This document shows, piece by piece, positions 1 to 64,000 of a stretch of DNA of 64,000 nucleotides (positions are counted from its first letter, which is position 1; each line of letters begins with the position of its first letter). A program made the translations under genes and the position numbers. Source of the stretch: Flavobacterium piscisymbiosum (GTDB lineage: Bacteria > Bacteroidota > Bacteroidia > Flavobacteriales > Flavobacteriaceae); assembly GCF_020905295.1 (NCBI RefSeq), contig NZ_JAJJMM010000001.1, positions 2,232,001 to 2,296,000 of the forward strand. The letters are read 5' to 3'. Under the pieces are notes generated by a model. It saw only the letters and a program-made list of their open reading frames with translations. It was not told where the DNA came from and ran no database searches.

Positions 1-2
1 TG

Positions 3-947
3 CAAAAAGTGCCTCAGGCAGGTTATGAAATCAAAGGACTCTGGATCGCGGGTTTGCAAAGAAAATTAACCTTGCAAAATTTGATGTTTCCGCTAAAATT
101 GGCAACAAGTTTGCTAGAGTCAAGACGAATTATAAAACAGTTCAAGCCTAATGTGGTAATAGGAACGGGAGGTTTTGCCAGCGGACCATTATTACAGGCA
201 GCCGGAGGGGCGGGAATACCAACAGTAATTCAGGAGCAAAATTCATTTCCGGGAATTACCAATAAATTGTTGAGCAAAAAAGCCAATGCAATTTGTGTGG
301 CATACGGAAATTTAGAGCGTTTTTTTCCTAAAGAAAAAATTGTCTTAACAGGAAATCCGGTTCGTCAGGATTTAATCGATATCGAAAGTAAACGCGATGA
401 AGCAATCGCTTTTTATGGTTTAGATCCTAATAAAAAAACATTACTGGTTTTGGGCGGAAGCTTAGGTGCAAGAAGAGTGAACCAGTTAATCGAGAAAGAA
501 TTACAAAATATGCTTTCGCAAGATGTTCAGATCATCTGGCAATGCGGAAAGTTATATTTTGAAGAATATAAAAAACACAATCAACAACATGTAAGAGTAG
601 TTGATTTTATCGAAAGAATGGATTTTGTATATGCTGCAGCAGATGTGATTATCTCACGAGCAGGAGCATCATCAGTATCGGAACTATGTATTGTTGGGAA
701 ACCGGTAATTTTTATTCCGTCGCCAAATGTAGCCGAAGATCATCAAACTAAAAATGCTCAGGCAATAGTAGATGCAAAAGGGGCTATTTTGTTGAAAGAA
801 TCAGAATTAGACAGTCAGTTTAGTATTGTTTTTGAAGCTTTGATGAAAGATCAGGGAAAACAAAAACAATTAAGCGATAACATCAAAAAGCTGGCAATGC
901 CAAATGCAACGAAAGTGATTGTAGATCAGATTAAAAAGTTGTTATAA
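3..947 (+). CDS. murG: UDP-N-acetylglucosamine transferase MurG, 5'-truncated by the window edge
   Basis: MurG transfers GlcNAc from UDP-GlcNAc to lipid I, making lipid II on the inner face of the cytoplasmic membrane. The frame is open from base 3. A GTG at base 9 could be read as a start, but the protein family begins about 50 residues earlier, so the gene is cut by the window edge. Visible family features are [11 protein letters not shown], then [13 protein letters not shown] in the acceptor half, and [12 protein letters not shown] in the UDP-GlcNAc-binding C-terminal half. It is followed 153 bp later by murC on the same strand, the normal order of the division and cell-wall cluster. Function is secure from these motifs and the neighbours; only the true start is not visible. 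Confidence 0.95.
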
Positions 948-1100
948 TATAACTTTTTACGAAAATTATAGAACAGAATAAAAAATTTAGAACGCTATTT
1001 TTAAGCGTTTTGAGTTATTAAAATAATAAAATTACAAAGGCTTAAGTACTAGTTTTTTATACAATAAAGCAACTTGTAAATAGCTCAAAATTAAATAGAA

Positions 1101-2450
1101 ATGAATTTAAATCAGATACAGAACGTTTATTTTATTGGCATTGGAGGCATCGGAATGAGTGCTCTGGCCCGCTATTTTAAAAATATCGGGAAGCAGGTTT
1201 CTGGTTACGACAAAACGCCATCGATGTTAACGAGCGAATTGATTGAAAGCGGTATTGATATTCATTTTGAAGATAATATTAGTCTAATTCCTTCTGATTA
1301 TTTTGTAGAAAACACTTTGGTAATTTTTACGCCGGCAGTCCCTGTTACACATTCTGAATGGCATTATTTTATCGAAAGAAATTACGAAATAAAAAAACGC
1401 GCCGAAGTTTTAGGAATTATTACCAAAGACACTTTTAGTTTTGCGGTTGCCGGAACACACGGAAAAACAACTACGTCAAGTATTTTGGGGCATATTTTGT
1501 ATGAAAGCGGAGCTGATGTTACTGCTTTTGTGGGCGGAATTGTAGAGAATTACAATTCGAACCTAATCGGGAACGGAAAAACCGTAACAGTGGTAGAAGC
1601 AGATGAATTCGATCGTTCGTTTTTGCATTTACACCCTAATATTGCCTGTATTACGTCTATGGATGCTGATCATTTGGATATTTACGGAACCAGTGAAGCA
1701 ATCGAAGCTTCGTTTGTAGAATTTGCTTCGAAAGTAGAAGATAAAAATAAGTTGTTTATAACAAAAGAGTTGCCGCTTAAAGGTGTGCAATGTGCTATAA
1801 ATGAAGATGCTGTATATAAAGCTTTTAATGTTCGTATAGAAGACGGAAGCTATGTTTTTGATGTGCAGACGCCATCAGAAATTATGAAAGATTTGCATTT
1901 TGGATTGCCTGGAAAACACAATTTAATGAATGGATTGATGGCTATTGCAATGGCTAAGACTTTTGGCACCCCGACCGACTTGATTGCAAAAGCCATTGCT
2001 TCGTTCAACGGGATCAGAAGACGTTTTTCATACCAGATTAAATCGGAAAAATTAGTTTATATAGATGATTATGCACATCATCCAACAGAAATAAATGCTG
2101 TACATCAAGCGGTTAGAGAGTTGTATCCGGATCGTAAAGTTTTAGCGATTTTTCAGCCTCATTTATTTAGCAGAACAAGAGATTTTGCTGATGGATTTGC
2201 TGAAAGTTTATCGCAGTTTGATGAAGTGTTTTTAATGGATATTTACCCTGCACGTGAATTGCCGATGGAAGGGATTACATCGCAATGGCTGTTAGGAAAA
2301 ATGACGAATTCGAACAAAAAAATTGTTGCAAAAAGTGATTTATTAGCGGAGATCAAAGCCAGTGATGCGCCAATAATTGTAACAATAGGAGCTGGTGATA
2401 TTGGAGAAATGGTTCCGTCAATTAAAAAAATGCTAAATGAAAATATTTAA
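1101..2450 (+). CDS. murC: UDP-N-acetylmuramate--L-alanine ligase MurC
   Basis: This cytoplasmic ligase adds L-alanine to UDP-MurNAc using ATP, the first step of building the peptidoglycan stem peptide. The 449-residue product has the N-terminal nucleotide fold GIGGIGM (residues 13-19), the Mur ligase P-loop GTHGKTT (118-124), a VVEADEFDRSF segment in the central ATP-binding domain, and a C-terminal ligase domain with DDYAHHPTEI. The length is normal for MurC. The stop lies inside ftsQ (14 bp overlap), which suggests translational coupling. Upstream lies a 153-bp AT-rich gap after murG in which I see no clear promoter. Confidence 0.97.
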   Translation: MNLNQIQNVYFIGIGGIGMSALARYFKNIGKQVSGYDKTPSMLTSELIESGIDIHFEDNISLIPSDYFVENTLVIFTPAVPVTHSEWHYFIERNYEIKKRAEVLGIITKDTFSFAVAGTHGKTTTSSILGHILYESGADVTAFVGGIVENYNSNLIGNGKTVTVVEADEFDRSFLHLHPNIACITSMDADHLDIYGTSEAIEASFVEFASKVEDKNKLFITKELPLKGVQCAINEDAVYKAFNVRIEDGSYVFDVQTPSEIMKDLHFGLPGKHNLMNGLMAIAMAKTFGTPTDLIAKAIASFNGIRRRFSYQIKSEKLVYIDDYAHHPTEINAVHQAVRELYPDRKVLAIFQPHLFSRTRDFADGFAESLSQFDEVFLMDIYPARELPMEGITSQWLLGKMTNSNKKIVAKSDLLAEIKASDAPIIVTIGAGDIGEMVPSIKKMLNENI

Positions 2451-3159
2451 TTGGACAAATATTCGATTAATTCTCATTTTAGGGCTTGTTTTGTTTTTAT
2501 ATTCTTTTGCTCAACATCGAAATGGGGATCGAAAATTAAAAAAATCGATGGTAGTTTTTGTAGGAGAAAATACGCTTTTTGTGAAGCCGGAAACGGTTAA
2601 TAAATTGTTGATAGAAAATAAAAGAGACGCTTCCAGTATCCGAAAAGATGAACTAGATTTGAATAAGATTGAGAAAACCCTTGATACGCAAGAGATGATT
2701 GAGAAGTCAGACGTTTTTGTAAGTATCGATGGGGTTCTAAAAGCAGTAGTAAAACAGAGGACACCAATAGCAAGAGTTTATGATGGTGACGCTTCTTTTT
2801 ATATTGACTATGAGGGTAATAAAATGCCTTTATCAGACAATTATACTGCTCGGGTTCCACTTGTTTCTGGGGCAATAAATAAAAAAAATAACGAAGATTT
2901 AGCTACTTTATTTCGCACAATTTATGACGATGCGTTTTTGAGAAAAAACATCATTGCAATTCAAATTATGCCGAATGGTAGCCTAAAAATGTTTAATAGA
3001 AATTATAATTACTTCATCGATTTTGGCAGAACGATGAATGTTGATAAGAAATTTAATAACTATAAAGCCTTTTTTCAAAAAGCGGTTTTAGATAGTTCGT
3101 TATATAAATACAGTAAGATTGACCTTAGGTTTACGGAACAAGTAGTTTGCACAAAATAA
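2437..3159 (+). CDS. ftsQ: Cell division protein FtsQ/DivIB family
   Basis: FtsQ is a bitopic inner-membrane divisome protein that links early division proteins to the septal peptidoglycan synthase. The 240-residue product has a short cytoplasmic N-terminus, one membrane segment (about residues 9-26, rich in Ile, Leu and Phe) and a periplasmic remainder. A weak POTRA-like first part and a beta domain fit the family, but sequence conservation is low, so the call leans on its place between murC and ftsA. It overlaps murC by 14 bp and ends 6 bp before ftsA, as expected in one operon. Confidence 0.88.
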   Translation: MKIFNWTNIRLILILGLVLFLYSFAQHRNGDRKLKKSMVVFVGENTLFVKPETVNKLLIENKRDASSIRKDELDLNKIEKTLDTQEMIEKSDVFVSIDGVLKAVVKQRTPIARVYDGDASFYIDYEGNKMPLSDNYTARVPLVSGAINKKNNEDLATLFRTIYDDAFLRKNIIAIQIMPNGSLKMFNRNYNYFIDFGRTMNVDKKFNNYKAFFQKAVLDSSLYKYSKIDLRFTEQVVCTK

Positions 3160-3165
3160 TAGAAA

Positions 3166-4587
3166 ATGGAAAAAGATAACATTGCAGTAGGTCTAGATAT
3201 TGGAACGACAAAGATAGTTGCCATGATCGGCAAGAAGAACGAGTATGGAAAGTTGGAAATTTTGGGTATTGGAAAATCCAAAAGTTTAGGAGTTGCGAGA
3301 GGAGTTGTAAACAACATTACTCAAACTATTCAGTCCATTCAGCAAGCAATACTTGAGGCAGAAAACAATTCAGGTTATAAAATAAAAGATGTTGTTGTAG
3401 GTATCGCAGGACAGCACATCAGAAGTATTCAGCATACAGATTACATCAGCCGTAATAATCCGGAGGAAGTAATTGGCGAAAAAGATATTCAGCTTTTGAT
3501 TGACCAGGTAAACAAACTGGCCATGTTACCGGGAGAAGAGATTATTCACGTTTTGCCGCAGGAATTTAAAATCGACGGACAATCTGAGATAAAAGAACCA
3601 ATCGGGATGTACGGCGGAAGATTAGAATCTAGTTTTCACGTAGTAGTTGGGCAGGCTTCTTCGATCAGAAATGTTGGAAGATGTATTCAGAGTTCAGGAA
3701 TCGAATTATCAGGATTGACATTAGAACCATTAGCTTCGGCAGATGCCGTTTTAAGTCAGGAAGAAAAAGAAGCAGGTGTAGCGCTAATTGATATCGGTGG
3801 CGGAACCACAGATTTGGCCATTTTTAAAGATGGTATTATTCGTCATACAGCAGTAATCCCTTTTGGAGGAAATGTAATTACAGACGATATTAAAGAAGGT
3901 TGTTCGATTATCGAAAAACAAGCAGAGCTTTTAAAAATAAAATTCGGATCAGCCTGGCCGGGAGAAAATAAAGACAACGAGATTGTTTCTATTCCGGGTT
4001 TAAGAGGCAGAGAACCAAAAGAGATTTCACTTAAAAACTTATCTAAAATTATTCATGCCCGTGTGGTAGAAATTGTAGAGCAGGTTTTTGCAGAAATTAA
4101 AGCTTATGGACACGAAGATCCCCGTAAAAAATTAATTGCAGGAATTGTTCTTACCGGTGGTGGAGCTCAACTAAAACATATCAAACAATTAGTAGAGTAT
4201 ATTACAGGTATGGATACCAGAATTGGATATCCAAATGAGCATTTGGCAGGAAATTCAAGCGAAGAAATTTCTAGTCCGTTATTTGCAACCGCAGTTGGTT
4301 TGGTAATGAACAGTATCGAAAATAGTACGCAAAGTGCTGTTAGAATGGAGATTGTAAATGAGCAGCCAAAAGTGGTTTACAGAAATGTTCCTCCGCAAGT
4401 GCAACAACCTGTACAACAACGATACGAAGTAGAAGAAAACTACGTTGAAAGAGTAGAAACTATTGAAGAATCAAGAGAAGTCAGAAGTAATGCCACTAAA
4501 GAAGAATCTACTGAAACTAAAATTAGAAGATCATTTTTTGACCGATATGTCGATAAAATCAAAGATTTTTTAGACAACGCAGAATAG
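3166..4587 (+). CDS. ftsA: Cell division protein FtsA
   Basis: FtsA is an actin-fold ATPase that tethers FtsZ filaments to the membrane and recruits later divisome proteins. The 473-residue product has the phosphate-1 motif GLDIGTTKIVAMIG near residue 9, the phosphate-2 motif ALIDIGGGTTDLAIF near residue 205, and the adenosine motif IVLTGGGAQLKHI near residue 325. A Gln- and Glu-rich linker from about residue 400 leads to a C-terminal amphipathic segment (FFDRYVDKIKDFLDNAE), the expected membrane-targeting helix. It sits 6 bp after ftsQ and 84 bp before ftsZ. Confidence 0.96.
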   Translation: MEKDNIAVGLDIGTTKIVAMIGKKNEYGKLEILGIGKSKSLGVARGVVNNITQTIQSIQQAILEAENNSGYKIKDVVVGIAGQHIRSIQHTDYISRNNPEEVIGEKDIQLLIDQVNKLAMLPGEEIIHVLPQEFKIDGQSEIKEPIGMYGGRLESSFHVVVGQASSIRNVGRCIQSSGIELSGLTLEPLASADAVLSQEEKEAGVALIDIGGGTTDLAIFKDGIIRHTAVIPFGGNVITDDIKEGCSIIEKQAELLKIKFGSAWPGENKDNEIVSIPGLRGREPKEISLKNLSKIIHARVVEIVEQVFAEIKAYGHEDPRKKLIAGIVLTGGGAQLKHIKQLVEYITGMDTRIGYPNEHLAGNSSEEISSPLFATAVGLVMNSIENSTQSAVRMEIVNEQPKVVYRNVPPQVQQPVQQRYEVEENYVERVETIEESREVRSNATKEESTETKIRRSFFDRYVDKIKDFLDNAE

Positions 4588-4671
4588 AATAATAAAAGAA
4601 AAGGATTACTTTTTTGGCCCCAAGTCAAGAAGTAAAAAATGTATTAAATAAGAATTTCAAAAACCAAAAAG

Positions 4672-6753
4672 ATGATGAGCAACTCAGAATTTGGAAGTAT
4701 TTCATTTGATTTACCAAAAAACCAATCAAATGTTATCAAAGTAATAGGTGTAGGTGGAGGTGGTAGTAATGCTATCAACCACATGTTTAAGCAAGGTATT
4801 AAAGGCGTTGATTTCATCGTTTGTAATACTGATTCACAGGCACTACAGAACAGTTCGGTACCGAACAAGATTCAGTTAGGTATGAACTTAACAGAAGGTC
4901 TTGGAGCAGGAGCAAATCCTGATGTAGGACAGCAATCTGCTATAGAAAGTATCGCTGATATCGAAAAAATGTTAGACCGTGGTACTAAGATGGTATTTAT
5001 TACCGCTGGTATGGGTGGTGGTACAGGTACTGGTGCAGCTCCGGTAATTGCACAATTGGCCAAAGAAAGAGAAATTCTTACGGTTGGTATCGTTACTATT
5101 CCTTTTCAGTTTGAAGGAAAAGTGCGTCAGGAGCAAGCGCTTTTAGGAATCGAAAAATTGCGTAAGCAAGTCGATTCGCTAATTGTAATTAATAATAATA
5201 AATTAAGAGAAGTATACGGAAATCTTGGTTTTAAAGCAGGATTCTCGAAAGCGGATGAAGTTTTGGCAACAGCCTCAAGAGGTATTGCCGAAGTAATTAC
5301 GCACCACTATACTCAAAATATCGATTTACGTGATGCTAAAACTGTTTTATCAAACAGCGGAACTGCTATCATGGGATCTTCTGTTGCAGCGGGTGAGAAC
5401 AGAGCAAAAGAAGCTATTGTTTCAGCATTAGATTCTCCGTTGTTAAACGATAACAAAATTACAGGAGCCAAAAACGTATTGTTGCTTATCGTTTCTGGAT
5501 CAAACGAAATTACATTGGATGAGATTGGAGAAATCAATGATCACATTCAGGTAGAAGCGGGTCACAATGCTAATATTATCATGGGAGTTGGTGAAGACGA
5601 AACTCTTGGTGATGCTATTGCCGTGACTATTATTGCAACAGGTTTTGATGTTGAACAACAAAATGAAATTGTAAACACAGAACCTAAAAAAATAATTCAT
5701 ACGCTGGAAGATGAGCAAAGAAGTGTTCATAATTTATCGAATAAATCAGTTACTTCTTTTGATGTAAATGCAGAAACACCTACTGCAAAATCTGAAGAGA
5801 AAATTGTTTTTGATTTAATGGATGACGAAGATACCGAAATGCCGTTTACAGCTACGCATGTTGCTCCAGTTGAAGTTGCTCCAATTGAAGTTGCACCAGT
5901 TGCTGTTACACCGTCAATGAATGTTACCAGCAATCCATCAACGAATGTTGCAGGGAATAATCCATCGATGAATAAGGAAGAATTAGTGGTGATGTCTGAG
6001 TTTATCAAAAACCTTGACGTAACTTTCGAAATTGTTTCGCCTATTACAGATATTGATTTTACTATTACGACTCCGGAAACTCAGACTTTCCAGAATATAC
6101 AACCAGTTCAGCAAGTTCAACAAAGAACTTTTGAAAGAGAAGAGCAAACGACTTTCTCATTCGATTTGCCTCTTTTTAGATCAGAGCCAGAAGTTAAAAA
6201 AGAACCGGTTGCAGAACAGGAAAATAAAGTTTTATTCGAATTATCGAATGAGACCCGTAATATAAAAGTAAATGATCCGGTACAATTTGTTCCGGTAACA
6301 GAACTTTCAGATAAAGGAATCATCAAATATTCATTAGAAGAATATATGGAGGTTGAGAATGAGTTAGTGGCATCAAAACCTGTTGATAAAGTAGTAGAAG
6401 ATGTAATTCCTGCGGAATTGAATATCACTATGAAACAAAAAACTGATTTTGCAAGTGAAGCTCATTTTACAACAACTTCAGAGGTTTCTCCGATGGAATT
6501 GACAATTGAGGAAACTTTACGTTTGAGAGCTGAAGAAAGAAGAAAGAAACTAAAAGAATTTAATTATAAATTCCATAATAATGTTTCCAGAATTGATGAA
6601 CTTGAAAAAGAGCCTGCTTACAAAAGATTAGGTATCGATTTATCAAATAATCAATCAAATAATAACAATTCGAGAATATCAGTTGGAACAGATAGTAACA
6701 ACGATTTGCAGTTGCGTTCAAACAATTCATTTTTGCACGATAACGTAGATTAA
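4672..6753 (+). CDS. ftsZ: Cell division protein FtsZ with a long C-terminal extension
   Basis: FtsZ is the tubulin-like GTPase that polymerises into the division ring. Two ATGs stand in tandem at 4672 and 4675. The N-terminal globular part (about residues 20-330) has GVGGGGSNAI (27-36), the tubulin signature GGGTGTG (115-121) and a T7-loop region reading GFSKADEVL. The protein is 693 residues, against about 380-400 for E. coli or B. subtilis FtsZ. The extra length is a low-complexity, Val-, Pro- and Glu-rich linker (about 335-630) that includes short VAPIEVAPV-type repeats. A conserved-looking tail follows (EPAYKRLGIDL near residue 636, then an Asn-rich end). Long linkers are typical of Bacteroidota FtsZ. 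A strong terminator follows directly. Confidence 0.97.
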   Translation: MMSNSEFGSISFDLPKNQSNVIKVIGVGGGGSNAINHMFKQGIKGVDFIVCNTDSQALQNSSVPNKIQLGMNLTEGLGAGANPDVGQQSAIESIADIEKMLDRGTKMVFITAGMGGGTGTGAAPVIAQLAKEREILTVGIVTIPFQFEGKVRQEQALLGIEKLRKQVDSLIVINNNKLREVYGNLGFKAGFSKADEVLATASRGIAEVITHHYTQNIDLRDAKTVLSNSGTAIMGSSVAAGENRAKEAIVSALDSPLLNDNKITGAKNVLLLIVSGSNEITLDEIGEINDHIQVEAGHNANIIMGVGEDETLGDAIAVTIIATGFDVEQQNEIVNTEPKKIIHTLEDEQRSVHNLSNKSVTSFDVNAETPTAKSEEKIVFDLMDDEDTEMPFTATHVAPVEVAPIEVAPVAVTPSMNVTSNPSTNVAGNNPSMNKEELVVMSEFIKNLDVTFEIVSPITDIDFTITTPETQTFQNIQPVQQVQQRTFEREEQTTFSFDLPLFRSEPEVKKEPVAEQENKVLFELSNETRNIKVNDPVQFVPVTELSDKGIIKYSLEEYMEVENELVASKPVDKVVEDVIPAELNITMKQKTDFASEAHFTTTSEVSPMELTIEETLRLRAEERRKKLKEFNYKFHNNVSRIDELEKEPAYKRLGIDLSNNQSNNNNSRISVGTDSNNDLQLRSNNSFLHDNVD

Positions 6754-6777
6754 TTTTACAATCCTAATTATAAAGAT

Positions 6778-6817
6778 AGCCCGAAAATTGGATTTAATTT
6801 TCGGGTTATTTTTTTTA
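6778..6817 (+). terminator. Rho-independent terminator after ftsZ
   Basis: A 12-bp stem (AGCCCGAAAATT with AATTTTCGGGTT) encloses a six-base loop and is followed by a run of T residues. It starts 25 bp after the ftsZ stop and closes the division cluster. Confidence 0.85.
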
Positions 6818-6823
6818 TCTTCG
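6816..6823 (+). promoter_or_regulatory. Possible Bacteroidota-type -7 element upstream of yqeY
   Basis: TATCTTCG is one base from the TAnnTTTG consensus of the Bacteroidota housekeeping sigma factor. No convincing TTG at the usual -33 spacing is seen. If used, the transcript would have a leader of about 130 bases containing a TTAACTTTTAAAGTTAA palindrome (6852-6868), a TTCCGG/CCGGAA hairpin (6882-6899) and an AGGTAGTACCT palindrome shortly before the gene. Confidence 0.3.
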
Positions 6824-6957
6824 CACAGAATTTAAAATTTGACTTCTGTACTTAACTTTTAAAGTTAAATTTGTTGTCAGTTTCCGGTGAAGTCCGGAAT
6901 ACACTTTCAAAAAGTCATATCAATTATAGGTAGTACCTATTTAAATAAAAAAATAAG

Positions 6958-7407
6958 ATGAGTTTACAAACATTAATCATGGATGAGATTAAAACCGCCA
7001 TGAGAGCAAAAGATACTGTAGCATTAGAAGCATTAAGAGCCATTAAATCTGAAATGTTATTAGCTGCAACTTCATCAGGTTCTAAAGAGGAATTAACAGA
7101 AGACGATGAAGTTAAATTACTTCAGAGATTAGTTAAAACCCGTAAAGAAAGTGCTCGTATTTTTACAGAGCAAAATCGTCCTGATTTAGCAGAGCCGGAA
7201 TTGGCTCAGGTTGCTGTAATCGAGAAATTTTTACCTGCACAATTAAGTGAGGAAGAAGTAGAAGCTGTAGTTGCAAAAATTATAGCTGAAACCGGAGCTT
7301 CTGGAATTGCATCTATGGGAAAAGTTATGGGATTAGCTTCTGCTCAATTAGGCGGAACTGCTGAAGGAAAAACTATTTCTGCAATCGTTAAGAAATTATT
7401 AGTATAA
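6958..7407 (+). CDS. GatB/YqeY domain protein
   Basis: A 149-residue protein of the stand-alone YqeY family, related to the C-terminal tail domain of the amidotransferase GatB, which helps hold tRNA during transamidation. The exact role of free-standing YqeY proteins is not settled. The sequence shows an N-terminal helical part (MDEIKTAMRAKDTVALEALR) and a C-terminal part with the family pattern GASGIASMGKVMG followed by GTAEGKTISAIVK. The size is normal for the family. It is monocistronic: the ftsZ terminator lies before it and the tRNA-Arg gene starts 79 bp after it. Confidence 0.92.
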   Translation: MSLQTLIMDEIKTAMRAKDTVALEALRAIKSEMLLAATSSGSKEELTEDDEVKLLQRLVKTRKESARIFTEQNRPDLAEPELAQVAVIEKFLPAQLSEEEVEAVVAKIIAETGASGIASMGKVMGLASAQLGGTAEGKTISAIVKKLLV

Positions 7408-7486
7408 AAATATTAGATTTTAGAGTTCAGATTTTAGATTTCATTCAATAATCTAAAATCTAAACTCAACAATCTGCAATCAAAAA

Positions 7487-7560
7487 GACCGCGTAGTTCA
7501 ACTGGATAGAATATCAGATTTCGGCTCTGAGGGTTGGGGGTTCGAACCCCTCCGCGGTCA
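7487..7560 (+). tRNA. tRNA-Arg, anticodon TCG
   Basis: A 74-base cloverleaf can be folded by hand. The acceptor stem is GACCGCG with CGCGGTC, the D stem GTTC/GAAT, and the anticodon stem TCAGA/TCTGA around the loop TTTCGGC. Anticodon TCG reads CGA and other CGN arginine codons. The T arm is GGGGG-TTCGAAC-CCCTC and the discriminator is A. CCA is not encoded. A terminator follows. The cassette array begins about 230 bp downstream. Confidence 0.97.
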
Positions 7561-7574
7561 CTCTAAATTTTAAA

Positions 7575-7606
7575 AGCCTGAGGATGCAGATTCTCAGGCT
7601 TTTTTT
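7575..7606 (+). terminator. Terminator after tRNA-Arg
   Basis: AGCCTGAG and CTCAGGCT form a perfect 8-bp stem around a 10-base loop, followed by seven T residues. It lies 14 bp after the tRNA. From here to 7788 I see no gene or recognisable site. Confidence 0.9.
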
Positions 7607-7788
7607 GTGGTTCGAAAATTTTTAAGATTTTCTTCTAGTTTTAAAAACACCTATGTTTAAAGGGGATTTTGGTTCGAATACAATCATGGATTTGTTAAGC
7701 TCTACGATTCTCTTTCAGGTTCTAAAGTTTAGGTTTAGTTCCTAACTTGAACTCCATGTTAAGTTCGCACATCTAGTTTTTAGCTGAC

Positions 7789-7919
7789 CCATAACCGTCT
7801 AATGTATGAGCGGTAACGGATTTATTTGCACTAAATTCTCGGAAAGCAAGATACTTAATTAATGCAATAGCGGTTCAAGTTTGCACTTAAACCGCTATTG
7901 CTTATACATATTGTTGTGC
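7789..7919 (-). repeat. attC-like element 3, at the 3' end of the AraC/VOC cassette
   Basis: Read on the minus strand, this 131-nt element starts with an R''-like box GCACAAC (7913-7919) and ends with an R'-like GTTATGG (7789-7795). The arms ATGTATAAGCaataGCGGT and ACCGCTCATACAT can pair with a few unpaired bases, as in integron attC sites. A perfect 12-bp hairpin (GCAATAGCGGTT, 7864-7875 with 7890-7901) forms the centre. Size and position match the two other elements at 9344 and 10506. The R'' box is complementary to the start of its own cassette at 9350. No gene lies between this element and the tRNA terminator. Confidence 0.6.
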
Positions 7920-7931
7920 GTTCGTTCTTTT

Positions 7932-8426
7932 TTAATTCGGTGAATGAAGTCCTATTTTATTTCCCTCCGAATCGTGGAAAATGGCAAAAAATCCCCTTTC
8001 GTCAGCGTGGGGTGTTTTAGGAATAATTATTTTTCCACCATTCCTTTCTATTTTATCAAGAATTGTTTGTAGATTATCTCCACCATTCAGATAAATAGTA
8101 ACTCCGCTAGCAGAAGGTTCGTAACCTTCTCCTTTCATAATCACTCCTGTAACCATTTGGTCTTGGTATGGGAATAAGCCCATTTCTATTCCTGGGAAAT
8201 CTAATTTTTCAATTTCTACCCCTAAAATTTCTTTGTAAAAGTTGATGGCTCGTGAAATGTCCGTTGCAGGAATTTCAAAAATTGAGATGTAACTGTTCAT
8301 TTTCTTTACGCTTTTTGTGTTTATTTCTTTAGTTTGGCTTTGTTCGGGAGTTAAATAATCTTTGTTTTTACAAGACACAATACCGAATGTTAGGGCAATA
8401 ATTGCGATAAAAAAATTTTTTTTCAT
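7932..8426 (-). CDS. VOC (glyoxalase/bleomycin-resistance fold) protein, possibly a lipoprotein
   Basis: The C-terminal 120 residues (about 44-164) are a single VOC domain: an opening beta strand, ATDISRAINFYKEILG, and an ending IFHDSEGNKIGLHSPN typical of the PhnB/glyoxalase superfamily. Metal-binding or substrate residues cannot be assigned with confidence. As called, the first 19 residues form a lipoprotein signal peptide ending FGIVSC, so the protein would be membrane-anchored. An internal ATG at 8300 (Met43) would give an ordinary cytoplasmic VOC protein. The gene follows the AraC gene by 73 bp on the same strand and shares its cassette, so it is a likely target of that regulator. Confidence 0.8.
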   Translation of the reverse strand: MKKNFFIAIIALTFGIVSCKNKDYLTPEQSQTKEINTKSVKKMNSYISIFEIPATDISRAINFYKEILGVEIEKLDFPGIEMGLFPYQDQMVTGVIMKGEGYEPSASGVTIYLNGGDNLQTILDKIERNGGKIIIPKTPHADERGFFAIFHDSEGNKIGLHSPN

Positions 8427-8499
8427 TTCTAGTTTGTTATTGACGGAACAAAACTAATAGCTGAAAGTCTATTAAAATTGTAAAAATGCGACACCTGAA

Positions 8500-9315
8500 T
8501 TATTTATAAAAAAGTGCAGAAAGATCCAAACTTTCACCAGCGAGAAACTCTTTGGGATTTATTCCTGTAAACTCTCTAAAGTCTTTAATAAAGTGTGCTT
8601 GGTCAAAATATTTACTATTGTAGGCAATATCGGTCAGGTTTTCCGACTTTTGGTTGAGCAACATTTTTAAAGCTGTTTGTAGGCGAATTATCTTTCCCAA
8701 TTGTTTGGGACTAACTCCAATTTGCTTTCTGAAGTTTCTTTCGAGTTGTCTTCGTTTTGACAAGTCGTCTTTAAGAATTGAGTTTATTGAAGCACTTCCG
8801 TTTGTCGATAGAAGGGAATCAACTATGTTCTTTACTATTCTATTAATCGTTTTTTCATCATTAAGCCTTTCTAAAAGAAATTTTTCGATAATGCTTATCC
8901 GTTGTTCCGTATTTTCTGCTTTGATGATTTTTTGTTCCAAGTCATTTGCGTTTTCTGCACCAAAAAGTTGGTCTATAGATGTTTCTTTGTTTATTAAATT
9001 GTTCATTGATTCAGAAACAAAATTGGCAAACCCATAAGGATAAAATCGGATAGCAAATGTATTTACATAACCTATTGGCTCAATGTAAAAGGGCTCAATT
9101 GTTTGTCCAAGTACCATTGCACGAGGTTGAAGTATAAATTTATCTTCGGAAGTGTACCGTTTTATATTGTCTCCAAGAATAAAAGCCATTTCAATACAGC
9201 CGTCAGGAACTATTCGTTGTTTTTGTGGTTCAGATTGTTTAGGCACTTCCAAAGTCCAATAGCAATTTATAAGCGATTTTAAATTTGAATGAGGTTCGTA
9301 TGTTTTATAATCCAT
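8500..9315 (-). CDS. AraC-family transcriptional regulator in the cassette
   Basis: A 271-residue regulator. The N-terminal part (about 1-145, starting MDYKTYEPHSNLKSLINCYW) matches the DUF6597-type sensor domain found ahead of AraC helix-turn-helix domains. The last 110 residues contain the two helix-turn-helix motifs, ending with the signature YFDQAHFIKDFREFTGINPKEF. The ligand is unknown. It is the first gene of a two-gene cassette bounded by attC-like elements and probably controls the VOC gene behind it. Being a regulator inside a cassette, it may have been acquired together with its target. Confidence 0.9.
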   Translation of the reverse strand: MDYKTYEPHSNLKSLINCYWTLEVPKQSEPQKQRIVPDGCIEMAFILGDNIKRYTSEDKFILQPRAMVLGQTIEPFYIEPIGYVNTFAIRFYPYGFANFVSESMNNLINKETSIDQLFGAENANDLEQKIIKAENTEQRISIIEKFLLERLNDEKTINRIVKNIVDSLLSTNGSASINSILKDDLSKRRQLERNFRKQIGVSPKQLGKIIRLQTALKMLLNQKSENLTDIAYNSKYFDQAHFIKDFREFTGINPKEFLAGESLDLSALFYK

Positions 9316-9343
9316 TTATCGTTCGTTGCTTTTTCAGAATGAC

Positions 9344-9476
9344 GCACAACGTTCTCGTGCTACAAGCAGTTTGGGATTAAATTAAGCCCTATTTTCGGAT
9401 TTGCCAAGTCAATCCAAATACAAAACCATTTTTCCATTAAGCCCATTGCCTAAATCCGTTGTAGTAGCTGTTACAG
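9344..9476 (-). repeat. attC-like element 2, between the 305-aa cassette and the AraC/VOC cassette
   Basis: On the minus strand this 133-nt element opens with CTGTAAC (R''-like, 9470-9476) and closes with GTTGTGC (R'-like, 9344-9350). Inside it, AGCTACTACAACGGATTT and GGCTTAATGGAAA are shared nearly base for base with element 1 at 10506. The inner arms pair imperfectly (GCTACTACAA against GCTACAAGC). The opening CTTCCTGTAAC is complementary to the start of the same cassette at 10512, whereas the closing box belongs to the next cassette. That is exactly how cassette joints form in integron arrays. Confidence 0.65.
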
Positions 9477-9557
9477 GAAGCCTTTTTATCATTCAGTTGT
9501 TGTTTTAAAGTCGCATAGCACGAACTTCTTCTATTAACAAATTTAAAAATAATCTTT

Positions 9558-10475
9558 TTAGAAGCAATAGGTTCCTCCTTTGACCTCTTTAATCTTTATT
9601 TTTCCACCTTTAATTTCATCTTTGTCAATTATAAAAACTTTTTTCGTGTTTGAATTTATTAATTGTTCCAAATCACATTGGGTAAATTTTTGTAAATAGT
9701 CAGAATGCAATATTTTATCAGAATTGGTTTTTAAAAATGATTTCTTTTTATAAAATGTGTTTGTTGGCTCAATAGAACTAAAGCGATTTAAATTAATAAA
9801 TTGACCAGATGAACAATTAAAATTGAAGAAATAATTTTCTTGCCGTATATTCTTTAATTTATTTATATCAGCAATATATTGTACATTTTTCCCTCTTTTG
9901 ATGAATAAATAAATTGTATCTAAAGATTTCACTCTTTCAAATTCTTTATCATAAAAATATCTTGTCAAATTTAAATAACTATTTAAAAATGTTTTTCTGT
10001 TTTCAGCGAAAGGAAATTTATCTTCCATATAAGTATTAGGAGAGTAACTATAAAGTTTTAAAGTTTTATTACTTTTATAAACAGAAACTTCAAATTCACC
10101 CCCATCCATAACAATTGTTCTATTTCCTTCTTTATCAATTTCATTGGTTATTTTTGTTGGGTCAATTGAGACTAATGTATCTATTAATTTCTTGCAATTT
10201 ATTGCATCAATATTATCCAACTTTATTATGTTCATTATTGTGTGTTTACATATTGTATAACAATTTATTTCATTATTTTTCAAAGAGATATATTTGCTAT
10301 AGCCCAAACATATAATTTGAACTTCATTATCTTCTTTCAATATACCTCTAATTTTATCTCCATTTTTTTCATAATCAAAATGTTCGTATTTTGAAAAGAT
10401 AAAGGAGGAATCAACGTTATCTTGTGAATAAACAGTCGAAAATAATAATAAAATGATGACTAAGATATAATTCAT
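9558..10475 (-). CDS. Unknown exported protein (cassette gene)
   Basis: A 305-residue product that I do not recognise. It has a typical signal peptide (MNYILVIILLLFSTVYSQ, predicted cleavage near residue 18) and no further membrane segment, so it should be periplasmic or outer-membrane associated. The rest is rich in Lys, Asn, Ile and Asp, with no catalytic motif I can name. It is very AT-rich even for this genome. It is the only gene between attC-like elements at 9344 and 10506 and points the same way as the other cassette genes. No promoter of its own is obvious. Confidence 0.75.
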   Translation of the reverse strand: MNYILVIILLLFSTVYSQDNVDSSFIFSKYEHFDYEKNGDKIRGILKEDNEVQIICLGYSKYISLKNNEINCYTICKHTIMNIIKLDNIDAINCKKLIDTLVSIDPTKITNEIDKEGNRTIVMDGGEFEVSVYKSNKTLKLYSYSPNTYMEDKFPFAENRKTFLNSYLNLTRYFYDKEFERVKSLDTIYLFIKRGKNVQYIADINKLKNIRQENYFFNFNCSSGQFINLNRFSSIEPTNTFYKKKSFLKTNSDKILHSDYLQKFTQCDLEQLINSNTKKVFIIDKDEIKGGKIKIKEVKGGTYCF

Positions 10476-10505
10476 TATTATTCAGTTAATTTTGAGTAAG
10501 GTTTC

Positions 10506-10640
10506 CTGTAACGTTCTGGCGCTTGGCGAGGTTGGGGAATAAAGATGTAGCATTTTTTTCGGTTAAATACAAATTTACCAAATACAAGACCAACTTTCCA
10601 TTAAGCCAATTGCCCAAATCCGTTGTAGTAGCTGTTATGC
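10506..10640 (-). repeat. attC-like element 1, between the 323-aa-ORF cassette and the 305-aa cassette
   Basis: On the minus strand this 135-nt element opens with GCATAAC (R''-like, 10634-10640) and closes with GTTACAG (R'-like, 10506-10512). The internal stretch AACAGCTACTACAACGGATT followed by GGCAAT and GGCTTAATGGAAA is shared with element 2. Arms pair only imperfectly (CGGATTTGGGC against CGAGGTTGGGG). Its R'' box matches the complement of the start of the cassette at 11621 (8 of 10 bases), not its own R' box, as expected when two different cassettes are joined. Confidence 0.65.
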
Positions 10641-10646
10641 GACGTT

Positions 10647-11576
10647 TCACTTAGTAAGAAGATATTCCTCAAAGTTGTTTGTTACATCGTAATAATCATA
10701 ACCAAATTTTCCTACCCAACAACTTATAACACCACCTTTAATTTTTTCAGAATTTTTCAATATCTCCGCAATACGTTGATTATCTTTTCTATCTAGATGA
10801 ATCTTCTGTTTCTTTTCTATATGCTTCAACGTGTTTGCGATCAATAATCGTGCTGTTGGACTTGGTGAATAAATTAATTTTTTAAGAGCGTCAATATCAT
10901 TTAATACAATAAGATATCTAATTAGATCAAATGTTGGATAGCCAATTCCATTTAGAATATAAAAAGGCTGTTGAAGTGGACTACCGCTCAAAACATCAGA
11001 GAAGAAATCAAAAACATCTTTTCTTTTAGTATTGTTGTCCTCTATTTCCAATGAAAGTGCGCCAAATTTTGATTCGTATTCTTTCAAGTTATCTTCTATG
11101 ATTTTGTCATAGACGAGATTATTGTATTTACACTTTAATGGAAATTCAACCACCGTGGAAAGATAAGTATAAGCTATTTGTCCGGGACAGTCTATTGTGA
11201 ATCGTATTTTAATAATCTTATCTTCAAAATATAATGCACTTACATGAACCGAACCATATCCTCCGTAAAATTCATGATCTGTAGACTTCAGATTATATCC
11301 GCAATCATAAGTTATACTTCTACAGTTTCCAATTGGTTTAATAAAACCAGGGAATATTTTTTCTATGTCCGCTATAGAATTAGATCGTTTGTTAAGTTGA
11401 TTTAATTTTTTGACGTTTTCCATATCATTATTTACCCAATCTAATTGTATCGGTTTTTCCACATTCCATTTCCCATTATTACAAGCTAGAACATTTTGCA
11501 TCGTGATTGTATCCGATTTGGTTTGGGAAAATCCAGTATTTAAAAACACCAATAATAAAAATGTCAAGTATTTCAT
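10647..11576 (-). CDS. Unknown exported protein (cassette gene)
   Basis: I chose the ATG at 11576 because it places a clean signal peptide at the N-terminus (MKYLTFLLLVFLNTGFSQ). The longer frame from 11618 would start inside the cassette boundary. The 309-residue product has no motif I recognise. The C-terminal third has helical pairs containing IYSPSPTARLLIANTLKHIE that could be HEAT-like, but this is weak. The two cysteines in the sequence around ITYDCGY and RFTIDCPG may pair after export. It is the first cassette of the array and ends 7 bp before attC-like element 1. Confidence 0.75.
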   Translation of the reverse strand: MKYLTFLLLVFLNTGFSQTKSDTITMQNVLACNNGKWNVEKPIQLDWVNNDMENVKKLNQLNKRSNSIADIEKIFPGFIKPIGNCRSITYDCGYNLKSTDHEFYGGYGSVHVSALYFEDKIIKIRFTIDCPGQIAYTYLSTVVEFPLKCKYNNLVYDKIIEDNLKEYESKFGALSLEIEDNNTKRKDVFDFFSDVLSGSPLQQPFYILNGIGYPTFDLIRYLIVLNDIDALKKLIYSPSPTARLLIANTLKHIEKKQKIHLDRKDNQRIAEILKNSEKIKGGVISCWVGKFGYDYYDVTNNFEEYLLTK

Positions 11577-12030
11577 AATTCTTAGATAATCGATTACGGT
11601 TTTCCCGAAATGACGCACAACTTGTATATATGTCTGACTACGTCCGACTTATCTATCCTAAATTGGGTCGATATATCCGACAAATGTCAATGTTTATTTG
11701 TTTTCAAAAATAGGATTTTTATTTCATAAATAATCAAACTGACTTTTTATATATTGAATACTTTTTACACTAACTTGAGGATAAGTAATTGTGGTATTAC
11801 TACTTAGACGAATTGACAGAAACGCGACTTAACTAATCATGATATTAAATTCAAATAGCAAAATTAGATATCATTTAAAATCTTTAAATCTTCCAATAAA
11901 AGGTTCGAATTATGTACCGTCAAGGTCACAAAACAAAAAACCACTCAAAGCGAGTGGTTTTTTGTTTTGTATTAAATTAGTTTATGAGTATAGCCTTAAC
12001 TAGATAAATTTTTACCAGGAAAATATCATT
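11577..12030 (-). other. Non-coding region at the promoter-side end of the cassette array
   Basis: GACGCACAAC (11612-11621, minus strand GTTGTGCGTC) is the start of the first cassette. Upstream of it I looked for a matching R''-like box about 130 nt away and found none, so this edge may be a degenerate attC, an attI-like site or the end of the array. The stretch 11640-11900 is AT-rich, with no gene and no integrase remnant that I can see. A terminator at 11934 closes the gene on the other side. Confidence 0.5.
11934..11964 (-). terminator. Terminator after the urease-side AraC gene
   Basis: CCACTC and GAGTGG form a stem extended by A and T runs on both sides, so it can work in both directions. 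It lies 67 bp beyond the stop of the minus-strand AraC gene and ends the urea locus. Confidence 0.8.
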
Positions 12031-12903
12031 TTATTTAAAAAACTGTAGCCTATATTCTTTAGGGGTGATTCCTGTAATTTTTTTGAAAAGTTGCGTAAAA
12101 TGTGAAGCTGTGTGAAAATTAAGCTGATAAGCAATTTCAGCAATATCTTTACTGGATTGAAGAAGCGCCTTGCTATAATTGATATCCATTTCGTTAATCC
12201 ACTGTTTTGGTGACTTTTGAGTTACATTTTTTACACATTTATTAAGGTAATTTTCTGTAACAGATAGTTTATCGGCATAAAATGTTACTCTTTTTTCATC
12301 TCTGTGATATTTGAACAAGATATCCCTGAACTGAAGAGACAAATCCATAGGACGAGTAGCTGATTTATGATGACTATCAGAATCGGTACTTAATATTTTA
12401 ACCAAAATAAGATGAAGCATAGTAATGATTATCTCATTTAAATTCAATTCATTAAGCCACAACTCCTGCTCCATAATAGTAAGCAGTTGTTTAATCGTTC
12501 CGTAAGTAAGGTTATCCAAATTTAAGAAAGGAGGCATAAAAAAAATGCTGGTTTTATGTTTGGGTAATTCCTGTTCAGATACAATATTGTTCTCATAGGC
12601 TAAGAAAAAACCTTCGGCATCATCAGATAATTCTATTGTCGCTGTAATTGTTCCTTGTTTGATAAAAATAACACCTCCTTTTTCTACATTATATTCTTTA
12701 TTCTCCAGATACTGTTTAATATGTCCGTTGGTAATAAACAGAACAAAATTAAAGGTGGTACGGTACGGAACTACAGGCATAAGAATACCTTTTAGATAAT
12801 CTTCAAGCCTGTAAAGCTGTATATCTGCATTATTAGAAAGTATTTTTTCTGTAATGTTAGGAAGGAAAAGTTTTTTATATTGAAAATTAGAAAGTGTTTC
12901 CAT
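12031..12903 (-). CDS. AraC-family transcriptional regulator at the end of the urea locus
   Basis: A 290-residue protein with an N-terminal cupin-like ligand domain (about 15-175, including EKGGVIFIKQGTITA) and a C-terminal AraC helix-turn-helix domain whose second helix reads LNFHTASHFTQLFKKITGITPKEY. The effector is unknown. It starts 48 bp after the TonB-dependent receptor gene on the same strand, so it is probably co-transcribed with the receptor and may control it or the whole urea locus. Neither autoregulation nor a binding site can be shown from the sequence. Confidence 0.88.
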   Translation of the reverse strand: METLSNFQYKKLFLPNITEKILSNNADIQLYRLEDYLKGILMPVVPYRTTFNFVLFITNGHIKQYLENKEYNVEKGGVIFIKQGTITATIELSDDAEGFFLAYENNIVSEQELPKHKTSIFFMPPFLNLDNLTYGTIKQLLTIMEQELWLNELNLNEIIITMLHLILVKILSTDSDSHHKSATRPMDLSLQFRDILFKYHRDEKRVTFYADKLSVTENYLNKCVKNVTQKSPKQWINEMDINYSKALLQSSKDIAEIAYQLNFHTASHFTQLFKKITGITPKEYRLQFFK

Positions 12904-12950
12904 ATTAATTATCCTATTAAAGATCGTGCAAATTTAATAATGAATATCAT

Positions 12951-15206
12951 TTAAAATTTATAAAATATTCCCATTTTTATCCCAAAAGGATTTCCAGGAG
13001 TATAGGTAATATCAGTAATTGGTGCCGCTTCATTTTTCAATTGAGTTTCTGTAGCAAATTGAGCTTCATTCCATTTTACATCGAATAAGTTATTGATTTG
13101 AAAATTAGCGCCCCATTTTGCACGGTTGTAGGAAAGTATCAAATCATTTACAAGGTAAGGTTTTGTTTTGAGACTATTATCCTCAACTGCAGGTCTTTCA
13201 CCTAGATAGCGATACTGTAATCCTATAGAAAAGCCTTTCATGAAATCCCAATTTAAAGATCCGGTACTCGTAATTATTGGTGCTAACGGAATATAATCTT
13301 CTCCTTTTGGTTCCTCCATTAATCGGGCATGAGAATAATTAACATCAGCATTTAAATATAGATTTGGTAATGGCTGGTAACGAATACCTAAATCAAAACC
13401 ATAGCGTTTTGATTTACCCGACGGTTCCACAACAGCATCATCACCTACATAAACAAACTCCTGTTGTAGAAATAAATACCATACTGTTGGTGTAATAATC
13501 AATGATTTTAAAGGATGAAGTCTTGTTCCGAAATCAGCTCCTAGAGAATATGGTAACGTGTTACGTCCATTTTGAGGAATTACAACCCTCATATCATTAG
13601 AATGAAATCCCATACCAGTTTTTAATAACCATACAACTTTGTCACTGGAAGCATAAGATAAATTAAGCTTAGGACTCAGTCTGGTTGCTTCTGATGATTG
13701 TCCCGATGGCAATTGCTCCTGATCCAGTAAATCATGCATGTTGAAAATAAAATGATCCAGCCTTAACGCTGGAGCAATAGTCCATTTTCCGGTTTTCCAT
13801 ATCAATTCTGAGTAAGCATGCAAATTGGTTTCTATGCCGGTAACATCCATCTTTTTATCCAACAATAAATCTCTGTGATAAACATGATTGAGCTGCAAAG
13901 TTTGAATATCGTCATTTCGGAATCCAATTCCGGATATCAATTCAAAAGAACTATTAGGAAGGATGAAATTTTTGACATGTTTAAATTCACCGCCATAAAT
14001 ATTTCTGCCATCTTTTTGTTGAATTTCATCTCCGTGAATAGGATCATTTAAGAAAAATGTAAAATCAGAATACAGATTAAAATTATACTTAGAGTACCAG
14101 GCCATCGCTTCAATATGCTCTGATGGAGAAATGATATGTTTAAAATTCATCTGAACATTGCTGCGAGAAGTGCTTCCTCCTTCGGTAGGATCAATGCTTT
14201 CCCAACGATCAATAATCCCTTCATTAATGGCGCGTTCCGGATTTTGTCCTGAAGCATTCCAGGAAGAATTAAAAGTAGAAAATTGGATATTGAAATAATC
14301 ATTATCAGTTATCCACTGGTTGTATTTTCCAAAGATATTAACTCTGTTGAAATTTTGTTTTACATCAAAAGGTCCGTCGGTGTAATTGTATTCTGTTGCT
14401 AAATAGAAATTTTTCTTGTTGTCGGGATCGTTTATGATATTGAACATTCCCAGAATTCTTTTTGTATTAAAAGAACCTGCTTCGAGTTTAATCATACTGT
14501 TTTTTAAAGCTCCATAAGTTTTAAAATCTACATAACCCGCAGTATTAAAATCTCCTCTGTCAGCATAATAGGCTCCTTTTCCAAAATCGATATTATTGAT
14601 GGTTTCAGGAATCACAAAATGCAGATCGGAGTATCCCTGACCATGACCATGAGATACTATATTTACAGGCATTCCGTCTACATTCACACTAACGTCCGTT
14701 CCGTGATCTGCATCAAAACCTCTTAGAAAAATTTGTTCTGCTTTTCCACCGCCGGCGTGTTGAGCAATAAACAAACCAGGAACTTTGCGCAATAAATCCT
14801 GAGCTGAGTTTACCGGAAATTTATTAAGATCAACCTTTGTGATATCTGAAAGAAATGAAGTGTGATTAATAATTATTTCAGAAATTTCAATAGGCTTGCG
14901 CTGAAGAAAAATGACTTTGTTTTCGTACTCTGTAGTGCTATTAACAGCCAATTTTTGCTGATCATATCCCTGATGACTAATTACAAGTGTATCCGGAAAG
15001 GATTGAAAGTGCAACTTGAATGAACCATCTGGTTCTGAATGGGTATGTGTGTTTCCGTGATTGTATTCTATCAAGACATTCCCTATTGGGAATTTGCTGT
15101 CTGTATCTTTAAGGAAAGTTTGCATTTCACTTTCTTTCTTCTGTGCTACAGACGCTACACTTATCATTAAGAGAAGGAAAACTATTGTATTTTGAATTCT
15201 TGTCAT
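12951..15206 (-). CDS. TonB-dependent outer-membrane receptor linked to urease
   Basis: A 751-residue receptor that should import a scarce ligand across the outer membrane using TonB energy. In order: a signal peptide (about 1-21), a carboxypeptidase-regulatory-like beta-sandwich domain (about 35-115), a plug domain (about 120-235) with GGGKAEQIFLRGFDADHG, and a beta barrel ending in the C-terminal Phe of GIFYKF. The N-terminal domain has a His-rich patch (NHGNTHTHSEPDG) and the plug has SHGHGQGYSDLHF. With urease, a nickel enzyme, encoded upstream, a nickel or nickel-metallophore ligand is the natural guess, but the HGHGQGY motif also occurs in receptors of other specificity. Confidence 0.9.
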   Translation of the reverse strand: MTRIQNTIVFLLLMISVASVAQKKESEMQTFLKDTDSKFPIGNVLIEYNHGNTHTHSEPDGSFKLHFQSFPDTLVISHQGYDQQKLAVNSTTEYENKVIFLQRKPIEISEIIINHTSFLSDITKVDLNKFPVNSAQDLLRKVPGLFIAQHAGGGKAEQIFLRGFDADHGTDVSVNVDGMPVNIVSHGHGQGYSDLHFVIPETINNIDFGKGAYYADRGDFNTAGYVDFKTYGALKNSMIKLEAGSFNTKRILGMFNIINDPDNKKNFYLATEYNYTDGPFDVKQNFNRVNIFGKYNQWITDNDYFNIQFSTFNSSWNASGQNPERAINEGIIDRWESIDPTEGGSTSRSNVQMNFKHIISPSEHIEAMAWYSKYNFNLYSDFTFFLNDPIHGDEIQQKDGRNIYGGEFKHVKNFILPNSSFELISGIGFRNDDIQTLQLNHVYHRDLLLDKKMDVTGIETNLHAYSELIWKTGKWTIAPALRLDHFIFNMHDLLDQEQLPSGQSSEATRLSPKLNLSYASSDKVVWLLKTGMGFHSNDMRVVIPQNGRNTLPYSLGADFGTRLHPLKSLIITPTVWYLFLQQEFVYVGDDAVVEPSGKSKRYGFDLGIRYQPLPNLYLNADVNYSHARLMEEPKGEDYIPLAPIITSTGSLNWDFMKGFSIGLQYRYLGERPAVEDNSLKTKPYLVNDLILSYNRAKWGANFQINNLFDVKWNEAQFATETQLKNEAAPITDITYTPGNPFGIKMGIFYKF

Positions 15207-15309
15207 TTTGTTTTTTTAATATAATCCACAGAATCTGCTTGCAAAAGCTTCAAGCAGATTTTGTAGATTTTTATGTTTAATGCGACTCAAAAGTCTATTA
15301 TAGTAAAAG

Positions 15310-16578
15310 CTAGAATCCAACCATCATGCCTACAGCAATCTTATTGACTGTAGAAGTTTGTGTATTGGTATTGATGATCTGTTTCGCGCCGGCATCATAT
15401 TCTAAACCTATTAAGAAGTTTTTGGTGATATCATACATAGCATTGATAGAAGCAGAAGGCAAAGCAATTCGCGTATTCGAATTCGTATTATTGTTAACAA
15501 AATCTGATGTTGAATTATCATTTATAACTTTGCTGTTTACAAGCGAAACAGGACTTGCATTATACGTCATGGTAGTATAACCGACAACTAAATTAGAATG
15601 CAGTCTTTTCTTTTCTTCAAAGTAATATTCTACGCCTGCAGAACCTCCATAAATAGGAACCGTTTTAAAATTGCCATTCTGGTCATAAATGGCATCATAC
15701 ATATTTCCTGCACCTCCATTACCAAACAAGGCACCGGATAAAGTATAAGAGCCTCCTATACCAGAACCAGCTACAGCCTGAGCCATAAAATAACTCTTTT
15801 CATTAAGCATGGTTTTGTAATTGACATTAACACCCCATCCCATTGTCATAGCATTATCATTTGTGTCTTTTTCATAACGAAGCGTACGTCCCATAAAGGC
15901 TAAACGTAAGTAACCGGTCTGGTCATGCAGTTTTTTGGTAAATGCTACAATTGGATCTACAGAAAACTGACCGGGAGTAACTCCGCCAGCGATTTTAAGA
16001 TATTCAGAAGAACTTTCGACACCACCTTCAAATTTCCACGATTTGTCGACACCAAAATCATTGTAATATTTAACCTGTAGATGACGCGCCCATGTGCCGC
16101 TATTAGGTCCTTCCCAGTCCAGCGTATTGTACCAGCTTGGAACACCGTTACCAAAGAAAGTCCAGTCCTGACCTATATGCCAATGATTGTAATCTACGTA
16201 GGCTACTCTCAATTGTAAGTTACCGCCTGCACCGGGAGCACCCCACCATTGTGCTTCGACATAAGTAACTAAAGGACCTTTTGAGAATCCATTATAGGTA
16301 GTCTTCCATGCCAGCTGTGTTTGGTACATATTGAAACCTGCATTTTTTTGATCGATTTTATTGTAAGGATCGGCTGAATTTAGGTTGAGTGACTGAGAAT
16401 TCATGTCATTACCTCCCAAATTTAGGTAGCCATTTAATTTTAAACGAGGAGAAAACTCCATTTCATAAAGCGATTTTCCATCATCTGTTTTTTGTTGAGA
16501 TGGAAAATTAATTTGTGCTTGTGCTGTATAACAACCAATAACAACCAAGAATAAAAATGCGAACTTACTATTTTTCAT
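15310..16578 (-). CDS. Outer-membrane porin-like beta-barrel protein (DcaP-like)
   Basis: A 422-residue protein with a signal peptide (cleavage after TAQA, near residue 21) and a pattern of alternating aromatic strands throughout, ending in the C-terminal Phe of VGMMVGF as outer-membrane barrels do. The middle contains WHIGQDWTFFGNGVPSWYN, a region reminiscent of DcaP-like porins. I infer a passive channel for urea or other small amides, because it lies between the RidA-like gene and the TonB-dependent receptor of the urea locus. Gaps of 103 and 222 bp on its two sides leave room for its own promoter. Confidence 0.75.
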   Translation of the reverse strand: MKNSKFAFLFLVVIGCYTAQAQINFPSQQKTDDGKSLYEMEFSPRLKLNGYLNLGGNDMNSQSLNLNSADPYNKIDQKNAGFNMYQTQLAWKTTYNGFSKGPLVTYVEAQWWGAPGAGGNLQLRVAYVDYNHWHIGQDWTFFGNGVPSWYNTLDWEGPNSGTWARHLQVKYYNDFGVDKSWKFEGGVESSSEYLKIAGGVTPGQFSVDPIVAFTKKLHDQTGYLRLAFMGRTLRYEKDTNDNAMTMGWGVNVNYKTMLNEKSYFMAQAVAGSGIGGSYTLSGALFGNGGAGNMYDAIYDQNGNFKTVPIYGGSAGVEYYFEEKKRLHSNLVVGYTTMTYNASPVSLVNSKVINDNSTSDFVNNNTNSNTRIALPSASINAMYDITKNFLIGLEYDAGAKQIINTNTQTSTVNKIAVGMMVGF

Positions 16579-16800
16579 AATTGCTTTATTTTAAGTATAA
16601 GGTAATTTTGATTTCTGAATTCATTAAGAAACAACCGTACTTGCCCGATGCTAAATACTTTTTTAGTTTATTTAGGAATAAAAAAAAGCTAAAGAAATAA
16701 AGCAGAAGGGTAAGGGGAGAATAGGATTATTCCCCTTTAATAAATTATTTTGAGTTGAATGTTATCAAAATGAGAGGATATACTCATCTAATGATAACTG

Positions 16801-18078
16801 TTATATTTTTAGAGGTGTTCCTTCTGCATTTGAAACCACTACATCAATTTGGATTAAGGCATCTTTTTGTAATGCTGATACACCAACTGTTCTTCGTGCA
16901 GGAATACCGTTTGGAAAGAATGTTGTATACACCTCATCTACAAGGTCGCTATCTGTGATGTTTTTAAGGAAAATATTAACCTTAACCACATCTTCCATAC
17001 CATGTGAAATACTTTCCAAAATTGCTTTGATGTTTTTTAAGCATTGTTCTGTCTGCTCTTTTACACCTCCGGCTACCATTTTACCCGTTTTTGGATCGAT
17101 TGGTAATTGAGCTGAAAGGTGATTGTAATGTGAGAATGCTACGGTTTGTGTAGACAAAGAATTCTTTGGCGCATTTTCGGTATTGTTTGCTTTTATGACA
17201 ATTCCATGTCTGTCTTCGATAGCTTGAGGAGGCGTCCCGTCTCCGTGTGACACTACTGCTTCAATTTGCACTAAAGCATGCATAGATAAATCAGAAACGG
17301 CAACGATTGTTCTTGCTGGAACATAAGCTACAGCTCTGGCAATAGCCGAGTCTGGAAAAAATGTTGTATAAACCTCATCTACAGCTTCAATATCTGACAG
17401 GTTTTGAAGAAAGATATTAATCTTAACAATATCATCAAAAGGAACATCAATACTGTTTAAAATTGCTTTGATATTTTTTAAACATTGTCGAGTTTGCTCT
17501 TTTACACCTCCTGTTACCAATCTGCCTGTTTTTGGATCGATTGGTAATTGAGCCGAAAGATTATTATAATGAGAGAATGATACTGTTTGTGCAGACAAAC
17601 TACATATAGGTGCATTTGTGGTGTTATTGATAAGTTTTATCAGATTACCTGCCTGTGGTGCATTAGGAATTGTACCCTCGCCATTTGAAACAAGCGCTTC
17701 AATTTGTACTAAAGCATTCATAGGTAAAGCTGCAACTGCAACTGTAGTTCGTGTTGGAACATAAGTAGGGAAGAATATTTTGTAAACTTGGTCTACAGTA
17801 TCAATATCCTTGATGTTTTTAACGAATACAGTAATTCTAACGACATCATTCATAACATGATCGATGCTCTCTAAAATTGCCTTGATATTTTTAAAACACT
17901 GTTCAGTCTGTTCTTTTATACCACCAGCTACTATTTTACAAGATTTTGGGTCGATTGGTAATTGAGCTGAAAGATTATTATAATGTGAAAACGCTACAGT
18001 TTGTGAATATGGTCCGATACTTTTTGGTGCATTTTCGGTATTTCTAGCTAGTAATGAGTTTATTTTATTTGATGCCAT
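16801..18078 (-). CDS. Protein with three tandem RidA (YjgF/YER057c/UK114) domains
   Basis: RidA proteins hydrolyse reactive enamines and imines to ketones and ammonia, normally as about 130-residue trimers. This 425-residue protein carries three copies in a row (about 8-134, 145-282 and 295-420). Compared with E. coli RidA as I remember it, domain 1 keeps the active-site set Tyr24, Ser37, Arg110 and Glu127. Domain 2 keeps Arg256 and Glu273 but has Ser162 in place of the Tyr. Domain 3 also has Ser (309) there, keeps Arg395 and has Asp412 for Glu. The chain may therefore fold as a one-piece pseudo-trimer with unequal sites. It lies downstream of the urea transporter; a link to amide nitrogen metabolism is an inference. 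Confidence 0.85.
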   Translation of the reverse strand: MASNKINSLLARNTENAPKSIGPYSQTVAFSHYNNLSAQLPIDPKSCKIVAGGIKEQTEQCFKNIKAILESIDHVMNDVVRITVFVKNIKDIDTVDQVYKIFFPTYVPTRTTVAVAALPMNALVQIEALVSNGEGTIPNAPQAGNLIKLINNTTNAPICSLSAQTVSFSHYNNLSAQLPIDPKTGRLVTGGVKEQTRQCLKNIKAILNSIDVPFDDIVKINIFLQNLSDIEAVDEVYTTFFPDSAIARAVAYVPARTIVAVSDLSMHALVQIEAVVSHGDGTPPQAIEDRHGIVIKANNTENAPKNSLSTQTVAFSHYNHLSAQLPIDPKTGKMVAGGVKEQTEQCLKNIKAILESISHGMEDVVKVNIFLKNITDSDLVDEVYTTFFPNGIPARRTVGVSALQKDALIQIDVVVSNAEGTPLKI

Positions 18079-18189
18079 TTTGTTTATTTATTTTAATAAT
18101 TGGAGTAAGTTTTAGCTGATGCAATTCTGCTGTCAAAGCAAGAAATGCATGATTATTTTGAATTTAATAATGTTGTAAAGAGGATGATT

Positions 18190-19080
18190 TTAGTTTTGTT
18201 TTTTAGTAATAAAAAAACTCTTAATAAGTAATGTAAGACATGTTCCTACCACAAACGGAAAAGTCAGTACTCCGCCTACCTCAGTCAGGATGTTATGATC
18301 AATCAGGAAGTCATCAATAGCAACTGTAATCAGGACTGCGATTAATACCCACAATCCGTCTGTTTTTTTGAAACCTGAAAAAACAATCGCCGAAAGTACT
18401 GCGTTAAAACCGAATAGTCCCATGTGAATACCTTCGATTGATTCGCCATCCATGTATGAAAAATAAGCCCCCAATAAAGATCCCAAAAGACCATATAAAG
18501 CAGCTGCGGGGGAGCTGATAAAAATTGCGATAAAGAAAATGACTCCGGATAATAATCCTCCTTGAAAAATGACTTCACCAAAGCCATTTATGGGTGTTAT
18601 AAATTCGCTATAGGCAACATTTTCCGGTTTTGCGGTAATCATTTCCGAAGGTGGGATATCTGTAAAATGATGTAATACAAAAACGGATAACCAAATTATA
18701 ACAATGAATGGAAATGTAAACGCCGGAATTTTTTTGCTAATAAAAAAATGCTGGATAATACTTGCCAGTGCACCTCCTAAAACAATAAGAGTCCAGATTA
18801 ATATTGTGGTCTGAAAGAAAAAAGACAAAGCTACTCCCACCAAAGCTGCACTAAAACCATATAATCCGGCATTAATTTCGGATTTGTCATAACCCAGTTT
18901 CATAGCTGTAAATGTTCCAGCACTTGTAGACAGCAAAATAGCAACACCTCCCTGCCAGCTTCCTATAAAAATACCAATAAGAAATAAGAGTCCTGTCCAT
19001 CTGTTTTCCTGAAGCATAATTTGCCCCATTCCCTTTAATACATTGTCGATAAAGGGAAATTTTGTGAAAATTTTATCCAT
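18190..19080 (-). CDS. Urea transporter (UT family)
   Basis: A 296-residue polytopic inner-membrane protein of the urea transporter family, which lets urea pass down its gradient. It shows the family's internal duplication. The two halves each contain an Ala/Gly-rich segment followed by a similar loop: AGLYGFSAALVGVALSFFF in the first half and MGLFGFNAVLSAIVFSGF in the second. About ten hydrophobic segments can be counted. It is encoded 24 bp after the UreH-like permease and after all urease genes, so substrate uptake and hydrolysis are probably made together. A 111-bp gap separates it from the RidA-like gene. Confidence 0.92.
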   Translation of the reverse strand: MDKIFTKFPFIDNVLKGMGQIMLQENRWTGLLFLIGIFIGSWQGGVAILLSTSAGTFTAMKLGYDKSEINAGLYGFSAALVGVALSFFFQTTILIWTLIVLGGALASIIQHFFISKKIPAFTFPFIVIIWLSVFVLHHFTDIPPSEMITAKPENVAYSEFITPINGFGEVIFQGGLLSGVIFFIAIFISSPAAALYGLLGSLLGAYFSYMDGESIEGIHMGLFGFNAVLSAIVFSGFKKTDGLWVLIAVLITVAIDDFLIDHNILTEVGGVLTFPFVVGTCLTLLIKSFFITKKQN

Positions 19081-19104
19081 TTTGAATTGTTTTTTGTTTT
19101 GAAT

Positions 19105-19806
19105 TTACCATCCTAAAAAGACCATTCCAATACCGCATATAGTGACTACAGCGCCACTTACAACACTCATATAGCGTTCTAGTTTGTCGGTCTTGAAAAA
19201 GGTTGAATATCCGTATCGCCCAAGCAATACCATGCCCAGCATTGTTGCAACAGTTGTAAGTGCAAATGGTATTACTAATGCAAGAATTTCGGTCACAGAA
19301 CGATTTAATCCCGAATAAAAAAGAAGTGGTGTAAGTGGTTCACTTGGTCCCATGACAAAAATCATGAACAACACAAAGGGAGTTACTTTTATCCGGCTTT
19401 GAGGCATAACTACTTCTCCGTGATTATGTTCATACACATAAACATCATCTCCTAATACATCAAAATGCTTGTGAGGTTTGTTTTTTATGGTTTGAATAAC
19501 TCCATATATGAGATAGATTACTCCAAAAAGGAGCAATGCCCAACCCGAAATATTACCTCTGATTTCCTGAAACCAGGAGAATTTATTAAGCTGCCATCCC
19601 ATAAAAACCCCAATAGTTCCCAAAACCAAAGAGCTCAAAACGTGGCCAAAACCACAGGCAATCGTGAGTAGAATTGTTTTGCTTTTGCTCCATTGTTTAG
19701 ATTTCGACAAAACAATAAATGGTAAATAATGGTCCGGTCCTGATGCGGTGTGTATAAAACTTATAGATACAGCACTCAGTATTAATGCCCAAATAGTAGT
19801 ATTCAT
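19105..19806 (-). CDS. UreH/NicO-like membrane permease, probable nickel transporter
   Basis: A 233-residue integral membrane protein with about six hydrophobic segments. Near the N-terminus it has HTASGPDH (residues 20-27), similar to the His-Asp-His motif of nickel/cobalt permeases and UreH, and then GFGHVLSSLVLG and MGPSEPLTPLLFY, all typical of the UreH branch. A His-rich cytoplasmic loop follows (HKHFDVLGDDVYVYEHNHGE). It starts 10 bp after ureD and ends 24 bp before the urea transporter gene. Supplying nickel for urease is the expected role. A TauE-like exporter is a less likely alternative. Confidence 0.82.
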   Translation of the reverse strand: MNTTIWALILSAVSISFIHTASGPDHYLPFIVLSKSKQWSKSKTILLTIACGFGHVLSSLVLGTIGVFMGWQLNKFSWFQEIRGNISGWALLLFGVIYLIYGVIQTIKNKPHKHFDVLGDDVYVYEHNHGEVVMPQSRIKVTPFVLFMIFVMGPSEPLTPLLFYSGLNRSVTEILALVIPFALTTVATMLGMVLLGRYGYSTFFKTDKLERYMSVVSGAVVTICGIGMVFLGW

Positions 19807-19816
19807 AACTTATTTT

Positions 19817-20602
19817 TTATTCTAATTCCCAAAGGATTTCCTGGACCTTAAGGAAAAAATTATACATTACTTCACCACCATGTCCCAGTGTTCGAATAAC
19901 GAATCCGTTATCTTCCATTGCCGAAATGCCGATTTCGATCTCACTTTGAGATTCAATAATAGAATAGATAGTTTCGACTAAGAGATTTTTATTCGTATTT
20001 TCTTTTGTACTATAAAAGATAAGAGTTCCCTGATGCGTAAATTCTTCCAGATTTCCTATGCCGTTTATCGGAATCAGATCGGGTTGAATAAGCACATTGT
20101 CCTTTACAACCAATTTATTTTTATGATAAATCTCTGTAAGATTCTGAAAACGTCTCAGTTTAAAAAGCTCTCCATAATGCTTTCTTCCACAGGTGATTAT
20201 TTCACTAATTATCAACTGACTGTTTGTACCAATACGGATTTCGGCTTTACTTTTGAAATCAGAATTTTCATGAGGAACCACCGGATGTGGGACATAGGCA
20301 AAAGAAGTATCATCCTCCATCGAGATAGTAAGCTGCTGCACAGCGTCATTTTTCATATTAAATAATCTTTGATATGATTGTGACTGCAGCTGCAACGCGG
20401 CTCCTTTTTCTAAATCAATATCTAATTGGTAACGATCACCGCATAGAATTCCCGGCGAGGTACTCATCACAATTTGATAAAGCTTATTGTCGGTTTTGCG
20501 CTGTCCTACTGATACTACACGAAAAGGAGGAGACACATAGAGGTCTTTTACATAAGAACTTCCTTGTTTATAACCTGCTATAATATGTAAGCGACTGTTC
20601 AT
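19817..20602 (-). CDS. ureD: Urease accessory protein UreD (UreH in some species)
   Basis: UreD binds apo-urease and, with UreF and UreG, forms the complex that delivers nickel to the active site. The 261-residue product matches the family in length and in motifs such as STSPGILCGDRYQLDIDLE (about 47-65), then LQLQSQSYQRLF and YVPHPVVPHENSDF. Its ATG overlaps the ureG stop by one base (TAATG), a sign of translational coupling. It is the last accessory gene of the cluster before the permease and transporter genes. Confidence 0.94.
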   Translation of the reverse strand: MNSRLHIIAGYKQGSSYVKDLYVSPPFRVVSVGQRKTDNKLYQIVMSTSPGILCGDRYQLDIDLEKGAALQLQSQSYQRLFNMKNDAVQQLTISMEDDTSFAYVPHPVVPHENSDFKSKAEIRIGTNSQLIISEIITCGRKHYGELFKLRRFQNLTEIYHKNKLVVKDNVLIQPDLIPINGIGNLEEFTHQGTLIFYSTKENTNKNLLVETIYSIIESQSEIEIGISAMEDNGFVIRTLGHGGEVMYNFFLKVQEILWELE

Positions 20603-21240
20603 TATCTTAGTAGATTCGGTTCTTCACATTCTTCCAGTAAAGCATATTTTTTGATCCAGCCTATAATTTCCGGTACACCGACATCTGTTTTAAGATTTGA
20701 AAATATAAAAGGGGCTCCTTTTCTCATTCTTCTCGCATCATTTTCCATCACTTCAAGGCTTGCACCTACATAAGGAGCCAAATCAATTTTATTAATCACC
20801 AGTAAATCTGATCTTGTGATACCTGGTCCTCCTTTTCTTGGAATTTTTTCACCTTCGGCAACATCAATTATAAAAATGGTTACATCGGCAAGATCCGGGC
20901 TAAAAGTTGCCGATAGATTATCTCCGCCGCTTTCGATAAAAATTAATTCAATATCTGAGAAGCGGTTTGCCAATTCATCTACTGCTTCAAGATTCATACT
21001 TGCATCCTCGCGAATAGCTGTGTGAGGGCATCCTCCTGTTTCTACCCCAATAATGCGTTCATGAGGCAAAAGACTGTTTTTAGCCATAAACTCTGCATCT
21101 TCTTTGGTATAGATATCATTTGTAATCACACCAAGATCATACGTTCCGTATAAGTGTCTGCTTAATCGTTCTAATAAAGCAGTTTTTCCAGAACCTACTG
21201 GTCCGGCAACGCCTACTTTTATATATTTTCTATTTTTCAT
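20602..21240 (-). CDS. ureG: Urease accessory GTPase UreG
   Basis: UreG is a SIMIBI-class GTPase that carries nickel and drives urease activation through GTP hydrolysis. The 212-residue product has the P-loop GPVGSGKT (13-20), the invariant metal-binding Cys-Pro-His within [15 protein letters not shown], the ESGGDNL motif, and the base-recognition motif [11 protein letters not shown]. There is no extended His-rich N-terminus like that of some UreG proteins. It lies 28 bp after ureF and overlaps ureD by one base. Confidence 0.97.
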
Positions 21241-21268
21241 TTTTTTATAAATTGATTTTTAATTTTAA

Positions 21269-21961
21269 TTATGACATGTATAGTCTTGAATACAGTCTTT
21301 CATGCTGCATGCAGCGAATGTCAAAAGAGGTGTTGCAGAGTCCTACATACTCTCGCTCTAATGTTATGGTTTCCTGAGCCGTTTTTTCCATTATCGGATA
21401 CAGACGAAATAAAATATCCTGCCCATCCAATTGTCCCAGTGGTACTAACTTTACAGCATTGGTAATCATTCCGGCGGTAGAAGTGTAGTAAAATCCAAAA
21501 AGGGCTTCTTGCAGAGGAATTTTTAACAGAGAGCAAAACATTCCAAAAACAATAGAGTAATGAGAATTTGCATCACCATTTCGAACCGCTTTTTCATAAG
21601 CTTCCATTAACTGAAAATTCTCACGTCTTTTGAAGATTTTAATCAAACGCAATCCCAATTTCTGGCTTGCCTGACGAATTTCTCTTGGGCACTTTAAAGC
21701 GTTACATTCCTGATCCAGATCTAAAATGGCTTTTAAATCATTAGCCTCAGTAGCTTCATAGGCCAATTTTACAAAAGCACCGTCGTTGTATTTGAGATTA
21801 TACTTAAGCATATTTTCTACAAACTCCTGTGCAGTTGCTGCGTTGTGTACAATTTTATTTTGTATAAACGTTTCAAGTCCGTTAGAATGAGAATATCCTC
21901 CAATAGGCAATGTAGGGTCGGAAATATGCAAAAGACTGGCTAAAAATTTTATATTATTCAT
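21269..21961 (-). CDS. ureF: Urease accessory protein UreF
   Basis: UreF is an all-helical partner of UreD that gates nickel transfer and controls UreG. The 230-residue product starts with the typical family opening, SLLHISDPTLPIGGYSHSNGLET, broken here only for length, and contains HYSIVFGMFCSLLKIPLQEA and the late Arg-rich C-terminal part RCMQHERLYSRLYMS. It overlaps ureE by 8 bp and ends 28 bp before ureG. Confidence 0.95.
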   Translation of the reverse strand: MNNIKFLASLLHISDPTLPIGGYSHSNGLETFIQNKIVHNAATAQEFVENMLKYNLKYNDGAFVKLAYEATEANDLKAILDLDQECNALKCPREIRQASQKLGLRLIKIFKRRENFQLMEAYEKAVRNGDANSHYSIVFGMFCSLLKIPLQEALFGFYYTSTAGMITNAVKLVPLGQLDGQDILFRLYPIMEKTAQETITLEREYVGLCNTSFDIRCMQHERLYSRLYMS

Positions 21962-22466
21962 CTTTTGGAGCTGCCATTTTTAGGATTTTAGTAAAAATTG
22001 TTGAACCCAAACTTCCATGTCCGTGTGGTTCTACATTCGATTTTAACAGATTCAATAATTTCACGGATTGTTTTTCGGGTTTAAAACCGCTTACTTCCAG
22101 CCATCTGAACATTGGCATTTCAAAAGGCAACAACACTTTGTCTTCTTGTATAAAAAGCGGAATATGTTTGTTTCCAATTTCGTAGCACACTGTTCCCATT
22201 TCGAGCATTGAAGACGGAGAAATAACAATAGTTTCTGTTTCCAGAATATTGACCACAATTATTTTCTTTTCATTTTCAAAAAGAATATCTCCCTCTCGAA
22301 GGCGTTGCCCTTCTCTCAGGAATTTTATGGCAATATCTTCTCCCTGACGTGTCTTTTTACGTTGAATTCTCTTTGTTGATTCAAACCATTCTAAGTCAAG
22401 ATAATCTATTGATCGTCCGTTAATTGTACTATTCGAAATAGTACCTAAAGTTTCACTGATGGTCAT
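21954..22466 (-). CDS. ureE: Urease accessory nickel chaperone UreE
   Basis: UreE is a dimeric nickel metallochaperone. The 170-residue product has the N-terminal substrate-like domain (RKKTRQGEDIAIKFLREGQ) and the C-terminal metal-binding domain with ICYEIGNKHIPLFIQ-type sequence, in which His137-type metal ligands are expected. The tail has only a short His cluster (EPHGHGS), not the long His-rich tail of some species. It comes 72 bp after ureC, with a strong hairpin between the two, and overlaps ureF by 8 bp. Confidence 0.92.
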   Translation of the reverse strand: MTISETLGTISNSTINGRSIDYLDLEWFESTKRIQRKKTRQGEDIAIKFLREGQRLREGDILFENEKKIIVVNILETETIVISPSSMLEMGTVCYEIGNKHIPLFIQEDKVLLPFEMPMFRWLEVSGFKPEKQSVKLLNLLKSNVEPHGHGSLGSTIFTKILKMAAPKDE

Positions 22467-22486
22467 CGTTTTTTATTTTTTATATT

Positions 22487-22519
22487 AGACCTAACAGCTT
22501 TTTAAAATCTGTTAGGTCT
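22487..22519 (-). promoter_or_regulatory. Intercistronic hairpin between ureC and ureE
   Basis: AGACCTAACAG (22487-22497) and CTGTTAGGTCT (22509-22519) form a perfect 11-bp stem with an 11-base loop. In the sense of the operon it is not followed by a T run, so it is a poor terminator there. It could shield the 3' end of the ureABC message or reduce read-through into the accessory genes. On the opposite strand it is followed by five T residues. Confidence 0.55.
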
Positions 22520-22538
22520 TTTTAGATGTCTACTACTA

Positions 22539-24260
22539 TTAAAATAAATAATATAATTGAGTCAATGGAAGCGTTTCTGCCGGCTCACAAGTAACATGTA
22601 CACCATCTACCGTTACATGATAGTTTTCGGCATTCACTTCAATTACCGGTGTTTTATCATTATGGATAAGGTCTTTTTTAGAGATGTTTCTGCAATTTTT
22701 TACAGGAAGAATCATTTTTTCCAGCTTGTAATCAGCAATAGATCCATTATCAATCGAAGCCTGAGAAACGAAAGTTGCACAAGTGGTGAATTTAGCGCGA
22801 CCATAAGCTCCAAACATATTTCTGTAAATCACAGGTTGTGGAGTAGGGATAGACGCATTTGGATCGCCCATTTTTGCAGCAATTACAAAACCTCCTTTTA
22901 CAATCATCTCTGGTTTAACACCAAATAAAGCTGGTTTCCAGATAACTAAATCAGCTATTTTACCTGGCTCAATAGATCCAACATATTTAGAAATACCGTG
23001 AGCAATAGCAGGATTAATAGTGTACTTGGCTACATAACGTTTGGTACGGAAGTTATCATTTTGTGTATTTTTATCTTCTTCTAACTGACCACGCTGATCT
23101 CTCATTTTGCTTGCCGTTTGCCATGTTCTGGTAATTACTTCTCCAGGTCTTCCCATAGCTTGAGAATCGGAACTCATAATACTGAATACTCCCATATCAT
23201 GCAAAATATCTTCGGCAGCAATAGTTTCAGGACGAATTCGAGAATCAGCAAATGCTACATCTTCAGGGATATTTTTACTCAAATGGTGACATACCATAAG
23301 CATATCTAGATGTTCGTCTATCGTATTAACGGTATAAGGACGTGTTGGATTTGTAGAAGCAGGCAATACATTTGGATACATTGCAGCTTTGATAATATCC
23401 GGAGCGTGTCCACCACCGGCACCTTCAGTATGGAAAGTATGAATTACTCTTCCATTGATCGCTTTCATGGTGTCTTCCAGAAATCCACCTTCGTTTAAAG
23501 TATCAGTATGAATAGCCACCTGAACATCATATTTATCCGCTACTTTAAGTGCAGTATCAATTGTTCCGGTTGTAGCTCCCCAGTCTTCATGAATTTTTAA
23601 ACCTAAAGCTCCTGCTTCAATTTGTTCCTCAAGCGGTGCTTCTGCCGAGCAATTTCCTTTACCAAAGAAGCCTAAATTCATAGGAAATTCTTCTGCAGAT
23701 TCCAACATTCTCTGAATATTGAATTTACCTGGCGTACAAGTCGTTGCGTTTGTTCCGTCATTTGGTCCTGTTCCTCCGCCAATCATGGTTGTAATACCAC
23801 TGTAAAGAGACGTTTCAATTTGTTGTGGACAGATATAGTGAATGTGTGTATCAATTCCTCCGGCAGTTACGATATAACCTTTACCACCATGAACCTCTGT
23901 AGATGCACCGATAATCATGTTAGGAGATACTCCATCCATGGTATCTGGATTTCCCGCCTTGCCTATCGCTATGATTTTACCATCTTTGATTCCAATATCT
24001 GCCTTTACAATTCCCCAGTGGTCAATAATAGTTGCTCCGGTGATACAAAGGTCTAATACGCCCTGATCTCTTGTGCGTTCAACATTTTGTCCCATCCCGT
24101 CACGAACCGTTTTTCCACCTCCAAAAACAGCTTCATCGCCATAATGTGTAAAATCTTTTTCGATTTCAATGATTATTTCAGTATCTCCCAATCTAATTCT
24201 GTCTCCAGTAGTTGGACCTAATATATTAGCATATTGCTTTCTGTCTACATTTAAGCTCAT
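22539..24260 (-). CDS. ureC: Urease alpha subunit
   Basis: The catalytic subunit hydrolyses urea to ammonia and carbamate at a dinuclear nickel centre. The 573-residue product carries every active-site residue: His139 and His141 (DTHIH), the Lys222 to be carbamylated (ALGLKIHED), His251, His277 ([10 protein letters not shown]), the flap pair Cys324-His325 (MVCHHLS) and the nickel ligand Asp365 (SSDSQAMGR). Length matches the family. It begins 1 bp after ureB and is followed by a hairpin. No truncation or missing residue is seen, so the enzyme should be functional. Confidence 0.98.
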
Positions 24261-24261
24261 G

Positions 24262-24630
24262 TTATGAATTTTTAAAATTTAATTGATTCGCTTTAGCTAA
24301 ACTTTCTTTTTTCGTAGTATCAGAATCTACCAATCCGTCAACAAGATTATTAAAGCCCATTGCTTTTTTGTTTCCGCCAATTGCTACAAGTATCACTTCT
24401 TTTTCCTCTCCCGGTTCAAAACGAACGGCCGTACTGGCAACAATATTCAGTCTTTTTCCAAAAGCCTTTTCACGATCAAAACTCATCGCTTTATTCACTT
24501 CAAAAAAGTGAAAATGGGAACCCACCTGAATAGGGCGGTCTCCTGTATTGGTCACTTTTATTTTTACAGTCTCTCTGCCTTCATTGCAGATGATTGTGCC
24601 TTCTTTTACAAAAATTTCTCCTGGAGTCAT
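24262..24630 (-). CDS. ureB: Urease beta subunit
   Basis: A 122-residue structural subunit of urease. The family core is clear: [19 protein letters not shown] at the start, then [20 protein letters not shown] and [13 protein letters not shown], and a late [17 protein letters not shown]. It packs against the alpha subunit and does not carry catalytic residues. It is separate from ureA (12 bp gap), as in most bacteria and unlike the fused subunit of Helicobacter, and abuts ureC. Confidence 0.97.
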
Positions 24631-24642
24631 AATAAATTGGGA

Positions 24643-24945
24643 TTAACGAATTGGATCATGTACGGTTACTAACTTGGTTCCATCAGGAAAAGTAGCTTCA
24701 ATCTGGACATCATGAATCATGTCAGCTACTCCCGGCATTACATCATCTTTTGTTAGAATCTGAGCTCCGTCACGCATTAGCTCGGCAACTCTTTTGCCAT
24801 CTCTTGCGCCTTCCAGTAAAAAATGACTAATTAAAGCCACTGCTTCCGGATAATTCAATTTTAGACCTCTGGCCTTTCTTTTTAGAGCAAGTTCTCCTGC
24901 TGTGTGCAACATGAGTTTCTCAATTTCTCTTGGTGTTAAGTGCAT
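24643..24945 (-). CDS. ureA: Urease gamma subunit
   Basis: A 100-residue small subunit and the first gene of the urease cluster. The sequence from [20 protein letters not shown], through [20 protein letters not shown], to the ending [15 protein letters not shown] is diagnostic. Any promoter of the whole urease transcript should lie in the 302 bp upstream. Confidence 0.97.
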
Positions 24946-25247
24946 AATTATTTTTATTTAAAAATTAAATTTATTGTATTATTTATCTTGTTAAAAAATT
25001 AAAAAAGATACAATGAATGTGTGCAAAGCGAATATTAATCTGTAAACGATTCATTTATAGTTTGATACTTATCAATAAGAATCAATAGGGTAATACCAAT
25101 AATCTGTTTTTGGATTTTTGCAGCCATATTTAGAGTATTAACCTAAAACGCTGACTTTGGAAAGAAACTTAGCAACTTGCTTTTAGCAAAAGCATAAGTT
25201 AAATTTTACCCCTAATTACAAACTTATAAATGAAGTCTAAAAAGAAG
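24946..25247 (-). other. Non-coding region upstream of ureA
   Basis: This 302-bp AT-rich stretch should contain the urease promoter. On the minus strand there is TTTG in TTCGCTTTGCAC and a TATCTTTT resembling TAnnTTTG, but they are 13 bp apart, not the usual 19 or so, so I do not call a promoter. I see no riboswitch-like fold and no gene. Confidence 0.35.
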
Positions 25248-25622
25248 TTAACAACTAGGAATTCGTAGGGAATGAAATAAAATATATCGAGGTAAAGTGA
25301 TATACGAATAGTTATGACTGGTTATACTAACCGGCTGTGTAGAATAAAAATGAAGATTTAAAGTATAAGCACTCCATTCTTCAAATAATATATTAATGTC
25401 TAATAGTGGTTGATTTAAATCATCATCTATCGCAAGTCCTTCTTGAATATCGAATACATTAAAAACAGAATTCGAAATTTGGTTATCTGTTTTTTGTGAA
25501 TATGTACCATTATTCGTTTTTAATAACAGATGATTTTCACTTTTAAGCATAAAGAAAGCACCACAAAAAATTGTGAAAAAGAAGATGGCATAACGTCCAA
25601 TTGATCCTTTTTTTACTTTCAT
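25248..25622 (-). CDS. Unknown small protein with one N-terminal membrane segment
   Basis: I place the start at the ATG at 25622, since upstream codons of the longer frame (to 25748) have no membrane or signal character that fits; an ATG at 25628 is equally possible. The product of about 124 residues has one hydrophobic segment near the start (YAIFFFTIFCGAFFML), then an acidic and polar region (IQEGLAIDDDLNQPLLDINI), and ends with a Cys. I recognise no family. It lies 302 bp before ureA on the same strand. No evidence ties it to urease. Confidence 0.5.
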   Translation of the reverse strand: MKVKKGSIGRYAIFFFTIFCGAFFMLKSENHLLLKTNNGTYSQKTDNQISNSVFNVFDIQEGLAIDDDLNQPLLDINILFEEWSAYTLNLHFYSTQPVSITSHNYSYITLPRYILFHSLRIPSC

Positions 25623-26066
25623 TATCATAAATGTAAAGGTATACTGATAGATGTTTTTCTCACTATCAAAAAGATCATTTAAAATAGTCAAAATCGGGAC
25701 AAAATGTAAATGCAATTTTTTATTCAATACTGCACCAATAAGCTTCATTCAATTAATACCATTGATATTGTTAAGCTTAAATATTTAAAATCGTTTAATG
25801 TTAAGCTACTTTTAAAATTTGTGGTTTTTATTGTTGTTTTATTTCCATATTCTATGTTCGCATATAAAATCGAGTATCTTTACCGCGATCGCAATAAAGA
25901 ATATGTAGATTATAGAATGATTTTTCTGTTCATAAATCAAAATTCTTGTTGCAATCCTGAAGTTATAAATAAACCAAATTTCCTTAATAAATAATAATCA
26001 TTACTAGTGCCAATTCCTTTTAGGGTTTTTATTAGTTTTTACACTCAACCTTAATAGCTATAGCAT

Positions 26067-26885
26067 ATGACATTGATATCCAAAGAAAAATTTTCTGAAG
26101 CGGCTGGTCTTTCTAAAATTCCAATTCCCGGTTTATCTTCTTATTTAATGAAAGTAATGAAGATTAATAATTTGAATACCATTGTAAAAGAGGGAGGTAA
26201 TCTCGAAGGCGCAGATTTTGCAGATTATGTTTTAACAAGAATTGGTGTCAAGGTACAATTTGATGGCGCAGAATTACTGAATATTCCTAGTGAAGGAGCT
26301 TTTATTGTGATTGCAAATCATCCTTACGGCGGTATTGAATCCTTAGCTTTATTAAGTACAATTGCCAAAAGACGTCCTGATACCATGTATATGGGTAATT
26401 TTTTATTAAAGGAAATTCCGAATCTGGCAAAATGTATTATTGCTGTTAATCCATTTGAAAACGTACAAAATTCTGCAAGTATTACAGGACTAAAAATGAC
26501 ACTCAAAGCATTGAGCGAAGGTACTCCTGTTGCCATTTTTCCTGCCGGAGAAGTTTCATCTTATGATTTTAAGACCAGTAAAATTACAGACCCAGAGTGG
26601 CATCCTGTAGTAGGGAAGGTTATCTCGAAAGCAAACGTGCCTATTCTTCCAATCTATTTTCATGGAAATAACGGTCTTTTCTTTAGTATGCTAAAATCAA
26701 TTCATCCTATGTTGCAGACTTCAAAACTAATCTCAGAGCTTTTTAACAAACAAGGGCATGCGTTAAAGATGACTATCGGGAAAGCCATATTTTTAACAGA
26801 GGTAAGCACTAAAGCTTCGGATCCTTTATTGTTGAAAAATCTAAGAAATAAATTGTACGCTCTTAAAAATCAATTACACAATTAA
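26067..26885 (+). CDS. Lysophospholipid acyltransferase-family protein (hemolysin/PlsC-like)
   Basis: A 272-residue acyltransferase-fold protein. Motif I reads ANHPYGGIESLAL, with His85 followed by Glu91 where related enzymes have the NHPxGGLDG pattern. A motif resembling the PlsC glycine loop reads VAIFPAGEVSSYDF. This matches the branch often annotated as putative hemolysin or OlsB-like, which transfers acyl groups to lysophospholipids or ornithine lipids. Glu in place of the usual Asp is a conservative change. There is no membrane-spanning segment. It is a lone gene on the plus strand, so the context does not narrow the substrate. Confidence 0.82.
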   Translation: MTLISKEKFSEAAGLSKIPIPGLSSYLMKVMKINNLNTIVKEGGNLEGADFADYVLTRIGVKVQFDGAELLNIPSEGAFIVIANHPYGGIESLALLSTIAKRRPDTMYMGNFLLKEIPNLAKCIIAVNPFENVQNSASITGLKMTLKALSEGTPVAIFPAGEVSSYDFKTSKITDPEWHPVVGKVISKANVPILPIYFHGNNGLFFSMLKSIHPMLQTSKLISELFNKQGHALKMTIGKAIFLTEVSTKASDPLLLKNLRNKLYALKNQLHN

Positions 26886-26958
26886 TTAAATGATTAAGTA
26901 GAAGTTTAAACTTGTATAAAGGGTTTTATATCACAAGATTTATATCTGAAGTAGTTTT

Positions 26959-27150
26959 TTATTTTTCAGAACTTTTTTTCGGCTTTTTTACCAAAAAGTA
27001 AATAGAGCATACGAACACAATTATATAAATAACTGCCAAAGCTGGCTGCTCAAATTTTAGATTTTTAAAGTCGAATTGTTTAAATAATGTTACGCCCAAA
27101 ATGATTGCTACCACCAACAAGGCAAATGAGATTGATTTTTTATTTTCCAT
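26959..27150 (-). CDS. Small two-helix membrane protein of unknown function
   Basis: A 63-residue product with two hydrophobic segments (about 8-23 and 37-55) joined by a polar loop, and Lys-rich ends (MENKKS and KKPKKSSEK) that would stay in the cytoplasm. The clear membrane topology and proper start speak for a real gene. No family is recognised and the neighbours give no hint. Confidence 0.6.
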   Translation of the reverse strand: MENKKSISFALLVVAIILGVTLFKQFDFKNLKFEQPALAVIYIIVFVCSIYFLVKKPKKSSEK

Positions 27151-27338
27151 TTTTTTTAATGTTTTATAAGTATGTCAATTATATTCCTTTTACAATTATT
27201 TCATTAAATTAATTTAAATCTGATGTTAACTTGCTTAAAATGATCGGTTTATTTTTAGCGAATATAAGAAATAATATAAAAATATTTTTTCAGGGGGAAT
27301 TTAAATTTCACAAAAATCATTTAAATTCAAAACAAAAA

Positions 27339-27366
27339 AGGAGTGAAAAACTTAATTTTCACTCCT
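27339..27366 (-). terminator. Terminator after the outer-membrane barrel gene
   Basis: AGGAGTGAAAA and TTTTCACTCCT form a perfect 11-bp stem with a 6-base loop. On the minus strand it is followed by six T residues. It lies about 115 bp beyond the stop at 27482. Confidence 0.85.
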
Positions 27367-27481
27367 AATTATTAACTATTATTTCCTTAAAAGTTTTTCA
27401 GTAATCTAGTAAAGTATGTTTTAAAAACAATAAAAACATAATCTTTGAAAATTTCTGATAGCTTCAAAAACAATAATTCAA

Positions 27482-28120
27482 TTAAAAAAAATAGCCAACC
27501 GTTACTTGAAAAACCCGATTCTTCATATCATTAGTAATGAAATAATCTACGTCGCTTTCTTTGAAAACATTCGAATACGAAATATTATATCTTGCGTCTG
27601 CGTAAAATTTATCTTTAAACTGATAACCCAATCCAAGATTTACAGAAGTATCAATACTGCTTGAATACTTCTTAAGATCAAAACTCTCATGATTGTTATA
27701 ACCTAAAAAGTTATCCTGATATTTATTGTTTGCTTTTAAAAGTATTCCTATTTGAGGTCCTGCCTGTAGGCTTAGTCCTTTTACTACATAATATTTTAGC
27801 ATTACAGGAATGTTTAAGTAGTTCAGTTTAATGGTACCTTTATAATTCGAATTGGTTACATCCGGATCCGAAAAAGAACTTTTTACTCCTTGCTCGCTGT
27901 ACAATAATTCAGGTTGAATCGAGAAGTTTTTCGCCATAAGAATGTCGACCATAAATCCCGCGGTAAATCCTGTTTTGCTTGATGAGTTCAATTCACTTTC
28001 ATCAAAAGTAAGGCTCGAAATATTTAAACCTGCTTTTACGCCCAGTTTAACTTTTTGATTTTGAGCCATACAAGTAGCACTTAACCATAATGTGCATAGT
28101 ATTAGCGTATATTTTTTCAT
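27482..28120 (-). CDS. PorT-like outer-membrane beta-barrel protein
   Basis: A 212-residue protein with a signal peptide (about 1-19, ending ATCMAQ) and the usual pattern of the outer-membrane beta-barrel family that includes PorT: VKLGVKAGLNISSLTF at the start, GFTAGFMVDILMAKNFSIQPELLYSEQG in the middle, and a C-terminal aromatic end (VTVGYFF). It probably forms an eight-stranded barrel. It follows the giant protease gene by 65 bp, with a hairpin in the gap, so the two may share a transcript. This is a general family; a secretion role should not be assumed. Confidence 0.85.
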   Translation of the reverse strand: MKKYTLILCTLWLSATCMAQNQKVKLGVKAGLNISSLTFDESELNSSSKTGFTAGFMVDILMAKNFSIQPELLYSEQGVKSSFSDPDVTNSNYKGTIKLNYLNIPVMLKYYVVKGLSLQAGPQIGILLKANNKYQDNFLGYNNHESFDLKKYSSSIDTSVNLGLGYQFKDKFYADARYNISYSNVFKESDVDYFITNDMKNRVFQVTVGYFF

Positions 28121-28139
28121 AGCTTTTAGTTGTTTTTAA

Positions 28140-28171
28140 GAATGGTAACTCTCAAAAGAGAGCTACCGTTC
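28140..28171 (-). promoter_or_regulatory. Hairpin between the M4 protease gene and the barrel gene
   Basis: GGTAACTCTC and GAGAGCTACC pair with one mismatch around an AAAA loop, and the stem extends outward by GAAT/GTTC. In the direction of transcription only a weak T run follows. It could be a leaky terminator or an mRNA-stabilising hairpin. Confidence 0.5.
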
Positions 28172-28185
28172 TATCAGTAATTGAG

Positions 28186-31100
28186 TTACTTTTTAATAAT
28201 CTTGGCTGAATATTTTTTACCTTGTATCGTACAGTCTAAAATGTAAACTCCAGGAGTTAATGTACTTACATTTATGTTTGATGGCACATTGGTGTACGTT
28301 TTTGTAGATACTGTCTTGCCATCCATAGCGTAAATGTTGATTTTTGTTTCTCCTTGAAGGTTATCTCCAAGAAAAATATTTACATTATCAACAGCAGGAT
28401 TAGGGAACACTCTAAAAGGATTTGTTATTTTTCCTAAAAGCATACCTTTTGAGTCAAACGGTTTTGACAGACTATTGCATCCGTTAGCATTAGTTGCCTG
28501 AAGGCTGTAATTTCCTTCCCAGAAGGTAATGATCGATTTTTCGGTTGCATTTGGTATTGGTCTTTCATTTAAAAACCATTGATAAGATGCTGCTTCAACA
28601 TTAGAGGTTAATTTTTTGTCACCTGTTACCTGAATTTCCGGTACAATATTGTTTTCGAGAATAGAAATGGTAGTGCTAAAAGTTTTACCAATTCCGTTTT
28701 CATTGTAAACCGTTACAAAATAATTACCACTTTCAGTTATTACACGAGTTGGTTCTGTTGAACCGTCAAACCATTCGTAAGCATTGTAATTTCCTGGATT
28801 CAACACAACTTCAGGACCACAAAGACCTCCGCTTGCTAAATCTGATTCGAAACTGTCAAATTTTGCCGTTATAGTTTCTGTCAGTATACATCCGTCTTCT
28901 GTTACTAATGTTACAGTGTAATCTCCTTCTTTGGTAATTTCAATAGCATTAGAAACATCACCCGTACTCCATTTGTATGAAGCAACTTTCAATTTTTTAC
29001 CAGTAAAATTAGTTTTTGCATTTAGATACAAACTTTTACCTGCATATCCATGAATTATTGGACTATCGAATATTTTAATATCTGCTGATACTCCCTGATA
29101 TAGATAGTTTTTTATTTCGTTGTTCATCGGAATAAAATCACTTTCTAATTTCGCAATAAGATTAAATAAGTGAGAGTCACCACTTTCATCAAGTTTTGGT
29201 TGTTTTTTAAAAATATACTCTATACTTTCTCCCACAGGAATTCCGGCATCAACAATTTCTGAAATATTTTCAAGCGTGTTTGTATATCCTAAATCTAACT
29301 GAATTGCTTTTGCTGCAATTGCAATTTGTCCTTCATTGGTTAGTTTCACTTTAAATTCAGATCCGCCGCAAATATCTTTTGGTGACAATATTTGAACTGA
29401 TACATCTACAATAGGGTCTGAGATTAATTTTAAATCATCTAATACCATATAAGAATAACCTTCTGTCAAAGAATGTCTAAATCGTATCATGACAGATTTT
29501 CCGTTATATTTATTAAAATTAACGACTCCTTTTTGCCATTCTTTGTCCGAATGTTTTCCTTGATTCGTGATTTTCCAAGCTTCAATCCATTCGCCTCCTA
29601 AGGTTTTAATGTCTATACTAAGATCGTTGTTGGTATTACTGTCGACTGCATAATAAAACTCCATGGCAGTTGCATTATCAGACAACTTATATAGCGGCAT
29701 GATTAATTCGCCATAGTTAGAACCATTTTCAAGCGGATGGTAAAGCATTTTTGCAGCAGTATCTCCCGTATGATCTTTTGTAGGAATCGCTAAGTATTGA
29801 TTACCCGGAGTAACCACTACGCTCCATGGAAAAGTTTTATCACTTTGGCTTGAAACAAATCCTTTTGCTCCAAATAATGATCCTTCCGGCATATTTGAAA
29901 AAGTTTCAGTATCTAAGTCTGGAGCCTTTGCAATAACTTCAAAAGTTCCTTTAAGACTTTCTATCATAGCCTTTGGCTGGCCATCTACGTATGCTTTTAC
30001 ATTAATTTCATAATTTCCTGCCGGTAATTGCGGAATACCATTTATGGTGTAAACAATAGTCTGATATCGAAATATCGGATCTCCTTTTTCTAACACTACC
30101 GGTTGCCCCACCGCTATACCATTTTGAGAAATTTGATACTCTAAAGTCGCTTTATTAACGGTGCTATATGATAAATTTTTGACATTCATAAAAAATTGGT
30201 GTGTAGGAGCATCTTCAAATACTTTTTCGGCTACACTTAGATTAGATAACTGCAAATAATCTGCTGTTTCTTTGATTCTAATATAATCTACTGCAAAACC
30301 GTTAGCAAACAGTCCATTATCATCGTGTACAAATGCTATAAGAACACAAGGTTTTCCTGCATATGGTGTTAAATCTACATGGTACTCTATCCAATTAGTG
30401 ATATAAGACATTTTAAATATCTGTTCCCAGGTTTTACCTCCATCGGTACTTACTTTTACATATCCGTCAGAAAGTCTTTGTCCGTCACCAAAGCCATCAA
30501 ATACTAGATGTGCTTCTTTATAATTACTCAAATCAAATACAGGAGAAATCAACATATCATTTGAAGCGTCGCAATTGCATTTGTCATCATTACTCGCCAT
30601 AAAGTGATCATGACCTTCTAAAAACCATCCTGGTGAACCTAAATCTTTACTGGTTCCGTATTGCCAACCTGCACTATTGATGTTTTCAGTAGCTCTCCAT
30701 CCTTTATATTTCGTTGCCTCTTCAAAATCCATTGTATATGGAAGTACAGATACTTTCATGTCCTCATTATTCCAATTATCGAAATTGAATGTAAAAGAAT
30801 TGTTTTCCGGCCTAACATCCTGATTCATATCTTCAGGAAAAACAGAAACCGTAATGGTATTTCTGCCAATAGATTTTAAATTGATATTTGGAATCGAATA
30901 GCTTAATGTATCTCCATATTTAGTGAATGCCAATGTTACTTTTTCAATTTTTGAAAAAATTTCATTTTTTTCACTATCAAGAATTTTCACTGTAACATTT
31001 ACTTTCTCTTCGGTTGTTTTGAAATAATTAGCGATTTTAGCCGTTACCGTTACATTATCATTATTAATATCGCATGTTCCGGCTTCTGCTTTTGCTGTTG

Positions 31101-34100
31101 TCACTGCCAAATCATATGTCGCATTGCTTACACGAATGTTGTCTATAATAGCTCCTAAAAAGCCACTGTCATAATCGCTCATCATTACGCGGAAACGGAA
31201 AGCTCCTTTTTTACCTGCAAGTTCATCTAAATGTATTATAATTGGTTTTTTCTTAAAATCATTATTAATTCCGGTAAACCAAGGTCCTGATACTAAATCA
31301 TTATAATGTAAAGTTTCAGGATAATTAACACCTGTAACTTTTTTCCAGTTTTGATTATCTTCAGAATATTCAACAATTAATCCGTCATATCCTTTATAAA
31401 ATACATTTACCAAATCAAACTCAGCATAAGGAGAAGTAATATTTGTAAAATCAAATATTGGCGATTGTAATGTAAAATCAGCATTTGGAGCTATTTTTTC
31501 AGTACTTCCAAAAGGGACACATCCCCACAAATATTTCGATTTGGTATCTCTGAAAGAATACGTAGAGGGCTGCCATATAAACTTTTGATTGGTTTGTAGT
31601 GAATTTGAATACCAGCCTCCCGGTGTTTCTTCAAAATCCTGATAATACGGAAATTGATTTACAATACCGTTATAAACTGCATTCGTACCATTATTATTAG
31701 TTGTTACAGGGTCCTGGCTGTATGTTACAAAAGCTGAATACGTATGCAATCCAACTGCCGATAAGTCGATATTAACATTAAAAGGAATTGTCATTTCTGA
31801 GTTTCCTTTAAAAACGGCATCCAGTGTAATATCTTTCCATACAGTTACATTTCCAGGAAGCGTATTTAGATATCCTACTTTTAATTGCGATCCAGCCGGT
31901 ATATCCTTACACCCTAAATTATAGATCGTGATTGCCAAAGGATGACTTGCTGACAAAGTTCCTCCCGTATATGCCGGAAGATTTAATCCCACAACTTTAA
32001 TGTCAAAATCTTTTTGTGAAGGTGGAACTATAAAATTCGAAACAAAAGAAACCCCATCTTTTGGACCAAACGCTGTAATAGGATTAAGATCAATCTTAAC
32101 TTCTACATAGTTTACGATGATTGCACTTATAATATAAGGAATATTGTCCTGGATTTTTATAGTCCTTTCTTCGCCAACCGCCAGATCTTTATCAAAATTA
32201 ACAGCACCATCGTTGGTGTAAATAACATTATACCTACCACCAAAACCAGTTGTCATTAACCTTAATTTGTAATTTAAAGTTTTGTTTGCTTTAATTACAG
32301 TAGTTCCGGTATTTTTAATGTTAATATAAAAAGGTTCATTTCCTTTTAAAGACCCACAAGTAACTGAAGGATTTTCAACTGAAACCACAGATATTTGGGT
32401 ATCTGAATAAGCAGCTCCAATGCCAATCGCATACCAGGCATTAGTAACTTGTTTGTATTCTTCAGAACCTAATCCGTATAGATCTTCTGTAACCATTAAA
32501 GTTGCCTGACGCATATCTCTAAAGTTTGAAGAAGGAGATAAATACTCTGTAAGCGTTATGTAGGCAATTTTCTCTGCTTTATCAAGTCCGATAGCTTTAA
32601 TATCATAGCTGTTATTAAGATCATTTACGCCTTGTCCGCCTTCACTTAAAAGATAGAACCAGTAATTTGTAATTCCACTGTTCGTATGTACACCACCATT
32701 ATCGTAAGTAACAGCTGCTGGATTCACCCAATTTACTCCTCCATAAGTGTCTGGCTGCGCCTGAGCCTTTGGGTTAGACATGCTTCTCATGCTGCCATGA
32801 GTATACAATTCATTCCCCATCATCCAGATGTCTTCTCTTTTATCTTTTCCAACATAAAACTCAACAGCTACACCAAAGATATCACTGAAAGATTCATTCA
32901 TAGCACCAGATTCTCCCTGATAAATTAAACCAGCTGTAAAACGTGTTACACCGTGAGTTAATTCGTGTGCTGTAATTCCTAAACCAACATACGGACTATC
33001 AAAACCATCTCCAAATTGTGCCCAACCACCAGTCCAGGAAGCATTTTCGACATTGGTTCCTAGATGTGCCAGACCAATAATGCTCATTCCTTTGTCATCA
33101 ATACTATTTCGGTTAAATTTTTCGCCATAATATTCTATGGTTTTTTGCATACCCCAATGAATATCCATAGCAACTTCATCATGATCTTTATTATGCAACT
33201 CATTCCAGATATTATCATCATCAATAAATTCTGTGATTACTTCATCCGAAGCATTATCGGCGTGGTTCATATTCCAGGTAAACATTGGTACATTGTATTT
33301 GCCTTGTAGTCCTTCTAGTCTGTATCCGTCAGCATATTGTTTTGTATTAAATTCTACATCTCCAGAATATCTTGATTTACCTTTACCTAAGCTTTGTCCC
33401 GTAAAGGAAGCATGACTGCTTAAATCGATAGAAAGAATTACTTTTCCTGAGTTTGCATCTACATAAAAAGTGTGGCTGGATTGCGGATTAGTTGCATAAA
33501 TATCAAATTTCCAGGCCAGGTAATAGTCTTTAAGTTCGGAAGAAAAATTAGGCCCAACATAAACCAGCTCCCCCTGCGGTTTAGTGCTAATATCTTTACT
33601 AACTGCGGCACCTAATTTTTTACTCTCCCAAATATATTGTTTAGCATTTACAGTTTTAAGTGCATTTTCTAAAGCTGTTGATGCATTTATTTTATACTTG
33701 TTGCTTACTGATAATTTCTTGGCAGTGAAGCCAAAAGCATCAATCTTGGTTTTATTTTCTCTAACCTTGTAAATTGCGCCTTCGACAGGAACAGAATTAT
33801 GCAATTGCTGATAAGTGGCAAGCGTTCTGCCATGATTATCAGAGATTGATTTTAACTGCATTTTGTCTGAAGTCGATAAATCAAAATCGGTTTTTTTTAC
33901 TTCGAATATATTTTTAGCCGTTAGATTGGCAGATTTAGCAAAAGACTTCACTTTTGTACTCACAGAATCCTGCGGATTTGTTTTCTCAATGGTATTATTT
34001 AGTTTTTGCCCAAATAATTTTTCGCTTTCTTGTAATTGCTTTTTTATTGCATCACTTTCTTCCTGAGAAAGTTCTTTACCATTTATTTTCGGGTCTTGCT

Positions 34101-34314
34101 GCGTAATGAGATTACTAGGATCCTGACCAAAATTAGGGTCACTATTTGTCTTAGAAACCTGTTCTTTTGTCTGGCTCGTGACTGACGGTCCTAATGCCGT
34201 TTTTAGATTTCCTTGTGGTTTGTTTTGCAACGGTGACTGAGCCATTCCTACGGAACAGGCAAAGAAACCTAACAACACAAACAAATACTTGGTCTTGAAG
34301 TAAATTTGGTTCAT
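28186..34314 (-). CDS. Giant secreted M4 (thermolysin-like) metalloprotease with a type IX secretion tail
   Basis: A 2042-residue exported protease. In order: a signal peptide (about 1-25), an FTP/PepSY-type propeptide (about 120-290), and an M4 peptidase domain (about 330-640). In the peptidase domain HELTH (450-454) supplies two zinc ligands and the catalytic Glu, and Glu474 in MNESFSD supplies the third ligand at the family spacing of 24 residues from the first His. GGVHTNSGITNYW follows. The remaining 1350 residues are beta-rich modules, including CARDB-like and MAM/choice-of-anchor-like repeats and an Ig-like part. The C-terminus (last 75 or so) is a type A sorting domain (FRVFPNPAVDNVNI). 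Type IX secretion to the surface or medium is expected. Typical M4 enzymes have about 500-900 residues. Confidence 0.93.
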   Translation of the reverse strand: MNQIYFKTKYLFVLLGFFACSVGMAQSPLQNKPQGNLKTALGPSVTSQTKEQVSKTNSDPNFGQDPSNLITQQDPKINGKELSQEESDAIKKQLQESEKLFGQKLNNTIEKTNPQDSVSTKVKSFAKSANLTAKNIFEVKKTDFDLSTSDKMQLKSISDNHGRTLATYQQLHNSVPVEGAIYKVRENKTKIDAFGFTAKKLSVSNKYKINASTALENALKTVNAKQYIWESKKLGAAVSKDISTKPQGELVYVGPNFSSELKDYYLAWKFDIYATNPQSSHTFYVDANSGKVILSIDLSSHASFTGQSLGKGKSRYSGDVEFNTKQYADGYRLEGLQGKYNVPMFTWNMNHADNASDEVITEFIDDDNIWNELHNKDHDEVAMDIHWGMQKTIEYYGEKFNRNSIDDKGMSIIGLAHLGTNVENASWTGGWAQFGDGFDSPYVGLGITAHELTHGVTRFTAGLIYQGESGAMNESFSDIFGVAVEFYVGKDKREDIWMMGNELYTHGSMRSMSNPKAQAQPDTYGGVNWVNPAAVTYDNGGVHTNSGITNYWFYLLSEGGQGVNDLNNSYDIKAIGLDKAEKIAYITLTEYLSPSSNFRDMRQATLMVTEDLYGLGSEEYKQVTNAWYAIGIGAAYSDTQISVVSVENPSVTCGSLKGNEPFYINIKNTGTTVIKANKTLNYKLRLMTTGFGGRYNVIYTNDGAVNFDKDLAVGEERTIKIQDNIPYIISAIIVNYVEVKIDLNPITAFGPKDGVSFVSNFIVPPSQKDFDIKVVGLNLPAYTGGTLSASHPLAITIYNLGCKDIPAGSQLKVGYLNTLPGNVTVWKDITLDAVFKGNSEMTIPFNVNIDLSAVGLHTYSAFVTYSQDPVTTNNNGTNAVYNGIVNQFPYYQDFEETPGGWYSNSLQTNQKFIWQPSTYSFRDTKSKYLWGCVPFGSTEKIAPNADFTLQSPIFDFTNITSPYAEFDLVNVFYKGYDGLIVEYSEDNQNWKKVTGVNYPETLHYNDLVSGPWFTGINNDFKKKPIIIHLDELAGKKGAFRFRVMMSDYDSGFLGAIIDNIRVSNATYDLAVTTAKAEAGTCDINNDNVTVTAKIANYFKTTEEKVNVTVKILDSEKNEIFSKIEKVTLAFTKYGDTLSYSIPNINLKSIGRNTITVSVFPEDMNQDVRPENNSFTFNFDNWNNEDMKVSVLPYTMDFEEATKYKGWRATENINSAGWQYGTSKDLGSPGWFLEGHDHFMASNDDKCNCDASNDMLISPVFDLSNYKEAHLVFDGFGDGQRLSDGYVKVSTDGGKTWEQIFKMSYITNWIEYHVDLTPYAGKPCVLIAFVHDDNGLFANGFAVDYIRIKETADYLQLSNLSVAEKVFEDAPTHQFFMNVKNLSYSTVNKATLEYQISQNGIAVGQPVVLEKGDPIFRYQTIVYTINGIPQLPAGNYEINVKAYVDGQPKAMIESLKGTFEVIAKAPDLDTETFSNMPEGSLFGAKGFVSSQSDKTFPWSVVVTPGNQYLAIPTKDHTGDTAAKMLYHPLENGSNYGELIMPLYKLSDNATAMEFYYAVDSNTNNDLSIDIKTLGGEWIEAWKITNQGKHSDKEWQKGVVNFNKYNGKSVMIRFRHSLTEGYSYMVLDDLKLISDPIVDVSVQILSPKDICGGSEFKVKLTNEGQIAIAAKAIQLDLGYTNTLENISEIVDAGIPVGESIEYIFKKQPKLDESGDSHLFNLIAKLESDFIPMNNEIKNYLYQGVSADIKIFDSPIIHGYAGKSLYLNAKTNFTGKKLKVASYKWSTGDVSNAIEITKEGDYTVTLVTEDGCILTETITAKFDSFESDLASGGLCGPEVVLNPGNYNAYEWFDGSTEPTRVITESGNYFVTVYNENGIGKTFSTTISILENNIVPEIQVTGDKKLTSNVEAASYQWFLNERPIPNATEKSIITFWEGNYSLQATNANGCNSLSKPFDSKGMLLGKITNPFRVFPNPAVDNVNIFLGDNLQGETKINIYAMDGKTVSTKTYTNVPSNINVSTLTPGVYILDCTIQGKKYSAKIIKK

Positions 34315-34407
34315 TCTTTTAAATTTAAAATTAATATTTCAGTTTGCTTAGTTAATAGTCATGCTGTTTTATGGTTGATAGTAAACCATAGAAACGGTTT
34401 CCGGAAA

Positions 34408-34545
34408 TCAATTTTGGGGTTGATCTTTAGAATTGTCTTTTGTTATTTTTTCAAGAATTTTTAAAAGGGTTTTCTTTTTTGTTTTTGCTTCTTCTAAAAG
34501 TTGTTCTAAACTTTTAGAAGGTTCTTTTTTTTTCTTAGCGTTCAT
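34408..34545 (-). CDS. Small Lys-rich protein, 45 residues
   Basis: The minus strand from an ATG at 34545 to a TGA at 34408 encodes 45 residues starting MNAKKKKEPSKSLEQLLEEA. The composition (Lys and Glu alternating with Leu and Ile at helical spacing) predicts a charged amphipathic helix or coiled coil, not the random composition of an AT-rich gap. It lies in the 400-bp gap between the M4 protease and the TPR regulator. No family is recognised. Because it is short and lone, it may still be chance. Confidence 0.45.
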   Translation of the reverse strand: MNAKKKKEPSKSLEQLLEEAKTKKKTLLKILEKITKDNSKDQPQN

Positions 34546-34720
34546 TCCGGCGTATTTACATCGATTGGGTAAATGTAGAATGGAGCCATCTGTTTTGGAA
34601 AAAAAGGACTATTACAAAAACACTCTCAGGCGAAAAAGCATCACCCAAAAAACACTCAAAATAGTATAACGTAAACTAAAACAGGTGATTAGTTTAAATT
34701 TAAATTAAGGAGTATGTGAA

Positions 34721-36328
34721 CTAAATGGTATTGAGATAAGTGGAAAGATTTACTTTCTCATTGGTTAAATCGAACTTTTTGCGAAGTCTTGTTCGGGCAT
34801 TTTCTATGGATTTGAAAGATTGACCTGTAATTTGTGAAATTTCTTTTGTGGTTAAATCCAGATATAGCAACGCACATAATCTGCGGTCTTTAGGAGTAAG
34901 AGAAGGATAATCGACCGTTAGTTTATCAAAGAAAGATTTATGAACCTGCTCAAAACTTATTTCAAATTCTTTCCAGATATCGGTATTCAGATTTTTTTCA
35001 AGACGTTTTAAGACTATATCAATAGCTTGCTGCATCTCTTTATTAACCGTTTTGAGTTTAATTTGTTTAAGATCAGTCAGGATTTCATTAATACTATCTG
35101 TACGATGTATTTCTGCCATTGCCTTTCCTATGAGTACCTTTTTCTTGGCTTCAAGGCTTTCGTTTAAGGCTTTCATATTCGATTTTAACTTCTCTTGTTC
35201 GAGCTGGTTTTTGATATTTCTGTTACGATATTTTATCAATAAAATAATTAAAATCAATATGCCTACAACCAGTATTAAACCAACTACAAAATACTTGAAT
35301 AGCCTTTTTTGCTCAATAAGTGTTTTTATCTGGGTACGAACTTTGTAATCCTGTTCAAGTTTTATTCTTTCTATGTTTACAGCTTTTTCTTCGACATGTA
35401 TACTATCGTTGATTGCATTGTATTTTTGAAAATAATACACCGCATTTTTATAATCTTCTTTGCTAACATATACCTGATAAAGTATTTTGTTGAGGTTTAG
35501 ACCTGAATAGGTATATAGATTTTCTTTACGTAATTCTAATGCCTTTTTTGCATTTACAATTACCTCATCATACTTTTTTTCTTTAAGTTTATATTCAGAG
35601 AAAGATTCATAAACGAAAGCCTGTCCTAAATTATCAATATGATTGTTTAATAAAGAAAAAGCTTTGTCAAAATAAAAATCAGCATTGGTCTTATCTTTCT
35701 TTAAAGCATAAGCTCTTGCTAAATTGGTACAGACATTAATCTTTAAAGCATCGTCTTTTATGAACTTATTTATAGAATACGCCTTTTGATAATAATACAA
35801 GGAAGAATCTAATTTTGTATTGAGATATAAAGTACCAATATTGTTTAAGATTTTTACAAGCTTAACAGAATCATTTTTAGATTGCTGATAGCGATAAACG
35901 TTAAGGAAAAATTTTAATGCTTTTTCTTTGTTATTTCCTACCGCATAAATAATTGCCAGATTGTTTTCTAATTTGGATATTTCCTCAAGATTGCCGTTGT
36001 TTTTATAAATATCATACGCTTTCAAATAATACTGTAGAGCAATATCTAAAACGTCTTTTGATGCATACATTTTACCTGTTGTAATGTAAACATTTGCCAG
36101 AGTAACTTCTGATTCCTTTGTTTTTTTTGCTTCCGTCTCCGCTAATTCGATGTATTTTAATGCCCTGTCCCAATCAGATTTTTGAAGATTTAATGCAATT
36201 TTCCGACACAGTTCTACTTTTTTCTGATGATCATTTATACCATTCAAACTGTCAATCATTTCTTTAGTTGACTGCGAATGAATAGTAAAAGAAAGTAAAA
36301 GAAATAAAATGGAAAATAATCGTGCCAT
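34721..36328 (-). CDS. TPR protein with a membrane segment and a LuxR-type DNA-binding domain
   Basis: I choose the ATG at 36328, which gives an N-terminal signal-like segment (MARLFSILFLLLSFTIHSQS). The longer frame to 36619 has no domain. The 535-residue product has at least five TPR repeats (about 30-320), one membrane segment (about 343-365, FKYFVVGLILVVGILILIILL), a coiled coil, and a C-terminal helix-turn-helix with LTPKDRRLCALLYLDLTTKE and KSIENARTRLRKKF. This matches the Bacteroidota TPR/LuxR regulators, in which a periplasmic TPR sensor is linked to a cytoplasmic DNA-binding domain. The target is unknown. Confidence 0.88.
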   Translation of the reverse strand: MARLFSILFLLLSFTIHSQSTKEMIDSLNGINDHQKKVELCRKIALNLQKSDWDRALKYIELAETEAKKTKESEVTLANVYITTGKMYASKDVLDIALQYYLKAYDIYKNNGNLEEISKLENNLAIIYAVGNNKEKALKFFLNVYRYQQSKNDSVKLVKILNNIGTLYLNTKLDSSLYYYQKAYSINKFIKDDALKINVCTNLARAYALKKDKTNADFYFDKAFSLLNNHIDNLGQAFVYESFSEYKLKEKKYDEVIVNAKKALELRKENLYTYSGLNLNKILYQVYVSKEDYKNAVYYFQKYNAINDSIHVEEKAVNIERIKLEQDYKVRTQIKTLIEQKRLFKYFVVGLILVVGILILIILLIKYRNRNIKNQLEQEKLKSNMKALNESLEAKKKVLIGKAMAEIHRTDSINEILTDLKQIKLKTVNKEMQQAIDIVLKRLEKNLNTDIWKEFEISFEQVHKSFFDKLTVDYPSLTPKDRRLCALLYLDLTTKEISQITGQSFKSIENARTRLRKKFDLTNEKVNLSTYLNTI

Positions 36329-36525
36329 TGTGTTAAAAAAAATATAGGGAAGAATTTCAAAATTAAACAAAATATAAAGGATCAGAATAGTCTTTAAACG
36401 ATAAATTTCATTTTGTGTTGTTTTGTCTGATTTTTTCTTTCGAATAGTGTTCAATTCAACTAAAAATATAATAACGATACTAGTTTTGTTTAATCTATAA
36501 GGAGTTAATGTGCTAGTTAAAAGTT

Positions 36526-36565
36526 CAAAAAAAAGTCTGCAGAACCAAATTGATTTTGCAGACTT
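36526..36565 (-). terminator. Terminator after the AAA ATPase gene
   Basis: AAGTCTGCA and TGCAGACTT form a 9-bp stem around a 15-base loop. On the minus strand eight T residues follow. It lies 23 bp beyond the stop at 36588 and upstream of the TPR regulator. Confidence 0.85.
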
Positions 36566-36587
36566 CTTATTTATATATTTTCTTTTT

Positions 36588-37301
36588 TTACAACAACTTC
36601 TGAACTTCCAACTCTGCAATAATTTGCTTTTTCATTATAGTATGAACATAATCTTTGGCCTCAGCATAAGAAATAGAATACCTGCGTGGAATATCTTGTA
36701 AATGAGTAGGGAAGCTGCTTAGTAATTTATCATAATAAAGATCTAATTCGCTTTCGCTTGGCATTTCGAATTGTAAGCGCAATTGAAATCGTCGCAATAA
36801 AGCGGTGTCAATGGTATGATAATGATTGGTAGCACAAATAAGCAAACTATCCGTTGGTAAATAATCAATCAACTGAATAATAGTATTTACCAAACGTCTC
36901 ATTTCGCCAACGTCTTTGTCATCGCTATCCCGGCTTTTACCAATCTGATCGAATTCGTCTAAAAATAATACAGATTTTTCTCTGATCGCTTTATCGAATA
37001 TCGCTTTTACATTTTTTGAAGTTTCACCAATTCGGGCATTGATTAAAGTACTCAGATTGATAATTACGATATTTTTGTTCAAAGCAGTTGCGATCGCTTT
37101 TGCCGTTGTCGTTTTACCGCAGCCGGAATGACCGTGAAGTAATATTTTGTTATCTACTTTAAGATTGTACTTTTTTAATTCTTCAAGATATTGATGCTCT
37201 TTGATGGTTTGATTTAAGGCAGCTTTATTTTCTTCACTAAAAAGTAAATCGGCTAAAGTTATTTTTTCGGTATCGTTTACGGTAAGTTCGTATAGATTCA
37301 T
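36588..37301 (-). CDS. AAA+ ATPase of the central-domain type
   Basis: The ATG at 37301 (the frame is open to 37322) gives a 237-residue protein with a single AAA+ module. It has Walker A GHSGCGKT (57-64), Walker B SVLFLDEFDQ, sensor 1 LLICATNHYHT, and the paired arginines ALLRRFQLRL that act as Arg fingers between subunits. The N-terminal 45 residues are a small helical part with no known domain. The closest known look-alikes are bacterial spastin/FtsH-like AAA proteins, but the substrate is unknown. It lies 30 bp after yggS on the same strand and may share its transcript. Confidence 0.88.
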   Translation of the reverse strand: MNLYELTVNDTEKITLADLLFSEENKAALNQTIKEHQYLEELKKYNLKVDNKILLHGHSGCGKTTTAKAIATALNKNIVIINLSTLINARIGETSKNVKAIFDKAIREKSVLFLDEFDQIGKSRDSDDKDVGEMRRLVNTIIQLIDYLPTDSLLICATNHYHTIDTALLRRFQLRLQFEMPSESELDLYYDKLLSSFPTHLQDIPRRYSISYAEAKDYVHTIMKKQIIAELEVQKLL

Positions 37302-37331
37302 CTGAATTTTTATTTGGTGCAAAATTAGATT

Positions 37332-38063
37332 TTATTCTGCAATATTTTCATTCCATATCTCTTTTCCCAAAAAGCGGTTTCCAAAGATCGAAGTCCCAAT
37401 TCTCACCAGATTAGATCCTTCGGCAATAGCCAGTTCCAGATCCTGAGACATTCCCATAGAAAGTTTTAATTCGCTTATTCCTTCTATTTTCGCCTTATAA
37501 ATTTCATCCCTGATTTCTCGAAGTAATCGTAAAGAAGGCTGCATTTTTACTTTTTCGACATCTAATAAACCAATCGTCATCAGGCCTTTTATTTTTAAAG
37601 TCTCGTATTGTTTCATTTCACGAATAAAAGAGATGACCTCATCAGGTTTAAGTCCAAATTTGCTTTCTTCGAATGAAGTATTGATCTGAATAAAAACATC
37701 CAGATTTCGTCCTTCTTTTTGCAATTGTTTGTCGAGTTCCTGTGCAAGACTCAATCGGTCAAGAGATTGTATACACGAAACATATTTCAGTACATCTTTG
37801 ATTTTATTGGTTTGAAGATGACCAATAAAATGACGTTCTATACTCAATTCTTTTAATCCTGGATCTTTATCCCGTAATTCCTGCATTTTGTTTTCGCCAA
37901 TTAAGGTTTCACCGGCCTCGATCGCAATCCTGATTTTATCAGCAGGAACAGTTTTAGTCGCCAATAACAATTGTACATCTAACGGATTCCTGCCTGAAAG
38001 TTTACAGGCAGCTTCGATTCGATCGTGAACCTCTTTTAAATTGGAAATTATCATCTCTTTCAT
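37332..38063 (-). CDS. YggS/PROSC-family pyridoxal-phosphate homeostasis protein
   Basis: A 243-residue PLP-binding protein of the alanine-racemase N-terminal fold that buffers free PLP and has no firmly known enzyme activity. The PLP lysine is Lys37 in LLLATKTVP. GENKMQELRDK, RHFIGHLQTNKIK, IQINTSFEESKFGL and the C-terminal LSMGMSQDLELAIAEGSNLVRIGTSIFG are all family marks. The promoter side of the gene (38064-38262) holds the repeated motifs described as a possible MocR-type site. Confidence 0.95.
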   Translation of the reverse strand: MKEMIISNLKEVHDRIEAACKLSGRNPLDVQLLLATKTVPADKIRIAIEAGETLIGENKMQELRDKDPGLKELSIERHFIGHLQTNKIKDVLKYVSCIQSLDRLSLAQELDKQLQKEGRNLDVFIQINTSFEESKFGLKPDEVISFIREMKQYETLKIKGLMTIGLLDVEKVKMQPSLRLLREIRDEIYKAKIEGISELKLSMGMSQDLELAIAEGSNLVRIGTSIFGNRFLGKEIWNENIAE

Positions 38064-38099
38064 GTGGCAAAATTAAGACTTGTATGGACGAAAGCTGCG

Positions 38100-38191
38100 A
38101 TCCAGTTTTTGGTATTTAAAGTAGTCCAGTTTTTGCTTTGTTTTTAAAATTACAACCAGACCAGTAATGTGTAATAAATGAAAAAACTGGA
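38100..38191. promoter_or_regulatory. Repeated TCCAG motifs: candidate MocR-type operator region
   Basis: The direct repeat TCCAGTTTTTG occurs at 38101 and 38125 (24 bp apart) and is followed by CCAGACCAG (38156-38164) and the inverted copy AAAAAACTGGA (38181-38191). MocR/GntR regulators commonly bind CTGGA-type repeats. A MocR gene is encoded 0.4 kb away and its own start is preceded by CTGGACTAGT. The region lies between the divergent yggS and DUF2024 genes. The link is an inference from motif likeness. Confidence 0.4.
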
Positions 38192-38262
38192 TTATGTCGC
38201 TGCTAGATAACCAGCGTAAATTTGTTCTATTAAAAAAAATCAATTATTTAATAGTATATAAT

Positions 38263-38526
38263 ATGAAAGTAGCAGTATGGGATACTTATGTAACCCGAAA
38301 AGACGGAAAAATTATGCATTTTGATATTCTGGTAGACGAGAATACAAATGATGAAAATGAGATTTTTGAATTTGGTAAAAGTTATTTAAAAACCGTTTCG
38401 CAAGAAGGTCAGCCTTTAACTTCAAAAGAATGTAGGTTTTGTCATATAGATAAAGCTCCTCAAGAAGTAGAAAACCAAATTCGTGAAAATGGTTTTTCTA
38501 TTATCGAAATGGAAAATTGCAATTAA
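38263..38526 (+). CDS. DUF2024-family small protein
   Basis: The ATG at 38263 (the frame is open from 38194) gives 87 residues starting MKVAVWDTYVTRKDGKIMHF, the normal DUF2024 opening. It ends with a short Cys-containing stretch (SKECRFCHIDKAP) and a typical tail (IRENGFSIIEMENC). The family is small, conserved and of unknown function. It is divergent from yggS and convergent with the MocR gene. Confidence 0.88.
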   Translation: MKVAVWDTYVTRKDGKIMHFDILVDENTNDENEIFEFGKSYLKTVSQEGQPLTSKECRFCHIDKAPQEVENQIRENGFSIIEMENCN

Positions 38527-38586
38527 TTATTCTCCCAAAATAGAATTGAAGAATTTAGACTGAAAGTATTTTAGCTTTTAGTTTTT

Positions 38587-39999
38587 TTATAGGTATTCTG
38601 AAAGGGCTATAATTCCCTGTTCCATTTGTTGCTCTGTCAGCGACGCATAACCCAATCTAAATCCGGACGCAGAATTTGTAAAACTAAAATTCTCAGGATT
38701 CATAATCTTAATGCCTTTAGCTAATAATTGCTGGCAGACAAATGCGATGTCAATTTCTGATTTTGGAACAATCCAAAAGGCCAAACCTCCTTCTGGTTTA
38801 GAGAACGTAATTTTGTCTTTGAGATGTTGCTGACAAAGACTTTCAAAATAATCTCTCTTTGCTTTATAAATCAAGTTCGTTTTTTTAAGATGTCTTTTGA
38901 TGATGCCTTCATTAATAAGATGTAATACTGCTTCTTCCATGATATTATCGCCTTGCACATCGATTATTTTTCGATGTTCGCCTACTTTCTCAATCCTTTC
39001 AATAGTGCTAACCAAATAACCAATACGCAATGCCGGAGCCACAATTTTACTTAAAGTGCCAATGTAAATAAAGTTTCGGGCACTTTCGTAACTTGAAATG
39101 GGTAAAATAGGGCGCTGACCAAAATGAAATTCATGATCATAATCGTCCTCGATAATCGTAAATCCGTATTGATTGGATAATTCAATAAGCTTTAATCTTT
39201 TTTTGAGGCTCATTGTTACCGTAGTAGGAAACTGGTGATGTGGCGTAACATATATGGCTTTTATTGAATTGTATTTTTTTAAGTATTCTTCGACTTCATC
39301 TAAATTTAAACCATCAGAATTAATGCTTATCGGGAGCAAAGCTGCACCAGCATTTTCAAACGCTTTCCATGCCGGTTTATACCCCGGGTTTTCGATCATA
39401 ACATAGTCTCCTTTCGAGAATAAGGAATGCGCAGCAAGATACATCGCCATTTGGCTGCCGCGCGTAATACAAATTTGATCGGGCGAAATATTCATTCCTC
39501 TTTTAAAATTCAGCATTTGGGCAATTGCTTTTCTAAATTCAGTATTCCCAAATTCATTGCTGTAGCCCATAATTTGCCAACGCGATTTTCTGTTGAATAT
39601 TTCTCTGTAAGCACGCGCCAAATCTGTCATAGGAGCAAGGCGGCTGTCGGGGAGGCCATCATCAAAAATAAGATATGGCTTTACCTCGTCCTCATTAGTA
39701 TTTGCTTTTTGTTGCTGTTTTTTTTCAAGGCCAATTTCGGGTAATATATCGGCTACGAATGTTCCTTTTCGATCCATTGTAATCAGCCAGCCTTCGGCGA
39801 TCAAAACATCAAGGGCTTCAATTACGGTATTACGATTTACATGAAGTAAACCTGCCAATTGTCTGCTTCCGGGTAGTGCATTGCCACTGAATAATTTACC
39901 TGATTTTATGGCATTGATGATTGCATCGGCAATTTGCAGATAAAGTGCGGTATTCGATTTTTTGTCTAACTGAATTTCTAAGGACCAAGGTCGTAACAT
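38587..39999 (-). CDS. MocR-type (GntR plus aminotransferase-like) transcriptional regulator
   Basis: A 470-residue protein with an N-terminal winged-helix GntR domain (about 10-85, including GSRQLAGLLHVNRNTVIEALDVL) and a C-terminal aminotransferase class I/II-like domain (about 105-470) whose PLP lysine is Lys318 in GTLSKIVAPALRIGYL. Such proteins use PLP or an amine as effector. Genes they control are usually nearby and divergent. Here yggS, itself a PLP protein, lies just beyond the short DUF2024 gene, which makes control of PLP or amino-acid metabolism plausible. Confidence 0.93.
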   Translation of the reverse strand: MLRPWSLEIQLDKKSNTALYLQIADAIINAIKSGKLFSGNALPGSRQLAGLLHVNRNTVIEALDVLIAEGWLITMDRKGTFVADILPEIGLEKKQQQKANTNEDEVKPYLIFDDGLPDSRLAPMTDLARAYREIFNRKSRWQIMGYSNEFGNTEFRKAIAQMLNFKRGMNISPDQICITRGSQMAMYLAAHSLFSKGDYVMIENPGYKPAWKAFENAGAALLPISINSDGLNLDEVEEYLKKYNSIKAIYVTPHHQFPTTVTMSLKKRLKLIELSNQYGFTIIEDDYDHEFHFGQRPILPISSYESARNFIYIGTLSKIVAPALRIGYLVSTIERIEKVGEHRKIIDVQGDNIMEEAVLHLINEGIIKRHLKKTNLIYKAKRDYFESLCQQHLKDKITFSKPEGGLAFWIVPKSEIDIAFVCQQLLAKGIKIMNPENFSFTNSASGFRLGYASLTEQQMEQGIIALSEYL

Positions 40000-40044
40000 C
40001 TGGACTAGTTATTTGTAGTAAAATAGCATTATACTAATAGACCA
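40000..40044. promoter_or_regulatory. Possible MocR self-operator
   Basis: CTGGACTAGT (40000-40009) immediately before the MocR start codon and the inverted-looking ACTAATAGACCA (40033-40044) resemble the repeated CTGGA motifs at 38100-38191. Autorepression is common in this family. The spacing (33 bp) is a multiple of about three helical turns. Confidence 0.35.
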
Positions 40045-40125
40045 AAGTTAAGATATTTTTGTCAAGCAAATGAAATCTGATTAATACATGAAAAGATCTG
40101 TTTTTTAAATTCATTGCCTACGATT

Positions 40126-40881
40126 TTATTCTTCCAATATTTTTTCAGTATCAATCGGATTATCTTCCTGATAAAGCATTTTACCTTTTATACCACTATC
40201 TCCTAATGCACGCCCTTTTATTAACCAGGCAATCCCGAAAGCAAAAAGAGACAATGCTTCGAGAACCAAAGTCGAATATTCAAATCGTTCTAGTTTCTCT
40301 GATATGGGCACCAAAACAACAAATAGTATAATTGAATAACCACAAGTTCTGTAAATATTATTTTCGTTTAAGATGCTTTTTGGAGTTCTGGTTTCGTTTT
40401 TTTGTCCTATCGTAAAAACATTAATGGCCAGTAAAGCCATTATGAAGAATAGGATAGCAGCAAAACCATAATGAAGCCAGCCGAGCCATTCCTGATTAGA
40501 AGAAATGAGCGTGTAAATCTTGGGGTCTATTTTATTTTTGTCGGGGTTAGTAGGAAAAAAAGCAACGCCCAAAGCCATGATTCCGGCAATATTGGTGAGT
40601 AAATTATCGTTTTTCCAGATCGAAACATTTCCATGACCTTTATACCGAATTAAAAATAAACCAACAGCGCATAAAGTTCCTGTAAAAAACTCTCGTAAAT
40701 GAGTATAATAATAATGACTGATAGAATGCTGAATATCAGTTTGAAAGTAAGAAATCAAAGAAAAACCGACTAGAAGTATCGGAAGACTTATCGCCAGATA
40801 ACCAATAGCACGTCTGATTCTTCTGTACGTGAAAACATCATAACTTTCAATTTTAATTTCATTGTTGATATCAATTTTCAT
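40126..40881 (-). CDS. Multi-pass membrane protein (DUF998-like), unknown function
   Basis: A 251-residue protein with six predicted membrane segments: about residues 26-46, 67-82, 94-112, 131-153, 176-195 and 203-221. The N-terminal 20 residues and the C-terminal 30 are charged and cytoplasmic. The layout resembles DUF998 integral membrane proteins, but I see no catalytic or binding motif. The neighbouring MocR gene is 126 bp away on the same strand; no functional link is evident. Confidence 0.75.
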   Translation of the reverse strand: MKIDINNEIKIESYDVFTYRRIRRAIGYLAISLPILLVGFSLISYFQTDIQHSISHYYYTHLREFFTGTLCAVGLFLIRYKGHGNVSIWKNDNLLTNIAGIMALGVAFFPTNPDKNKIDPKIYTLISSNQEWLGWLHYGFAAILFFIMALLAINVFTIGQKNETRTPKSILNENNIYRTCGYSIILFVVLVPISEKLERFEYSTLVLEALSLFAFGIAWLIKGRALGDSGIKGKMLYQEDNPIDTEKILEE

Positions 40882-41040
40882 GTTGTTGATGTATTGGTTT
40901 GATAATGATAAAGTTAATGGAAAATTGTAAAGGAATTTAAAAGATGAAAATTATGTTTTGTCGTTGCAATTTCTATGATAAAAGTATTTTTTTTTCAGGA
41001 GTTAATCTTGCGCCCGAAGCTTTGGGCAATACCATTAAGT

Positions 41041-41101
41041 TAAGCTTTTTTAGAAAATAAAATTAATCTCGCAAAGGCGCTAAGACGCAAAGTTTAAACA
41101 T
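41041..41101. repeat. Dispersed repeat, second copy at 45247-45305
   Basis: A stretch reading AAAATAAAATTAATCTCGCA then AAGGCGCTAAGACGCAAAGT is found again at 45247-45305 with about 90 percent identity. Immediately before it (41022-41040) is GCTTTGGGCAATACCATTAA, similar to the ends of the 285-bp tandem element at 46151. It occupies a 519-bp gap without a gene (40882-41400). Confidence 0.7.
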
Positions 41102-41130
41102 AATATTGCGTAAAAATCATTGTAAATATT

Positions 41131-41371
41131 GTCAGACTGAGCGAAGTCGAAGTCCTCATTGCGCAGATTTACCTTCAGTTGTAAGAACTTTAATTTTACA
41201 CAAAATAACCATAATGATTGTCATTTCGACGGAGGAGAAATCCTCGCGAGGAGCTCGACATAGATTGGATTTACGTTGAGGAGTTACTTACGGAGATTTC
41301 TCCTCCGTCGAAATGACAAGATTGGGTAAAAAAATCATTGCAAATATTGTCAGACTTAGCGAAGTCGAAGT
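41131..41371. repeat. REP-like hairpins in the gap before the lipoprotein gene
   Basis: GTCAGACTGAGCGAAGTCGAAG (22 bases, 41131) is given here only as its shared core TGAGCGAAGTCGAAG, and recurs near 41349 as TTAGCGAAGTCGAAG. Between them lies a long inverted repeat: GTCATTTCGACGGAGGAG (from 41220) with CTCCTCCGTCGAAATGAC (to 41316). These two sequence families are found in several other gaps of the window. Confidence 0.75.
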
Positions 41372-41400
41372 GCTCGTTATTAGAACCTTATTCTAAATCA

Positions 41401-42132
41401 CTACTCAGTCAAAGGATTGTAGTTTTTATATCTTGTATAAACTTCTAAATCTTTTACAAATTCTTTTTTTAAGGTTTTGCGTTTTCCTTTTTTGTCGATG
41501 GTATAAATTTCCCTTTCATTATTGTCTAGTGAAACCCCGGCAAACTCTCTTAAGCTGTCTTTTTCTATTTTTAAAAATACCGTTGAACTTCCTCCATAAA
41601 CCAGCCAGGCATCAACACAATTTAAAAGTTCGTTATATTGTAAGTTAGGATAATGATCGGAGTTTTTCATTAGAACGAATTCCTTTTTTGACGGATCAAA
41701 AATGAGCAGTTTTCTTATTTCATTCGCGCCTCTTGCCGCAACCGAAGATTGAAAAGTAAGGTCATTGAATCCGTCGTTATTGAAATCTGTAAGTTCGGCA
41801 TCACAATTTGTTATGCCATCTTTCAGGTATTCCAGTTTTTGTTTGATCGACCATTTGTTGTTTCGTTTTTCAAAAAGATGAATTTCAACATAGGTGCTGT
41901 CATCAGATCGAAATTGGTTGACGATTAATTTAAATTTTCCTTTAATGCCAACCTGAGTACTATCTGTAAACGTTTCTTCTAAAACAGTTTTGGCGGTATC
42001 TGTTTTAGTTTCAGGTTTAATGACCTCTTTTTTTGCGGTGACTTTTTTAGGAAGAGACACGCCTTGTTCTTTGTTTTTTTGGGAGCAGCTTACTATCGAA
42101 AATAATAAAAGGAGAACTATTGATTTTGTCAT
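41401..42132 (-). CDS. Putative lipoprotein of unknown function
   Basis: A 243-residue product with a lipoprotein signal peptide (MTKSIVLLLLFSIVSC, lipidation Cys16), followed by a Lys-rich linker and a soluble domain. The domain contains DFNNDGFNDLTFQSSVAARG, like a calcium-binding FG-GAP-type or XAC2610-type repeat segment. A surface or periplasmic anchor is expected. The start overlaps the stop of the DUF962 gene by one base (TAATG), so the two are translated together. Function unknown. Confidence 0.75.
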   Translation of the reverse strand: MTKSIVLLLLFSIVSCSQKNKEQGVSLPKKVTAKKEVIKPETKTDTAKTVLEETFTDSTQVGIKGKFKLIVNQFRSDDSTYVEIHLFEKRNNKWSIKQKLEYLKDGITNCDAELTDFNNDGFNDLTFQSSVAARGANEIRKLLIFDPSKKEFVLMKNSDHYPNLQYNELLNCVDAWLVYGGSSTVFLKIEKDSLREFAGVSLDNNEREIYTIDKKGKRKTLKKEFVKDLEVYTRYKNYNPLTE

Positions 42133-42605
42133 TATTGGTTTACTTTCTTAGAAAACAAATTCTCTACCACCCAGGCCGGTCCAATCATCAGGAACTGAAG
42201 ATCTTTTAAGAAAGAAGGTTTTTTGCCCTCGATATTATGTCCGTAGAATTGCCCAATCCAGGCGATCACAAAAACGCCTATAGAGAAAATCCATAAAGGA
42301 ACAAGTTGGCCTATATAATAATTTACAACCAAACATATTGCTGATAAAATTGCAATTTTAAAAGCCATTGAAACCGATAAACGAATATAAAAAATGAGTA
42401 CAAAAATGAGCACTACAACAGCCCAATTTTCGATAATAGGCGCATTTAGTTTTAATGTATTGGCAATAAAACCACTCGGAATACTCATTAATAATCCAAC
42501 TATAGAAAAGTAAATTGCAGGAACACAAATATAATGTATTGCCTTGTTTTTTGGGTTTTGATGACTTACGGCATATTCATCAAACCATTGTTGTAATGTT
42601 CTCAT
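42132..42605 (-). CDS. DUF962/Mpo1-like membrane protein
   Basis: A 157-residue protein with four membrane segments that matches the DUF962/Mpo1 family: the opening MRTLQQWFDEYAVSHQNPKN, then KAIHYICVPAIYFS, and the late WIGQFYGHNIEGKKPSFL. Yeast Mpo1 is an iron-dependent dioxygenase acting on 2-hydroxy fatty acids. The His residues at HYICVP and YGHNIEG could be the metal ligands here. Bacterial members are uncharacterised. It is coupled to the following lipoprotein gene. Confidence 0.9.
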   Translation of the reverse strand: MRTLQQWFDEYAVSHQNPKNKAIHYICVPAIYFSIVGLLMSIPSGFIANTLKLNAPIIENWAVVVLIFVLIFYIRLSVSMAFKIAILSAICLVVNYYIGQLVPLWIFSIGVFVIAWIGQFYGHNIEGKKPSFLKDLQFLMIGPAWVVENLFSKKVNQ

Positions 42606-42815
42606 TGTTTTGGTTTTGAGGTTAGTTGCGTAAATCTAATCAAATTTCTTTTTCGTTGATCGATTTATGAATTTGACTTAAAAAATAATCCGTTTCAAGT
42701 GAAGTTCACTAACGCAGCAAGGATCAAACAAGAAGCTCGACAATCTTTGTCATAGCACGCGGATGACACGGATTTGCTTCGCAAAAACACGGATTTACAC
42801 AGATTTTTTGTTTTT

Positions 42816-42912
42816 GTCATCCTGAGGCACGAAGGATCCACACGAGTAGCTCGACAATCTTGATATGCTTTGTGTTAGTTTCTTGTGGGGATCCTTCGTG
42901 CCTCGGGATGAC
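42816..42912. repeat. Long REP-like hairpin
   Basis: A 24-bp arm (CATCCTGAGGCACGAAGGAT core, 42816-42839) and its complement (ATCCTTCGTGCCTCGGGATG core, 42889-42912) enclose about 49 bp and match except for one base. The region 42606-43233 has no gene; it also carries CACGGATTTACACAGATTTT-like text common in Flavobacterium gaps. Confidence 0.8.
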
Positions 42913-42969
42913 AAAAATGCGCTGGTTAACGTTCGACATTATCTTGTTATCCCTATTTTTTAAACAATT

Positions 42970-43035
42970 GTCAGGCTGAGCGAAGTCGAAGCCCTCGTTC
43001 TAATGGGAACGCCCTTCGACTTCGCTCAGGGTGAC
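42970..43035. repeat. REP-like hairpin, TGAGCGAAGTCGAAG family
   Basis: GTCAGGCTGAGCGAAGTC at 42970 and GACTTCGCTCAGGGTGAC ending at 43035 pair across a short spacer. The same arms recur at 57195 and 57344-57420. Confidence 0.85.
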
Positions 43036-43233
43036 ATTCGTAATAATGTATTAAAAATGAGTTTTTTAAATAAGGTATTGTATGACAATAAGAAGATAAG
43101 TTTTCTCATGAAAACAAGTGCCCTAGCTCTGATATAAGCGGTATTCTTTTGTGTCCGCCGCGGCGGACATAAAAGATACAAGTGTATTGCTTCGCCAATT
43201 CGCACTTTCAGGCTCGGGTGCAGGAAACAGCTC

Positions 43234-44475
43234 CTAAATATTGACAGACGAATTTGCATACTCAAAAACATTATCCCACAATTCATCGATCGTAATAAGG
43301 GCTTTGTCTAGCGGAATCACGTCCCATTTTCCGTTGGTTTCTATGCCAAGGCCAATGTTTTTTAGTTTCGATAAAGCATCTTTTACATTAAAATCAAGAT
43401 CGGTGTTGAGTTTTGTCGAGAACCAGGATTCTATTTGGTTGTCGAGTTCTTCGGCGGTTAAAGGTTGGTCGCTTTGGTATAAAAAAGTATAAGCGAGAAT
43501 GGTTTCTTTAAGCACTTCCTCTTCGGATGAATTTAATAGCGAATAAAAAGCGCCGCTATTGTTACCCAGATTCTTAAAGTATAGACTGTCTGAAAGTATT
43601 TTAGAATATTTGATTTTCTTGTTTACAAAATTGCTGTATTGGCGAAATAAATACAACGACAAAACGCCAAGGGCAATTAAACCCTGATTTAACGAAGCTT
43701 TGCTGTTGAGCAAATCGATCGTTTCGCCGGATTGATACGCTGCATACATACCAATTAAGGCCGGAATTACGGTGGTACTTAATAACGAAATTCCGCCTCC
43801 AATTCCCGGAACCCAAAAGAATAATTTGTCTCTGGTAGACATTCTTGGGATAGCATTGGGGAAAATGGTTTCGAGATCGTTTTTAGGAACACGCTTAAAG
43901 ATTTTTAAAGCGATTGTTCCGGGATCTATAGGCATTTTGCCTAATTTGACTTTGTTTTCGCTTAAGTATTCTTTCTCGTTATAGTTAAGGTAAATCAGGA
44001 CACGATCGTAATATTCGATTTCGATTTCTTTCTTCCAGAAAATATATTTCTTTACTTTTTCTTTTGCCTGATGGTGACCGCGAACGTACAATTCGTAATC
44101 TTTGAAGGCGTTAAAATCTATCGAAAGATTCAGGCCAATTAAATCCGAATCTTCAAAGGATTTGTCCAAAGTTTCCTGATCTACACGGCGATAATTGCCC
44201 TGATCTAAAACTTTTAGAAGGGTTTGTTTGAAAACAGAAAAATCACTTTTGCCTAAAAATGCCTGACGTTCTTTGAGGCTTAAATCCGGATCGAATAAAG
44301 CGTAGTTTTGCTTTAGGTTTCGGTTCAGGTTAAAGGCTTCGTAATGAAAATAGTGCTCGATGATATCAAATAATTTTTTGAAATCTTCGACCTTTTTTTG
44401 ATCATCAGAGAAAGCAACGATTTGTTGTTCGAGTAAGAATTCCTTATTAAAGGGAATATAATGTTCTCGCTTCAT
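43234..44475 (-). CDS. DUF3754/TMEM143-like membrane protein
   Basis: A 413-residue protein of the DUF3754 family. The N-terminal two thirds are soluble (starting MKREHYIPFNKEFLLEQQ, including IEIEYYDRVLIYLNYNEKEY). Two hydrophobic segments follow at about 218-247 (VPGIGGGISLLSTTVIPALI) and 260-275. The C-terminal part is again soluble. The family is widespread and of unknown function. It lies between a repeat-rich gap and the divergent DoxX-like gene. Confidence 0.82.
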   Translation of the reverse strand: MKREHYIPFNKEFLLEQQIVAFSDDQKKVEDFKKLFDIIEHYFHYEAFNLNRNLKQNYALFDPDLSLKERQAFLGKSDFSVFKQTLLKVLDQGNYRRVDQETLDKSFEDSDLIGLNLSIDFNAFKDYELYVRGHHQAKEKVKKYIFWKKEIEIEYYDRVLIYLNYNEKEYLSENKVKLGKMPIDPGTIALKIFKRVPKNDLETIFPNAIPRMSTRDKLFFWVPGIGGGISLLSTTVIPALIGMYAAYQSGETIDLLNSKASLNQGLIALGVLSLYLFRQYSNFVNKKIKYSKILSDSLYFKNLGNNSGAFYSLLNSSEEEVLKETILAYTFLYQSDQPLTAEELDNQIESWFSTKLNTDLDFNVKDALSKLKNIGLGIETNGKWDVIPLDKALITIDELWDNVFEYANSSVNI

Positions 44476-44741
44476 ACATTTTGGGGCTTAAATTTAGTGG
44501 TATTTCTAAAACGCAAAAGTAGCATCGGAAATTTGATTTCTGAACGGATTTTGTATTAAAGTTTTATTATTTTCTTTTAAAGGTTGAATGGCGGTAATGA
44601 CATGGATATCACACAACAATTCCGGCAGAATTTTGCAATTAAAGTACTACAGATTATCGTAAATTTGAAAGAGTTCGCTTTGAAGTAAAACTCAGATTTT
44701 GAAACAGGAAATTAAAACTTTAAGCTAAGAAACACCTTAAT

Positions 44742-45161
44742 ATGGAAAATATACAGACTACTAAAACTCAAAATTTCTTTAGAATACTTTTGGGAATTTT
44801 TATGATAATGGCCGCCATTGGGCATTTTACTTTTCAGCGTACCGATTTTCAGGCGCAGGTTCCTAATTGGGTTCCGCTTGATAAAGATCTTGTGGTGATA
44901 CTTTCCGGAATTGTAGAAATGGCTATTGGACTTGCCGTGGTATTTATGACCAGTCACAAAGTAAAAATCGGAATTTTTCTGGCTATTTTTTATGTAATGG
45001 TTTTTCCTGGAAATATTGCGCAATATCTAAACGGAATAGATGCTCTTGGAATGAACACAGATCAGGCGCGATTGACCAGATTATTTTTTCAGCCGGTATT
45101 AATTTTATGGGCGCTATGGTCTTCCGGAGCAATTGGTTTTTTTAAGGGACTAAGACGCTAA
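44742..45161 (+). CDS. DoxX-like membrane protein
   Basis: A 139-residue protein with four membrane segments (about 10-28, 50-68, 72-90 and 113-130) and the DoxX-type pattern FFRILLGIFMIMAAIGHFTF. Such proteins are often tied to redox or detoxification functions, but no activity can be assigned. It is a lone plus-strand gene with a 267-bp upstream gap. Confidence 0.8.
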   Translation: MENIQTTKTQNFFRILLGIFMIMAAIGHFTFQRTDFQAQVPNWVPLDKDLVVILSGIVEMAIGLAVVFMTSHKVKIGIFLAIFYVMVFPGNIAQYLNGIDALGMNTDQARLTRLFFQPVLILWALWSSGAIGFFKGLRR

Positions 45162-45246
45162 GAGACTAAGTTGCTAAGGTTTTTAGGAAAGGGACAGAGG
45201 AGCAAAGGCTTTTTTTAAGTTTCAGAGAGACAAAGGTTCAAAGGGA

Positions 45247-45340
45247 TAAGTTTTTTAGAGAATAAAATTAATCGCGCAAAGGCGCTAAGACGCAAAGTTT
45301 AAACACAATCTTGTCATTTCGACGGAGGAGAAATCCTCGC
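45247..45340. repeat. Dispersed repeats upstream of the YkgJ gene
   Basis: The 45247-45305 block repeats 41041-41101, and from 45310 GTCATTTCGACGGAGGAG repeats the arm at 41220. Both lie in a gap of about 340 bp between two plus-strand genes. I see no gene in it. Confidence 0.7.
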
Positions 45341-45505
45341 AAGAAACTCTACAAAGATTAAGTTTCTAAGGTTTTATTAGAAAGTTAAAGAAGGCAAACT
45401 TTGGAATTTGGAATTTATCCAGATTTTGGATTGGAATTTCTTTTCCCAATACTATCATCATCATGGCCAGAGCCATTTCTATTAACCTACCTTACCAAAA
45501 AAAGG

Positions 45506-46111
45506 ATGGGAATAGAAGATAAGGTTAGGCAGGTTGAAGCATTATTTGACCGTCTTGAAGTTGAAATTACTGCTTTTCAGTCAGAAACTCATTTGTATTG
45601 TAATGCAGGCTGTGGGAAATGCTGCACTACACCCAATATCGATGCTTCGCCTTTAGAATTTTTGCCTTGGGCTTTTCATTTGTTTTTGAATGGCAAAGCC
45701 GAGGAAACCTTAGCACTTTTGAATCAGACTTCTACTCATAATTGCATTATATACCGTCCGCGTTCTGTGTTAGAACATAAAGGAAATTGCAGTAATTATA
45801 GGTACCGCGGGCTAATATGCCGACTTTTTGGCTATGCTGCCAACACTGATAAATACGGAAAACTACGTTTGGCTACCTGCAAAATCATCAAAGAACAACA
45901 ACAGGAAAACTTCATCGCAGCCGAAGAAGCTATTAACAACGGTAAATATGTTCCAATTTTTACTGATTATTATATGCGATTGAAACAGATAGACCTTAGA
46001 ATGGGCGTTATTTTAGTACCAATAAACGAGGCGCTCAAAATAGCAATCGAAGAAGTTTTGCATTATTACGCCTACAGACCACTTCCGAACGGACTTGGGA
46101 ATATAGCTTGA
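45506..46111 (+). CDS. YkgJ-family cysteine-cluster protein
   Basis: The ATG at 45506 is preferred; the longer frame uses a TTG at 45401 inside repeat-like sequence. The 201-residue product has the zinc- or iron-binding cluster CNAGCGKCC (about residues 32-40 from this start) with further Cys in NCSNYRYRGLICRLFG and LATCK, as in the YkgJ/UPF0153 family, whose role is not settled. It stands alone before the 285-bp tandem repeat. Confidence 0.85.
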   Translation: MGIEDKVRQVEALFDRLEVEITAFQSETHLYCNAGCGKCCTTPNIDASPLEFLPWAFHLFLNGKAEETLALLNQTSTHNCIIYRPRSVLEHKGNCSNYRYRGLICRLFGYAANTDKYGKLRLATCKIIKEQQQENFIAAEEAINNGKYVPIFTDYYMRLKQIDLRMGVILVPINEALKIAIEEVLHYYAYRPLPNGLGNIA

Positions 46112-46150
46112 TTAGGGGTTCAAAGGGACAAAGGTTGGAATTTGGAATTC

Positions 46151-46965
46151 TGAAGCTTCGGGCAATGTCATTAAGTTAAGTTTTTGGAAAATAAAATTAT
46201 CGCAAATCAAATCCGTTTTTTTTCGCGTTTTTACGAAGTAAATCTGTTTTATCCGCGTCACAATTAGACACTGATTTTACTGATTCGCTAAAGCGAAAAC
46301 GCTGATAAAAACGGATTTTTCTAATTACTTTCTTGATTAAACGGCTAAATAATTTATAGATTTTATCTTAACTTAATGACATTGAGCTTCAAGATTGGAA
46401 TTTCCCTGTTTTATTTTGGAATTTGGAGTTTATTATGAAGCTTCGGGCAATGTCATTAAGTTATGCTTTTAGAAAATAAAATTATTGCAAGTCAAATCCG
46501 TTTTTTTTCGCGTTTTTACGAAGTAAATCTGTTTTATCCGCGTCACAATTAGACACTGATTTTACTGATTCGCTAAAGCGAAAACGCTGATAAAAACGGA
46601 TTTTTCTAATTACTTTCTTGATTAAACGGCTAAATAATTTATAGATTTTATCTTAACTTAATGACATTGAGCTTCAAGATTGGAATTTCCCTGTTTTATT
46701 TTGGAATTTGGAGTTTATTATGAAGCTTCGGGCAATGTCATTAAGTTATGCTTTTAGAAAATAAAATTATTGCAAGTCAAATCCGTTTTTTTTCGCGTTT
46801 TTACGAAGTAAATCTGTTTTATCCGCGTCACAATTAGACACTGATTTTACTGATTCGCTAAAGCGAAAACGCTGATAAAAACGGATTTTTCTAATTACTT
46901 TCTTGATTAAACGACGAAATAATTTTATAGATTTTATCTTAATTTCCTTGTTTTATTTTGGAATT
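46151..46965. repeat. Tandem array, 2.8 copies of a 285-bp unit with inverted-repeat ends
   Basis: Units start at 46151, 46436 and 46721 (period 285 bp). Each complete unit contains a 239-bp core bounded by inverted repeats: CAATGTCATTAAGTTAAG on the left and CTTAACTTAATGACATTG on the right (for the first unit, about 46152-46180 and 46368-46390), plus a 46-bp spacer. The third unit lacks about 27 bp including its right end. The inside has a second dyad (AATCCGTTTTT to AAAAACGGATT). No coding frame is seen. The 1213-bp gap 46112-47324 otherwise holds only AT-rich sequence. Confidence 0.9.
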
Positions 46966-47324
46966 TCTATTTTTTGGAATTTATTTAAGATATCCCAATA
47001 TCAATGCATTTACTTTTGGTGCATAATCAAAGCTTGTTTCATTTTATAATTTGAAACATAGTTTGTTTCTAAAAAACGATTTATGTCTTTTTAACCTTAT
47101 AATTTTATAAGACTTTTAATACTGCCTAAGATTTATAAAGAATAATGATTTATAAAAAATAGAATGATCTATAGTAGTACTGATCGCACGTAATGTATTA
47201 AAAACAAAAGAAAAACGTAACTTTTAAGAATTCTCAGATTAATTTGTTAGCTGTCATTATGTAGTTTATGCCTGTAGTGTTTTTATTTTGCTTTGTGGTT
47301 TACTTAATTTAAAAAAATCATTCT

Positions 47325-47564
47325 ATGTCCCTCCCAAACGAATTGTACAACGCAAAATTTGCCGAATATATCGAATCTATTAAGATCATGTATTTGGTAG
47401 ATGATCGATTCAAAATGATTTGTGATGATTATTGTATCAGTAAAATAAATGCCGAAAAATTCAGAAAAAAAATAGAGCGTGATTTTCAGCATCAGCTCCA
47501 ACATGAAAACTTATCTAAAGAATTAGAAGATGAGATATTGATTTACATTATAAAAAATATTTAA
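47325..47564 (+). CDS. Small unknown protein
   Basis: A 79-residue product starting MSLPNELYNAKFAEYIESIK, probably all-helical and soluble, with a charged C-terminal half (KFRKKIERDFQHQLQHENLS). No family is recognised. It converges on, and overlaps by 4 bp, the 225-residue unknown gene on the other strand, so the two stop codons share sequence. Confidence 0.55.
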   Translation: MSLPNELYNAKFAEYIESIKIMYLVDDRFKMICDDYCISKINAEKFRKKIERDFQHQLQHENLSKELEDEILIYIIKNI

Positions 47565-48238
47565 CTAGATAAATCCTCATTAATTTCTAAATACGATTCG
47601 AGAAGCTGTTGTGTTTCATCATCAAGTTTCCATAAAGCACGCCTGTTATTTTTAGGGCCAAGACGTCTGAAGTTTTTAGGATTTAGCTTAAAGGGAAGTT
47701 CTTTATATAAACTGGCTATAAGTTGATACATCCTTTCTTCGTGTAAGGAATAGGGCAGGATCATATAAAGATCAATAAATAATTTGGCAGAATCTACGAT
47801 ATAGGTTATTTGTGCATTCTCAGTTATTTTTGTGCCGTAATGATAAAATTGCAATACGGTAAAATGAAAAAGCGGTAAAAGTTCCTTTTTATGTACGGCA
47901 AGATAGTCTAAAACGTCGAAAATACTTTTAGATGAACTCTCCCAGCGTATAGCACTCTTAAGATATTCGTCGCCTGAATTCTCCCATGTATGTACAGGCA
48001 ATCCCAGAAAAATATTCATTTTTGATATGGTTTGCTGTGCGAGTACCAATTCATGCTTATCATCTTTTTTGTAGAAAATTTCTAACTGTATATTTCCGGA
48101 CTGATATCCTTCAAAATTTTTTTCGAAAGCATCAACTACTTTTTTAAGCCCGTGAGCTATGTCTTTATCTTTTACAGAATGTCCCAGCGAATTTGATTTT
48201 GGGAGAGCATAAACAAAAAAGGATGAATTTGTATTCAT
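47561..48238 (-). CDS. Unknown protein, 225 residues
   Basis: I do not recognise this protein. It has no signal peptide or membrane segment. It has a helical centre (SIFDVLDYLAVHKKELLPLF) and a basic stretch with a possible nucleic-acid role (LNPKNFRRLGPKNNRRALWK), then an acidic end. It starts before a 221-bp gap containing a GGCAGC/GCTGCC hairpin (48311-48344) and ends overlapping the 79-residue gene. A small accessory locus is suggested by its unknown neighbours. Confidence 0.65.
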   Translation of the reverse strand: MNTNSSFFVYALPKSNSLGHSVKDKDIAHGLKKVVDAFEKNFEGYQSGNIQLEIFYKKDDKHELVLAQQTISKMNIFLGLPVHTWENSGDEYLKSAIRWESSSKSIFDVLDYLAVHKKELLPLFHFTVLQFYHYGTKITENAQITYIVDSAKLFIDLYMILPYSLHEERMYQLIASLYKELPFKLNPKNFRRLGPKNNRRALWKLDDETQQLLESYLEINEDLSS

Positions 48239-48459
48239 TTCTTAAAGGTTAAAAGATTTTGGCTTAAAAACGAAAAATTTTAAAAGCTTTATTTTTAAAG
48301 AATCACTGCAGGCAGCTTAGTGAATGGAGGAGCACCTTGCTGCCTTTATAGCGGTGACTAAACATTTATAATAGAAGAAACTTTAAAATTATGTTAGTTA
48401 ATTAGAACTTTTGCTACTTGCCTTTTTTCGTTCTTGTTAGTTATTGTATTGTTTAATTT

Positions 48460-48672
48460 TTATGCTTTATTGTTGAAATTCAGGAGTATATCTTTTAGTT
48501 TTTTTTCTAATTCTTTGTAATCCGCTTTTATGATATCGGCAGTAATACTATTAGAATTAAGGTTTAAACATTGACGAATATAAGAAGGTGTATACCCGTA
48601 TTTTTCGACCAAAGCCTTAATCAGGCTAGGATCGTAAGTGTATTTTGTGTTTTTTTTCGTACGTTTGTCCAT
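48460..48672 (-). CDS. Small basic, possibly HTH protein divergent from an S24 repressor
   Basis: A 70-residue basic protein (MDKRTKKNTKYTYDPSLIKA) with a short helix-turn-helix-like segment (LVEKYGYTPSYIRQCLNLN) and a C-terminal Lys-rich helix. It faces the XRE/S24 gene across 92 bp that carries a dyad. Such a pair looks like a phage-type switch, with this protein as the possible opposing regulator. Only the layout and size support that. Confidence 0.6.
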   Translation of the reverse strand: MDKRTKKNTKYTYDPSLIKALVEKYGYTPSYIRQCLNLNSNSITADIIKADYKELEKKLKDILLNFNNKA

Positions 48673-48712
48673 TGCTTAATTTGTTTCTTATTGCGCAACA
48701 AATATAGTAGGA

Positions 48713-48736
48713 CATTTCTTAAATAACTAATAAATG
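48713..48736. promoter_or_regulatory. Candidate operator dyad
   Basis: The 24-bp sequence CATTT...AAATG is an imperfect palindrome (18 of 24 positions match its own complement) midway between the divergent starts at 48672 and 48765. A TTGCGCAA palindrome lies at 48691-48698. These are candidate binding sites for the S24-type repressor or its partner. Confidence 0.4.
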
Positions 48737-48764
48737 TAAGATTTTTTCTAAAAAATTATGCTTT

Positions 48765-49463
48765 ATGGCTGAAAATACTATACAAAGAATTAAACACTAT
48801 CTTGATTATAAAGGTATTAAGGTAAGCGCCTTAGAGAAGCAAGTGGGTATGTCTAATGGTTCTTTTGCCAGTCAGCTAAAAAACAATAAAACAATAGGTC
48901 TTGATAAATTAGAAAATATCTTAAATAAATATACAGATATTAACCTCGATTGGCTTTTAACAGGTAAGGGAGAGATGTTGAAATTTGATGTTTTAGAAGA
49001 AAACAATTCAAAACTCTATAAAAAAACAGATAAAAATTCATTAAACAGAGCAATTCCTCTTTATAATATTCAAACCACTTCAGGAATTATCGATTTGTTT
49101 GGCAACAACGAATATCAAACTCCTGTAGATCATGTCTCAATACCTACAATTTCTGAGTGCGACGGTGCCTTATATGTTATTGGCGATAGTATGTATCCTG
49201 TGCTAAAAAGTGGGGATATAGTAGTGTATAAAAAAGTATTTCATCTAGAGAGAAATATTGTTTGGGGCGAACTGTACCTTGTATATATCAACAACGATGG
49301 TAATGATTTCTTTTTTACACGTTTTCTCAAACAATCAGAAAAAGAATCCTACGTGCAATTGGTGGCGCAAAATCCGGATCATCAAACTATAGAATTCCCT
49401 ATAAGTACTATTAAGGCCCTGGCTTTAGTAAAAGCATCGATTAGGGTTAATTCTCAGTTTTAA
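48765..49463 (+). CDS. XRE-family/S24 peptidase-like repressor
   Basis: A 232-residue protein with an N-terminal XRE helix-turn-helix (about 1-70, including VSALEKQVGMSNGSFASQL) and a C-terminal S24 (LexA/CI-like) domain with the catalytic Ser142 in VIGDSMYPVLKSGD. The usual catalytic Lys seems to be Arg186 (in FFTRFLK), about 44 residues on, and no Ala-Gly cleavage pair is seen about 30-35 residues before Ser142. It may be unable to cleave itself, and act as a stable repressor. It is a lone gene followed by a terminator. Confidence 0.87.
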   Translation: MAENTIQRIKHYLDYKGIKVSALEKQVGMSNGSFASQLKNNKTIGLDKLENILNKYTDINLDWLLTGKGEMLKFDVLEENNSKLYKKTDKNSLNRAIPLYNIQTTSGIIDLFGNNEYQTPVDHVSIPTISECDGALYVIGDSMYPVLKSGDIVVYKKVFHLERNIVWGELYLVYINNDGNDFFFTRFLKQSEKESYVQLVAQNPDHQTIEFPISTIKALALVKASIRVNSQF

Positions 49464-49513
49464 ATTTTAGCAGAATACTTTCTTCTTTAAAAATTTCAAC
49501 TAAAGAAATAAAA

Positions 49514-49558
49514 AAAGTGAGACTTTTAATCGTTGGCATCGATTAGAAATCTCACTTT
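49514..49558 (+). terminator. Hairpin terminator after the S24 repressor
   Basis: AAAGTGAGA and TCTCACTTT with an inner TAATCG/CGATTA make a long stem, followed by TATTGTT. It starts about 50 bp after the stop. Between it and the next gene at 49786 I see nothing else. Confidence 0.75.
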
Positions 49559-49785
49559 ATTGTTCCAAAAAAAAAAGACATCATTTTAATAATTTTCCGG
49601 TTACGGAAAACAACTCAAAGTAAAAATTATTTACTGCAAAATTATCCGTAAAATAAGTTTTGGCTATACGTATTTATACCTGTTTTTGAAGTTTCTTTTA
49701 TCCAAAAGAGCTGAAGATATAAGGTTTTTATTGCTAAATCGTAAATAGAACCAAAGTAGGACAGGAACAGGATAATTTTGTTGAA

Positions 49786-50253
49786 TTAATTAAATTCAGC
49801 TTTTTTAAATTCTATTATTTTTTCGACGTATAGTATCAGGCTTTTTCTTTCTACTGAGTATAGAGCATTTTCCTCTTCTGTTTTTAAGTATAAATCGGCA
49901 ATACTTTCAGCATCCATTTGATTGTGCAAAAAGTGATTTTCGGCATATTTTATAAGATCATCTAGAAAAAGTTCGTGCAATCTGCCTTTTTCCAGTATTT
50001 CTGTATCACCTTCTTTTATTTTTTCCATTTCTGATTCCGGCAAATCGATGGTGAGGTACGTATAATCTATCGCAACTTTCGCAGGCATCTCTTTATCTAC
50101 CTTTCCAGTGCCTAAACAATAGGCACACGGCGCAGGTGTCCATTTGAGTGCTTTGTTCATACGATGTATATCGTCCCAGTCAACAAATGTTTTGCCCAGA
50201 CATCGTGGGCATTCTATATTTGATTTTCGAAATAGGAACTTAAAAAGAGTCAT
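49786..50253 (-). CDS. Unknown protein with a DnaJ-like zinc ribbon
   Basis: The N-terminal 45 residues hold two Cys pairs, CPRCLGKTF and CAYCLGTGK, matching the CxxCxG pattern of the DnaJ/HSP40 zinc-finger, so a single zinc ion is likely. The rest (about 55-155) is acidic and helical, without a known domain. The 155-residue product has no signal peptide. I know no family for the combination. It lies alone between two gaps rich in repeats. Confidence 0.65.
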   Translation of the reverse strand: MTLFKFLFRKSNIECPRCLGKTFVDWDDIHRMNKALKWTPAPCAYCLGTGKVDKEMPAKVAIDYTYLTIDLPESEMEKIKEGDTEILEKGRLHELFLDDLIKYAENHFLHNQMDAESIADLYLKTEEENALYSVERKSLILYVEKIIEFKKAEFN

Positions 50254-50787
50254 TTTTCTGGAATTAATTTAACGATTTAGTGGCATCGCGAATATAATTA
50301 TTTATGTAAGAAAAATTGGTCTAGGAAAGCATTTTTTTTAAGAAAATGATTTATAACTAATGAGAATTAGGCGTTTTTTATGGGAAAAAGGATTAGAGAT
50401 TTTTAGAATGTTTTTTTGCTTAGCATTTTATTGCTATTGCACGGATTACAAATCATGAGTGTGCGGAATTTTTAAAAATGGGCTGAAAGCCCTAAAGTGC
50501 AATAGCGTAGTGCAACGCGCTACGAATTAAACCAAAAGTGCAAATTGCCCTGAAAGGGTAAAAGAAAATAGAGAATGAAGATGCAAATAAAAAGGTATTT
50601 TCCAGGAGAACATCATGTAAAATAGGTTAAACATACTTTTTGAAATGAGGCTTGCGCCCTTACACGGCTTAAAATTATAATCGTTTTTTATTCATAGTGC
50701 TTCGCACCATGCTATTGCCAAAGCTCTTTCGGAGCAATAAGGTTTCGAACACTTGTAATTGCAGATCTCCGCTATCGTTGCGTATGG
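50254..50787. other. Gap of about 530 bp with small palindromes
   Basis: No gene seen. It contains short hairpins such as GGGCTGAAAGCCC (50480-50492), TAGCGTAGTGCAACGCGCTA (50504-50523) and CATAGTGCTTCGCACCATG (50692-50711), with a CTTTCGGAGCAATAAGGTTT stretch. These resemble small repeats scattered in Flavobacterium genomes. Confidence 0.5.
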
Positions 50788-51147
50788 CTATTTAGCCTTT
50801 TTTTTCATCAAATAATAATAAACATTTTCTCCTCCCTCAGCTACAATATTCGAATGTATAAATTCGTATCCGTACGCCGCCATAAAGTTTAAAGCATCGA
50901 TAATAGAATTAAACACCAAAACTTCTCCGTTTTTATCTTTTAAACGCGCTGTATCATTATTGCTCGACATCAGTTTTGTTCTTTGTCCAATGTCGATCGA
51001 AACCTTAACTTTAGAAGACATATATACTGAAGTTCCAATGATCTGAAGGTATTCTACATCGAGATCCTGAATGGGAATTCCGTTGATGGTTTGCGCAAAA
51101 CCAGAGAAGCTGAATAATAACGTAAGGGTAAGTAGTAGTTTTTTCAT
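50788..51147 (-). CDS. Small exported protein of unknown function
   Basis: A 119-residue protein with a signal peptide (cleavage after SGFAQ, about residue 19) and a soluble domain of about 100 residues. Its opening, TINGIPIQDLDVEYLQIIGT, and its late YGYEFIHSNIVAEGGENVYY, are of a kind often seen in small periplasmic Bacteroidota proteins. No catalytic residue can be named. It has a plain 640-bp gap after its stop that carries only short palindromes. Confidence 0.7.
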   Translation of the reverse strand: MKKLLLTLTLLFSFSGFAQTINGIPIQDLDVEYLQIIGTSVYMSSKVKVSIDIGQRTKLMSSNNDTARLKDKNGEVLVFNSIIDALNFMAAYGYEFIHSNIVAEGGENVYYYLMKKKAK

Positions 51148-51344
51148 GTGTTAATTGTGGTTAGTGATTAGTGGTTTAGCTAATATAATTGCGATCTAAG
51201 AATTGCAATTTTTGGTTTATAGCTTTTATATAGGCTTTTTTAAGCGATATCAAGATTTATACCACAAAATGAAAATTAACTATGAGGGTTGGTGGGATTT
51301 GTAATGCGTGATTGTAAATTGCTTTTTGTTTGAGGTTTGAAATG

Positions 51345-51380
51345 AAAAAAGCTGCAAAATTTTGGTTTTGCAGCTTTTTT
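51345..51380 (-). terminator. Terminator after the 189-residue gene
   Basis: AAAAAAGCTGCAAAA and TTTTGCAGCTTTTTT form a 15-bp stem with a short loop. It lies about 90 bp beyond the stop at 51470 on the minus strand and can work in both directions. The gap 51148-51469 holds nothing else I recognise. Confidence 0.85.
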
Positions 51381-51469
51381 ATTGTTAGTCGTACGGATTG
51401 AAAATCGTTGTTATTGTCAATGAAAATGCTAAATCACATATTTTTTTGGGAATTTAAAATTCAGAATTA

Positions 51470-52039
51470 TTAATGTAATATATAATCGTAGATAGTTTCG
51501 ACAACTTCCCATTTGTCTTTATTTTTTTTCATAATTATAATTTGATTTCTTTGAATTCCACCAGTGCCAGTAATTCCTTCAGAAAATTCGAAAATCACAT
51601 ATTTATTTTGATTGTAGTACATTGGTTCAGAAATAAAGTAAACATTCATTGGACTTCTTTCATACTTATCAAAGAATTCAAAGTTCCATAAGCCTTTCTT
51701 TTCTTGGTAAATAAAATTATAATTAGGAAAATCTATAGGTTTCCAAGATCGAGGAATAGTGTCGTTAGAATATATTTTGCACATTTCTTCCCAAGCTTTT
51801 TGATTAAATAAAGGGCTTCTATAGTTGTTAGTGTAATGTGATAATTCGTCACCTCCGTAAAAAATCCTTAATGCTCCTTTATTATTGCCTTTTTCCTTAA
51901 TGACCATACTAGGTTTTTTAGGATTAATATTTCGGCTATCTAAGTAAGCGTTTATAGAGTCATAATCATCAACAGTATTTTGAGCATTTGAAATTAGACT
52001 GGTAGTAATTATTGAAATAAGGATAATTATATTTTTCAT
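51470..52039 (-). CDS. Exported protein of unknown function, possible immunity protein
   Basis: A 189-residue product with a signal peptide (MKNIIILISIITTSLISNAQ). The domain behind it has aromatic-rich text (YFISEPMYYNQNKYVIFEFS) and ends IYDYILH. I know no family. It starts 9 bp after the stop of a short remnant frame that looks like the C-terminal end of a larger secreted protein. A toxin-immunity pair is one reading of this layout, but immunity proteins usually lack signal peptides unless the toxin acts in the periplasm. Confidence 0.6.
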   Translation of the reverse strand: MKNIIILISIITTSLISNAQNTVDDYDSINAYLDSRNINPKKPSMVIKEKGNNKGALRIFYGGDELSHYTNNYRSPLFNQKAWEEMCKIYSNDTIPRSWKPIDFPNYNFIYQEKKGLWNFEFFDKYERSPMNVYFISEPMYYNQNKYVIFEFSEGITGTGGIQRNQIIIMKKNKDKWEVVETIYDYILH

Positions 52040-52047
52040 ATTAAATT

Positions 52048-52215
52048 TTAATTACAAGGTTTTCCTATTGGTATTTGATTTCCTCGTGGCTTATTATACT
52101 TTTCGATTGAACCTCTTGCTAATATTCTATTTCTATCAGTATAATTTTTATCATTAGGATCGTTTGGGTAATTTTTATTGAATATATATGTGCCTTCAAG
52201 CCCAGCCCAAGCAAA
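52048..52215 (-). pseudogene. Remnant of a larger protein's C-terminus
   Basis: The minus-strand frame ending at 52048 encodes AGLEGTYIFNKNYP, then a polar stretch with ARGSIEKYNKPRG, and ends IPIGKPCN. The composition and pattern are coding-like, unlike the overlapped part further upstream, where the frame merely runs through the 3' end of the LytTR gene. No start fits. It looks like the tail of a large protein, for example a polymorphic toxin or RHS-type protein, left after a deletion that fused it to the end of the LytTR operon. Confidence 0.45.
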
Positions 52216-52216
52216 A

Positions 52217-52930
52217 TTATCTAATTTCCAAATTATCCAATAAAATCTGATATTTCCTTCCAACAGGAATAATTTCGCCATTAAGCATTGTAAGTGATTT
52301 AAAAGTTACAGCCTTAATTTTGGTAATATTTACAATAAACGAACGATGTACCTGAATGAAATTAGCGCTGTCAATTTCTGCGGCAATGCTCGAGAGCGAA
52401 CCGTAAATAATAATAGGCGATTTTAGTTTGGTGCTGTACAATTTCATGTAGTTGCCCAAGCTTTCGATATAAATAATATCGCTTAGAAGGGTTTCTGTCA
52501 TTTGTCCGTTTACGCGGTGCGAAAGGACTTTAGTATCTGTAGTGGTTTCTTTTTTTGTGGTAGCGCCGGAGAAATAAATCCTGGCTTTTTCGATCGCTTT
52601 CGAAAATTTTTCGAACGAAATAGGTTTTAGTAAATAATCTATAGCATCATTTTGATACGCCGAAAGAGCAAAGTCAGAATAAGCTGTGGTTACAATGGTA
52701 AGCGGTCTTTTGGGTTGTAACTCCATCAATTCGACACCGGAAATTACAGGCATATTAATATCCAGAAAAATAATATCATAGGTGTTTTCGTTGAGCATTT
52801 TTACCGCTTCCATACCGCTAAAAGCACTTCCGGAATGTTCCAGGTCGTCAAATTTAGAGATGTGCGATGCAAGCGCCTTATGTGCCGGCGATTCATCGTC
52901 TATGATAAGACAGCGGTAGGTAATTGCCAT
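52217..52930 (-). CDS. LytTR-family response regulator
   Basis: The ATG at 52930 gives 237 residues: a receiver domain (about 1-120) with phosphoacceptor Asp57 in IIFLDINMP and acidic pair DDE near residue 11, and a LytTR DNA-binding domain (about 140-237) with VHRSFIVNITKIKAV. A longer frame from 53101 has no domain. The start lies within the kinase gene (31-bp overlap), so translation is coupled and the two form one operon. Targets are unknown; the DUF6268 outer-membrane gene upstream on the other strand is a neighbour. Confidence 0.94.
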   Translation of the reverse strand: MAITYRCLIIDDESPAHKALASHISKFDDLEHSGSAFSGMEAVKMLNENTYDIIFLDINMPVISGVELMELQPKRPLTIVTTAYSDFALSAYQNDAIDYLLKPISFEKFSKAIEKARIYFSGATTKKETTTDTKVLSHRVNGQMTETLLSDIIYIESLGNYMKLYSTKLKSPIIIYGSLSSIAAEIDSANFIQVHRSFIVNITKIKAVTFKSLTMLNGEIIPVGRKYQILLDNLEIR

Positions 52931-53901
52931 ATTTTTAATTTTACTATAAAGATATTCTTTTCTTTCTTGCAGTTTAGTTCGTGTCGTAAACCGTAAACTT
53001 CGAGACGTCTTTTTAGGTTTTCGATTCCAATTCCGGTGCTCGAAAGCCGTGAACCTGATTCGAGATAATTGTTCTTTAAAGTAAAAGTCAATTGGTTGCA
53101 TTTTACCTTTAGATCAACGTTTATAAAAGGTTTCGGCGTTTCGGCAGAGAATTTAACTGCATTCTCTACCAAGGGCAAAAAGAACAAAGGTGGAATATCG
53201 ATACTATCAAAATCGCCCTCAAAATGCTGAGTCACCACAAGGCGTTCGTTCTGGAAAGTATAATATTCGATGTATTTTTTTATAAAGGCAATTTCTTCTT
53301 CCAGAAAAACATAATCTTTTTTGGTCGCTTCAATCTGATAACGAAGCATATCGGAAAGATTTAAAATTCTGTCCGGCAATTTATCAGGATCAGATAACGA
53401 TTCTCCGTATAAATTATTCATGGCATTCAGTAAAAAATGCGGATTCAATTGCTGTTTCAAAAACGAAAGCTCAGACTTGAAATTCATGATATCCTTATCT
53501 GCATCCGTAATTTTTTTAGTGATTACAACATGAATAAAATAAAAAAACATTCCGTTGATAATTAGAGATAATATTTGAAGCGTTTTGAAATTTCCCAAAC
53601 CAACCAGCGGAAAAAACCAATTCATAAAAAAGTAAAATGAAGTCCAGTAAATGACAAATAGCGTAAAGAATGTTTTTAGCTTTTTTTTGAATAAAAAAGG
53701 TCTGATGATAAAAATGTTAAAGATGGTAACCCATATAATACAAGGCAAATACCCAACGGCTATTTTACTAAGCATATAAGACCAATCGTGACCATCTAGT
53801 TTTATTTCGTCATAAACACAAGCCAAAATAATCAAAACTATAAAGGTGTTTACGATGATATTTCGGAGAAAAAAGTTCTGATAAATTTTAAGAATCGTCA
53901 T
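52900..53901 (-). CDS. LytS-type sensor histidine kinase
   Basis: A 333-residue membrane kinase with four N-terminal membrane segments (about 14-30, 50-70, 80-98 and 108-128) and a His_kinase domain. The phosphorylated His155 lies in LKQQLNPHFLLNAMNNLYG, and the ATP-lid region reads TGIGIENLKRRLEVYG. There is no separate sensor domain, so the membrane part probably senses. It overlaps the partner regulator by 31 bp. On its promoter side, TAATTTTG (complement at 53907-53914) resembles a Bacteroidota -7 element. Confidence 0.94.
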   Translation of the reverse strand: MTILKIYQNFFLRNIIVNTFIVLIILACVYDEIKLDGHDWSYMLSKIAVGYLPCIIWVTIFNIFIIRPFLFKKKLKTFFTLFVIYWTSFYFFMNWFFPLVGLGNFKTLQILSLIINGMFFYFIHVVITKKITDADKDIMNFKSELSFLKQQLNPHFLLNAMNNLYGESLSDPDKLPDRILNLSDMLRYQIEATKKDYVFLEEEIAFIKKYIEYYTFQNERLVVTQHFEGDFDSIDIPPLFFLPLVENAVKFSAETPKPFINVDLKVKCNQLTFTLKNNYLESGSRLSSTGIGIENLKRRLEVYGLRHELNCKKEKNIFIVKLKIWQLPTAVLS

Positions 53902-54083
53902 AACGGCAAAATTAATCTAATATTATAGTTTGTAGCACTTTGTAAAGCATAAATTATACAAACGCCATTCGTATAAATGATACGCCATTGGTATAAATAT
54001 GCTATTATAATAGCCGCTTCACAATTACTTTTGCTTCGGGTTTTGTGTATTAATTCCAAGAACAATTTTAATTTATTCCCTTT

Positions 54084-55064
54084 ATGAAAGCAAAAATCAT
54101 CTATGTTTTAATCGTATGTGCGTCGATACGAACGGTGGCTCAGGATAAAGAAGCTCCTATGCAAACCGTAGTAAAAGCAATAACGGATAAATTTCCGACC
54201 ACAAGAATTTTAGACGTACAATACGAACAATTGGGACCAACAAATTATGATTCACGGCTTTTTGGAGATCGTTTTGAAAGAGGTAGAATAGATGGTCATA
54301 ATCGTTTAAAAGTAGCGATCAATGTTCCGTTTTTTGCCACACCATCAAAACGGTTTGTTCTAACGGGATCTTTGCGTTATAAATACGAAACCTATGAGTT
54401 TGGCGATATTTACAATTATGCTTCGGCTTCGACATACACAAAAGAAAAAGAAGAATTTCATTATTTTGCCGGAGCTTTGAGCGCCACTTATATGGCTAAA
54501 ATTTTTAATAAACCGGTTATTTACAATGCCACCGCAACTGTCGACGGAAATCAGGATAATGTACAGCGTGTAAAAGGGTTTGTAACGGCCAATATTGTTA
54601 TTAAAAGAACCGCAAACACTACCATTACCGTTGGGGCTTTGGCTATGATCGATCCTTCGGCAATTATCCCGATCACGCCACTTTTTACTCTTAACCATAA
54701 ATTTAAGGACTCAAAATGGGATCTGGATTTCATTCTTCCCCAGCGTTTATTGTTCAGAAGAGAACTTTTAGAAAACGGAAGAATTTCCTTTGGAACAGAA
54801 CTAAATTCTGAAAGTTTTTATTTAAATTTAAATGCTTCAAATTTAAAAGGAATTTACGAGTTAAATCAGTTAGAATTAAAGTCTGGTATTACCTATGAAT
54901 ACCGCATCGCGCCTCAGATAATTGGTTTTTTAAAAGGAGGTGTTAATAATATTTTGAGTACTCGTGTAACAGAAAGAGGTGAACGAACGTCTAATTATAT
55001 TTATGAGCACGAAGAAGATGCTCAGGGATATTTTAGATTGGGAATCTCTTACAATCCTTTTTAG
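54084..55064 (+). CDS. DUF6268-family outer-membrane protein
   Basis: A 326-residue protein with a signal peptide (cleavage near residue 19, after RTVAQ) and a beta-barrel pattern ending GYFRLGISYNPF, with a final aromatic residue as expected for outer-membrane insertion. It matches the DUF6268 family of Bacteroidota outer-membrane proteins, function unknown. It is divergent from the LytS gene with about 180 bp between, so joint control by the two-component pair is plausible. Confidence 0.82.
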   Translation: MKAKIIYVLIVCASIRTVAQDKEAPMQTVVKAITDKFPTTRILDVQYEQLGPTNYDSRLFGDRFERGRIDGHNRLKVAINVPFFATPSKRFVLTGSLRYKYETYEFGDIYNYASASTYTKEKEEFHYFAGALSATYMAKIFNKPVIYNATATVDGNQDNVQRVKGFVTANIVIKRTANTTITVGALAMIDPSAIIPITPLFTLNHKFKDSKWDLDFILPQRLLFRRELLENGRISFGTELNSESFYLNLNASNLKGIYELNQLELKSGITYEYRIAPQIIGFLKGGVNNILSTRVTERGERTSNYIYEHEEDAQGYFRLGISYNPF

Positions 55065-55135
55065 TTCAGAATTTGTGATATAGCGCAGTTCTATAGTTCA
55101 TTTATTATTTCATAAAGTATTAAAAATAAATAATT

Positions 55136-55348
55136 ATGGTAGTTGAAGTTTTTAAAACAAATGTTCAAAAAGAAGCAGATACCAATTATATTATTGCCGT
55201 AATTCTTACCCAGTTTCCCGATTATAAAATTAATTTTGATCTGGAAGATTGCGACAAAATATTGCGTGTAGAAGGTGTAGATTTAGAGCCAAAAAACATT
55301 ATTGATTATGTAAATTGTCTGGGTTATACTTGTGTACAATTAGATTAA
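55136..55348 (+). CDS. Small HMA-like protein of unknown function
   Basis: A 70-residue protein starting MVVEVFKTNVQKEADTNYII and ending with CLGYTCVQLD. The beta-alpha-beta order and size resemble the ferredoxin-like fold of heavy-metal-associated proteins, but the CxxC metal site of that family is absent. It follows the DUF6268 gene by 71 bp on the same strand. A real gene is likely; the function is open. Confidence 0.65.
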   Translation: MVVEVFKTNVQKEADTNYIIAVILTQFPDYKINFDLEDCDKILRVEGVDLEPKNIIDYVNCLGYTCVQLD

Positions 55349-55610
55349 TTTGTTTTTAATGTTTTTTTGATGTCCCTCTTGTGATGAGGTTGGATCAATA
55401 AAAAACAGGTATAAATACGTAGCTTTATATACCATTTTATAGATAGTTTTGTACGATGTTTTTCTGAAAATTAAGTTATGACAAGTTTTATTATTTCGCT
55501 TTTGCTTTTACTTTTAAAACAGTTTAGTTAACTGTTTAAAAGCTTATTTTGTTTGGTATAGTACTTTTTCAGATTTGAAAAGGTTACTATTCTTTTTGGG
55601 CATTATTTTC

Positions 55611-55618
55611 TACATTTG
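55611..55618 (+). promoter_or_regulatory. Probable -7 element of the SulP gene
   Basis: TACATTTG matches the Bacteroidota TAnnTTTG consensus exactly, 6 bp before the ATG at 55625. A TTG at the optimal distance is not clear. If real, the leader is only a few bases long. Confidence 0.5.
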
Positions 55619-55624
55619 CAGCTT

Positions 55625-57154
55625 ATGAAAAAAGCGCTCCATCTCTTTGACTTTACACAAAAAGTCAATTACAAAAACGAAATTTTAGCAGGTTTAACAG
55701 TCGCTATGACGATGATTCCGGAATCATTGTCGTTTGCTATCCTGGCAGGTTTTCCACCTCTGGTTGGTTTATATGCTGCTTTTATAGCCGGTTTAGTTAC
55801 TGCGATTTTTGGCGGAAGACCCGGAATGATTTCAGGCGGGGCAGGAGCAACCGTTATTGTTTTGATTGCTTTAATGAAATCTCATGGGATAGAATATGTT
55901 TTTGCGGCTGTTGCACTTGGCGGCGTAGTCCAGATTTGTATCGGACTTTTTAAACTCGGAAAATTTATTCGGTTGGTTCCTCAGCCGGTTATGTTTGGTT
56001 TCGTAAACGGTTTGGCTGTGGTAATTTTCATGTCGCAACTTGAGCAATTTAAAACGGTTGTCAGCGGGCAAGTTTCGTGGTTACAAGGAACGCCTTTGTA
56101 TATTATGCTGGGTTTAGTTGCACTTACAATTGGAATCGTATTACTTTTTCCGAAACTGACCAAAGCAGTTCCGGCTTCGTTAGTTGCGATAATGGTAGTT
56201 TTTGCTATTGTTTTGATTTTTAATATCGAAACCAAAACGGTCGAAGATATTGCTTCTGTTCAGGGTGGATTTCCTCCTTTTCATATTCCGAATATTCCGC
56301 TTTCCTTTGAAACTTTCAAAGTCATATTTCCCTATTCTGTAATTGTTGCCGCCGTAGGTTTAACCGAAGGTTTGCTTACGTTAAATCTTGTCGATGAAAT
56401 TACCGGAACACGAGGAAACAGCAATCGCGAATGTATCGCACAAGGAAGCTCGAATATTTTAAATGGTTTCTTTTTCGGGATGGGAGGCTGCCCAATGATT
56501 GCGCAAACTTTAGTCAATCTTTCGGCAGGTTCAAGAGCACGACTTTCAGGAATTATTGCAGCTTTAACGATTTTATTAATCATACTTTTTGGTGCTCCGG
56601 TAATTGGTAAATTGCCTATGGCGGCTTTGGTAGGTGTAATGATGATGGTGGCGATTACAACTTTTGAATGGGCAAGTTTTAGAGTCATCAATAAGATGCC
56701 CAAGCACGATATTTTTGTTGGAATTCTGGTTGCAGTAATTACAATTGTATTGCACAATCTGGCTTTAGCAGTTTTAATTGGTGTTATTATTTCAGCCCTT
56801 GTTTTTGCCTGGGAAAGTGCCAAAAGAATCCGTGCAAGACATTTTATTGATGAAGCAGGAGTAAAACATTACCAGATTTACGGACCATTATTTTTTGGTT
56901 CGATAGCTGCTTTTTTCGAAAAGTTTGATGTTGCAAATGATCCGGATCACGTGATTATTGATTTTAAAGAAAGTCGTGTCGCTGATATGTCGGCAATTGA
57001 AGCCTTGAATAATTTGACTAAAAAATACAATCAGCTCAATAAAGTAATAGAACTTCAGCATTTAAGTCCAGATTGTATTACGTTGCTTAAAAATGCCGAA
57101 GCGGTTATTAAAGTTAATGTTATAGAAGATCCTACGTATAAGGTGGTTTCTTAA
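55625..57154 (+). CDS. SulP-family inorganic anion transporter
   Basis: The ATG at 55625 is preferred to the TTG at 55616, which lies inside the -7 element. The 509-residue product has about 11 membrane segments and a C-terminal STAS domain (about 410-500, DHVIIDFKESRVADMSAIEA). The SulP signature region reads AMTMIPESLSFAILAGFPPLVGLYAAF. Members carry sulfate, bicarbonate or other anions; the substrate cannot be told from sequence alone. It is a single gene with a repeat-rich gap after it. Confidence 0.93.
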   Translation: MKKALHLFDFTQKVNYKNEILAGLTVAMTMIPESLSFAILAGFPPLVGLYAAFIAGLVTAIFGGRPGMISGGAGATVIVLIALMKSHGIEYVFAAVALGGVVQICIGLFKLGKFIRLVPQPVMFGFVNGLAVVIFMSQLEQFKTVVSGQVSWLQGTPLYIMLGLVALTIGIVLLFPKLTKAVPASLVAIMVVFAIVLIFNIETKTVEDIASVQGGFPPFHIPNIPLSFETFKVIFPYSVIVAAVGLTEGLLTLNLVDEITGTRGNSNRECIAQGSSNILNGFFFGMGGCPMIAQTLVNLSAGSRARLSGIIAALTILLIILFGAPVIGKLPMAALVGVMMMVAITTFEWASFRVINKMPKHDIFVGILVAVITIVLHNLALAVLIGVIISALVFAWESAKRIRARHFIDEAGVKHYQIYGPLFFGSIAAFFEKFDVANDPDHVIIDFKESRVADMSAIEALNNLTKKYNQLNKVIELQHLSPDCITLLKNAEAVIKVNVIEDPTYKVVS

Positions 57155-57489
57155 TAATGGTAAATGGTTAATTATTAATTATTAATTATCGAATGTCACC
57201 CTGAGCGAAGTCGAAGGGCAATCCAATTGGCACGTTAAGATTAATTTTTAAACGAGAAACCCGACAGACTTTTAAAACCTGTCGGGTTTGTTGCGTTTAC
57301 AAGACGTTTATAATTATCTAATTTTAAATTCTTTGTGTAGTTTGTCAGGCTGAGCGTCCCGAAACTTCGGGAGAGGTCCACGTTCCAATAGGAGCGCCCT
57401 TCGACTTCGCTCAGGGTGACACGCCATTTATTATCTAATTGTCACATTTTCTCATTATCTAATTTGTTTGATTTTCGTAACTTTGTCAA
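57155..57489. repeat. Gap with REP-like hairpins and a weak terminator
   Basis: GTCACCCTGAGCGAAGTC at 57195 and GTCAGGCTGAGCG at 57344 with GACTTCGCTCAGGGTGAC (ending 57420) belong to the REP-like family seen at 41131 and 42970. AAACCCGACAG/CTGTCGGGTTT (57257-57289) is a perfect 11-bp stem with only a short T run and may end the SulP transcript. No gene is seen. Confidence 0.8.
57478..57485 (+). promoter_or_regulatory. Probable -7 element directly before the AraC gene
   Basis: TAACTTTG fits TAnnTTTG and ends 4 bp before the ATG at 57490, so the transcript would be nearly leaderless. A clear -33 TTG at normal spacing is not evident. Confidence 0.45.
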
Positions 57490-58398
57490 ATGAAACGAAC
57501 AGAAACCCTCGAAGATTTTTATACTGTAAAAATAAAAGGAATGCCTGAGAATCTTAAAAAAGAAATCGGACATTTTAATGTTTTTAAACTCGATGATTAT
57601 GTCGGAAGTACTTGTAATCCTTTGCCATATACGCGAAAAGACTTTTATAAAATAAGTTTAATCATTGGAAAAAACAAAGTGCATTATGCTGATAAAATAG
57701 TTTCGATTGACGATCAGGCTTTGTTTTTTGCCAATCCGCAAATTCCGTACAGTTGGGAACATATTGATGAAAACCAAACCGGATTTTTCTGCATTTTTAC
57801 CGATGCTTTTTTTAGTCAGTTTGGTAATTTAAAAGAATATCCTTTATTCCAGCCTGGAGGAAACCCAATTGTTCCTGTTTCGAAAGAACTGGCTGAATCT
57901 TTAAAGATATTATATCTAAGAATGTTTGATGAAATCGACTCGGATTATGCTTTTAAATATGATGTACTTAGAAATTTGGTGTTCGAAATTATCCATCTGG
58001 CACTCAAAACACAAACGGTAACTGCTTCATTATACAGTAAATCAAATGCTACAATTAGAGTTTCGTCTTTATTTATGGAATTGCTCGAAAGACAATTTCC
58101 GATTGAATCTATTTCGCAGCAAATTAATTTCCGTTCTCCATCTGAATATGCAAATCAGTTAAATGTGCATGTAAACCATTTGAATAAAGCATTAAAAGAA
58201 ACTACCGGAAAAACCACATCGCAAATTATATCCGAAAGAATTGTTCAGGAAGCCATGATTCTGCTCAAACAAACCAATTGGAATATTAATGAAATTGCAT
58301 GGTGTTTAGGTTTTGAAGAATTGTCTCATTTTATCAATTTTTTCAAGAAAAGCACTCAGGTTTCACCAAAAGCATATCGTGTAACCGAAATTGTTTGA
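57490..58398 (+). CDS. AraC-family regulator next to the SDR gene
   Basis: A 302-residue protein with an N-terminal cupin-like part (about 20-165, with ISLIIGKNKVHYADKIVSID) and a C-terminal AraC domain with IEIAWCLGFEELSHFINFFKKS-type helices (NEIAWCLGFEELSHFINFFK). Such Bacteroidota AraC/SDR pairs are common, and the reductase gene starts 91 bp later on the same strand, so it is a likely target. The ligand is unknown. Confidence 0.92.
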   Translation: MKRTETLEDFYTVKIKGMPENLKKEIGHFNVFKLDDYVGSTCNPLPYTRKDFYKISLIIGKNKVHYADKIVSIDDQALFFANPQIPYSWEHIDENQTGFFCIFTDAFFSQFGNLKEYPLFQPGGNPIVPVSKELAESLKILYLRMFDEIDSDYAFKYDVLRNLVFEIIHLALKTQTVTASLYSKSNATIRVSSLFMELLERQFPIESISQQINFRSPSEYANQLNVHVNHLNKALKETTGKTTSQIISERIVQEAMILLKQTNWNINEIAWCLGFEELSHFINFFKKSTQVSPKAYRVTEIV

Positions 58399-58450
58399 TT
58401 TTTGTAACTTCTGGTTTGATTCCTTCAATTTTTAAATAGCACTTCGCCAA

Positions 58451-58458
58451 TACCTTTG
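58451..58458 (+). promoter_or_regulatory. Possible -7 element of the SDR gene
   Basis: TACCTTTG fits TAnnTTTG, 31 bp before the ATG at 58490. No good -33 TTG is seen at the proper spacing, which would suit a promoter that needs an activator such as the AraC protein encoded just before it. Confidence 0.45.
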
Positions 58459-58489
58459 TCCTGTAATTAAAATGTAAAAATTTAAAATC

Positions 58490-59329
58490 ATGGAAAATAA
58501 CAAAGTTTGGTTTATCACAGGTGCTTCAAAAGGACTTGGATTAGAATTGGCTAAAAAATTATTATCAGAAGGTTATAAAGTGGCTGCAACCTCAAGAAGT
58601 GAAGATGCATTGATTAAAGTATTTGGAGGTATTTCTGAAAATTTTCTTCCCCTTGAAATGGATTTGGTTGATGAAAAAAGTGTCAAAAATGCAATTGAAG
58701 TTGCGGTAAGTTATTTTAAAACAATAGATGTTTTAGTAAATAATGCAGGTTACGGTTTGTTAGGAGCATTAGAAGAGTTAACCGATGCCGAAGCCAGAAA
58801 AAATTATGAGGTAAACGTTTTTGGTTTATTAAATGTAATCAGGAATACAGTACCGTATATGCGCGCAAACAGATCCGGACATATCTTTAATATTTCATCT
58901 GTTGGAGGTTATCACGGAGGTTTTCCGGGTTGGGGAATCTATTGTTCTACAAAATTTGCTGTAGCAGGTTTAACCGAGTCATTATCTGCAGAAGTAAAAG
59001 AATTCGGGATCAATGCTACCATTGTATATCCGGGATATTTTAGAACCGATTTCCTAAAAGACAGTTCTTTATTATTACCACAAAGTCCAATTGCGGACTA
59101 TAAGGCGGTTAGAGAATCTGAAATCGCTCACAAAGATAGTATCAACGAAAATCAGCCGGGAGATCCTGTAAAATTTGCAACCGCTTTAATCAAAATGAGC
59201 AAAGAAGAAAATCCTGCGTTGCATTTATTTGTTGGAGAAGATGCCTATAATATGGCAAATGTAAAAATTGCAGAGGTTCAAAAAGATTTGGAGCAATGGA
59301 AATCAGTTTCTGTTTCGACAGGTTTTTAA
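58490..59329 (+). CDS. Short-chain dehydrogenase/reductase
   Basis: A 279-residue classical SDR. The cofactor motif is TGASKGLG (10-17), followed by NNAG (84-87). The active site has Ser137, Tyr151 and Lys155 (NISSVGG and YCSTK). The C-terminus has a PGYFRTDFL stretch and a variable substrate loop. The NAD or NADP preference is not settled; Arg37 in ATSRSED suggests NADP. It is the only gene after the AraC gene. The substrate is unknown. Confidence 0.94.
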   Translation: MENNKVWFITGASKGLGLELAKKLLSEGYKVAATSRSEDALIKVFGGISENFLPLEMDLVDEKSVKNAIEVAVSYFKTIDVLVNNAGYGLLGALEELTDAEARKNYEVNVFGLLNVIRNTVPYMRANRSGHIFNISSVGGYHGGFPGWGIYCSTKFAVAGLTESLSAEVKEFGINATIVYPGYFRTDFLKDSSLLLPQSPIADYKAVRESEIAHKDSINENQPGDPVKFATALIKMSKEENPALHLFVGEDAYNMANVKIAEVQKDLEQWKSVSVSTGF

Positions 59330-59444
59330 TTAGATAATTAGAGAGTGTGCCAATTTAAAAATTAGATAATTTTGGAATTAGATTAAAGCGATTTCTAATT
59401 TGAATAGGCTCCAGCTTTAGCTGGAGTAAAAAAAAATCAGATTG

Positions 59445-59491
59445 TAAAAAAGGCTTTAGCCAAATGTTAAGTTTGGCTAAAGCCTTTTTTT
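59445..59491. terminator. Bidirectional terminator between the SDR gene and the pyrophosphatase gene
   Basis: AGGCTTTAGCCAAA and TTTGGCTAAAGCCT form a 14-bp stem with A and T runs outside on both sides. A second palindrome, CTCCAGCTTTAGCTGGAG (59409-59426), lies before it. It ends both convergent transcripts. Confidence 0.85.
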
Positions 59492-59608
59492 ATTCTTTTA
59501 ATATCCCCAGCTAAAGCTGGGCGCTATTCATTTGTTTCTGATAATAGCAAATTAATCTGTTAATTCAATTTTCCAATTATCTCATTTTTAAATTGGCACA
59601 TTCTCTAA

Positions 59609-60811
59609 TTAATTCACCAACATCGATTTCACTTCGCTAAATTTCCCGTCAACTTCATCTATCCGCAGTCCTAAAATATGCGCAATTAAAGGATAAACCG
59701 AAACATTCTGAAACGTTTTTACTTCTTTATCAACTTTAAAAGCCGGGCCTTTTGCATAAAAAATGGCGTGCATATCTTTTTCGTTATTGTCATAACCGTG
59801 CGTTCCACCTTTTATATGTGTACTTTCTTTGCCTACTAAGCTGTATCCTTTAGCTGCTTCAATAACAAAATCATGAACTCTTGGATTGGTTCCGTAATGG
59901 AGTCTTTTAGGAACTTCGGTAGATTTCCAGAATTTAATATGGGGTACTTTTTTTAAGGCATTTGCAATCGAATCCTGATAACCCGGTTTTGCCTGAAGAC
60001 TCATAATTGGGTTAATTACATCTTTATAATTCAGCCATTCCGGTTTTAGGTAATCTAGAACGGCTACTTTTTTATCATTGCTGATAGCGGCCATTCCGTG
60101 ATCTGAAACAATAACTAAATTGATTTGTTTTCCGATGGCTAGCTGATCTAATCTTCGGGACAATTCTCCCATAATAGAATCCATTTTGATCACCATTTTT
60201 TTGTTCTCCGGAGAAAGCGGACCAAAATTATGTCCGGTATGATCGGGTTCATCAAAATACAAAGTAACCAAATGCGGACGTTGTTTTTCAGGAAGCTGTA
60301 ACCATTTTAAAACCGTATCGATTCTGGCTCCGTATGGAATTTTATTATCGTAATTTTTATAAATACCAGGATTTCTTTTGTCAATATCAGAACCCGGCCA
60401 GAAAAAAGAAGCTGATTTTACGCCTTGTTGTTCGGCTACATTCCAAATTGGGTTTCCGCCATAAAAGCGCGAATCATTTTTTGCCTTGCTTGATAATGAA
60501 AAGGATTCGTTGAGTTGGGCATCATAAAAAACATTATTGATAATCCCGTGATGATCGGGATAAAGTCCCGTTACGAGTGAATAGTGATTCGGAAAAGTTT
60601 TACTCGGATAAGAAGGTTTCATCGATTTGGCGTGAACACCTTCCTTTGCAATTTGCTTTAAATTCTGAAGATTAAATTGTTTTTGATAATCCCAACGAAA
60701 TCCATCCATAGAAACCAAAACTACATAAGCGTCTTTATTGGTCTGAGAATAGGAAAAAGTGGTAAGAAGTAAGGATGTAAAAAGTAATAGGTGAGCGGTA
60801 AATTTTCTCAT
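59609..60811 (-). CDS. Ectonucleotide pyrophosphatase/phosphodiesterase-like enzyme
   Basis: A 400-residue exported member of the alkaline phosphatase superfamily. After a signal peptide (cleavage near residue 22, after FSYSQ) it has metal-binding Asp36 (SMDGFRWDY), the nucleophile Thr72 (PSKTFPNHYS), then DEPDHTGHNFG, VIVSDHGM and GGTHGYDN, which supply the remaining zinc ligands. The NPP class cleaves nucleotide or phospholipid phosphodiester bonds. It should act in the periplasm. It lies alone in the minus direction. Confidence 0.93.
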   Translation of the reverse strand: MRKFTAHLLLFTSLLLTTFSYSQTNKDAYVVLVSMDGFRWDYQKQFNLQNLKQIAKEGVHAKSMKPSYPSKTFPNHYSLVTGLYPDHHGIINNVFYDAQLNESFSLSSKAKNDSRFYGGNPIWNVAEQQGVKSASFFWPGSDIDKRNPGIYKNYDNKIPYGARIDTVLKWLQLPEKQRPHLVTLYFDEPDHTGHNFGPLSPENKKMVIKMDSIMGELSRRLDQLAIGKQINLVIVSDHGMAAISNDKKVAVLDYLKPEWLNYKDVINPIMSLQAKPGYQDSIANALKKVPHIKFWKSTEVPKRLHYGTNPRVHDFVIEAAKGYSLVGKESTHIKGGTHGYDNNEKDMHAIFYAKGPAFKVDKEVKTFQNVSVYPLIAHILGLRIDEVDGKFSEVKSMLVN

Positions 60812-61124
60812 TTTGCAATTTTAATAGAACTGCAAAGGTATTAATAACTGAATTTTTAATGAAAAACAGAATGTTAAACTAAAGGAAAGTTTGCCACGAA
60901 TTTCACGAATTTTCAGGTATGCTTTGTGTAGAAAAAAGGTTACCACAAATTTCACAAATTAGCACAAATTTTTAAGCAGAGTACCTAGGGAAATAATTTG
61001 CGGTAATTTGTGAAATTTGCGGTAAAGAATAATCTTTTTAATCCTTTAATCTGTGGCTAAAAGAAAATATATATAAAGATTAGAAAAAAATAATTCGTGA
61101 AAATTCGTGTAATTTGTGGCAAAA
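60812..61124. other. Repeat-like gap before the groEL terminator
   Basis: No gene is seen in these roughly 310 bp. The text is made of short copies such as CACAAATTTCACAAATTAGC and AATTTGTGAAATTTGCGG, which can pair as a loose hairpin and resemble intergenic repeats of the CACGAATTTCACGAATTT type. Confidence 0.55.
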
Positions 61125-61152
61125 AAAACGCCAGATTTATGTCTGGCGTTTT
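61125..61152 (-). terminator. Terminator after groEL
   Basis: AAAACGCCAGA and TCTGGCGTTTT form a perfect 11-bp stem with a six-base loop. On the minus strand a long T run follows (the A run at 61121-61128). Confidence 0.9.
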
Positions 61153-61174
61153 AAAATTTAAGAAGTGAGAATGA

Positions 61175-62824
<1,650 letters not shown>

Positions 62825-62875
62825 TTATTTGTTTCAGGTTTCCCTAATACTTAATTCTTGAGACCTATCTTTTTT

Positions 62876-63151
62876 TTAGATTATAGCTAAGATATCATCT
62901 TCACGCATAATCAAATAATCAGTTCCTTCAAGTTTTAATTCTGTTCCTGCATATTTACCATAAAGAACAGTATCGCCAACTTTTACGGTCATAGTGTGAT
63001 CTTTAGATCCATTTCCTACTGCAACTACAGTTCCTTTTTGTGGTTTTTCTTTGGCAGTATCCGGAATAAAAATCCCTGACGCAGTTTTAGTCTCAGCTGC
63101 AACAGGCTCAATAAGTACGCGGTCTGAAAGCGGTTTAATGTTTAAAGTCAT
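62876..63151 (-). CDS. groES: 10-kDa co-chaperonin GroES
   Basis: The 91-residue lid of the GroEL cage. Family marks are the opening [12 protein letters not shown], the mobile loop [14 protein letters not shown] and the ending [13 protein letters not shown]. It lies before groEL, the usual order, and 140 bp after secG, separated from it by a terminator, so it should have its own promoter in 63152-63239. On the minus strand that gap has TACTTTAG, one base from TAnnTTTG. Confidence 0.97.
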
Positions 63152-63239
63152 GATTTATATTATTAATAGTTTATATTTTTTTAATGCTAAAGTAACTTTC
63201 AGAAATTGTGCCATGCTCTTAAAACTGACATTATTTCCT

Positions 63240-63275
63240 AAAAAAAATGCCAGCTTTGACAGGCTGGCATTTTAT
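63240..63275 (-). terminator. Terminator after secG
   Basis: ATGCCAGC and GCTGGCAT form an 8-bp stem extended by A/T pairs, with a T run on the minus strand. It lies 17 bp beyond the secG stop. Confidence 0.88.
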
Positions 63276-63291
63276 ATTTATTTCAAAATTA

Positions 63292-63633
63292 TTATTTTGC
63301 TGCAGGAGTTGCCGGAGCAGGTGTTTGTTGAGCTGGAACAGCAGGTGTGCTAGTAGCAGGAACTTCAGATTTGTCAATAATTTTAGAGTCAGTATCACTT
63401 AATGATCCTGTAAAACTTAAACTTGAAAGCAAGATTAAAGCAATCAAAATAGTAGCTAATGTCCAGGTACTTTTATCTAAAAAGTCAGTTGTTTTTTGTA
63501 CTCCACCTAACATTTGAGTTCCGCTAATTGTAGACGATAATCCGCCTCCTTTAGGGTTTTGAACCATGATTACTACAATCAATAGAAAACAAACTATTGT
63601 GATTAAAACTAAAAAAATTGAAAATGTGCTCAT
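63292..63633 (-). CDS. secG: Preprotein translocase subunit SecG
   Basis: SecG is the small SecYEG subunit that helps protein export. The 113-residue product has two membrane segments (about 5-23 and 58-76), the family loop QNPKGGGLSSTI between them, and a Pro-, Ala- and Thr-rich C-terminal tail (PAVPAQQTPAPATPAAK). It starts 3 bp after the stop of the upstream TPR gene, so both are probably in one operon, a common Flavobacteriaceae order ahead of groES-groEL. Confidence 0.93.
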   Translation of the reverse strand: MSTFSIFLVLITIVCFLLIVVIMVQNPKGGGLSSTISGTQMLGGVQKTTDFLDKSTWTLATILIALILLSSLSFTGSLSDTDSKIIDKSEVPATSTPAVPAQQTPAPATPAAK

Positions 63634-63636
63634 TGC

Positions 63637-64000
63637 TTAATTATTATTGTTATTTTGTTGTAAAATCTTAATATCCGAAATACGGTCTGCAAAGAAACTA
63701 ATTTTTTCTGGATATTTCAAAATTAATATTTCATATGCTTGTATTGCTTTTGTATATTTTTTTTGTTCCAAATATACTCTGGCCAAAGTTTCCGTCATTA
63801 AGTAGGAATTATCTTCTTTGTTAATGTCGAATTGTACTGCAGGGGTTATTGCAGTTTGTTTTATTGGAGATATTTTTGGGTTCGTCTCGATGAATTTATC
63901 GATTATTTCTGCCTTTTTCTTTTTCTCCGGATCAATTATTTTTGTCTCAGGTTTTGGTTCGACAGTTTTGGGGGTCTCTTTTGCTTCCTCAGGGCCTTCT
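63637..64000 (-). CDS. TPR-repeat protein, 5' part outside the window
   Basis: The minus-strand frame is open from the window edge (first whole codon at 63999) to a TAA at 63637, giving the last 120 residues of a larger protein. The visible part starts in a Lys-, Glu- and Pro-rich linker, then a TPR-like helix pair (MTETLARVYLEQKKYTKAIQ followed by AYEILILKYPEK), and ends in an Asn-rich tail. It lies 3 bp before secG. The role is unknown, but the place in the secG operon is typical for Flavobacteriaceae. Confidence 0.8.
   Translation of the reverse strand, partial: EGPEEAKETPKTVEPKPETKIIDPEKKKKAEIIDKFIETNPKISPIKQTAITPAVQFDINKEDNSYLMTETLARVYLEQKKYTKAIQAYEILILKYPEKISFFADRISDIKILQQNNNNN

Follow-up and report, generated by a model that had tools for sequence, protein, structure and literature searches.

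In a 64,000-nt stretch of Flavobacterium piscisymbiosum DNA (the window), a minus-strand array of gene cassettes beside a tRNA-Arg gene very probably (probability about 0.87) represents the decayed remains of an integron, of a Bacteroidota type with a recombinase other than IntI. The original order on the minus strand would have been integrase gene, promoter, attI and cassette array, and decay of the integrase gene would have left only its last 26 codons recognisable. The initial annotation had placed three minus-strand elements at 10506-10640, 9344-9476 and 7789-7919, and both their positions and their strand were confirmed. It had described an integrase-less array, which is correct as to the array and the missing integrase, but neither the integrase fossil nor attI nor the promoter-like boxes were noticed in it, and it therefore saw a bare cluster in place of a complete integron that has decayed. 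The components of the locus, in the order in which the cassettes read, are as follows.

11727..11804, minus strand: integrase C-terminus fossil of 26 codons, with an in-frame stop (11726-11724) directly after it
11705..11738, minus strand: promoter-like pair, TTTG (11738-11735) and TATTTTTG (11712-11705), pointing into the cassettes
11619..11696, minus strand: attI-like site with insertion point G11621|TT, aligned with sites 3' of the relatives' integrases
10512..11620, minus strand: cassette 1, 323-codon ORF (11618-10647)
10504..10644, minus strand: attC-like site 1 (covariance model R1, 110.7 bits; in the R1 training set)
9350..10511, minus strand: cassette 2, 305-aa ORF (10475-9558)
9342..9480, minus strand: attC-like site 2 (R1, 133.9 bits; in the R1 training set)
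7795..9349, minus strand: cassette 3, AraC-type regulator (9315-8500) and VOC/glyoxalase-fold protein (8426-7932), both by Pfam
7787..7923, minus strand: attC-like site 3 (R1, 28.9 bits, E 0.0032; outside the R1 training set)
7572..7794, minus strand: conserved tail next to tRNA-Arg, including a terminator-like hairpin; similar DNA occurs in relatives
7487..7561, plus strand: tRNA-Arg(tcg), flanking the array

Pfam returned no match for the ORFs of cassettes 1 and 2, and PADLOC (E 0.01) found nothing for any of the four cassette ORFs. The GTG start of the cassette 1 ORF falls inside the R' box, and translation more likely begins at the ATG at 11576. A tRNA-Arg or tRNA-Leu gene accompanies 8 of 11 tail-like loci in relatives, within the 3.1-3.2 kb read at each.

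The window joints lie at G11621|TT, G10512|TT, G9350|TT and G7795|TT, and the cassettes carry the complementary end pairs GTTACAGGAAACC/GGCTTCCTGTAAC, GTTGTGCGT/ACGCACAAC and GTTGTGCGTC/GTCGCATAAC. That each cassette's own ends are complementary, while the two halves of one joint do not match, had been claimed for these three units, and both statements held across 146 cassettes: own ends matched at 7.45 of 10 variable positions, against 3.64 for shuffled partners (highest of 2000 shuffles, 4.02), and joint halves at 3.75. The single mismatch behind the annotation's count of 12 of 13 turned out to be a rule of the family. It falls at position 11, where a match occurs in just 2% of cassettes and A stands opposite C in 112/146. 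This combination of self-complementary ends and mismatched joint halves would arise because the attC of the incoming cassette took part as a folded bottom strand and was recombined, at G|TT or immediately beside it, with attI or with an attC.

The covariance model R1 was built from 37 related sites, window elements 1 and 2 included, which are 92% identical over 60 nt. Element 3 has an inner sequence unlike theirs with a strong inner hairpin; it was not listed in the large R1 search (E <= 0.01) and gave a weak match in a smaller one. Covariation in the R1 hairpin reached 0.364, compared with 0.165 +/- 0.014 after shuffling (0 of 500 shuffles as high). Among the non-Watson-Crick cells of the helix, 46 were G-T on the bottom strand, 26 were G-T on the top strand and 62 were of other kinds, and an additional fixed A/C mismatch, present in 34/37 sites, is G-T when read on the bottom strand. 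Counting the genome of the window, 72 of the 150 genomes of the genus contained DNA resembling element 2, which had no match in plasmid or phage collections (E 1e-5).

Fold energies depended on how the cassette ends were brought together. At joints 1 and 2 the bottom strand folded no better than shuffles (z +0.57 and -0.45), and at joint 3 it reached z -3.0, with the top strand even stronger (z -3.8). When cassettes were closed on themselves, the attC bottom strand had a mean z of -4.6 (130/146 below -2) and was stabler than the joint in 133/146 and than the top strand in 126/146; cassette 2 treated in this way gave z -3.3. The bottom-strand hairpin on which the initial annotation had staked its reading is thus present, both as the 37-site helix and in closed-cassette folding. 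Imperfect bottom-strand hairpins and joints whose halves come from different cassettes characterise the family as a whole, and single joints fold weakly.

In same-genus relatives, a gene for a 347-aa recombinase lies immediately 5' of attI sites of the same type and their arrays, and it reads the same way as the cassettes. The product is a tyrosine recombinase of ~347 residues that lacks the ~41-residue IntI insert and has an N-terminal extension. When the window was searched by tblastn with 12 relatives' integrases, 11 of them matched the fossil at scores of 27.7-30.0 bits (identity 58-67%); the twelfth scored 21.9 bits, and the best of 300 shuffles 25.0 bits. The fossil is short, the last 26 codons alone being recognisable, and its position and stop codon match those of the complete gene in relatives. 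The four related recombinases in the window's genome all lack the N-terminal part, and a search at E 1e-40 found none, so the earlier statement that no integrase is present holds for this genome.

The relatives' conserved site lies directly 3' of the integrase stop, and a homologous site is found in the window; cassettes are inserted at G|TT in these sites beside the integrase, as expected of attI. Of 14 related loci, chosen in most cases for such a match, 12 contained attI-like stretches, 13 in total. The site can form two mutually exclusive, covarying hairpins. At two loci (G066 and G109), the same first cassette, visible for 77 nt in one of them, stands behind two different attI. In 28/33 integrase loci the motif TAnnTT[TA]G occurs no more than 45 nt from the integrase end. 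The window's TTTG and TATTTTTG boxes are promoter-like by the Bacteroidota promoter consensus, and such boxes would drive the first cassettes.

Site and integrase were then compared by position. R1 sites were present in 19 of 20 loci drawn from the integrase search list, with 94/94 sites on the integrase strand and 93/94 downstream of the integrase; 2 of the 94 were R1 training sites, and two of the 20 loci (G005 and G007) had a nearby element known beforehand. Up to 23 modelled sites occur within one 20-kb stretch of the relatives' arrays. Outside the genus, in 4 of 13 same-contig site-integrase pairs the site lay upstream of the integrase and on the other strand. Genus-wide co-occurrence was a loose link (both in 35 genomes, integrase only in 24, elements resembling element 2 only in 37, neither in 54; p 0.03). 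Because presence and absence alone link the two weakly in the genus and modestly in the class, synteny was used instead.

The elements are multi-copy and scattered over many genomes, and head and tail segments are also repeated, as would be the case if dispersed repeats (MITE-like or structured RNA) separated the genes by chance, without cassette recombination. We give this reading the least credence. Within each of 35 multi-site loci all sites, 240 in total, point the same way, the sites come after an integrase and attI, cassette ends are self-complementary, whole cassettes are copied with exact boundaries, and Rfam reported no family besides tRNA above its cut-off over 5000-14000.

An ordinary IntI integron minus its integrase, the usual CALIN, with cassettes moved from elsewhere by a canonical IntI, would share with the window the overall anatomy, the site length and the bottom-strand folding of attC. 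Bacteroidota are listed among the phyla with integrons (PMC8618304, excerpt), and a complete integron is described in Salinibacter ruber (PMC9024848, excerpt). We nevertheless consider this origin very unlikely. The integron-integrase cut-off (TIGR02249) was reached by 0/150 same-genus genomes; against that cut-off of 265 bits, four array-head recombinases scored 198-211 bits and ten IntI of other phyla 413-495. The gap from KGxxDR to RHS measured 61-62 in the 7 rows, of 11, in which the motif was recognised, compared with 102-108 in 11 IntI proteins. Canonical core words were rare as well, GTTRRRY in just 8/146 cassettes and RYYYAAC in 11/146; GTTR was found in 146/146, a word that the site-placing script required. 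With all genus matches below the integron-integrase cut-off, the window system is, on profile scores, not an ordinary integron.

The decayed-integron reading is consistent with the CALIN definition in that the window has at least two attC-like sites in a genome without an integrase of matching type, as judged by model R1 and the own-genome integrase search. Unlike a CALIN, the locus has kept its attI, the promoter-like boxes and a fossil of the lost integrase, which was no standard IntI. Integrons with IntI (class 1 and the Vibrio cholerae chromosomal integron) share with the new family an integrase gene beside attI, promoter-like boxes, an array of cassettes that point one way and mostly carry a single gene, attC-like sites that fold on the bottom strand, G|TT joints, and cassette duplication and exchange. 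The new family differs in its integrase, which lacks the IntI-specific insert, has the N-terminal extension and runs in the cassettes' direction, in core words of GTTR followed by variable bases, in R arms of ~13 bp with the usual A/C mismatch at position 11, and in the two-hairpin attI. The Treponema chromosomal integron likewise has its integrase transcribed toward attI, in the cassettes' direction; however, that integrase is named intI, and the R' word is GTTAGGT in one species (PMC3607928, in the part available).

Xer proteins resolve chromosome dimers. XerA/archaeal-type Xer (NF040815, PDB 5hxy, 4a8e) are the nearest relatives of the catalytic part in sequence and fold, and 2 of 4 array-head integrases passed the NF040815 cut-off, the others falling short by 0.1 and 21 bits; unlike Xer, the new gene heads a cassette array and has the N-terminal extension. 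In a quick tree IntI formed its own clade (support 98), and an AU test allowed a joint clade of IntI and the core of the new group (p 0.062). The array-head integrase G139 fell outside the core clade of the others. An origin within E. coli-type XerC/XerD was without support in this tree, in which deep branching is not fixed. The integrase type stands at the head of cassette arrays in many Bacteroidia, and two Chryseobacterium plasmids carry it.

The N-terminal extension may be a HARP domain. Of eight N-termini tested, that of a Spirochaetota relative (L222) matched the HARP profile (PF07443) with 29.4 bits (cut-off 25) and another (L216) reached 16.2, while the remaining six, Flavobacterium ones among them, had no match. 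A PDB sequence search with an N-terminal profile gave no match below E 0.09, and the SMARCAL1 HARP chain was not among the 50 matches listed in a second comparison. We infer that the N-terminal part took over recognition of the folded site, that the relatives' recombinase performs the strand exchange and that the crossover base is as placed here. More tentatively, and at somewhat less than even odds, the arrays may represent a second, separately derived kind of integron, common in Bacteroidia, carried on plasmids and invisible to IntI-domain surveys, in which a Xer/XerA-like recombinase with a HARP-type structure-specific domain replacing the IntI insert would read folded single-stranded attC.

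Cassette movement is visible at exact boundaries. Six cassette copy pairs are 99.7-100% identical inside and 35-62% identical in the 60 nt outside. A cassette homologous to the window's AraC/VOC cassette lies within an integrase-headed array (G045), and its alignment with cassette 3 begins 3 nt before GTT, although 150 nt of flank was offered. Four relatives carry other cassettes at the same chromosomal site, and the window's four cassette ORFs are absent in six relatives there. The comparison of relatives for cassette gain or loss that had been suggested earlier therefore revealed other cassettes at the same locus, and the exact-boundary copies and locus differences together document gain, loss and shuffling. 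The cassette array proposed by the initial annotation now stands on directly visible features of the DNA: its anatomy, own-end complementarity, a covarying hairpin, exact-boundary copies and other cassettes at the same chromosomal site.

Within the integron reading, the locus itself may be dead, the cassette differences predating integrase decay or arising by homologous recombination between repeated heads and tails, with no recombinase acting in trans. We put the chances of this at about even. The genome lacks an integrase of matching type, copies of the head and tail recur at several loci, and three relatives also show integrase remnants, not genes, at the same site; the window attI hairpins pair at 4/7 and 4/6 positions, compared with means of 5.2 and 4.5, a small difference. 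Against it, those three relatives (G054, G049 and G096) share the head with its integrase remnant and the tail but lack every one of the window's cassette ORFs, suggesting that exchange followed truncation.

A large survey retained only integrases with the IntI-specific domain (PMC2426708, excerpt), which has been termed a defining characteristic (PMC9668308, excerpt). As the new integrase lacks this domain, surveys demanding it would miss such integrons, and in the open-access literature we found no description of an integron integrase without the IntI domain, nor of such arrays in Flavobacteriia. Homology-independent uptake of resistance genes is reported in Riemerella anatipestifer, where the gene inserted, without flanking homology, carried a short stretch 5' and one of 140 bp 3' that the authors compare with attC; the available text names no integrase, and the comparison, made by description, is a lead only (PMC13148043). 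The new integrase type is a possible, candidate explanation for that uptake. If recombination proceeds as inferred, the need for an IntI domain at folded attC becomes a directly testable question, and much gene-cassette traffic in Flavobacteria would so far have gone uncounted.

The array of interest lies on the minus strand of the window, reading from 12031 to 7487, with the features listed here. The initial annotation had proposed three attC-like elements whose cassettes have complementary ends, and both proposals were borne out by the window sequence and by scores against R1, a covariance model that we built from 37 related sites.

Features of the window locus, in the order of the minus-strand reading 12031 to 7487
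First in the reading, minus strand: AraC-type gene, end only
Between this gene end and the integrase remnant, minus strand: terminator-like hairpin
11804-11724, minus strand: integrase C-terminus remnant, 26 codons, closed by a stop
11738-11705, minus strand: promoter-like boxes
Ending at G11621, minus strand: attI-like site
3' of the attI-like site, minus strand: cassette 1, attC-like site 1, cassette 2, site 2, in that order
After site 2, minus strand: cassette 3 (AraC and VOC genes), then site 3
7572-7790, after site 3, minus strand: conserved tail, ~180 bp
End of the stretch, strand opposite to the array: tRNA-Arg

Of 150 same-genus genomes, 72 contain DNA resembling element 2 (E <= 1e-3), the window's genome being one of them. 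When 37 sites, including window sites 1 and 2, were aligned, an 18-pair stem (columns 13-32 with 121-142) was paired in 83.8% of 665 cells, compared to 71.3 ± 1.0% after shuffling, a percentage biased in the stem's favor because it was drawn by hand on the same alignment. The covariation score, which does not depend on that alone, was 0.364 versus 0.165 ± 0.014 for shuffled sites, and slid structures came nowhere near it. Non-Watson-Crick cells of the stem comprise 46 G-T on the bottom strand, 26 G-T on the top strand and 62 of other kinds; in addition, 34 of the 37 sites share a fixed A/C mismatch within the stem, which is G-T on the bottom strand. This excess and the fixed mismatch suggest that, as in attC, it is the bottom strand that folds. 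R1 was tuned to a single family of sites and will miss others, as the case of site 3 illustrates. At E <= 0.01 it matched 252 sites, spread over 47 loci of the 53 searched (917 kb), and strands were never mixed within a locus (35 loci with at least two sites, 240 sites). Site 3 has a strong inner hairpin (7864-7901), unlike sites 1 and 2, so the inner sequence of attC varies within a single array.

Exact placement was achieved for 200 of the 252 R1 sites; the remaining 52, whose ends the script did not recognize, were dropped, leaving 146 cassettes of 200-3000 nt. A dropped site between two others makes two cassettes read as one, which biases against the following result. Between the two ends of one cassette, 7.45 of the 10 variable positions match, compared to 3.75 for the halves of a joint and 3.64 for shuffled partners (highest value among 2000 shuffles, 4.02). 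End position 11 matches in 2% of cassettes, with A/C there in 112 of 146. Folding of the bottom strand of the cassette closed on itself gave a mean z of -4.6, with 130 of 146 under -2, versus -2.48 and 91 of 146 for joints; the closed bottom strand exceeded the joint in stability in 133 cassettes and the top strand in 126. By these comparisons each cassette carries its own pair of matching ends. The longest ORF lies on the array strand in 130 of the 146 cassettes and on the opposite strand in 6, and 10 have no ORF of 60 aa.

Whole cassettes of 715, 732 and 754 nt are repeated at 99.7-100% identity in the array of genome G045, and identity drops to 35-62% in the 60 nt beyond either end (6 pairs), indicating that the boundaries of the repeats are cassette boundaries. 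A 1227-nt cassette at array position 1 has a second copy inside the array with 100% identity. Doubled cassettes were also found in G109 (442 nt; flank identity 23% and 48%) and G119 (447 nt; 83% left, 42% right), and one G045 cassette has a relative in G112 (92% over 606 nt). The AraC/VOC cassette of the window has a relative (68%) in the array of G045; when 150 nt of flank was offered, the alignment started 3 nt before GTT, and between the two cassettes the end boxes show a compensating change (GTTGTGCGT/ACGCACAAC, GTTATGCGT/ACGCATAAC). Separately, the AraC gene DNA of this cassette (9315-8476) shows 71% identity to an unannotated stretch of Pseudoalteromonas piscicida (NZ_CP074588.1).

Arrays of relatives are headed by a 347-aa tyrosine recombinase, first noticed through sub-threshold IntI matches beside arrays on the same strand. 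A search with the G109 protein matched 84 of the 150 genus genomes at E <= 1e-40 (59 above 300 bits), and the window's genome was not among them; some copies are partial or contain stops. R1 sites were present in 19 of 20 loci fetched from these matches, the exception having only 1.1 kb of contig remaining. All 94 sites lie on the integrase strand and 93 downstream; 2 of the 94 were in the R1 training set, and a nearby element was known beforehand for the G005 and G007 loci. Among 20 named or plasmid loci, 11 gave 19 R1 matches (E <= 0.05), all downstream on the integrase strand. At class level, R1 matched 70 of 295 genomes (E <= 1e-4) and the integrase profile 152 (E <= 1e-50), many of the latter matches starting only at residue 60-75 and thus lacking the N-terminal part; 51 genomes had both, 19 sites alone, 101 integrase alone and 124 neither (p 6e-5). 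Of the 13 site-integrase pairs listed outside the genus (each pair on one contig, <= 60 kb), 9 share a strand and have the site downstream, and 4 are on opposite strands with the site upstream. Draft contigs of G019, G035, G030, G143, G065, G098 and G032 stop no more than ~2 kb from the integrase, a pattern that would be expected if assemblies break at repeated attC sites. Other tyrosine recombinases recur in or near the arrays of G139 and G045 (L067:18432-19292, L068:5361-6221, 328-aa copies in G045), a pattern suggestive of an insertion element residing among the cassettes. In the window's genome a 312-aa tyrosine recombinase is present twice with equal scores, the copies lying 3.9 kb from each other (G000:C1:4284432-4285265, 4288370-4289203).

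By the usual test this integrase is not an IntI. No match in the 150 genus genomes exceeded the TIGR02249 cut-off of 265 bits; four array-head proteins scored 198-211, and ten IntI of other phyla 413-495. The spacing from KGxxDR to RHS is 61-62 residues in integrases of this type (7 of 11 rows, those with a script-recognized motif), whereas it is 102-108 in 11 IntI. A passage of one survey describes retaining only matches with the additional domain (PMC2426708), and a passage of another paper calls that domain defining (PMC9668308). A quick tree recovered two clades, each with support 98, one of IntI and one of the 15 rows that make up the Bacteroidota integrase core, with deep branches unresolved; the G139 array-head integrase and a Spirochaetota relative fell outside the core. 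In an AU test, a clade uniting IntI with the Bacteroidota core was not rejected (p 0.062). By sequence and fold, the catalytic part is nearest to XerA-type recombinases and V. cholerae IntI (2a3v). Two of the four array-head proteins passed NF040815, the NCBI family "tyrosine recombinase/integron integrase", so part of the group already carries that label.

Immediately 3' of the integrase stop is a conserved site ending TATAnACnAG|TT. Across 25 aligned attI sites, including the window's (11619-11696), two mutually exclusive hairpins with co-changing words were paired at 0.749 and 0.753 (shuffled maxima 0.520 and 0.507); in the window, 4/7 and 4/6 positions pair. These hairpins may be an integrase site or, alternatively, a leader/attenuator. 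The pair sits downstream of a promoter-like box in the 25 loci. The same first cassette follows differing attI words in G066, where 77 nt of it are visible, and G109. The window's genome has additional attI-like heads with attC-like sites behind them (G000:C1 ~76.5 kb, 2.345-2.347 Mb and 4.1195 Mb; loci L143, L144, L070), two of them in tandem.

The FtsZ-YqeY neighborhood was present in 6 of 8 stretches fetched from relatives. Beyond tRNA-Arg, G054, G049, G006 and G096 have a tail, one or more R1 sites and a complete or partial head; G091 and G109 have a tail or terminator only, with no R1 site or head. None of the window's four cassette ORFs is encoded in these 6 relatives at this site (E 1e-8). 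Of the 13 heads examined, 10 had recognizable integrase-tail remnants (E <= 0.1), including those of the window, G054, G049 and G096; some remnants have in-frame stops, two are weaker than E 0.01, and the shuffle control for the window remnant, with base pairs permuted in blocks of two, is rough. The ~180-bp tail, which closes arrays at their 3' end, recurs in relatives (L305-L318). In 8 of the 11 loci scanned its neighbor is tRNA-Arg or tRNA-Leu(gag), and in L306 the next head follows it directly.

Two Chryseobacterium plasmids (L297, NZ_CP041688.1; L298, NZ_CP094530.1) encode full-length integrases with 67-68% identity, and in both cases an attI of the same kind comes next; one plasmid then has three R1 sites, the other none. 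The plasmid sites stand among genes annotated as Crp/Fnr, RidA and others. The integron reading as a whole is drawn from sequence. For Riemerella, a 2026 paper that names no integrase reports that a gene whose 3' end resembles attC was inserted independently of homology (PMC13148043), and the integrase and sites described here are a candidate system that could explain this insertion.
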